Shown one piece after another: positions 1-29,824 of a stretch of DNA of 29,824 nt. Position 1 is the stretch's first letter. Every line of letters starts with the position of its first letter. The position numbers and the translations under genes are program-made. The DNA comes from a virus, in IMG/VR virus record IMGVR_UViG_3300030060_000731, positions 1-29,824 of that record; one strand, given 5' to 3'. The notes beneath the pieces were generated by a model, which searched no databases, was not told the DNA's origin, and saw nothing but the letters and a program-made list of their open reading frames with translations.

Positions 1-204
1 GAAGAGCTGGCCCAAGAGAAAGAATGGGCTGAGCAGAAGATGTATCACGCTGCGCGGTGGTGTTGGAAGCGTCGGCACCACGCCACCCCAAACAACCCGC
101 CGCATCGACGGGTCACTTGGGAGCAATGGTTTGAGAAGAAGTTTGGTGAGCCGCTTGTAGATTACGCTGAGCGGATGGCGCGACAGAAAAATCAAAAGGG
201 TTGA
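1..204 (+). CDS. Partial phage protein, C-terminal 67 residues
   Basis: An open frame runs from the first base to a TGA at 202-204, so the start lies outside the window. The fragment is charged and rich in Trp, Arg and Lys. It carries the stretch WEQWFEKKFGE followed by a basic tail ending in KNQKG. Short phage proteins with a W-x-x-WF-x-KKFG segment are common among unassigned early-region genes, but I cannot give it a function. It is on the plus strand, opposite the virion genes, and is followed about 25 bases later by an intrinsic terminator, which fits the last gene of a plus-strand early operon that begins to the left. No upstream signals are visible. Confidence 0.7.
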   Translation, partial: EELAQEKEWAEQKMYHAARWCWKRRHHATPNNPPHRRVTWEQWFEKKFGEPLVDYAERMARQKNQKG

Positions 205-227
205 CTCTTGGCTTCCTGTCCATTCGG

Positions 228-256
228 TGAGGGCCGCTTACGCGGCCTCCCTTTTG
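228..256 (+). terminator. Intrinsic terminator for the plus-strand gene
   Basis: GGCCGC (232-237) pairs perfectly with GCGGCC (242-247) around the loop TTAC, and a T tract at 252-255 follows shortly after. It lies 24 bases past the stop of the plus gene ending at 204. The same DNA encodes the last codons and stop of the opposing minus-strand gene. In the plus sense it looks like a rho-independent terminator; in the minus sense it lacks an immediate U run. The T tract is short and separated from the stem by a few C residues, so efficiency is uncertain. Confidence 0.6.
232..247 (-). other. GUAA-tetraloop hairpin containing the stop codon
   Basis: Read on the minus strand this is GGCCGC-GTAA-GCGGCC, a six-pair perfect stem closed by C-G over a GTAA loop, which fits the stable GNRA tetraloop class. 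The TAA stop of the gene ending at 238 lies wholly inside the loop. An 18-nt element here (230-247) is identical to 20484-20501 at the end of an unrelated gene. A role in mRNA stability, termination or recoding is possible but inferred. Confidence 0.6.
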
Positions 257-714
257 TTGACCTTGCAGGTAACTCGGCAGTGCAAGCATTGGATGTTGTA
301 TCCGCCAGCCCATACAACACTCAGCTTGACGTAGTGACCATCGATCAACCAAACACCAGAAAAGTTTTCGCCGTAGATAATTTCGAGTTGGGTAGAATCA
401 ATGTCATCGATGCCGTGCTTTTGAAACTTCTTGGCAATCCGCAAATTTCGTTCAGCGTGGTCGCGCACGGTTCGTTTGGTTTCGCGCTCAATATGCTGCG
501 CGATGGTGTGCTGGTTATCCACTTGGGTTTGCTGAGAGGCGATTCTGTTCAACTCCTCATAGTAATCTTGGGTATGACCGGGAAGCTCTTCTCGAAGCTC
601 AGCAGCCATTTTTCGATACCACTCTCGATTTGCTTTTACGTCTTCAGGAATCGCTTCGATGCTTTTGGCGTCTGCCTCAGCAAAAGCTGCGGTAAGTTTT
701 TCTAGTAAGGTCAT
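238..714 (-). CDS. Unrecognised accessory protein, 158 aa
   Basis: I do not recognise this protein. The first two thirds (about residues 1-105) are highly charged and predicted helical, with Glu/Lys/Arg-rich heptad-like stretches that suggest a coiled coil. The last third is beta-like and hydrophobic and includes a cysteine-rich stretch, CLHCRVTCK, near residues 143-151. There is no signal peptide or membrane segment. The ATG at 714 is preceded by GGAG seven bases upstream, which supports this start. A sigma70-like promoter with a short leader lies immediately upstream, so the gene is its own transcription unit. Its promoter, leader and 3' hairpin match those of the gene at 19645-20493, although the proteins are unrelated. 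A plus-strand reading of the same DNA lacks a convincing ribosome site. An early or accessory role is inferred from the dedicated promoter. Confidence 0.75.
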   Translation of the reverse strand: MTLLEKLTAAFAEADAKSIEAIPEDVKANREWYRKMAAELREELPGHTQDYYEELNRIASQQTQVDNQHTIAQHIERETKRTVRDHAERNLRIAKKFQKHGIDDIDSTQLEIIYGENFSGVWLIDGHYVKLSVVWAGGYNIQCLHCRVTCKVNKREAA

Positions 715-720
715 GGGCCA

Positions 721-778
721 TCTCCGTTGTTGATGGCACCTATTATACTGATTACCGTGTCGTTGTACACATTTATTT
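721..778 (-). promoter_or_regulatory. Promoter and leader P1 for the 238-714 gene
   Basis: On the minus strand there is a consensus -10 TATAAT (742-747). A -35-like TGTACA (764-769) sits 16 bases upstream. The leader carries GCCATCA (731-737) and CAACGGAGA (721-729), which holds the ribosome site. Upstream is AAATAAATG (770-778) and inside the spacer is CGACACGG (755-762). All these blocks recur in the same order at 19561-19638. Confidence 0.75.
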
Positions 779-794
779 GCACAAAAGTGTAAAT
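775..794. promoter_or_regulatory. Operator-like inverted repeat upstream of P1
   Basis: ATTTGCAC (775-782) and GTGTAAAT (787-794) form an inverted repeat with one mismatch and a four-base AAAA spacer, just upstream of the P1 -35 region. A TTTACAC half-site also occurs in the divergent region at 1519-1525. It could be a binding site for the nearby ribbon-helix-helix protein or a host regulator. This is inferred from symmetry and position only. Confidence 0.35.
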
Positions 795-796
795 AA

Positions 797-1510
797 TTAT
801 GTGATATTTGCAGCGTTTTCCAGAAGGCGTTTCTTGTTGTAGAGCCAGAAGACCAGCAAGTACCTGTCGCCGCCCTCGACGGCCAGCCCTCGGTGCATGT
901 TGGTGAAGCTTGGGAAGATCAGCGCGTGACCGCTGGGCAGTGGGCTAAGCGTGCCGTGTTGATGAAACTCGGTGCCACCGCCCTTGTAGTCGCCCGTATT
1001 CAAGGGAACCACCACGCTAATATCAGCGCTATCGTCATGGTGCCAAGCGCCCTGCTGCTTCTCTTTGAGGTTGTAGTTGGCTATCTGGATGCTCGATACG
1101 TCTGCACAGTCGCGCTGGTAGAGCGCCAAGAAGATCGGGTTGAGCACGTTCTGCACCACAAACCACATGGTTCGATAAAGCTCTGGCACATGCTCTCGAA
1201 GAACGATCTCAGGGATCTGCCTCAGCTCGTCCTCGTCATCATTGGTTTCAAACGGTATCTCTTTGACCATACTGTCGATCTCTTCGACCAGCATCTTGCA
1301 GAACTGCCGCCTGAACAGTGGCACCTTGTACACGTCTGGAAACACCTTCTTGCAGAGCTGAGAGACAGGTGTGGGGCGCATCTTCTCAACCCCCATCCTA
1401 GCCCGAAACTCGGCAATAACAGGCACAGTCTTCTGCACAGCTTCATATAGAGGCTGGTTCACCATCCAATGCGACTGCATCGACAGCATGTAGTTTTTGA
1501 TCTCATACAT
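797..1510 (-). CDS. 2OG-Fe(II) dioxygenase (hydroxylase-like)
   Basis: This 237-residue protein has the signature of the Fe(II)/2-oxoglutarate dioxygenase superfamily of the prolyl/lysyl hydroxylase type. The metal-binding H-x-D is His157-His158-Asp159, in the context WHHDDSADISVVVPLN. The distal ligand is His206, followed ten residues later by Arg216, expected to bind the 2-oxoglutarate carboxylate. A GGGTEF loop (177-182) lies between them, as in prolyl hydroxylase-like folds. The N-terminal 100 residues are helical and unassigned. Enzymes of this type are frequent in aquatic phages, but the substrate (protein side chain, nucleobase or other) cannot be read from sequence. The ATG at 1510 abuts the divergent regulatory region; its ribosome site is weak, and Met8 or Met11 are alternative starts. 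The gene is a monocistronic-looking neighbour of a ribbon-helix-helix gene transcribed the other way. Confidence 0.88.
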   Translation of the reverse strand: MYEIKNYMLSMQSHWMVNQPLYEAVQKTVPVIAEFRARMGVEKMRPTPVSQLCKKVFPDVYKVPLFRRQFCKMLVEEIDSMVKEIPFETNDDEDELRQIPEIVLREHVPELYRTMWFVVQNVLNPIFLALYQRDCADVSSIQIANYNLKEKQQGAWHHDDSADISVVVPLNTGDYKGGGTEFHQHGTLSPLPSGHALIFPSFTNMHRGLAVEGGDRYLLVFWLYNKKRLLENAANIT

Positions 1511-1538
1511 TGTACAACTTTACACAATCTTGTAGAAT
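1510..1538 (+). promoter_or_regulatory. Promoter for the ribbon-helix-helix operon
   Basis: TTGTAC (1510-1515) and TAGAAT (1533-1538) are separated by 17 bases and lie 27 bases before the ATG at 1565. The -35 overlaps the palindrome TTGTACAA and the first base of the divergent oxygenase start codon, so a protein bound here could affect both directions. No equally clear minus-strand promoter is seen for the oxygenase; a poor TTGATG/TAAAGT pair would give an almost leaderless message. Confidence 0.6.
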
Positions 1539-1564
1539 CCATCAATATTTGACAGAGAATCGCT

Positions 1565-1741
1565 ATGGAAATCGAAGACGAGCCAGTCGAGCAGCGCAAG
1601 CGCAAGTCGCTGGCTATCGACAAAGAGACATACGACTTATTGCGCGACATCTGCGCCAAAGAACGGCGCTCTTTGATCCACCAGTTGCAGCACCTAATCG
1701 AAGCCAAACACCAAGAGTTGTTTTACAAGGACTACCTTTGA
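1565..1741 (+). CDS. Ribbon-helix-helix (Arc/CopG-like) DNA-binding protein, 58 aa
   Basis: The frame encodes 58 residues with the layout of a ribbon-helix-helix repressor. An acidic and basic N-terminal arm is followed by a short beta strand (KSLAID, about residues 14-19), then helix A (ETYDLLRDICAKE) and, after a turn at RRS, helix B (LIHQLQHLIEAKH). Members of this family dimerise through the strand, which inserts into the DNA major groove, and commonly repress their own promoter. The gene starts 27 bases after a good promoter that overlaps a TGTACA palindrome and the start of the divergent oxygenase, a typical autoregulatory arrangement. The ribosome site (AGAGA) is modest. The stop overlaps the TTG start of the next gene. 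The fold assignment is from pattern only; which operator it binds is inferred. Confidence 0.75.
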   Translation: MEIEDEPVEQRKRKSLAIDKETYDLLRDICAKERRSLIHQLQHLIEAKHQELFYKDYL

Positions 1742-1983
1742 GAAACCCCTTTAAGACCAAAGCTGTGCCTCAGTCTTACCGCCCAGTGCTTGAGGCTAGA
1801 GAGGTTATCGAGTTGTTTGGCCGACTAACCATGCACCAACAGGCCGCTCTTATGCGCCTGATGAGCCGTAACCTGATGATCGAGGTCGATGGTGGCGCAC
1901 TCATGGGCTATGACCTTGGTTATGAGGTCGAAGGCGCTATGATCGTTGCGCGTGAGGTAGAGCCTGAACCGCTAGGCGAGTGA
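1738..1983 (+). CDS. Unrecognised 81-aa protein, coupled to the RHH gene
   Basis: The likely start is TTG at 1738. It overlaps the TGA of the ribbon-helix-helix gene and is preceded by AAGGA six bases upstream, which is better support than the much longer frame that opens at 1510 and runs through the RHH gene in another phase. The product begins RNPFKTKAVP. It has a helical middle rich in Met and Leu (about residues 28-47) and an acidic C-terminus. I do not recognise a domain. Tight coupling to a regulator gene suggests a joint role or a partner or antagonist, but that is inference. Its last 12 bases overlap the end of the convergent virion gene. Confidence 0.6.
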   Translation: MRNPFKTKAVPQSYRPVLEAREVIELFGRLTMHQQAALMRLMSRNLMIEVDGGALMGYDLGYEVEGAMIVAREVEPEPLGE

Positions 1984-4449
1984 AGCAATACCGCCCAAGT
2001 TACCCCTAGTCCGCATAGCAAGCTCTCTGTCCTTGTCGAGCGGCACTATCGTGGGTGATAGCGCAGGGTCGAACTGGCCCAATGCAGGCGCTGGCTGGGT
2101 GTCTGGGAGTGGCTCAAATATAGACCCCTCTTCAGTTGGCTCAGGCATCGCTTGGCTTACTGGAGGAGGCGCTGCTTGCGGGGTTGGATCTTGAGCCGCT
2201 CTTCGGCTTTCCAAAGAATTAATTGCTTCCAGCAGCCTATCTCTTTCTTGCCCTGAAGAAGCTTCTTCTTCTGCTTCAATTTCTGGAGACAATGCAGTCC
2301 TGATAGCGCCTTGTGCCGTTGCAGAAAGCATTGGCGTCTGCATACGTTGTATTGTCTGGCTAACCGCGTTTAGCGCGTCTTCACGACGCTGCACACCCTC
2401 TGCAATGTCTAGCCCTTTAGCAAACGTCGCCCTTCCAACTACGCTTGGCGACATCAACATGCCTGTACGCATTGCTGCGCTCATCAAGGTGTAGCCGCTG
2501 GCTGATGGGTTCATTTTTATTTCTGCCCACACAGTAGGCAGCACGTTGGCCCTAAACTCTTTGATTCGAGCAATTTCTTCTGGGCTAAACACCCTGTTTA
2601 TGATGTCTCTATTCTTAAAAAACACATCATTGTAATTATCTACAATGGACTTTCTTGTTATCTCTCCACCCTTACCAGCAAACGCCTTGGTCATGATGCC
2701 GTCTTTAAGCAGTAGGATAAATTGTTGGTATTCGCTGGGGTCTAAAGCTTTTTCTAGCTTGTCTAAAACCAACCCCATAGATTGATTTGGGGCAAACCCA
2801 TTATGCCCAAATAAAAGGCGCGTCACTTGAACTGGGGTGTATTGATTGTTTGCTAGTTGCTCTAATACAGTATTGGCTGCGCGTTCTTGGCTGTTTCTTC
2901 CAACACCTCGACCAATCGTAGCCATGTAGTCTGCGTATAGGCCAGTGGCTGTTTTGAGCTGGTCGAGAACCTCTTGGTCGCCGTCTATAAATCCTTTTTC
3001 AATTCCTTCATAAATAGATTCATCAAGCTTAGCCTTCATTTGAATCAAGGCGTTCCTGTCAGTTTGAGTCTTAGCCTGACCTATTGCTGCGTTTAACTGT
3101 TTTTGATATCCATGTATTTCCTTTAATTCTTGGCCGCGAAACTTTGGATCAAGCGTTTTCTTTCTTAACCTGCGAAGCGCAACAATTTCTCTTCTTAACG
3201 GCCCTTCTTCAGCAACCTGTCTTGGTGTCATGCCAAGTTTGGAAGGTGAAAACACTACGTCAAGCATCTCTTGAACCACTTGGCGCACACCGTCTGGGTT
3301 CATAACAGGCTGTTGCTCAACGCTCTTAACCGCATCATACAAATTGCCAGACTCTTGCTTAAGCCTTTGAGCCGCGCCCGAAACTGTTTCTTGCGCCGCC
3401 TCTGCTGCAACGCTTGGTATGTTTCCGTAAATGCCGGAAGGGTCTACGGTGCCTGCGCCAAATTCTGCTTGCAGCTCCATTGCATCATTACGAATAGCGC
3501 CAAGCTGAGCGTCATCAAAACCACGAATCAACAAGGTTGCAGGGTCAGACGAGGGCAGGTTGCGTAGCTGATCCTCTACGCCAATCTGCTCGGTCTGTCT
3601 GGGCGTTACGCCCTGCGGCAGCTCTGCGGTTCTTTGCCCCTGAGTAAGTGGGTATTTCGATTCTTGCAACACGTCAAAAGAAAAGCGCGGGAACATTTCA
3701 TCAAATGCCGCACCCAAGTTTCTACCAGTCTTTGACGCGCCTTGTGCAACCGCTCTAACGCCGATACCGATACCTCTTGCGATGGGCGGGAGAAGCGTGT
3801 CAGCGGCCACACCAATCGCTGTAGAAGTTCCGATTTGCTCTCCGATGTCGCCAATATCGCGTTCTTTAGCGGCCACGGTTTCTGGAGTTATGTACGCCTC
3901 ACCAGCTATGGTAGCCGCTTCTGTTGCGCTGTAAGCACCAGCGCCTCTAGCGCCAGTCTCAAGCGCCGTCTTGCCCTTTCCTGCAATCCTTGTCGCTGGC
4001 AAATATCTAATTATTTCGCCCAACATCGTACTGAAGTCTTGACCAGTAAGGCCCGGCTTGTTGATGTAATAGGGGATATTGTTCCAAACAATTATTGGCA
4101 AACCGTACTTATCGACATACTTGCCGCCGTATCTAGGGTCACCGTCAAAAGCATCGTGAATGATCTCGGCTTTACCGAGGTCATCACGCGCCATCATGCC
4201 TTTTATTCTAGGCATAAACCCTTCAAGAAAGCCCGGCGCATCGTCCCCCATGTCTGTTAGCTCTGGAATTTGAGGAAACTCAATGGGTACGTCTTCACCG
4301 CTAATGGCTTTGCCAATAGCTGATGGTGCGCTCAATATCATATCTACGACACTGGAGTCTGGCTCAGACTGCATGGCGACAAGCTCATCGTCTCGTTTAG
4401 ACGCTGGCTCAGTTCCGCTATATCCAGATGGTAGTTTTTCTAATGGCAC
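1972..4449 (-). CDS. Large virion / DNA-ejection-type protein, 825 aa
   Basis: This is the last gene of the virion operon. The GTG at 4449 is supported by GGAG eight bases upstream; the codon is GTG, not ATG. The N-terminal 110 residues are acidic and Pro-rich. Residues about 118-240 alternate hydrophobic and Gly/Ala-rich segments (for example LPPIARGIGIGVRAVAQGA), as seen in proteins that insert into or cross membranes. Residues 290-620 are long charged helices. The C-terminus is Pro/Gln-rich. No transglycosylase or peptidase motif is visible. Its size, position after the nozzle gene and lack of enzymatic motifs fit an internal virion or ejection protein, comparable in role to T7 gp15/gp16 or P22 gp16/gp20. 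This is inferred from context. The gene end overlaps the convergent plus-strand gene by 12 bases. Confidence 0.65.
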   Translation of the reverse strand: MPLEKLPSGYSGTEPASKRDDELVAMQSEPDSSVVDMILSAPSAIGKAISGEDVPIEFPQIPELTDMGDDAPGFLEGFMPRIKGMMARDDLGKAEIIHDAFDGDPRYGGKYVDKYGLPIIVWNNIPYYINKPGLTGQDFSTMLGEIIRYLPATRIAGKGKTALETGARGAGAYSATEAATIAGEAYITPETVAAKERDIGDIGEQIGTSTAIGVAADTLLPPIARGIGIGVRAVAQGASKTGRNLGAAFDEMFPRFSFDVLQESKYPLTQGQRTAELPQGVTPRQTEQIGVEDQLRNLPSSDPATLLIRGFDDAQLGAIRNDAMELQAEFGAGTVDPSGIYGNIPSVAAEAAQETVSGAAQRLKQESGNLYDAVKSVEQQPVMNPDGVRQVVQEMLDVVFSPSKLGMTPRQVAEEGPLRREIVALRRLRKKTLDPKFRGQELKEIHGYQKQLNAAIGQAKTQTDRNALIQMKAKLDESIYEGIEKGFIDGDQEVLDQLKTATGLYADYMATIGRGVGRNSQERAANTVLEQLANNQYTPVQVTRLLFGHNGFAPNQSMGLVLDKLEKALDPSEYQQFILLLKDGIMTKAFAGKGGEITRKSIVDNYNDVFFKNRDIINRVFSPEEIARIKEFRANVLPTVWAEIKMNPSASGYTLMSAAMRTGMLMSPSVVGRATFAKGLDIAEGVQRREDALNAVSQTIQRMQTPMLSATAQGAIRTALSPEIEAEEEASSGQERDRLLEAINSLESRRAAQDPTPQAAPPPVSQAMPEPTEEGSIFEPLPDTQPAPALGQFDPALSPTIVPLDKDRELAMRTRGNLGGIASLA

Positions 4450-4452
4450 GAG

Positions 4453-6045
4453 CTATTCTCCAAAGCCTTGAATTAAATACGGGCCTTTGTTTCTGACAAG
4501 CTCAACTCCGCGAGGATCTCTATTTAAAACAACCTCTCCGTCTGGAACAGAAGCCAAATACGCTTCAACTGCATCATTATCGTTTGCGTCGCCTTCAAAC
4601 TTGTAAAATATACCCGTGTCAAGAGTGTCTAGGTAATCGTTGACTTGCTTCGCTGAAGTATAATCCCCAGAGGTAAGCGCCTCTTGTTCCGCCCTATTTC
4701 TTGCAATGCCGTTTTCGGTCATCTTTTTGTAAACGTATAGCGAAATATAGTTTGCTTCAGTTGTATTCTCTATATCCAATATAGCCATTCTGTAAGCTTT
4801 GAATTCCATGTCTGAGGTAGAGCCAGATCCAACTGGGCGCATCTTTGGTGCAAGCATATTAGATATGGAAACTAAATTTTCTAAACCAGCAATTGTTGGG
4901 TCATCTGTTCCGAAAATTTGTTTAAATACCCTTTTTATCGGAAACAATTTGGACGTTACAAGGCCAGTGTCTGCCCCCTCTTTTTTTAAATCTTGCAAAA
5001 GTCTCAAAGCGTTATCTACCTGCGGCAGAACCATGACCGATTTATCAATATAACTATCTTGGCTTTTGGCAATAAGAGCCGTTCTGTCTGATACATAATC
5101 TTTGAACGGAGTGATGTCCTTCGGGTCAGAGGTGAACATTATTGACCTGACCTCGCCGTCAACCACAAAAGGTCTAAGCTCAACGTATTTGCCATCAACA
5201 ATAACGGTTTTTCCAATTTTGGCTGGGTTGTCTGGAACCAACTTATCAACAGCATCTTTAAAAAATGGGCTATCTTCAGACAAACCAAGGCTTTTTATAG
5301 TTTGCCTTGCGTTCGCCCTGTTTTGATAAACAGCAAAAGCTCCAGCGTCTGGAACCTTTACCCCAGTGGTGGGGCTGGCAACATTAGCAACTCTGTTCCT
5401 GTTCCGAAAAATCTCCGCATCAGTAAGCATCGCTCTAGCGCCTTCTGGATAAACCTGACCGCCAACGACCAATCCGTTAGGGTCTGTGACCAAAACCTCG
5501 GTCACTTTGTTATCTGAATTTTCTTTAGCCCTTAAAATGTTGTACTCGTTAATTAGCTTTGTCGCAGAATCAACATCCGTCTTAGCCATCTCAAAGGCTT
5601 TCAAACCGATGGCTCGATCTTCTTGAAGACGCTTCTCTTTAAGCGCCGACTGCTCTTTGCCAAACTGAGCCAGTCCCATGCCAGCAGAGCGAAATGCGCC
5701 AGTAGTTGGGTCAGCAGCAAGCATTGCACCACCAACAGTAGAGGCTAAGTCATAAAAGTTTGGACGCGATCTCTGCCCGTAAACCTGACGCAGTTGGTCT
5801 TGGTACTTGCTGAAGCTTTCATCAAAGTCTGGAACCGTGATGCCAAGGTCGTTTTGTTTGGCGGAAGACTTAGGCTGCAAGGCCGCTAGTTTAGCTCTCA
5901 GCTCAGCCAGTGCGTCTTCTTCTTTTGTGGGTAGGCCAACCTCTCCGCGCAACAAGTTAGTGTCCATTCCTGCGGCAGCGCTAATCGCGGGGTCTTGAGA
6001 AGGATCAAATACATTTATCCCTTGAATTGGCTCTAATCTTTCCAT
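4453..6045 (-). CDS. Virion / ejection-type protein, 530 aa
   Basis: This hydrophilic, mostly helical protein has an Ala-rich stretch around residues 100-130 (GGAMLAADPTTGAFRSAGMG), a mixed beta region in the middle (about residues 180-320) and a helical C-terminal third. The motif LAPKMRPVGSGSTSDMEF near residue 405, followed by a helix ending in ENTTEAN, resembles a segment I associate with phage internal or DNA-transfer proteins. I cannot name a formal family. It lies four bases upstream of the next ejection-type gene and three bases after the previous one, so the three are co-translated. The ribosome site before the ATG at 6045 is weak, consistent with reliance on coupling. No signal peptide or catalytic motif is seen. 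Confidence 0.6.
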   Translation of the reverse strand: MERLEPIQGINVFDPSQDPAISAAAGMDTNLLRGEVGLPTKEEDALAELRAKLAALQPKSSAKQNDLGITVPDFDESFSKYQDQLRQVYGQRSRPNFYDLASTVGGAMLAADPTTGAFRSAGMGLAQFGKEQSALKEKRLQEDRAIGLKAFEMAKTDVDSATKLINEYNILRAKENSDNKVTEVLVTDPNGLVVGGQVYPEGARAMLTDAEIFRNRNRVANVASPTTGVKVPDAGAFAVYQNRANARQTIKSLGLSEDSPFFKDAVDKLVPDNPAKIGKTVIVDGKYVELRPFVVDGEVRSIMFTSDPKDITPFKDYVSDRTALIAKSQDSYIDKSVMVLPQVDNALRLLQDLKKEGADTGLVTSKLFPIKRVFKQIFGTDDPTIAGLENLVSISNMLAPKMRPVGSGSTSDMEFKAYRMAILDIENTTEANYISLYVYKKMTENGIARNRAEQEALTSGDYTSAKQVNDYLDTLDTGIFYKFEGDANDNDAVEAYLASVPDGEVVLNRDPRGVELVRNKGPYLIQGFGE

Positions 6046-6048
6046 TCT

Positions 6049-7797
6049 TTAACCCACTTGTCGTTGAGGCTGTCCGTAAAAGCTGCCCAAAGCGCCTAGT
6101 GTCGCCAAGCCAGTGCCTACACCCGCCTGCAACGCAGAAGGATCAGGCGTAAAGTTGGTTTGGAACTGGGTCTGCCCTGCGGGAGCCATGTTCACGAACG
6201 GCATCAAAGCTTGGTATTGAGCCAGCGGAGCCTGTTGCGCCTGCAACAAGCCAGCGCGTTGTGCATCAAGTTGCGCCTGTCGGTTCTGCTGAGCCATTCC
6301 GCCAATGCCCTGCAACGCTGCAACGTCTTGCGCCCCAGCTTGCTGTGCCTGCCCCCCAAGGCCGCTCAGGAAGCTTCCATAGCCCGTCTGAGCCGCGCCA
6401 AGCTGTTGTCCTGCCTGAGCCTGCTGTTGACCTATCTGCCCGTACTGGCCTGCTAGAGTGCCTGCTACGCCCATGCCAGTCTGTCCTGCCATCTGACGTG
6501 CTGCCGCATCTTGCTGACCCAAGCTCGAAAGTGTTTGACCTAAGCCAGTACCAGCCGCGAATCTTTGCTGAGCCATCTGGCCTAACTGACCGCCAAGCTG
6601 TTGCTGAGCACCAAGCTGTTGCTGAGCGCTCTGCTGAATGAGGTTGCCGTAGCCTGTTCCTGCTGCCAGTTTGGATTGAGCTGCCTGACCTAGCTGACCA
6701 GTCACATCACGACCTGCGCCATAGGCTTGGCCTTTCAATCCTGCCAAACCAGCCGATGCTGTTCTGGCGGCTTGTTTCTGACGCTCATCCTCTGCAATTG
6801 CAGTCTGCTGAGCTTGCTGGAAGCCCTGTGAGCGCAACGCGCCAACACCCTTTGATAAACCCCTACCCATAGCTTCGGCTCGCTCAGCGGCGCTTAGACG
6901 CGCTCTGGAGCCGAATGCTGACTCTCCCCCACTAGAAACATCACGCGCATACTGCGCTAAATCTTGTTGAGCCAAACCCTTAGTGGCGTCATCGATCATC
7001 TGTTGAACGACGGCGTCTTCGTATGGGTTTTGATATTTAGATGTGGCCTCGGCTATATCGAGTGCGCCAGTTGTTCCGCGCAATAATCCCTCAGACTCGC
7101 CCAAACCGCTTCGTAGGCGCTCGGCCTCGGTCATGCTCATGCCGACTGTGTCGGTTATGTCTCGGCCAAACTCATCGTAAGTCTTGCGGCCCTGCTGTTG
7201 AGCGCGAGCCAAGTCCATTCCAAATCTTTGGGTGTCACGCACACCTCTTCGAGATAGGTCGCTGATGTCGCCACGAAGCCGCTCTTCAGCCGCTATCGCT
7301 CTGCCTCTGCCCTGCTGCGACCCTCTCATTGAGTCCATTAGAGCGCGATCTCGTTGGTCTAATGCGAAGCGTGAGCCTTCACGAATAGACTCTAGCGCCT
7401 GCTGCGACGCTACCGCTTGATCGCTCAAACCGCTTTGTAGCGAGTCGATCCCCATCTGCCCTCGACGCATAGCCTCTTCAATAAATGGCTGTTGAGTGCC
7501 GACATTGGATCGAGCCAGTTGCATGGCCCTGATTTGGTCTGGGCTAAACCCTGCAATCTCTTGAGGTATGACGATGGGTCGGCCCTGCTCGTCAAAGAAA
7601 GTACGCTCAGCAGCTTGAAACGCGCCCGGTATGAAACCGCCTTCGCCATCTAAGCCAAACAGCAGTTGCTGGGTTATTGGGTCAAGGCGTGTTTCTGTCT
7701 TGGTTACGCCTGAAACAAAGGGCGTAGATGTATCGGCTGTGCCGCCTTCTTGAAACTTACGAACCCTTTGCAGTTGTGCTGGCGTCAGAATGCTCAT
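6049..7797 (-). CDS. Gln/Gly/Ala-rich repeat virion protein, 582 aa
   Basis: The N-terminal half (1-350) is helical and charged. Residues about 365-505 are extremely rich in Gln, Gly and Ala and contain two clear degenerate repeats of about 35 residues: GQLGQAAQSKLAAGTGYG (367-384) and GQLGQMAQQRFAAGTGLG (403-420). Weaker copies follow to about 490. The end returns to a more ordinary sequence with a short hydrophobic Gly-rich segment (residues 558-574). Its composition and its place between a membrane-active-looking protein and another ejection-type protein suggest an internal virion or ejection component. The ATG at 7797 overlaps the TGA of the upstream gene (ATGA). No enzyme motif is visible. 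Confidence 0.6.
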   Translation of the reverse strand: MSILTPAQLQRVRKFQEGGTADTSTPFVSGVTKTETRLDPITQQLLFGLDGEGGFIPGAFQAAERTFFDEQGRPIVIPQEIAGFSPDQIRAMQLARSNVGTQQPFIEEAMRRGQMGIDSLQSGLSDQAVASQQALESIREGSRFALDQRDRALMDSMRGSQQGRGRAIAAEERLRGDISDLSRRGVRDTQRFGMDLARAQQQGRKTYDEFGRDITDTVGMSMTEAERLRSGLGESEGLLRGTTGALDIAEATSKYQNPYEDAVVQQMIDDATKGLAQQDLAQYARDVSSGGESAFGSRARLSAAERAEAMGRGLSKGVGALRSQGFQQAQQTAIAEDERQKQAARTASAGLAGLKGQAYGAGRDVTGQLGQAAQSKLAAGTGYGNLIQQSAQQQLGAQQQLGGQLGQMAQQRFAAGTGLGQTLSSLGQQDAAARQMAGQTGMGVAGTLAGQYGQIGQQQAQAGQQLGAAQTGYGSFLSGLGGQAQQAGAQDVAALQGIGGMAQQNRQAQLDAQRAGLLQAQQAPLAQYQALMPFVNMAPAGQTQFQTNFTPDPSALQAGVGTGLATLGALGSFYGQPQRQVG

Positions 7798-9524
7798 TTC
7801 TTTTTAGCCCTCTTTGGCTTGGGCTTATCCGCAAACTCGGCAAACAAGTCCATCATTTCGTACATCAGCGCAGTGCCATCGCCACGGCTTTCGCTACCAT
7901 TCGGTGTCAGGGTAATAATGCCGCCATCGCCCTTCGATAGATCAAAGGCTCCCGCACCGCGAACCGCTTGGCCTGTCATAACAAACTCGCCGTCTGACAG
8001 CATGGCAGGCACATCGTCACTGGTTTCAGTGCCTTCGCCGCTGATACCGCCGTTCATGCGCTCAAAATCCTCTGTGGCTACGTTACCGCCCTTGGCGTAA
8101 GCCATTGGCATAACCATGCCGCCGTAACGCATACCAGTTGTTGCTTCTTTTTTCGGAGGTCTGCCGCCGCTTAGGGTAGGTATTGTTCCCTTTGGTAACA
8201 AACCGAACTCGACTGGGTTTGGTGCAGGCTGACCTGTGCGCCGAGCAATCTCGGCTTCAATGTTGTATCGGCCAGTAGATCCCTCTTGAGTAAGTGGGGT
8301 AAGGGCTACGCCTTTTCTGTTCTTGGCTTCATCGTAAGCCAGCTTGCCGAGCAATCCTGCTGCCGCAAGACCGCCAGCGCCACCCAGAAGCCCACCAAGA
8401 CCGCCGCTGCCTGTGCCGCTTCCTAAACCGCCGCCAAGGAAATCCCCTAGAGCGCCATAGTTGCCTTTGTTGTCAGCTCCGCCGCCACTAATTAGGTTGC
8501 TGAAGAAGTTGCCGCTTGATGATGCTGGGTTTATGCCCGGCGTTCCTAGCTGATTGAATATCTCCTCCGCGGAAAGTCCTTGAGCAGATAGCTTTTGAAA
8601 ATCCCCAATCGAAATGCCAGCTTGCTCTAAGGCTTTTATCTTGTCTGCATTACTCAAATTCAAGTATTGCTCTTGAGTCATTCCCTTCGGCAACCCACCA
8701 GCGCCTCCACCAAACAAACTGCCTATCCCAGATTTTACTCCTGAACCAAGAGCCTTAAATTTGTCAAAAAACCCTAAATCCGTAAAGCCTCCTTTCAACC
8801 CAGAAACAGCCTTGCCCCCAACGCTGCCAAGACTACCGATACCGCCTAAAGCCTTGCCAACTCCATAACCACCTAAACCACCACTTATAGCGCCCTTCAA
8901 GCCCTTACCGCCAACCACGTTGGTTGCAGCGCCGATAGCGCCAGCGACTAGAGGCCCAACACCGGGTATGAAGTTAGCCAGTGGGCCAGCTACAGGCGCT
9001 ATCTTCTTTGCAAACTTCTTGATGCTCTTGCCAAGCTTCTTGAAAAAGCCAAACTCTTCCAAGCCAGTAACTGGGTTCAGGCTTGCAATACCCATAGCCA
9101 CAACGTGACGCTCAGGGTCGATGTCCAGCTCGTTGAATCTATTCTCTACTGCGGCTTCAAACTGAGCGTCATCAAACATCTCAGGGGGAAGCACAACCTC
9201 GCCGGGTCGTAAGTGAGCCAATACCGTGTCATCACCGCGACCTTCGGCTGCAAGCATTTGCGCTTGCTCGGCCATAGGAGCGTTAGCTGCATCGCCCATG
9301 CGCTCATACATTTCTTGCTCAACGGGATCTTCTGCCATGCCCTGCTGCATCATCAGCTCGTTTAGAGCCATCTCAAGGCCAGCATTTGAGTTCTGTTGCA
9401 TCTCAGGCGCAGCTTGAGCCATTGCCATTTCAGGCATCGGCTCTACCATCCCGCCCTCAGCCATCTGAGCAGGCATGTCACCGCCAATAAGGTTTTGAAT
9501 TCGACTTTGAAGCATTGCATCCAT
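7794..9524 (-). CDS. Virion protein with amphipathic and Gly-rich membrane-active segment, 576 aa
   Basis: Residues 1-95 are Met/Gln/Ala-rich. A motif DDTVLAHLRPGEVVLP follows (98-113). Then comes a strongly cationic amphipathic helix, FFKKLGKSIKKFAKKI (160-175), and a hydrophobic Gly/Ala-rich run to about 245, including FIPGVGPLVAGAIGAA. Near the C-terminus a related motif, SDDVPAMLSDGEFVM (502-516), recurs, and the protein ends in a Lys-rich tail. The two motifs share the pattern D-x-V-x-A-x-L-x-x-GE-x-V. Such motifs and amphipathic segments are known from phage tail-associated or ejected proteins. A role in penetrating the host envelope is inferred. The start overlaps the upstream stop as TAATG. 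Confidence 0.65.
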   Translation of the reverse strand: MDAMLQSRIQNLIGGDMPAQMAEGGMVEPMPEMAMAQAAPEMQQNSNAGLEMALNELMMQQGMAEDPVEQEMYERMGDAANAPMAEQAQMLAAEGRGDDTVLAHLRPGEVVLPPEMFDDAQFEAAVENRFNELDIDPERHVVAMGIASLNPVTGLEEFGFFKKLGKSIKKFAKKIAPVAGPLANFIPGVGPLVAGAIGAATNVVGGKGLKGAISGGLGGYGVGKALGGIGSLGSVGGKAVSGLKGGFTDLGFFDKFKALGSGVKSGIGSLFGGGAGGLPKGMTQEQYLNLSNADKIKALEQAGISIGDFQKLSAQGLSAEEIFNQLGTPGINPASSSGNFFSNLISGGGADNKGNYGALGDFLGGGLGSGTGSGGLGGLLGGAGGLAAAGLLGKLAYDEAKNRKGVALTPLTQEGSTGRYNIEAEIARRTGQPAPNPVEFGLLPKGTIPTLSGGRPPKKEATTGMRYGGMVMPMAYAKGGNVATEDFERMNGGISGEGTETSDDVPAMLSDGEFVMTGQAVRGAGAFDLSKGDGGIITLTPNGSESRGDGTALMYEMMDLFAEFADKPKPKRAKKK

Positions 9525-9835
9525 TACGGTGTACTCACGGTTACAGACCCTAAGCCAAAGGTGGCAGACTGGCCTGTTGGGTAGGTTTGATGGCTATACA
9601 AATCCCTAAACGTAGTGCCATCAAACGCTTGATGTATCTCTGTTGTAGTATTGAAGATAATAGCACCTGTTGCAAACTGAAGCGTACTGATTTCATTTGC
9701 GTTGAAGTGCGGAGATATTGTGATGTCTACGCTTCCAAGGTTCAGCTCAAGCACACGAACCAATCGGTTAAACGTGCCAGACTCGACCTTGTCGCCTTGC
9801 GCGGAAGGAAGCCTTGTTTCCAAAAGGCGGCTCAT
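9524..9835 (-). CDS. Small conserved-looking virion-cluster protein, 103 aa
   Basis: The protein is beta-rich. It starts SRLLETRLPSAQGDKVE and has many Thr, Ser and aromatic residues in the second half (HQAFDGTTFRDLYSH). It has no Cys, no membrane segment and no motif I recognise. It sits between the nozzle-like gene and the amphipathic ejection-type gene, with a TAG directly followed by its ATG and a TAATG junction at its end. This tight packing argues that it is real and made with the virion proteins. A minor tail or fibre-attachment role is possible but not shown. Confidence 0.65.
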   Translation of the reverse strand: MSRLLETRLPSAQGDKVESGTFNRLVRVLELNLGSVDITISPHFNANEISTLQFATGAIIFNTTTEIHQAFDGTTFRDLYSHQTYPTGQSATFGLGSVTVSTP

Positions 9836-11728
9836 CTAGCGCCTGCCGCTTTGCTGAAGGTCTAGCCTTGTGGCACCAAGCCTCCACTTGTAACCAACCT
9901 GATCACCGCTTGATGCGTCATCATCGGATTCAAACCGCAACACCACCTGACGCGCTCGGCTTCTCAGGCTGTTGAACGTAGAGCTTTCAGTCACCTGAGT
10001 AGTGGAGTCAGTGGTCAAAGACTGGCCGGGGAAGTCTCGACGCTTCAGCACAATGTTCATGGCGGGCGTGTTGCTGACGGTGGCGTCTTTGATAAACGCA
10101 ACGTCAGGTATCATTCGTTTTACAAAAGCAAAGTTTTCGCCATCAGATATGTCAATGTCCGCTGACTCAATGAAAACGCCAGTCATCGGCTGGGTGTAAT
10201 CGTCAAAACCAGTTTCGTGGTCAAATATGCAGTTTTGGCTGCTGGTTAAACCAGCCGCCATAGGCTGATCTTCAATGCCAGCATCGATCCACGAATATCG
10301 AATCAAAGACCCGACAGACCATGTGTTCTCTTCGTAGTTGTAAATGACGTACCTAGAAATTTCGCCAGTGCCATCTGTAAGGCTTGGATAGAAAAACCAC
10401 ATCTCGCCAAACTCTGAATTCAGCCCCATGAAACACTTGAACGCCTGACCAAGATCGAGGTCTTCAAAGACGTACTCTTGCACGGTGCAAGGGAGCTTCT
10501 GGACGGCTCCGTTGTAGAAATAGAAACCTGTCTTGCTTGCGTAGTACACGCCATTTGGCGCGTTCACAGCGGCCTTGGGGCCGACAATGCCTGCGCCTTC
10601 GTTCACTAGGTTGATCGCAAAGGTAAGCGGAGGCCCGATAAAGCTCATTGAGTACAGGCTGGTATCCGTCCAAATCAGTATTTCTTGGCGCGACTTCATG
10701 CCGCCAACAATGAATGATCCGCTAGACAATCTCACAGAACCTGCGCTGTTGGTCGCCAATGGCTCAAACTGAAGCTCGTCTTCAGACGTACTAAACGCCA
10801 CAAGCATTGGGTCGATAGCGCCAGAGCGAGCATTGTTCACTATTGGATCAGCGCCAAGCACAATGAGGTGCCTGTCGGTTTCGGAGGTTATGACCTGCAA
10901 ACCGAGTGTTGGGACTAAATTTGCGCCTGTTACGCCTGAAAGCAAAACCGCCCTCTCCGAAGTTCCGCCATTCTCAAGCCATCTAAAGATGCCTGCGCCG
11001 CGTGGGTTGATGATCAGGTTTTCACCGAAATTGTCGTGCGTCCAAAGCCTGAGCTGGTTCACTGCGCTTATCGCTGATGCAGATCCGTATCCACCAGCGC
11101 CCCAAGTGCCAAGACCCCAGCCAGACCCTTGAACGTAAGTGTCTAGCCCAACATTTATCTGATACGAACCGTCAACGCCTGAGCCGCCATTGCCCGTGTC
11201 AGAAGAGTTAGCTGTAACAGTTGCGCCGTCTGTGTCTTTTGCGGTGATGGTGTAGGTGTTTGTGCCAGTCACCAACAGTATTTGATATTCTTGATTTAAC
11301 ACATCAGCCGTGATCAACCCACCAAGGCTAACCGCGCCCGAAAAAGTAACGAAATCGTTGGTTACCGCCCCATTGCTTGAGTCAGTAACCGTAATGGTTG
11401 ATGAGCCGTTGGTCGCCGCAAAGGTGATGCTGTTGGTCGAGGTCTTTCGTATCGGCGTTACGTCGTAATAGTTGTTGCCTTCCTCGATGTAGTATTTAAC
11501 TGTGGTGCCTAAGCCAAGGTAGCGGGTTCCCGCCAAAGATATCCAGCTATGCAGTGCGCGGCACGACCCAAGAAATGATTGAGTTCCACGTTTATACCAG
11601 CCGCCCACTTTCTCTGGGCGACCCTTTCGGAATCGAATAAGGTTTCCGTCTACCCATCCGCCTTTGGCGGCTAAGTCGGTTTCTTCTTTATTGATTCCCG
11701 GCTGAAAATCTATCCTTGATAATGGCAT
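9836..11728 (-). CDS. Tail nozzle / stabilisation-type protein, 630 aa
   Basis: The protein is almost all beta and aromatic-rich. It opens with RIDFQPGINKEETDLAAKGG and then RFRKGRPEKVGGW, an N-terminus I associate with phage tail tube or nozzle-class proteins (functional counterparts of T7 gp12 and P22 gp10). Residues about 95-190 form a Thr/Ser/Gly-rich beta insertion resembling a phage Ig-like or carbohydrate-facing module (ATNGSSTITVTDSSNGAVTN). The remainder has repeated W/Y-containing strands compatible with a propeller. It follows the adaptor genes, as expected for the distal tail. The family match is from memory of the pattern, not a search. No good ribosome site precedes the ATG at 11728; it lies six bases past the upstream stop. 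Confidence 0.65.
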   Translation of the reverse strand: MPLSRIDFQPGINKEETDLAAKGGWVDGNLIRFRKGRPEKVGGWYKRGTQSFLGSCRALHSWISLAGTRYLGLGTTVKYYIEEGNNYYDVTPIRKTSTNSITFAATNGSSTITVTDSSNGAVTNDFVTFSGAVSLGGLITADVLNQEYQILLVTGTNTYTITAKDTDGATVTANSSDTGNGGSGVDGSYQINVGLDTYVQGSGWGLGTWGAGGYGSASAISAVNQLRLWTHDNFGENLIINPRGAGIFRWLENGGTSERAVLLSGVTGANLVPTLGLQVITSETDRHLIVLGADPIVNNARSGAIDPMLVAFSTSEDELQFEPLATNSAGSVRLSSGSFIVGGMKSRQEILIWTDTSLYSMSFIGPPLTFAINLVNEGAGIVGPKAAVNAPNGVYYASKTGFYFYNGAVQKLPCTVQEYVFEDLDLGQAFKCFMGLNSEFGEMWFFYPSLTDGTGEISRYVIYNYEENTWSVGSLIRYSWIDAGIEDQPMAAGLTSSQNCIFDHETGFDDYTQPMTGVFIESADIDISDGENFAFVKRMIPDVAFIKDATVSNTPAMNIVLKRRDFPGQSLTTDSTTQVTESSTFNSLRSRARQVVLRFESDDDASSGDQVGYKWRLGATRLDLQQSGRR

Positions 11729-11734
11729 TTGGCA

Positions 11735-12163
11735 TTAGGCCAACCGAATGATTGCGCCAGTCGCTGTTGGGCTTGGGAAAACAACGGTAAAGTTGCCAGC
11801 GGTAGATGTCTTATCACCGCCAAAGTCGATGATAGCAACCGCCTTATCAGACTGGGTGTCATTAAAAATCATACAGCCCCTTGCAGTGACTGTTGCCGTG
11901 CCGAAAGTCAGGTCTGCAAAATCGCATACAGCAGTAGTTCCGCTAAGCACGGGCGTTACGCTGGTTAAGGCGTTGCCGCCGCTAGTGTAGTTTGTGCCGC
12001 TGGCTTGACCTGTTGTAGTAAAAGCCGTAGTAGCAGCGCCCAGTGTTGCGCTGGAGGTGTAAAGCGCAAGCTTAAAGCTGTTGCCGCTTGTCGCTGTAAA
12101 GTTGTGAGTGCCAACAAGCACTTCCTGCTTGAATGACGAACAAATTGCAGATGTGATAGCCAT
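11735..12163 (-). CDS. Small beta-rich virion protein, 142 aa
   Basis: The product begins MAITSAICSSFKQEVLVGTH and is dominated by Thr, Ser, Ala and Gly with alternating beta strands. The final third has DKAVAIIDFGGDKTSTAGNF. I recognise this as a small protein repeatedly found in aquatic phage tail clusters, but it has no established function. An excellent ribosome site AAGGAG precedes the ATG at 12163, inside the end of the upstream gene. High expression is therefore likely, compatible with a structural subunit, a decoration protein or a tail accessory. There is no signal peptide, despite the Ala/Ser-rich start. Confidence 0.7.
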   Translation of the reverse strand: MAITSAICSSFKQEVLVGTHNFTATSGNSFKLALYTSSATLGAATTAFTTTGQASGTNYTSGGNALTSVTPVLSGTTAVCDFADLTFGTATVTARGCMIFNDTQSDKAVAIIDFGGDKTSTAGNFTVVFPSPTATGAIIRLA

Positions 12164-12164
12164 G

Positions 12165-12452
12165 TCAAAGCTCCTTTATGATGTTAGCCATGTCCTCATG
12201 GCCCTGAGCACTAAGCTTACCCCTAATTGTGACACGATCTGAGGTAATTGCATTACGAATTCCGTTCAATAGTACGTCATAAATGTATTTTCTGAAAGCC
12301 AACGCTTGTTGCCTGACATGAGGCTCCGCGTGTTCTGACACAGACACAATCTTGTTCGTAAGCTGCTCAGCCCAAAACTCAGGGGTGTGACCCTCGTTTT
12401 CGGTAGTAAAAACCATGACGCTGCCAAGCTCAATGTTTCCTTGTTCACCCAT
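12165..12452 (-). CDS. Conserved phage protein, 95 aa, helical
   Basis: The protein is mainly helical. The middle contains AEQLTNKIVSVSEHAEP and RQQALAFRKYIYDVLLNGI, and the end RGKLSAQGHEDMANIIKEL. This arrangement matches a short phage protein I associate with virion clusters of aquatic phages, without known function. Its last codons (AAG GAG) double as the ribosome site of the next gene, and the ATG at 12452 follows an AAGGGA motif and the upstream stop. Translational coupling in both directions is therefore clear. Confidence 0.65.
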   Translation of the reverse strand: MGEQGNIELGSVMVFTTENEGHTPEFWAEQLTNKIVSVSEHAEPHVRQQALAFRKYIYDVLLNGIRNAITSDRVTIRGKLSAQGHEDMANIIKEL

Positions 12453-12454
12453 GT

Positions 12455-13177
12455 CTATCCCTTATACGGCTCTGGTGAGCGTGGCAGCTCAATGGTTTCT
12501 AGGTTGTGTTTTTTAACCATGCTGGCAAGCTCGGATCGATTACACACAACCCACTCGCCCTGCGGGTCTGGCATAGCAATCTTTGGGTTAGCCAGCCTGT
12601 GGAAGCCATACAGTCTTTCTTCGAGATCGACGTTTTGATCTAACAACGAAGACCTTGGGCTAACGCCCACCTTGACGCCTATAGAAATGAGCTTGCATAT
12701 CCAAAACTCAAGACACGCTCTGCCTGCCTCCGCAAAGTGCAGATTGTTTTTGTACGAGAAATCCATGCCAAAAAGGTCTACCTGACCGACTTTGTTGTAG
12801 GCTGCAAAAGCCAGTGAGTAAGCAACCGTAGTGTTTAAGTAGGCGCAGCGTTGGTCTTTGATGACCTCTTCTATAGGAAACACAGTCAACGCAGGTACGC
12901 GCTCGTCTAGCTCGCAAGTATAGATCGGCTTGTCAAATGTGGGCAGAAGCTTGCGCATAACGCCAGTCTGGTTACCCGCATCATCTGTATCCAGAAATCT
13001 GCTGGCTGGGTCGAGCATAAACACTCGGTCACACTCAAAAACCGATAAGGCCGAGTTGATAACCCAGACCTCATCCCACTCTTCGCTGTTTTCTTTGCCG
13101 ATTACATAGTCGATCTGAGAGGCTCCCAGACCGATGATTGCTATTCTTTTGCCTTCAAGCTCTTTGATTGGTTCCAA
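12455..13177 (-). CDS. Rossmann-like protein resembling DUF115/MptE-type transferases
   Basis: The 240-residue product starts at TTG (13177), preceded by AGGGG. No ATG is available before the first strand. A nucleotide-binding-like turn, RIAIIGLGASQ (11-21), opens an alpha/beta domain. Later, NTTVAYSLAFAAYNKVG (115-131) and DLFGMDFSY (134-142) resemble the D-L-x-G-x-D-x-S-Y region of DUF115/MptE-like and related glycosyltransferase or pyrophosphokinase folds. Such proteins act on sugars or pterins; a role in modifying virion glycans or host surface sugars would be consistent, but the substrate is unknown. It is lodged between small tail genes and the adaptors, so it looks like an enzymatic passenger co-expressed with the virion. 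Confidence in the fold is moderate, in function low. Confidence 0.6.
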   Translation of the reverse strand: MEPIKELEGKRIAIIGLGASQIDYVIGKENSEEWDEVWVINSALSVFECDRVFMLDPASRFLDTDDAGNQTGVMRKLLPTFDKPIYTCELDERVPALTVFPIEEVIKDQRCAYLNTTVAYSLAFAAYNKVGQVDLFGMDFSYKNNLHFAEAGRACLEFWICKLISIGVKVGVSPRSSLLDQNVDLEERLYGFHRLANPKIAMPDPQGEWVVCNRSELASMVKKHNLETIELPRSPEPYKG

Positions 13178-13828
13178 TTAGGTCACCCCTGTACGCAATA
13201 AGTCATATCTGAATTCATCGCGGGTGTTTCGGCCTTCACTCAGATTCTTCATCCGAGAAACAGCTTCCTTGAACCGCGCTTCAAAATTGGCAATTACGTC
13301 AGGAGTTTCTTTAAGGAAAATAGCACCCTCAACTAACGTGCCGTACAGCAGTGCGTCGGGGTGATCAGTTGAAAGCACAGTGGTTCCACTGTCTGAGCCT
13401 ACCGTCAGGGACGCAGGCTTGTGCAGATAGTGAAGCTCAACCGTGTAGTTCGAGTTTGGTACAGGCGACATCTCAAAGGCCGACTCATCAAACAAAGAGT
13501 AATACTTTGGCTGACCAGTGACTGTGGATGTAGGGCTGTACTCTTTCAAAAAAGACGGGTGCTTGAAATCAAGATAAATGTACTTGTTGTTACCATCAAT
13601 TATGGCAAGCGAAAACGGTGCAAAAAAATCACTTGGTGTTGCCAGAAACCGATTGCCTGATGAGGCCGTGCCTTGCACGTTCTTACGCTGCTCAGGAAGC
13701 TGCACCATCTTGAAGATGCGGCTTTCCGACTCTTGAATGAACGTGTTGAGCTGGCTCGTAAACGTGGTTTCTGAAACCTGCAAATAATCTTGAACTGCTG
13801 TTTTCAGCGTTGCCAATGTAAAACTCAT
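13178..13828 (-). CDS. Putative head-tail adaptor-like protein, 216 aa
   Basis: The N-terminal half is helical: TLKTAVQDYLQVSETTF, then LNTFIQESESRIFKMVQLPE. It is followed by a beta segment with FLATPSDFFAPFSL and a C-terminal helix pair (FEARFKEAVSRMKNLSEG). This order, helices that contact the neck followed by a small beta domain, is typical of a conserved phage family usually annotated as adaptor or neck protein. The ATG at 13828 overlaps the upstream stop (ATGA), and GGAGG is ten bases ahead. Its neighbours are another neck-type protein and the P22 gp4-like gene, so a role joining portal and tail is likely. Confidence 0.6.
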   Translation of the reverse strand: MSFTLATLKTAVQDYLQVSETTFTSQLNTFIQESESRIFKMVQLPEQRKNVQGTASSGNRFLATPSDFFAPFSLAIIDGNNKYIYLDFKHPSFLKEYSPTSTVTGQPKYYSLFDESAFEMSPVPNSNYTVELHYLHKPASLTVGSDSGTTVLSTDHPDALLYGTLVEGAIFLKETPDVIANFEARFKEAVSRMKNLSEGRNTRDEFRYDLLRTGVT

Positions 13829-14148
13829 GACGTGGTTACCTCCACAGCGCCAACACTACACGTTAGTCCAAAAGTTTGCAAAGTTGTGCCTAAAATACCA
13901 TTACCAACATTGGTGTAGACGGTAAAAAAATTGTTGTCGTTGCCATCGGCAGCTTGGTCTGGCCTAGACACTTGCAAAGCCTGTGGGTCTGCGGGTACAG
14001 GCTTGGGCATGAGCTGAGGGTGCTTGGGTGACCACTGATCTGGGCCAACCAAAAAGCCGTCCCACGTCATCTTCATATCTTTCAAGCGATAGCGAAACCC
14101 TGTGATATCACAGATTCCGTAGGCCCGATGGTTGGATGCGAAAGCCAT
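13825..14148 (-). CDS. Conserved neck-region protein, 107 aa
   Basis: The first half has the pattern ICDITGFRYRLKDMKMTWDG followed by GPDQWSPKHPQLMP and then DPQALQVSRPD. This combination (C-D-x-T-G-F-x-Y, later H-P-Q and D-P-Q-A-L-x-x-x-R-P-D) identifies a phage family usually found beside head-tail adaptor genes; its role is unknown. The C-terminal third is a separate beta segment with hydrophobic strands. Only one Cys lies in the CDxTG turn, so it is not a zinc ribbon. Junctions on both sides are overlapping (TAATG and ATGA). Confidence 0.65.
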   Translation of the reverse strand: MAFASNHRAYGICDITGFRYRLKDMKMTWDGFLVGPDQWSPKHPQLMPKPVPADPQALQVSRPDQAADGNDNNFFTVYTNVGNGILGTTLQTFGLTCSVGAVEVTTS

Positions 14149-14843
14149 TACGCTGAGTTGTAATTTCTAAGGTCTGGAGCTATGCGGAAAGACGCCCTGT
14201 CTTCATCTTGACTAAGTGCTCGCTGAAACTCTTCTTCGTACAAGCCCTTGAGCATACCGACTTTCTCAGGCGCTCGTTTCAAGGCTAGATAGTATGCAAG
14301 GCCAGCAGCCAGACACGGGTAAAACCGAAATGGTATCTGCATGGTGTTTGCTCCAGCGTCGGCGTCATCCATGCGGCTTAGCACGTTGAGGTAAAGGCTG
14401 TATTTGGAGCTTTCATCTGGCGCAGGCCAAACCGTCACGGTAGGGCTGATCTGCTTGTCTACAAAATACTGATTAGGCTTGCCAGTGGTAGCCTTCGTGG
14501 ACAGATTCGCGTACTCGTTGCGAGACATGCGGTTTAACGGCATATCGGTGCTCACGCCGCCAATGGTTTCTCTAATAAACACATCGAGAACGTCAATTGT
14601 TGCTGTCGGGTTTGTGGCATCTATTGTGTACGAGGTCGTGTCTTTGACCATCGCTAAAATCTTTTGATTCACAGTCCACTGGTTCAAACCACGGTTTGCC
14701 CACTCTGCAAGCATAAGATTCAGCGAGCGGTTGGCTGTCTTCAGGTCATAGCCCGTGCGAAGCTCTAAGCCACACCGCTCAAAAGCTTCTTCGACGTAGT
14801 CAGCTACATCTAACTCAAAATCTTTACTTCCGCTTGTCGCCAT
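14148..14843 (-). CDS. P22 gp4-like head-to-tail adaptor, 231 aa
   Basis: The N-terminal helices VADYVEEAFERCGLELRTGYD and LKTANRSLNLMLAEWANRGL match the layout of the P22 gp4 / head completion adaptor family, where two or three helices pack against the portal crown. The middle is beta, with NQYFVDKQISPTVTVWPAPD. The C-terminal helices include RFYPCLAAGLAYYLALKRAP and an extended basic tail ending YNSA. The protein is somewhat longer than P22 gp4. It is the first of three consecutive neck genes and overlaps the upstream gene by 20 bases. It would act after packaging to seal the portal and seat the tail. Confidence 0.75.
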   Translation of the reverse strand: MATSGSKDFELDVADYVEEAFERCGLELRTGYDLKTANRSLNLMLAEWANRGLNQWTVNQKILAMVKDTTSYTIDATNPTATIDVLDVFIRETIGGVSTDMPLNRMSRNEYANLSTKATTGKPNQYFVDKQISPTVTVWPAPDESSKYSLYLNVLSRMDDADAGANTMQIPFRFYPCLAAGLAYYLALKRAPEKVGMLKGLYEEEFQRALSQDEDRASFRIAPDLRNYNSA

Positions 14844-15522
14844 CTTTGCCGCCTGCGTAGAGGTTGTCGAATACCTGATTCACGTCCAGCGTGTAGTCTA
14901 AATCACTTTTCGAGTAGTGGATATGCTGACTGGGCTTAAAGTCTGGAGCGCCTTCGCCTGTCTCAAACCATGCTGGGTGGGTGACTCGCACACGATTGTT
15001 GGGTAAGGCGATTATGTTTCCAGTCCACGGCCCTGCGTCTAGAAGCTCCATCACATGGCTTTGCTTGTGCTGCGCGGGATCGTCAGCTATCTCATTCTCC
15101 GCGTAGTCCACGGTAAAGAGATATCGGGCAGGATAGAACTCTCCATCAACCTTTGCCAGCCACGGGCAAGGGGTGCAGCGATCCAACACATAAACAGCGT
15201 GATTATGAGAAGAGCAATCCCAAGGCTGTGCAGCCCAGACTGGCATCGGTTCAGGCCATTCTTCAAATGGGGTGTCGCCCACGAGAGCAGTGATCGGCAT
15301 TCTTGCCCACATCGCTCCACCATGTACGTTAGGTTCGTTGTCATCGTCGTAAGACTCCGCACCCGTAAAAATCACCTGAAAGCTCAGGCACCTTGTCGGC
15401 ATAGTAGTTACAGCAATAACCATAGCGTGTAGGAACTCGCCATGATACTTCTCGTGATTTGCTGTGTACTCTCGCCTAACCCACGCCTTGAAGTGTGGGA
15501 TATTGCTCTGCAAGTAAGACAC
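14824..15522 (-). CDS. Conserved hypothetical phage protein, 232 aa
   Basis: I do not recognise a domain. The start is GTG at 15522, overlapping the upstream TAG (TAGTG). The protein is rich in His, Trp and Pro and contains WDCSSHNHAVYVLDRCTPCP (three Cys) near residues 101-120. A C-terminal region with PSQHIHYSKSDLDYTLDVNQ follows. The early segment SFQVIFTGAESYDDDNEPNV looks like exposed beta structure. The Cys/His content could bind a metal, but no canonical motif is present. Position before the adaptor gene suggests a neck, tail or assembly role; that is inference. Confidence 0.6.
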   Translation of the reverse strand: MSYLQSNIPHFKAWVRREYTANHEKYHGEFLHAMVIAVTTMPTRCLSFQVIFTGAESYDDDNEPNVHGGAMWARMPITALVGDTPFEEWPEPMPVWAAQPWDCSSHNHAVYVLDRCTPCPWLAKVDGEFYPARYLFTVDYAENEIADDPAQHKQSHVMELLDAGPWTGNIIALPNNRVRVTHPAWFETGEGAPDFKPSQHIHYSKSDLDYTLDVNQVFDNLYAGGKDGDKRK

Positions 15523-16046
15523 TATCTTCGACCAAACAAACCACTCTTCTTAGTTGAAGGCTTTCTCATGCCGCCTTTTACCGCACCCTTTGGCTTGGCC
15601 GCTCCGCCTTTAGCGTAGCCTTTGGTCATCATTTTGCCGCCCTTAGCCATACCTTTTGGCTTCATGGCTGACCCGCCTTTTTTCATGCCGCCGGGCATTT
15701 TCATCTTCTTCTTGCCGCCCATTGCGCCGCCCTTCGTACCCATCTTGCTCTTCATTCTCACGATTTCGCCTCCATCTCTGGCAAATGTTTTGACGTTAGT
15801 CGGCTTGCCGCCTACGCCCTGTTTCTTTGATCGCTTACGGCTAACTGCCGATGCGATTTCTTTTTTTGACATACCGCTTGCGGTTGATGATGGTACGCAC
15901 TTAGGGTAACCGCGCTTAGAATCCTTTGCGCTTTTACGTCCGCACTTCTCAAAACCGCCGCCTTCCTTGGGGGCTGAAATATCAACCCAGTCTCCTTTTG
16001 GCCCTTTGCCAAACCACTGCTTGAGTCCCTTTTTTGGCTTAGCCAC
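15522..16046 (-). CDS. Very basic Lys/Gly-rich protein, 174 aa
   Basis: The likely start is GTG at 16046, with AGAG about seven bases upstream; a longer frame from 16091 would overlap the previous gene by 53 bases without a ribosome site. Residues 1-90 contain GPKGDWVDISAPKEGGGFEK and two Cys (35 and 50) in an otherwise Lys/Arg-rich sequence. Residues 100-165 are a low-complexity run of KGG, KPKG and MKKGG units (for example KGMAKGGKMM). The product must be strongly positive and probably disordered at its C-terminus, compatible with DNA, RNA or capsid-interior binding. Similar small basic proteins occur in aquatic phages, with no proven function. The stop of the previous gene lies within its first codons. 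Confidence 0.65.
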   Translation of the reverse strand: MAKPKKGLKQWFGKGPKGDWVDISAPKEGGGFEKCGRKSAKDSKRGYPKCVPSSTASGMSKKEIASAVSRKRSKKQGVGGKPTNVKTFARDGGEIVRMKSKMGTKGGAMGGKKKMKMPGGMKKGGSAMKPKGMAKGGKMMTKGYAKGGAAKPKGAVKGGMRKPSTKKSGLFGRR

Positions 16047-16401
16047 GAGGCACTCTAGTTTTCTTTTGCTTGCTAGGCATGATAGCGCCACAACCTCGGC
16101 CCTGAACCATAACGGTTCCGCCCGTGTTCATTTTTTTAGCCATGCTCTTAGCGATGGCAGTACCGCGCTTGCGCTCATATTTGCTCAAACGACCATCTTT
16201 GTTTAGGTCGCTCTTCTTTGGGTCAAGCGTCACTTCGCCGCCATCTTTGCCTTTGTACTTGCCACCCATACGCTTGTACTCCTGAACCATCCAGCCGTTA
16301 GCGTATGCGCTCGGATAAACGTCAAACTTAGCCTTGGCTTTTGATTTTGCTTTTTTGTACAGCGACGGGTTCGCTACATTCTTTGGTATTTCACTAGCCA
16401 T
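16039..16401 (-). CDS. DUF5872-like protein with an EF-hand-type loop, 120 aa
   Basis: The N-terminal half, with NPSLYKKAKSKAKAKFDVYP then SAYANGWMVQEYKRMGGKY, matches the DUF5872 pattern shared by aquatic phages and large DNA viruses. Residues 65-76, DLNKDGRLSKYE, form a complete EF-hand loop (Asp1, Asn3, Asp5, Gly6, hydrophobic 8, Glu12), so calcium binding is plausible. After it comes a basic stretch and a short C-terminal tail ending RVPRG. The start is an ATG in a TAATG junction. It is encoded beside another very basic protein, and both may work together inside the virion or with nucleic acid. Family recall is good; function is unknown. Confidence 0.75.
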   Translation of the reverse strand: MASEIPKNVANPSLYKKAKSKAKAKFDVYPSAYANGWMVQEYKRMGGKYKGKDGGEVTLDPKKSDLNKDGRLSKYERKRGTAIAKSMAKKMNTGGTVMVQGRGCGAIMPSKQKKTRVPRG

Positions 16402-18125
16402 TATCTAAATCTCATGTTTTCTGGCTTAAATGCGGCTGGGTTAAACATGGGCGGCTGTCTTGGCGGTGCGCCGCCTTGAACCGCTGGCGGAGGTGCTACC
16501 GCTGCCTGTTGTGTGTCTTTTTTGCTTTCAAACTGAGCGGCAAATTCTTCTGGAGACTGCCTCTTAAATTGATTTGCGCCCTGAAAACCCATGCCGCCAA
16601 GGTCGGTTACATACTTGCCCGTAAGAGGATCAAATGTAGCGGTAAGGCCAAAGTTTTTTGAGGCGTCGTTGGTGTTGAATTGATCCAACAATCCTTGATC
16701 TACTTGATACTGGTTATCAGGCATTACATGAGCAGCCTGAGCTGGCAATGCGGCTGCGCCCGATGAATCAAACTGGCCCTGCCCCATCTCATTGCCAATG
16801 TTAAAATCATCCATATAAGGTGTTGCGCCCATTTCCGCCGCGCCTTCCGTCGTAGGCATCACACCATACGCTCCCATTTCTGGCTCGTAAGAGCCAACGC
16901 TACCGCCAGTGTAAGGAACCCCGCCTGCACCGACTCCTGCCGATACGTTTGGATTTACGCCTGTTGGCACGTCTGCTGTAGCGCCCGTTGTAGCACCACT
17001 ACCTTGTTGGCCCACCTGACCCATTACTTCTTCGGTAATCTGCTTACGCAGCGCCTCAACATCAATTTCTGCTGGAATTTGACCTTGCAATGACGTTATC
17101 TGCTCCTGAAGGGGGTTAAGTGCAGATGAAATGTCGGTTCCGCGCTGTTCAGCAATTGATTGAGAAAGGCTTGTGAGGTCTTCTTGGCTCAAAGCGCCAG
17201 TCTGCAATGCCTCTATCATTGAAGCGAGGTTTGCTCTTTCGCTTGTGGCGGAGTCAACCGCCGACTGAAACTGAGCCGTTTGGTCGTTTATTGTTGCCAG
17301 TTGATTTTGAATTGATTCAATTGGTAAAGAGCCAAGGTTTTCTGCTACACCGCCAATTTGTTGCTCTAAAGCCGATACAAGGTCTGCCGTTTCGCTCCTT
17401 ATCGCCTCAGACTGTGCTGCATTGCCCGAATCTACGTCGGTATACAGGGTTTCTAGCTGCTGGTTTAAAGAGTTAATTTCACTCTGAGTTGCGTCAGCAG
17501 AACTCTTTTGGGCCTCATTAAGCTGGGAATAGTTTCCTTCAATGACGCTGTTAATGTCTGTGAGGTCGCCTGATAAAGATCCAATTCTGGTTTTCAGGTC
17601 GCTTATCAAAGAACCTTGGCGGTCACTAAGGTCACCAATAGCAGCGGTCTGAGCTTCTCTGACAAGCTTGTCGCCTTCTTCAATTTGACGAGCCAAAGCC
17701 GCTCGCTCATCTAACCCAGCTTGTCGCAGGTCTAGCGTTTCTGCGTCAACGCCTCGGCGCAGCTCGTCAATCCGACCCTCTAAAGCCGTAGTTAAATCAG
17801 ATCTCTGAGACAACGCGGCGTCTTCAGATGACGCCAGTTCTTCTCTCAAAGCGTCTCTAAGTGCGTCAATCTCGGTTTGCCTAGCCAAGCTAGCCGCTTC
17901 ATTTGCAGCGGTTTGCTCAGCCATAATGTCTTCATATTGCTTTGCAAGAAGATCCTCTGTGGACGGCTGTGTAGCATCCAAGGTTCTCATTGTTGGCCCA
18001 ACGGGGTCAGCCCTTGTGCCACGGTCATAGACTGGGCGCTGCATCAAATAGCTGCTCAGATCAGCATAGGGAGACGCCGCACTGCCGTACTCGTCCTGCG
18101 CTCTGCTTAAATCACTTTCTGCCAT
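16401..18125 (-). CDS. Long coiled-coil protein, 574 aa
   Basis: After an 80-residue start rich in Ser, Tyr and Pro, residues about 85-360 form an almost uninterrupted coiled coil of acidic and Gln/Ser/Ala heptads (segments such as EIDALRDALREELASSEDAA and LSQSIAEQRGTDISSA). A Gly/Thr-rich linker (about 363-430) follows, and then a compact C-terminal region with FGLTATFDPLTGKYVTDLGG. The end is Pro-rich. Long trimeric coiled coils are usual in tail fibres, and length-setting helices in tail-associated proteins, so either is possible. The absence of another fibre gene makes the fibre idea attractive but unproven. The ATG at 18125 is preceded by GGTGA, and the gene ends in a TAATG junction. Confidence 0.6.
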   Translation of the reverse strand: MAESDLSRAQDEYGSAASPYADLSSYLMQRPVYDRGTRADPVGPTMRTLDATQPSTEDLLAKQYEDIMAEQTAANEAASLARQTEIDALRDALREELASSEDAALSQRSDLTTALEGRIDELRRGVDAETLDLRQAGLDERAALARQIEEGDKLVREAQTAAIGDLSDRQGSLISDLKTRIGSLSGDLTDINSVIEGNYSQLNEAQKSSADATQSEINSLNQQLETLYTDVDSGNAAQSEAIRSETADLVSALEQQIGGVAENLGSLPIESIQNQLATINDQTAQFQSAVDSATSERANLASMIEALQTGALSQEDLTSLSQSIAEQRGTDISSALNPLQEQITSLQGQIPAEIDVEALRKQITEEVMGQVGQQGSGATTGATADVPTGVNPNVSAGVGAGGVPYTGGSVGSYEPEMGAYGVMPTTEGAAEMGATPYMDDFNIGNEMGQGQFDSSGAAALPAQAAHVMPDNQYQVDQGLLDQFNTNDASKNFGLTATFDPLTGKYVTDLGGMGFQGANQFKRQSPEEFAAQFESKKDTQQAAVAPPPAVQGGAPPRQPPMFNPAAFKPENMRFR

Positions 18126-18130
18126 TTAAA

Positions 18131-18424
18131 TCACCAATTTTTGCAAGACCAATAAGAAGCTGCGAACACGTCTTTTTTCTTTTGAACCGCATCGCAGTTG
18201 TGGCGAGCACGAAAGTTGCGCCGACGCTCTGGGCTGTCGCGCTTGATCTCCATATTCGGATCACCGTAGCGCACAATCTTTACTTGATCGCCTTTTTTGG
18301 CTAGAACCGCAAACTTCTTGTTTTCGCCGGGCGTTCTTTTTTGCTGGTTATAGCCGGGGAAAGACTCACCTCGGTAGATGAGCCTGCCCGACTTGGTTCG
18401 CTTTACGTCACTCGTGTCAGCCAT
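18131..18424 (-). CDS. Small basic conserved phage protein, 97 aa
   Basis: The sequence SGRLIYRGESFPGYNQQKRT near the N-terminus, then VRYGDPNMEIKRD, then FRARHNCD (71-78) and YWSCKNW (91-97), is a set of blocks I associate with one small aquatic-phage protein family; I cannot name it firmly (it may be DUF6321). His75, Cys77 and Cys94 could bind a metal. The product is strongly basic. It starts in a TAATG junction with the preceding gene and ends five bases before the next start. A nucleic-acid or virion-interior role is inferred from charge and neighbours. Confidence 0.65.
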   Translation of the reverse strand: MADTSDVKRTKSGRLIYRGESFPGYNQQKRTPGENKKFAVLAKKGDQVKIVRYGDPNMEIKRDSPERRRNFRARHNCDAVQKKKDVFAASYWSCKNW

Positions 18425-18828
18425 TATGCGTAAGACTTAATCAATTCCAAAACAACCATGTAAGTGTCTCCGCTAGAGTGTCCAACGGTAGTGAAATCAA
18501 GATCGCCCGTAACGCCAGATCCTGCATTATTGGGTATGCCACTAAAGTTGCTGTAGTCGTGGTATCCGTTTGAGTCTTCACTCACGCCGATAGCCAATAC
18601 ATTAGCCGTTGCATCGAACTCAATCTTTACCGACATCCCAGTACACTGCCACCAAATCTTATTGATCGTCACGCGGTTGCATGACAATCCAGCCGAGTTA
18701 GCGGCTAGTGCCGAGACATCTACCTTTTTGACTGCGTCCTCACCTGTGCCATCGCTGGCGTTGGTGAACTTCAACACTGCTTTACGCTCGCCATCATGGA
18801 TGGTTTGGCTTGTTACTGCATCAGCCAT
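18424..18828 (-). CDS. Small beta-sandwich-like virion protein, 134 aa
   Basis: The protein has alternating strands with few charges: IHDGERKAVLKFTNASDGTG, then CNRVTINKIWWQCTGMSV and IEFDATANVLAIGV. The blocks DGxRKAVLKxTNxSDGTG and WxxxGMSV resemble a small structural protein family found in aquatic phage virion operons. A GGAGA site lies just before the ATG at 18828. It is the second gene after the promoter at 19517-19545 and follows a larger beta protein, suggesting that both are abundant particle components such as decoration or surface proteins. There is no signal peptide. Confidence 0.65.
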   Translation of the reverse strand: MADAVTSQTIHDGERKAVLKFTNASDGTGEDAVKKVDVSALAANSAGLSCNRVTINKIWWQCTGMSVKIEFDATANVLAIGVSEDSNGYHDYSNFSGIPNNAGSGVTGDLDFTTVGHSSGDTYMVVLELIKSYA

Positions 18829-18841
18829 GATTTTCTCCTAT

Positions 18842-19459
18842 CTAGGAAGCTACGTCGAAGCCAGTGATTTCGATAAGGAAACGTCCAGCAGTATAAGTCG
18901 CGTCACCCGTGCCTTGGCTTACCAGATACAAATATTGGTCAGCAGCGATGTCGCCACCAGCAACCATTGTTCCAGCAGAAGCAGCGCCAGCGTTGATGAT
19001 TTGCGTTTCGGTCAGGTCACCGATTGCGGTGTCGTTGACACCAGTTCCTTCGGTTGCAGAGAACAAGTCGATGTCTGTACTACCGCCTGCGGGTGTTTCG
19101 ACACAGGTCATGGTCACGCCGAATACGCTGCCTTGATTGGCCGTTGTCACCCTGCCTATAAATGCAACGCCAGAGCCGTCCTTACCAATGATGTCGCCAG
19201 CGGTGCCGCCGTCCTTCAAACCAGTGAGGTCGATCATAATCGTGGTTTTCACGACGTTGACGTTAGTTGTTACGTCACTCTTCAAGCGAGTTACTTGCGT
19301 GACATATACAGCAGCGGTTCCCTCGATACCTGCGCTGCCAGTGGCTTCGGTTGCCATTTTGTCACCGCTGGTAACGGTAATAGTGCCGTTAGCTGCTTTT
19401 GAAATTTGTTGAAACCCGTTCTCTGATCGGACTGGGCCGTTGAAAGTTGTTGTAGCCAT
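18842..19459 (-). CDS. Beta-rich capsid-associated or decoration-like protein, 205 aa
   Basis: The chosen start is the ATG at 19459, preceded by AGGAGATCAAC, an excellent ribosome site; a frame opening at 19480 adds seven residues without such a site. The protein is rich in Thr, Gly, Ala and Val, starts ATTTFNGPVRSENGFQ, and has a middle segment with TTIMIDLTGLKDGGTAGDII, which is beta-like. It has no Cys motif beyond a single CVET. I recognise the type as a common virion protein beside capsid genes, with no proven role. It is the first gene after the plus-strand cassette and has a dedicated minus-strand promoter about 60 bases upstream. Confidence 0.65.
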   Translation of the reverse strand: MATTTFNGPVRSENGFQQISKAANGTITVTSGDKMATEATGSAGIEGTAAVYVTQVTRLKSDVTTNVNVVKTTIMIDLTGLKDGGTAGDIIGKDGSGVAFIGRVTTANQGSVFGVTMTCVETPAGGSTDIDLFSATEGTGVNDTAIGDLTETQIINAGAASAGTMVAGGDIAADQYLYLVSQGTGDATYTAGRFLIEITGFDVAS

Positions 19460-19516
19460 GTTGATCTCCTGTCGTGGCAAATGTCAGACGCGGGATTGCG
19501 GCTGTCAGGAGCTTGT

Positions 19517-19545
19517 TTTATACCACACAGGCCAGAAGCGGACAA
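19517..19545 (-). promoter_or_regulatory. Minus-strand sigma70-like promoter restarting virion transcription
   Basis: On the minus strand TTGTCC (19540-19545) and TATAAA (19517-19522) are spaced by 17 bases and lie about 58 bases before the ATG at 19459. It faces away from the plus-strand cassette. It would drive the downstream virion genes after the two-way terminator at 20709-20740 has stopped transcription from the capsid gene. The prediction is from sequence only. Confidence 0.55.
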
Positions 19546-19560
19546 TTTAATAGCACACTA

Positions 19561-19638
19561 AAATAAATGCTGTTTGGGGTGTACACACACTTGCACATCG
19601 ACACGGGATGCGTATAATAATAGCCATCACAACGGAGA
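19561..19638 (+). promoter_or_regulatory. Promoter and leader P2 for the 19645 gene
   Basis: TTGCAC (19591-19596) and TATAAT (19613-19618) are spaced by 16 bases. Flanking blocks are AAATAAATG (19561-19569), TGTACA (19580-19585), CGACACGG (19599-19606), GCCATCA (19623-19629) and CAACGGAGA (19630-19638), the last containing the ribosome site. The same blocks occur in the same order at P1. The spacing between blocks differs, so this is not simply one long duplicated segment. Confidence 0.75.
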
Positions 19639-19644
19639 ACGATG

Positions 19645-20493
19645 ATGGAAAAGGCGAAATACGAATTAGATGTGGAATGGCTTGGTACTCGTTTGCGTGA
19701 TTACGCGGCAGCTAAAGAGCGTGCCAAAAAAGCTTGGCGCACCCGTAAGGAAGCGGTCATGGCTAAGATGAACGCTGGCGTAAAACCGACTGTAGGGAGC
19801 AACCGCAAAGGCGAGTTTACGGGCTTTCACGCACCGCATGACGGTTATGTGCATGAATGGGTAGAGGGCGAAAAAACCTTCCGCAAGCAGTTCATGGGCG
19901 GACAATTTTTGCCAATCGACAAAAGTCGAGACTCTATGTTTGAAAACGAGTTGGGCGAACTAAAGACGCACAGATTTCGCAACGTGTCGGGGGAAAAATT
20001 TGACGCAGTCGAAAGGGCGCTCCTCAACAGTCGCAGCAGCTACGCTTTGGACATAAGAATTGGAAGAGGCAAATCTTGGGAGGATCGAGAGGGAAATTGG
20101 CATTCTTACACTTACTTGACAGACGCGCCCAACGACGTTGCTGAACACATCGAAATGTTTTTCATGGGCGAAATTTACGAGGCCCGTCAAGTGGCAGAGG
20201 AGAAGCGCCAATCGGAACACGAGGCTGCTGAGTCATGCCCTGCTGGTCGCGTTGTTGTTACTGGCGAGGTTCTGAGCGTAAAACTGCAAGACGGTTACTA
20301 CGGCAGCACATGGAAGATGCTGGTCAAAGATGACCGAGGCTTCAAGGTGTGGGGCAGCATCCCATCATCACTTGACGCTTCTCGCGGTTGCCGAGTGACA
20401 TTTACTGCCGCTATCGAACCATCAAACGACGATGACAAGTTTGGTTTCTACAAGCGCCCCACCAAGGCGGAAATACTAGAGGTGGCCGCGTAA
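19645..20493 (+). CDS. Putative OB-fold nucleic-acid-binding protein, 282 aa
   Basis: The second ATG (19645) lies seven bases from GGAG, as in the P1 gene, so I prefer it to the ATG at 19642. The N-terminus has a strongly basic helix (DYAAAKERAKKAWRTRKEAV). The middle is mixed and Phe/Lys-rich. The C-terminal 80 residues have alternating strands with RVVVTGEVLSVKLQDGYYGS, then KMLVKDDRGFKVWGSIPS and FGFYKRPTKAEIL. This resembles an OB-fold segment seen in unassigned phage and bacterial proteins. A nucleic-acid-binding role is inferred. It is transcribed against all its neighbours from its own promoter, and its stop codon sits in the loop of a hairpin. Confidence 0.7.
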   Translation: MEKAKYELDVEWLGTRLRDYAAAKERAKKAWRTRKEAVMAKMNAGVKPTVGSNRKGEFTGFHAPHDGYVHEWVEGEKTFRKQFMGGQFLPIDKSRDSMFENELGELKTHRFRNVSGEKFDAVERALLNSRSSYALDIRIGRGKSWEDREGNWHSYTYLTDAPNDVAEHIEMFFMGEIYEARQVAEEKRQSEHEAAESCPAGRVVVTGEVLSVKLQDGYYGSTWKMLVKDDRGFKVWGSIPSSLDASRGCRVTFTAAIEPSNDDDKFGFYKRPTKAEILEVAA

Positions 20494-20499
20494 GCGGCC
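20484..20499 (+). other. GUAA-tetraloop hairpin containing the stop codon
   Basis: GGCCGC (20484-20489), loop GTAA (20490-20493) and GCGGCC (20494-20499) form a perfect six-pair stem. The stop TAA (20491-20493) is in the loop. No U run follows, so it is not a normal terminator. Downstream lies the ribosome site of the next gene (GGAG at 20503-20506), so the fold could influence coupling between the two genes. It matches the element at 232-247 in sequence and in its relation to the stop codon. Confidence 0.65.
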
Positions 20500-20512
20500 C
20501 TTGGAGCAGATG

Positions 20513-20710
20513 ATGATTAAAGAATCAAGAACTATGGATCTGGTTGAAATCGCTAACTCGCTGAGCAACGACGATGTGTGTGAGCTTATCAATATGTTGT
20601 CTGACCGATTGACCGTATGGACAAAAGACAGCGATGGAAGCTCGTGCCTCAATGAAGTGGCGGACGCTTGCATGAACGGATGTGCGGTTCAATTGAATCT
20701 TGAAGAATAA
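20513..20710 (+). CDS. Unrecognised small acidic protein, 65 aa
   Basis: The ATG at 20513 is best placed, with GGAG six bases upstream; 20510 is possible, and a TTG at 20501 would lie too close to the hairpin. The protein is acidic and helical, with DLVEIANSLSNDDVCELINM and DRLTVWTKDSDG, ending CMNGCAVQLNLEE. It has three Cys and no recognised domain. It forms a two-gene operon with the OB-fold-like gene and ends at a strong terminator. A partner or regulatory role is possible but not shown. Confidence 0.65.
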   Translation: MIKESRTMDLVEIANSLSNDDVCELINMLSDRLTVWTKDSDGSSCLNEVADACMNGCAVQLNLEE

Positions 20711-20740
20711 AAAAAGGGGGCATAAAGCCCCCCCTTTCTT
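20709..20740. terminator. Bidirectional intrinsic terminator
   Basis: GGGGGC (20716-20721) pairs with GCCCCC (20727-20732) over an ATAAA loop. A run of A precedes the stem and TTTCTTTT follows it, so each strand sees a hairpin followed by U residues. In the plus direction it ends the two-gene cassette right after its last stop; in the minus direction it lies about 12 bases after the capsid stop, with a seven-base U tract. Confidence 0.85.
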
Positions 20741-20751
20741 TTGCTTGGTTT

Positions 20752-21669
20752 CTACGCCCCTTGCGAGCCGTAAATTCCGCGCCAGTCGGAAAAACCAAAA
20801 CTATAACGCTCTCTGGCTTTATAACGAATGTTTCCTGTTGTAAAGTCAGGCTCCATCGTGGTTTCCATGCCAGTACGCTGGAACATCTTCAAGCCTTCGC
20901 CAGCGTCAGTGACGCTAGTCAGCAAGAAGAACGCATCAGGGTCAGTCAAATAGTGATTGACCGTGTAGCCGCCGGGCAATACACCCGTGTTTCGTACAGC
21001 GTTGATGTCGTTGTCAGCAGTACCAGAACGCAAGGTTGAGTTCAGGATACGGTCAGCAACAAACACTAACTGAGGTGGAACAACAAGCTTAGACGCTTGA
21101 ACAGAGATCGTTAGACCCTTGTCATCGGTAAATGTGCTGATATCAATCAACGCATCTTCCAAGCTGGTTTCGTTCAGGTCGGCCATTGAAGCCGCACGGT
21201 TTGCAGCAGTGCCGCCACCCGCTAGAGGGTGTGCCGTGTTGATCAGCGTCACCCCATCTCCACCAGTGAAATTGGTGTCAAACGCATTATTCAATACGTC
21301 AGCGCCTTTAACTTCTTTGGTGTTAGCCATAGATCGGGCCAAAGCCTTCACATACCGCTTGCCCAGTGAGTCGTAAAGGTTGTCCTCTACCGCTTCGTCC
21401 GTGAGCGCAAATGCCAGAGCTACCGTATCGTGCGTATATCTAGCTGTATAAGACTCAGAAGCATTGTCGAAAACAACGCCTTGGCCTTCCGTTTTGGTCG
21501 GCGCTCCACCGAAACCAGTAATCAAAACCTCTTCTTCAAAGGCTCGCTGTGAGTCTTCGATAGCAAAGATTTCTTCGTACTCGCGGTCATATGAGTCATA
21601 GCTCATGCCGAAAAGCGAGTTCAGACCCGGCTCTAGCTCTTTGGCTAGTTGTGCTCTTGAGATAGCCAT
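20752..21669 (-). CDS. Major capsid protein, HK97-like fold (Mu gpT-like type)
   Basis: The 305-residue protein lies after scaffold and before the late-operon terminator. Its N-terminal region has FGMSYDSYDREYEEIFAIED and ALTDEAVEDNLYDSLGKRYV, with a long helix (KALARSMANTKEVKGADVLN) that resembles the spine helix region of Mu gpT-like capsids. The C-terminal half has LVVPPQLVFVADRILNSTLR and ends in beta-rich NIRYKARERYSFGFSDWRG. A strong ribosome site AAGGAGG precedes the ATG at 21669, fitting high expression. No protease gene is evident beside it, and the length suggests no cleaved delta domain. The fold assignment is from pattern recognition; capsid identity is well supported by context. 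Confidence 0.88.
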   Translation of the reverse strand: MAISRAQLAKELEPGLNSLFGMSYDSYDREYEEIFAIEDSQRAFEEEVLITGFGGAPTKTEGQGVVFDNASESYTARYTHDTVALAFALTDEAVEDNLYDSLGKRYVKALARSMANTKEVKGADVLNNAFDTNFTGGDGVTLINTAHPLAGGGTAANRAASMADLNETSLEDALIDISTFTDDKGLTISVQASKLVVPPQLVFVADRILNSTLRSGTADNDINAVRNTGVLPGGYTVNHYLTDPDAFFLLTSVTDAGEGLKMFQRTGMETTMEPDFTTGNIRYKARERYSFGFSDWRGIYGSQGA

Positions 21670-21681
21670 TTTCTAGCCTCC

Positions 21682-22266
21682 TTATGCTAAGCCAGCGCCT
21701 TTGACGCCGAATACCGAGTTTTGAATAACCACAAGCACGTTAGTGTTCGCAGCCCCTGTGTCCGAATTATTCGGATCTTCTGAGATATCAATCGCCTTGA
21801 TGGGCAGGGTTGTTGCTGTCGCACCAGTGGTTACGTCCAGCTCAGCACCTGAGATACCAGTCGATGTGCTACCCGCGCTGGTGTAGACAATATCGAAGTT
21901 GCCGAACAGATCGGTAACTGGGAATGTGTCATCAGCCTGCACCTCGTAAACAACATCTGGATCATCAATGATGAAAGCGATGATGTCTGAAGCATTAGTG
22001 CTTGCAGGGTAGTAGTTGCTGAATACCTGTTCACCAGAAGTCGGATCAGTGTATTGAACACCATTAAAAACACCAACTACAGGCACAGTGCCTCCGTCAG
22101 CGTGTACTTCCACCGTACCACCAGTGACCTGAGCAACCATGTCGCCTTGAAATATGGAGGTTCCATAGTTCGCAGCAATACGATATCGACTCTGACCGCC
22201 AGTGTAAGGTGCGCCGCCAATCATTCTGACTGGCTTCATTCCAAATGCAGCGTCTTTATTCGCCAT
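21682..22266 (-). CDS. Capsid-adjacent beta-rich protein, 194 aa (decoration-like)
   Basis: The protein begins MANKDAAFGMKPVRMIGGAP and continues with Gly/Thr/Val-rich strands, for example GDMVAQVTGGTVEVHADGG and DVVYEVQADDTFPVTDLFGN. The composition and length resemble small capsid-stabilising or decoration proteins, which commonly lie directly next to the capsid gene, as here. I cannot assign a named family. The ATG at 22266 has AGAGGT about ten bases upstream. There is no membrane segment, signal peptide or Cys pair. Confidence 0.65.
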   Translation of the reverse strand: MANKDAAFGMKPVRMIGGAPYTGGQSRYRIAANYGTSIFQGDMVAQVTGGTVEVHADGGTVPVVGVFNGVQYTDPTSGEQVFSNYYPASTNASDIIAFIIDDPDVVYEVQADDTFPVTDLFGNFDIVYTSAGSTSTGISGAELDVTTGATATTLPIKAIDISEDPNNSDTGAANTNVLVVIQNSVFGVKGAGLA

Positions 22267-22278
22267 TTGTAATTACCT

Positions 22279-22752
22279 CTATCGTCGTCCAAATGTGACG
22301 TTGCTATCGCGCTGAGGATCGTACTTGACGTAACGGCTATCGCCACGGGCTTCGTTAAACATATTATTGTCCAACGCATCAGTGGCTTCTTGGCTCTTAG
22401 CCTTATAATAAGCTCTTCGCTCTTCTACCGTTTCGTTAGGGATCTTCGCTAATAACAACCCTTCGTTGTAAACCACGCCCTCATGTCGCCCGTTGTCCAT
22501 TGTTGGTAAAGAACGCCACTCTGGAGGTAAGTCGGTGCCTCTTACAAGCTCCCAACCCTCTCGAATGCGACGCGAGACATTAGCTCGGTCTTCTTGTCCC
22601 AACATAGACTCCCTGATCCATCGGTAGGTATAACCTTCGGGTGGAGGAGGGGTTTCTAGGCTGCGTACTGGACGCCACGGTTTCCTGCGAGTCTGATTAT
22701 CGTGTGACTGCGAATCACGGGAAGAACGTGCGCTTGCTTTTGCTTCTGCCAT
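22279..22752 (-). CDS. Conserved capsid-cluster protein, 157 aa
   Basis: The preferred ATG (22752) begins two bases after the previous stop; an in-frame TTG at 22776 is upstream but overlaps the scaffold gene. The N-terminus is basic and disordered. A block PPPPEGYTYRWIRESMLGQE then NVSRRIREGWELVRG follows, a Pro-Pro-x-Gly-Tyr-x-x-Arg-Trp segment that I associate with capsid-cluster proteins of unknown role. The C-terminal half has ETVEERRAYYKAKSQEATDA. Its position between scaffold and capsid partner suggests a head-assembly function. Confidence 0.65.
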   Translation of the reverse strand: MAEAKASARSSRDSQSHDNQTRRKPWRPVRSLETPPPPEGYTYRWIRESMLGQEDRANVSRRIREGWELVRGTDLPPEWRSLPTMDNGRHEGVVYNEGLLLAKIPNETVEERRAYYKAKSQEATDALDNNMFNEARGDSRYVKYDPQRDSNVTFGRR

Positions 22753-22753
22753 T

Positions 22754-23713
22754 TTAGCTTGCCTCTCTTGATGCAATTTTCTGCTTCTCTTTCGCTACCC
22801 GCTGCAACCATGCCTCTTCGGTCATGTTATGCGGCTTCAAGTTCCTGAGTCGCTCTAGTTCTGACTTAGAAAAGCTTACGCCATTCTTATTGCCTCGTGT
22901 TTGTGACCGACCCCCTTGAGGGGCTGAAGCAACTCTTTGCACGGCGGGTTGCTTTTCACTTCTAACGGCCTTTGACCCACTATCAGCGGATCTCGTATGA
23001 GGATAAACCGTACCGACACGGCTGTCCAACTCTTGATAATACTCGTCTGAGCCTACGTCGTAGCCCTCATTGGCTAGGTTGTAGTGGACGTAATAGGCAT
23101 ACTGCGTAGCTTTCAGATTGTCTTCGTTTTCGCCGTCGCCATACCACTCATTGCGAGAGTGCCACTCTAGTGCGTCTTCGGTAGGCTGAACCTCTTGCTC
23201 TACCTGTTGAGCCTCTTGGTGCTGCACAACGCGCTCGTTGCCCTGAGACACATACTGTTCTTGCTGCGCAACTTGCTGCTGCTGCCTGTTCTTGGCGACT
23301 CTAAGCTTTTCTTTCTGAATAGCAATATCATTCTGAAGCTTGTTGGCCTTAGTGATTAGGTCGGCATCGCCAGACTCAACAGCCTTGCGATAAACGTCAT
23401 CAATCTGGGCCTCTTTAGACACCAAAGCCTCTTCTTCTTTGGCTAAAACCGCATTTGATTGCTGGGCGCTATACTGCCGATACTGCTGAAGCTCGGCCTC
23501 TTTTTGCAGTGCAATCTGCTCTAATTGCTGCGCCCTTTGCTCGGCCTCTCGATTCTTTTGGTTTAGCTTGTTGATCCGCTTAGAAACCGACTTAGTGTAG
23601 TTCTCAAGCTCGTCACCGCCAGAGTCTTCTGACTCTACAACGTCTTCTGTGACCTCAATCTCAACCTGCTCTTCTTCAAAGACTTCTTGCTCTGCGTTTT
23701 GATTCTCAATCAT
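22754..23713 (-). CDS. Capsid scaffolding protein, 319 aa
   Basis: The first 40 residues are extremely acidic. A long coiled-coil stretch runs to about residue 170, with Gln-rich heptads (REAEQRAQQLEQIALQKEAE). The segment EWHSRNEWYGDG (183-194) is a block found in phage scaffolds, after which come basic residues and a C-terminal helix (KSELERLRNLKPHNM) that may bind the coat protein. This layout of acidic N-terminus, coiled coil and basic C-terminal region is typical of scaffolds, and the gene lies just upstream of the capsid genes. The ATG at 23713 overlaps the upstream stop (ATGA). Confidence 0.85.
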   Translation of the reverse strand: MIENQNAEQEVFEEEQVEIEVTEDVVESEDSGGDELENYTKSVSKRINKLNQKNREAEQRAQQLEQIALQKEAELQQYRQYSAQQSNAVLAKEEEALVSKEAQIDDVYRKAVESGDADLITKANKLQNDIAIQKEKLRVAKNRQQQQVAQQEQYVSQGNERVVQHQEAQQVEQEVQPTEDALEWHSRNEWYGDGENEDNLKATQYAYYVHYNLANEGYDVGSDEYYQELDSRVGTVYPHTRSADSGSKAVRSEKQPAVQRVASAPQGGRSQTRGNKNGVSFSKSELERLRNLKPHNMTEEAWLQRVAKEKQKIASREAS

Positions 23714-24129
23714 GTGAAACTCACTATGTCATCAGGGTTAAGGATGGTGCCAATAACTTCATCGTCATTGATCATTCTGACCTCTCCGCCGTCTTCCAGC
23801 TTGAAACGAGCGCCTGAGTAGCGGCCAATCAAAACCCACTGCCTTTCTTGGCACCAAGGCGTGTCGCCAAACTTTTCGGTGTCGCTATAACAGAGCGGCC
23901 CCATCTTGACAACGTAAGCCACAACCGTGGCAAGCGCATCTCGGTCTATGGTTTCTTTTAAGAGGTGAATTCCGCCATCTGTCTGGGCTTTACCCTTGTA
24001 AGGTAAAACTAGCATCCTCCAGCCCGATGGGTCTGGCATACGCTCTAGGGCGGATTTATCAAGCAGGGTTGGGTCGAGAACTCGCTCTTCGTTTGTAACG
24101 TAAGCGGCTTCAGTCGTAGGCGTAGTCAA
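23710..24129 (-). CDS. GroES-like co-chaperonin (Cpn10 fold)
   Basis: The 139-residue product has a 35-residue N-terminal extension followed by the Cpn10 order: SGWRMLVLP (36-43), a mobile-loop segment with GGIHLL (52-57), a strand ATVVAYVVKMGP, and the C-terminal beta part SGARFKLEDGGEVRMINDDE then VIGTIL. The loop IHL corresponds to the hydrophobic I-x-L that docks to GroEL. Phage co-chaperonins such as T4 gp31 help fold large coat proteins with host GroEL, which fits placement beside scaffold and capsid. The start is TTG (24129) with AAGGAA upstream; the first ATG is at residue 31. Confidence 0.83.
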   Translation of the reverse strand: MTTPTTEAAYVTNEERVLDPTLLDKSALERMPDPSGWRMLVLPYKGKAQTDGGIHLLKETIDRDALATVVAYVVKMGPLCYSDTEKFGDTPWCQERQWVLIGRYSGARFKLEDGGEVRMINDDEVIGTILNPDDIVSFT

Positions 24130-24130
24130 T

Positions 24131-24313
24131 TTAGATTTCCTTATAGAACTCTTTGATGGTTTCCTCGACCAAGTTTATAACAGTTAGCTCGCCCTGCAAA
24201 CTTTTATAATGTTCTATATCTTTTAACATACCGTCCATCATGACCTCGCGGATAAGATCTTTCCGCTCAGCCATGACTCTTTTCAGGCGCGACCCAAGGT
24301 CAATATCGTCCAC
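24131..24313 (-). CDS. Small helical phage protein, 60 aa
   Basis: The frame starts at GTG (24313) sharing one base with the preceding TAG (TAGTG). The whole product is helical and charged: GSRLKRVMAERKDLIREVMM, then DIEHYKSLQGELTVINLVEE, ending TIKEFYKEI. It has no recognised motif. It is packed between two other small genes in the portal-scaffold interval, and the overlap with both neighbours supports translation. Role unknown; a small assembly factor is conceivable. Confidence 0.6.
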   Translation of the reverse strand: MDDIDLGSRLKRVMAERKDLIREVMMDGMLKDIEHYKSLQGELTVINLVEETIKEFYKEI

Positions 24314-24489
24314 TAGACTTTCTCGTGGAAATCAAAACCACGAGTTGCAGCTCCAGCTCCGCGAGCTTTGATGACCTTGATCTTTCCGCCCATCGTGCGG
24401 CGAATCAGCTCTGGCGATGTAGGGCCAGATTTGATGCTTTCTTTTGGAGAATCAACTTTTTCAACGCGGCTCATATCTTTAATTTTCAT
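24313..24489 (-). CDS. Small basic protein, 58 aa
   Basis: A 58-residue frame from ATG (24489) to TAG (24313-24315) fills the space between two other genes exactly. The ATG overlaps the upstream TGA (ATGA), and the stop overlaps the next GTG. The product reads KIKDMSRVEKVDSPKESIKS at the start, has a basic middle with RRTMGGKIKVIKARG, and ends TRGFDFHEKV. There is no known domain. The exact fit and overlaps argue for a genuine gene. Confidence 0.65.
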   Translation of the reverse strand: MKIKDMSRVEKVDSPKESIKSGPTSPELIRRTMGGKIKVIKARGAGAATRGFDFHEKV

Positions 24490-24851
24490 TTCTTAGTCCC
24501 TTTCGGAGTGGTTTTCTTTGCAGGCGCTTTTTTTGGCTTGGGTGCCTTTTTAGCCGTAACCTTCTTTGGCTTCGCTGGAGCCTCTTCTGCCTCTGGAGCC
24601 GGAGTGCTTTCAACAACTGGTGCTGGCGTTTCTACTGGCGCAGGCGCTTCTATTGGCGCAGGGGCATCGGTGCCGTTTATTCGAGCCAGTTTAGTGGCAA
24701 TCCTATGATCACTTAGGCGCTTTCTTTCTTCTTGATCAGCCGCTTCTTTTGCAGCTAAGGCTTGCTCAACCTCACGCATCAATCGTTTCTGCTTGCGCAA
24801 CCCGTCTATGCGATCACGCACATAGCTAGTAGATGAAGTAACTGTTGCCAT
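24486..24851 (-). CDS. Coiled-coil protein with histone-H1-like tail, 121 aa
   Basis: Residues 1-60 are a charged helix (RDRIDGLRKQKRLMREVEQA) probably forming a coiled coil. Residues 62-92 are a Pro/Ala/Glu linker of PAP repeats. Residues 93-121 are a Lys/Pro/Ala tail (KKAPKPKKAPAKKTTPKGTK), resembling histone H1-type tails in composition. It may bind DNA or bridge portal and capsid interior; this is inferred. A strong composition boundary separates the linker from both ends. The start is ATG at 24851 in a TAATG junction with the portal stop. Confidence 0.6.
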   Translation of the reverse strand: MATVTSSTSYVRDRIDGLRKQKRLMREVEQALAAKEAADQEERKRLSDHRIATKLARINGTDAPAPIEAPAPVETPAPVVESTPAPEAEEAPAKPKKVTAKKAPKPKKAPAKKTTPKGTKK

Positions 24852-27358
24852 TATCGGCCTCCCATATTTTTGTTTTGCATGTCGAGCAGCTTTAACTCCG
24901 CCTGTTGATCAAGGCGACGGATAGCCACGTCGAGTTTATCGTCGGCTACGTCTTTTTGAACGCTTAGCCGTTGTTTCGCAATCTCGTTTTCTAATAGCTT
25001 CTCTTGAAGCCGCTGTTGCTGCTTGGACTCAAACTGCTGGTTATCAGCATCGATTTCCTTCTCTTTAAGCGCCAACTCTTGCTCGCGGATCTGCACGAGC
25101 GGATCAGTCTCATCACCCTGACCGATTGACTCAAGCAGCTCTTGAGTAAGCTGAGCCAGCACTGGAGAAGAAAACTTTTCTATAGCCATTTGCACTTGGC
25201 TGCTCATTTGTTGCAGTTGATCTGGCGGAACCTGACCCGATTGCTGAGCCTGTTGCACCTCCTGCATCTGCTGCTGCACCTCTGGCGGTAGCTGGTTTTG
25301 AACCATCTGCCCAGCCATGAACTGTAGGTGCTGCATCATGTGACCAATAATCATGCCCTGTAGCTGAGGGTTCTGCTTTACCACGTCAGTCAGGAATAAC
25401 GACCTGTGAGCGTCGATGTGCGCCTGATGGTTTTGCCGCTCAAACGCCTGAGCAGGCTGACCCATCAAGAACCCTGAGTTCTCTATGCCAGCATCAATTG
25501 GCATAGGCGGCTGTGGAGGCGGTGGAGGCGTCAACAAGCTGTCAATGTCGTTTACGCCCAGTGCGGCGTACATTCGCCTGTAAGCCTCGTATATGCCGTT
25601 TGGCCCGTGTATCTGAGGGTTAGACTGCACCATCTGCAACAGCTCTTGAGCCATTGTTATGCGCTGGCTTTGACTGAAAATATTGGGGTCGGATACAGGT
25701 ATTACGTCCACTCGCCCATCAAAGTCCTGACCCATAATCTCTTGTGGGCCATTTTTTGACATATACGGGTAGCTTTGGGGCAGGTACTCAGAAAAAACCT
25801 TTGCCAGAAGCTGAAACTCTAACCTTTGGCTGTAGTGCAATCGCTTGTGGATTGCGCTCATAACCTTGGTGCCGCGCTCCAATAAAGCCACCGTGGTGCC
25901 TACAGGCATGGCTTGGTTTACATCGCCTACGTTTGTGTCAGCAATAGAGGCAAACCGCTTACCAGACTCCACAAGAAGACCTAGTAGCTGCATGAGCACG
26001 TTAGAAGGCTCTTTGATCGGCAGCGGTATTAGGTTTTCACGCAATGACGCACCAGTCGTATCGATGTCGCGGAACTCGCCCGGTTGTAACGGGCTGTCCT
26101 CGTCACGAATACGCATACCGCGAGCCTTGAAGCCTGCTGGCAGGTTCGCCAAGGTGCCTGCATCAATGAGCTGGCGCAGGATAGACGTGGCTGACTTTGA
26201 GATGCCGCCAATCATGTGGCTTAGGCCCAGTCCGTAGAAGCCCAAGCCGGGCAAGAATTTGTACTGAACAAAGAAGTTGATCTTGCTCTTGAGCGGGTCA
26301 CCCTCTACATAGTTGCGTGAGATACGCAAAACTTTGCGGCTGCTTTCATCGACGGTCACGATGTAGGGCAGCTTGAGTCCCGTAGGTTCACCGTCTTCGC
26401 CTATGTCTTCAAAGCCGGGCAGGTCTAGTATCGTGTGGGTTTCAAAAACAGAGCGGTCACGGTCTTCCTGATAGGCAGGCTCCATGCCCTCAATCTCATC
26501 AATCTCTTCTTCGATCTCGCTACGGTTAACAGCAACGCTTCCGCCTTTTAGCTCAACATCTGCATAAAAACCGTTAAGCTGCTGTTTCTTGATCTCGTTT
26601 CGGCTCATGCTGATAACGTGAGTTACACGCTCAGCCGTGAACAAATCCGTAGCCTCGTAAGGCACAACCAAGTCCTCTGGCGCGATAAACTTGCTCATAG
26701 CGCGGCTTACGCCAGTGTCAAAATAAACCTTCTTAAATGCAGAGCCTGCCAGCGGCAAATAAAACAACAGCATATCCAGCTCAGGATCGTACTCTTGCAT
26801 AATGTTCATGATGTAGTAATTCATGAAGTCTTGAACGCGCTCAGCCTGCATCTCAGACTCGGCGTTGCGGTTTCCAATCACTTCGGTCTTTACTGGGCCT
26901 TTGGCTGGCAATAATTCCTTGTACGCCTGCGCCTGAAACTGAGTGACAGACTCAGCCAGTATCGGGTGGATCACGCCAGAAGAGCCTTCAAAGGGTTGGC
27001 TTCTGGAGTCATCAAACTTCATGCCCAGATACTTTAGCCCGTCTTTGTAGGTCTTTTCCCACTCTGAGCGGCTTTCTTTGTCAGACTTGACTGAGTCAAT
27101 GATTTCGCTGGCAAGCTTTGAAAGGTCGTTATCCGATACTAGGTTTACAAGGTTTTCGTTGAAGCCAGCTTCAATGGGCATCTCTTCTGGCGCATCGATT
27201 TCATCGTCAATTAGGATGGCTTCTTCGGTAACCAGTATCTCAGCAGCGTTACGAATCTCGTCGTTCAGAGTCATCTCAGGCTCGACCTCAATGGCGCTGC
27301 CCATTGGCATAACGTCAGGATTGTCTTCTGTACCTAAACCGCTTTTTTCAATAGCCAT
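24851..27358 (-). CDS. Portal protein, P22-like type, 835 aa
   Basis: The protein sits directly downstream of TerL, the usual place for the portal. An acidic N-terminal region of about 90 residues precedes the core, which begins KDGLKYLGMKFDDSRSQPFE and SSGVIHPILAESVTQFQAQA, blocks typical of P22-type portals. The core continues with PEDLVVPYEATDLFTAERVT. A Gln/Glu-rich helical C-terminal region (residues about 690-835) suggests a barrel extending into the capsid, as in P22 gp1. The portal forms the dodecameric ring through which TerL pumps DNA. The length (835) exceeds P22 gp1 by about 110 residues, mostly in the N-terminus and tail. Start at 27358 overlaps the upstream stop. Confidence 0.9.
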   Translation of the reverse strand: MAIEKSGLGTEDNPDVMPMGSAIEVEPEMTLNDEIRNAAEILVTEEAILIDDEIDAPEEMPIEAGFNENLVNLVSDNDLSKLASEIIDSVKSDKESRSEWEKTYKDGLKYLGMKFDDSRSQPFEGSSGVIHPILAESVTQFQAQAYKELLPAKGPVKTEVIGNRNAESEMQAERVQDFMNYYIMNIMQEYDPELDMLLFYLPLAGSAFKKVYFDTGVSRAMSKFIAPEDLVVPYEATDLFTAERVTHVISMSRNEIKKQQLNGFYADVELKGGSVAVNRSEIEEEIDEIEGMEPAYQEDRDRSVFETHTILDLPGFEDIGEDGEPTGLKLPYIVTVDESSRKVLRISRNYVEGDPLKSKINFFVQYKFLPGLGFYGLGLSHMIGGISKSATSILRQLIDAGTLANLPAGFKARGMRIRDEDSPLQPGEFRDIDTTGASLRENLIPLPIKEPSNVLMQLLGLLVESGKRFASIADTNVGDVNQAMPVGTTVALLERGTKVMSAIHKRLHYSQRLEFQLLAKVFSEYLPQSYPYMSKNGPQEIMGQDFDGRVDVIPVSDPNIFSQSQRITMAQELLQMVQSNPQIHGPNGIYEAYRRMYAALGVNDIDSLLTPPPPPQPPMPIDAGIENSGFLMGQPAQAFERQNHQAHIDAHRSLFLTDVVKQNPQLQGMIIGHMMQHLQFMAGQMVQNQLPPEVQQQMQEVQQAQQSGQVPPDQLQQMSSQVQMAIEKFSSPVLAQLTQELLESIGQGDETDPLVQIREQELALKEKEIDADNQQFESKQQQRLQEKLLENEIAKQRLSVQKDVADDKLDVAIRRLDQQAELKLLDMQNKNMGGR

Positions 27359-28842
27359 TAGTAATATACCTGCCTGTCACGCCTCAAAAAATCCGCCTCT
27401 TCAGGATAATCATTATCCAAAGCTAAGAAGCCTCCCTGCCTAAAACGCATCAACGCCATAGTTGATGAGTCACAGTAGTCATCGTGATCGCCAAATGGAA
27501 ACGACGCCATCTCTTCAATGACCTCGTCGGCAAAGACTTCGTCTGGTGCCCAAACCATTCCCGACTCAAAAATCGGGGCGACACTATTCATTCGAGCAAT
27601 CTTATCCTGACCGCGACTTGGTGTATATGACGTAACAGGTATTCCCATTCGGCGCAACTCTTGGGTAAGCGGCGTACCCGAAGCCTTTGCCTCAATCAAA
27701 ACGCAGTCAGGCTCCCAGTATTTATACTCGTCATATGCAAGCCTTTTAAGCTCTGGAAAGTCCAGACGCACACGCTTTGCGTCTAGCAATATGATCTGCT
27801 CAGCGTCGCTGTTTGGCGGCGTAAAAATAGCCCAAGTGGTGATGGCGCTGTAGTCGGCGGTTTCTTTCTTGCTGAAGGCGGTGTCGTAGGACTGAATGAC
27901 GTAGTCATACGCAGGCACATGCTCATACTCCCAACGATTCCACCATTCACGTTTTACGATAGAGCCAGCTTCTGCCGTGGGGTTCTGCATCCACTGGCTG
28001 TTCCACTTACTAATCGGAAGCGACGCTTTGACAGACAGAAGCTCTTCTTTCTTCCAGAATTCAGGCCAAAGCGGTGTGTCTGACTCAGGCATAATTGCTG
28101 GAAACTCAACGACCTCCCACTGATCTGCGTGATCATCGCCTTGCTTCTTGAGAACTTTGCCAACCAAGTCTTTCGTAGACCAGCGGGTCATTACGATGAT
28201 GATAATACCGCCCGGCTGGAGACGTTGACGCGGCCCTGACGTGTACCAGTCATAAGCCGACTCCATCGCCGTGGGCGACAGCGCGTCTTGCTCAGAGTGA
28301 GGATCGTCAATTATTAAGAGGTCAGCACCACGACCCGTGATTGCGCCACCCACACCAGCATAGAACGATTCGCCCTCGTGGTTTGTTGTCCAGCGACCCG
28401 CTGACTTGTTATCTGATTGAAGCTTTACGTCTGGAAATATTTGAGAGTAATCGTCCGAGTCAATAAGGTTTCTTACCTTACGGCCAAAGCGTACAGCCAG
28501 CTCAGCGGTGTGTGTGGTTTGAATTATCTTGAGGTCTGGGCGTCTGCCCATCATCCAGCTTGGGAAGTAGGTGCTGGCAAACTCAGACTTCGAGTGTCGA
28601 GGCGGCAGGCAGACGATAAGGCGCTTGAGCTTGCCCTGAGCAATCTTGTTAAACTTTTCACCGATAATCTTGTGATGCCGACCAAGTATGCACTCAGGCC
28701 ACATATGCTGAACAAAGCCAATGAAGTCGTTCTGGCACTTGTCCTGCTTGTCCATCTGGTCATAACGGGACAGTAAGGCCAGAGCCTCGTTTTGATCCTG
28801 CTCACTTAGGATCTCAAAATCTTTGAGCGATAACTCAGACAT
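27358..28842 (-). CDS. terL: Terminase large subunit (TerL), 494 aa
   Basis: The ATPase domain has a Walker A-like LPPRHSKSE (79-87), Walker B LLIIDD (175-180), and coupling motif MTRWS (218-222). The nuclease domain carries acidic residues at Asp320 in SYDTAFSKKETADYSA, Glu384 in VLIEAKASG, and the HDDYCD region (453-458), a pattern of the RNase H-like terminase nuclease. The protein cuts concatemeric DNA and drives packaging through the portal encoded next. No small terminase gene is visible in the window; it may lie to the right or be an unrecognised small gene. The start ATG at 28842 lies two bases after the lysozyme stop. Confidence 0.95.
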   Translation of the reverse strand: MSELSLKDFEILSEQDQNEALALLSRYDQMDKQDKCQNDFIGFVQHMWPECILGRHHKIIGEKFNKIAQGKLKRLIVCLPPRHSKSEFASTYFPSWMMGRRPDLKIIQTTHTAELAVRFGRKVRNLIDSDDYSQIFPDVKLQSDNKSAGRWTTNHEGESFYAGVGGAITGRGADLLIIDDPHSEQDALSPTAMESAYDWYTSGPRQRLQPGGIIIIVMTRWSTKDLVGKVLKKQGDDHADQWEVVEFPAIMPESDTPLWPEFWKKEELLSVKASLPISKWNSQWMQNPTAEAGSIVKREWWNRWEYEHVPAYDYVIQSYDTAFSKKETADYSAITTWAIFTPPNSDAEQIILLDAKRVRLDFPELKRLAYDEYKYWEPDCVLIEAKASGTPLTQELRRMGIPVTSYTPSRGQDKIARMNSVAPIFESGMVWAPDEVFADEVIEEMASFPFGDHDDYCDSSTMALMRFRQGGFLALDNDYPEEADFLRRDRQVYY

Positions 28843-28844
28843 TG

Positions 28845-29267
28845 TTATTGCTGATATTCACCAGTTCGTATCATCTCGGTTACTTCTACAGCACGATTGC
28901 CTACTTGTTGGCTCCAGCGGCTGTCCATAAATTCATCAGCAGCAATGTCGAACTGTTCGCGGGACATGGCTTCAACGGCTTTGACAAACCCACGCAATCT
29001 TGTCTGACCCAGATTAAAGCTGATGTCGATCATTGCATCCTGCCGCGCTTCGTTAAGAGCAGGGAACCAGAAGTAGGCGTCTGTCAGTTCTTGTCGGACG
29101 CGCTCTATATCATTATTTAAAAGGTAGTCTATTTCATCATCAGAAAGCCCAAGGCCAGAGTCGCTGATATTTCTCCCAACGCCCAAAGTTTCATACCCGG
29201 CGGAGCACAGGTATACATGACTACGCACACCCTCGTGCAGCTTTAGCATTTCAATTAGTTTTGTCAT
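28845..29267 (-). CDS. T4-type lysozyme (endolysin) with Cys in place of catalytic Asp
   Basis: The 140-residue glycoside hydrolase 24-type enzyme has Glu12 in LHEG and Thr27 in ETLGVGRN, corresponding to T4 Glu11 and Thr26. The Asp20 position of T4 aligns with Cys21 (VYLCSAGYET), giving the E-8aa-C-5aa-T triad known for some phage lysozymes. The C-terminal helices include RQDAMIDISFNLGQTRLRGF, as in the family. It hydrolyses peptidoglycan. No signal or SAR sequence is seen, so export depends on the holin encoded just before it. A ribosome site, GGGAG, precedes the ATG at 29267. Confidence 0.92.
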   Translation of the reverse strand: MTKLIEMLKLHEGVRSHVYLCSAGYETLGVGRNISDSGLGLSDDEIDYLLNNDIERVRQELTDAYFWFPALNEARQDAMIDISFNLGQTRLRGFVKAVEAMSREQFDIAADEFMDSRWSQQVGNRAVEVTEMIRTGEYQQ

Positions 29268-29650
29268 TACTTCTCCCGACTAACGCCTCTAGTTTTTTCG
29301 TAGCTTCTCATAGCGCCTAAACCGAGCATCCCAGTCATAGTAGTCATTAACAGCGACGGGTCTATCTCTGGAACCTCTACCCAAATACCTGCTATGGGTG
29401 CAATCAGTACATGATACAGAAGACCCAGAGAACAGCACCAACCGATGCTTGGCCTCCATCCGCTAACAAATATACTATGGTGCGCCGCCTCGACCTTGTT
29501 GATCTCCATTTGGCCCTTGGCAAGCTCAGCGGCATGACGCTCTGCAAGCGTACTCAACTCGAAGGCAATGCGGTTTTTCTCGTCTTTGTCTTCAATAACC
29601 TTGTCGAGCAATGACGTTGCTGGGCCTATGAGAGAACTTAAAATGCTCAT
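29267..29650 (-). CDS. Holin, 3TM/GTA-holin-like, 127 aa
   Basis: The preferred start is ATG 29650, overlapping the upstream stop; a longer frame opens at TTG 29686. The N-terminal half is a charged helix (DKVIEDKDEKNRIAFEL). The block SIFVSGWRPSIGWCCSLGLL marks the holin_3TMs family, followed by two hydrophobic segments (LLYHVLIAPIAGIWV and LLMTTMTGMLGLGAM). Position before the lysozyme supports a role in timing membrane disruption so that endolysin reaches the wall. The short basic C-terminus ends SREK. Ribosome site signals are weak (GAGTGGG). Confidence 0.83.
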   Translation of the reverse strand: MSILSSLIGPATSLLDKVIEDKDEKNRIAFELSTLAERHAAELAKGQMEINKVEAAHHSIFVSGWRPSIGWCCSLGLLYHVLIAPIAGIWVEVPEIDPSLLMTTMTGMLGLGAMRSYEKTRGVSREK

Positions 29651-29823
29651 GCCCACCCACTCAATCGAGCGAAACACTTTCCGCAAAGGGTTCTAACTTT
29701 TAAATGCACAAAGTCCATGACGCCTCCTTTTTTCTTGCAACGGGCGCAACGCAACGTAACTCGTCGCTCTTCGCTTACCGTCTGCTCATCCAAGCCTGTA
29801 CACCCATGTGCGCTCCAATCACC
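29647..29823 (-). CDS. Partial zinc-ribbon-like protein at the right edge
   Basis: A minus-strand frame, open to the window edge, ends at a TGA (29647-29649) that overlaps the holin ATG. It contains RCARCKKKGGV and LCGKCFARL, giving C-x2-C-x17-C-x2-C, which looks like a small treble-clef or zinc ribbon as in phage Com-like regulators. The start lies outside. A strong internal ribosome site (AAGGAGG) before ATG 29718 could instead start a 23-residue peptide. I favour the longer frame because both Cys pairs are kept, with moderate confidence. Confidence 0.45.
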   Translation of the reverse strand, partial: GDWSAHGCTGLDEQTVSEERRVTLRCARCKKKGGVMDFVHLKVRTLCGKCFARLSGWA

Positions 29824-29824
29824 C

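Follow-up and report, generated by a model that had tools for sequence, protein, structure and literature searches.

Integron cassettes form arrays of promoterless small open reading frames, each with a hairpin-forming attC site on its 3′ side. Intrinsic terminators can overlap stop codons, and phage morons are accessory genes that carry their own promoter and terminator. In the Cluster K mycobacteriophages, short repeats termed SAS/ESAS are found before the start codons of many small genes (PMC3203893). Two other reports concern boundary or linker sequences of phage modules and the relaxed homologous recombination that phage annealases carry out (PMC3945230, PMC2327257). Literature searches showed no published description of the stop-codon hairpin joint reported here. 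This 16-nt element is probably (at a rough probability of 0.7) the standard joint between the genes of phage cassette arrays, where it would form a compact RNA 3′ end and also a seam for DNA exchange.

Two stop-codon hairpins in a marine phage fragment

The window, i.e. the whole stretch of DNA analysed, is a 29.8-kb marine phage fragment whose terminase has relatives in pelagiphages and in phage DSL-LC04. Its structural genes are on the minus strand. Gene 2 is found on the plus strand, in a short cassette island situated between the capsid gene, which it adjoins, and a Mu-gpT-DE RNA element (Rfam RF03012, 63.7 bits; 19457–19510, minus strand). The features are as follows.

232–247, minus strand: stop-codon hairpin copy 1, TAA at 238–240, the 18-nt identity covering 230–247
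238–714, minus strand: cassette gene 1, 158 aa, ending in REAA*
742–769, minus strand: related promoter of gene 1, TGTACA-N16-TATAAT with CGACACGG
19591–19618, plus strand: array-start promoter before gene 2, TTGCAC-N16-TATAAT with the spacer motif CGACACGG
19642–20493, plus strand: cassette gene 2, 283 aa, phrog_4750 / phrog_4265 (annotated as unknown function), ending in EVAA*
20484–20499, plus strand: stop-codon hairpin copy 2, class A GGCCGC-GTAA-GCGGCC, TAA at 20491–20493, the 18-nt identity extending to 20501
20510–20710, plus strand: small gene after gene 2, 66 aa, its start about 10 nt past the hairpin
20708–20743, plus strand: array-closing terminator, A-tract/GGGGGC-ATAAA-GCCCCC/T-rich

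The 16-mer of both copies is GGCCGCGTAAGCGGCC, and the identity reaches 18 nt with the trailing CT. A scan of the window with up to three mismatches gives 4 matches, i.e. the two copies each read on both strands, where 0.32 are expected; no third copy is found on either strand at this threshold. The original prediction of two identical 18-nt copies at gene ends is thereby confirmed in coordinates, strands and identity, and the two genes do end in Ala-Ala-stop and are unrelated, as had been proposed. The predicted structure is also borne out: both copies fold with UAA as the last three bases of a GUAA loop, compatible with GNRA, on a six-pair stem, with free energies of −16.3 and −20.2 kcal/mol (z = −2.7 and −3.8). 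A U-tract in the sense direction is absent after both genes, again as predicted. Read on the plus strand, copy 1 (231–248) has CCCTTTTG after it, and its score is that of a terminator for the convergent gene ending at 204. No family match was found for gene 1, and PADLOC gave no match on the window cassettes.

The promoter set said to be common to both genes is present as TTGCACATCGACACGG-N5-TATAAT at gene 2 and as the related TGTACAACGACACGG-N6-TATAAT at gene 1, and promoter and leader of the two genes take the form TTGCACA-CGACACGG-N-TATAAT...CAACGGAGA. The promoter 16-mer TTGCACATCGACACGG occurs exactly in at least 119 IMG/VR stretches, and the TTGCACATCGACACGG-N5-TATAAT family is also seen in L301–L416. 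The spacer motif CGACACGG looks like a phage- or regulator-specific element; GTGTCG is sometimes found downstream of it, making an inverted repeat (L014). The CGACACGG promoter was considered as part of the joint and rejected. It stands upstream of only 10 of 132 joints (control 0) and is thus a feature of part of the carriers only.

Spread of the hairpin and compensation of its stem

The search for the 16-mer at other gene ends, which the original prediction had proposed, gives exact class A matches in at least 118 IMG/VR stretches. Among the matches listed, 115 of 130 distinct class A contexts have an open reading frame of at least 40 aa that terminates at the loop TAA, 95 of 130 show a ribosome-binding site and start codon within 50 nt downstream, and 90 of 130 display the full joint layout, an open reading frame end with a Shine-Dalgarno sequence and start just after. 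The distance from the class A element to the next start is 8–44 nt (median 14), and the conserved part surrounds the preceding stop. Many contigs carry two or three copies, all oriented alike and 200–500 nt apart, and L039, L080, L474, G053 and G057 have at least three joints each, forming arrays of open reading frames with a hairpin after each. The original placement of the hairpin at the ends of two genes was correct, but it missed the wide spread, a second compensated class and the cassette arrays.

In GC-rich DNA a TAA will often be a stop in any case, which makes the association with open reading frame ends partly automatic and calls for controls. With a GTGA loop on the same stem, 116 loci are found; 33 of 90 contexts end open reading frames and 10 of 90 are joint-like, and this version was rejected as an equivalent, its contexts being mostly unrelated. 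The stop-in-loop geometry is fixed. Hairpins with a 6-bp stem and a 4-nt loop at open reading frame ends number 126 at offset −1, the position that puts the stop codon in the loop, versus 17 or fewer at any other of the 32 offsets; in loci picked by the promoter alone there are 13 at offset −1 versus at most 5 elsewhere.

The loci chosen by promoter also revealed a second class, B, GGCGGC-GTAA-GCCGCC, which is as common as class A, with at least 118 loci, and has the same layout (joints in 76 of 115 contexts among the matches listed). The two classes are one base apart on each arm, C-G in one and G-C in the other, and the stems are compensated: the switch is a silent Ala codon change, GCC/GCG, matched by the noncoding arm. 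Nine upstream gene families occur with both classes, A or B depending on the phage. A full scan for hybrids with the broken pair gives 40 and 35 loci, of which 2 of 36 and 3 of 34 are joint-like, none convincingly. Paired stems are in joint context in 166 of 245 cases versus 5 of 70 for broken stems (Fisher p = 5.8e-21), the paired figures being samples among the A and B matches listed (at least 118 loci each) and the hybrid scans complete. The check by covariance and conservation that the original prediction had called for comes out in its favor, with compensated A/B stems and broken hybrids rare at joints. The missing hybrids could in part reflect copying of the whole element by descent.

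These comparisons bear on two explanations at the level of the protein end. One is codon coincidence, i.e. GC-rich Ala-Ala-stop ends that fold by chance, for which the partly automatic association speaks, as does the finding that 13 of 19 contexts in bacterial genomes also end open reading frames. However, the 3′ arm is conserved although it is noncoding, joints seldom have a broken arm even where the Ala-Ala-stop coding is the same, and the GTGA version is seldom joint-like; the broken-stem comparison refutes this explanation, to which practically no weight can be given. The other is selection on an xAA C-terminus as a ClpXP-type degron tail, with the hairpin secondary. Joints do encode xAA* nearly always, but some variants end in AS* or GA*, and the conserved noncoding arm and its compensation are left unexplained, so that this explanation is very improbable.

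The hairpin had been expected to stay with the homologues of both genes. The outcome is mixed: gene 1 homologues, found by protein search alone, keep it in 11 of 13 cases, but gene 2 family members often have a decayed 3′ arm when their cassette is the one immediately ahead of the terminator of the array. Thus the hairpin belongs to the joint and not to the protein.

Rarer paired variants are GGCCTC-ATAA-GAGGCC, GGCAGC-TTAA-GCTGCC and AGCCGC-GTAA-GCGGCT, and a further one, AGCGGC-TTAG-GCCGCT, carries a U-tract. Extension of the stem by flanking nucleotides was considered; class A gives no support, and the signal in class B may be lineage structure. Around the 5′ arm of class A joints (−5 to +2) the sequence tends towards AAGGAGG. 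This stretch resembles a Shine-Dalgarno sequence, stands immediately ahead of the stop and could keep terminating ribosomes in place to re-initiate at the following gene. Relatives of the 66-aa gene stand after class B hairpins in L442, L488 and L509.

Gene neighbors and breakpoints at the joint

Gene order is broken at the edges of the hairpin. Among 167 joints, the 15 that follow gene 1 family members have 15 different downstream genes, and pairs of joints are similar upstream only in 165 cases, downstream only in 43 and on both sides in 9. Where upstream genes are 90–97% identical, 15% of hairpin pairs still have the same next gene, versus 81% at nearby non-hairpin ends. Across comparisons the downstream neighbor is kept in 6–15% of hairpin pairs versus 74–84% of control pairs, which are small non-hairpin gene ends matched for upstream identity, size and neighborhood.

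By position, pairs similar upstream only show an identity of 0.88 up to the hairpin and of 0.48 and then 0.27 past it, the residual identity being due to the shared C and ribosome-binding site. Pairs similar downstream only show 0.26–0.42 before the hairpin and 0.86 immediately after. Since identity switches at both edges, the leader belongs to the downstream cassette, with which it moves, and the exchange point is within the hairpin. The breakpoints fall right on the edges of the hairpin and are strong support for a recombination seam, one of the roles originally suggested. As in a phage boundary sequence, a short conserved sequence is found where the flanking genes change, with breakpoints at both edges. 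By these alignments the joint is the exact spot of gene swaps between phages, and this in many aquatic phages.

The closest relatives of the window phage hold different cassettes at the capsid-side spot. The islands compared adjoin capsid genes that are 89–100% identical. In a 99%-identical relative (L122) gene 2 is present alone, without the 66-aa gene, and only CAGGCAC separates its stop from the terminator; the window has gene 2 together with the 66-aa gene, the latter between the hairpin and the same terminator. Another island has a chimeric gene 2 with a different N-terminal half (L125), a third has two other cassettes (L038) and a fourth a gene 1 relative plus another gene (L162).

Two loci show probable remnants. 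On the reverse strand of L007 (4175–4228) two hairpins are 38 nt apart, with a sequence like a ribosome-binding site and a codon-end remnant between them, and in L164 a hairpin is followed by a lone 5′ half-element right after a gene 1 homologue. These are likely scars of deleted cassettes.

A U-tract, as required of an intrinsic terminator, directly follows the stem in 25 of 264 copies, mostly where no gene follows: 16 of 54 copies without a next gene versus 9 of 210 with one (p = 6e-7). A 3′-end or terminator role is supported where a U-tract follows, but inside arrays the U-tract is normally absent. Protection of mRNA 3′ ends, another of the roles originally suggested, would be a possible function. 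In the G057 contig (24338–25162; L622), AGCGGC-TTAG-GCCGCT plus seven T forms a stop-in-loop intrinsic terminator that closes a class B array. The same sequence with seven T is also present in L407, L410, L457 and L488.

The element might act purely in RNA, as a stop-embedded terminator or 3′-end stem selected gene by gene, with the shuffling being ordinary phage mosaicism. The compensated, conserved structure, the U-tract forms at array ends and the position of the stem directly before the next ribosome-binding site agree with this possibility, which is a real but clearly weaker one: neighbors are kept far more often at nearby non-hairpin small genes than at hairpin ends, and across unrelated genes a near-invariant sequence is conserved, not the structure alone. 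Against the seam reading, phages are mosaic at gene boundaries generally, and the hairpin could be a mark of such boundaries without causing the exchange.

Exact breakpoints, together with an open reading frame plus 3′ hairpin arrayed behind one promoter, also recall an integron-like or other site-specific system, in which an enzyme would recognize the folded hairpin and move cassettes as IntI does with attC. This appears unlikely, as the GTTRRRY core is not enriched (7 of 98 joints versus 7 in shuffles; 3 of 88 versus 11), a tyrosine integrase (PF00589) is found in only 3 of 39 carriers, and joints are formed with two different stem sequences. A search of the 39 carrier records, which are fragments, for integrases and Rad52-type annealases gave no recombinase shared by the carriers, the annealase being present in 2 of 39.

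Among named phages, the joint is found only in Phage C72C1 (L300), which has an annotated Sak-like annealase. The second cassette of this phage ends in a different stop-in-loop hairpin, GGGGC-ATAA-GCCCC (17858–17873). The terminase relatives of the window are the pelagiphages of the HTVC023P/027P group, 023Pt_psg01 and DSL-LC04; no such hairpins are found in the first 49–50 kb of HTVC027P, 023Pt_psg01 and DSL-LC04. The hairpin was considered as a host feature and this was rejected: across 84,980 bacterial and archaeal species an extended 19-mer has 18 matches, and only one of them shows the array. This one is L170, a contig of 12.9 kb that was binned into a MAG and is as long as the phage contig L126. 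The other matches look like chance occurrences in genomes rich in GC. One recurrent joint-bearing cassette family (L316, L411, L528) is an ArdC-type anti-restriction protein (PF08401 + PF18818), suggesting that the arrays hold counter-defence genes.

A putative cassette joint and its relation to known systems

In the cassette-joint reading the unit would consist of a leader, a ribosome-binding site, a small open reading frame and a stop codon in the loop of a GC-hairpin. Such units would be joined end to end, with one phage promoter where the array start is identified and a terminator at the array end. In RNA the hairpin may provide a compact, context-independent 3′ end that separates the cassette from the next ribosome-binding site; the stem without a U-tract would let transcription pass, and with a U-tract following it would become an intrinsic terminator. 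In DNA the near-invariant 16 bp may offer a short identity for annealing-type homologous recombination between co-infecting phages. Selection for the RNA 3′-end role would keep the element at every joint and so make cassette exchange possible. The sequence data appear to fit an action of the hairpin in RNA and in DNA alike.

More tentatively, and with the odds against it, this could be a dedicated cassette-exchange system of tailed phages. The 16-nt hairpin, in at least two compensated classes, would then fuse stop codon, transcript end and recombination joint, unrelated aquatic phages would trade small accessory genes as standard parts, and a phage or host factor might recognize the folded joint.

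A defined 16-nt joint with natural compensated variants and countable swaps makes the shuffling of accessory genes directly testable. The joint is also a search tag for phage accessory genes and offers a natural model for parts that insulate neighboring cistrons from their context.

As with SAS/ESAS (PMC3203893), the hairpin has one orientation, accompanies different gene families and has an inverted-repeat part that differs by lineage. However, SAS precedes start codons, whereas the hairpin joint contains the stop codon and, in class A, lies 8–44 nt from the next start rather than immediately before it; ESAS also tends to stay with a gene family, whereas at the hairpin joint neighbors swap. 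The array of small open reading frames with a hairpin site after each resembles an integron, but the joint has no attC core motif, no integrase common to the carriers and only 16 bp, and its loop holds the stop. Terminators likewise have a GC stem at the gene end, and morons are likewise accessory genes inserted among structural genes with a promoter and terminator of their own, but most copies of the joint are without a U-tract and have another gene next. Modules are exchanged at a short sequence common to phages, as with phage boundary and linker sequences (PMC3945230, PMC2327257); by comparison, the hairpin joint is structured, compensated, stop-bearing and reused at many joints. Thus it fits the idea of a phage boundary sequence, and what is new is a joint that is structured, compensated and stop-carrying.
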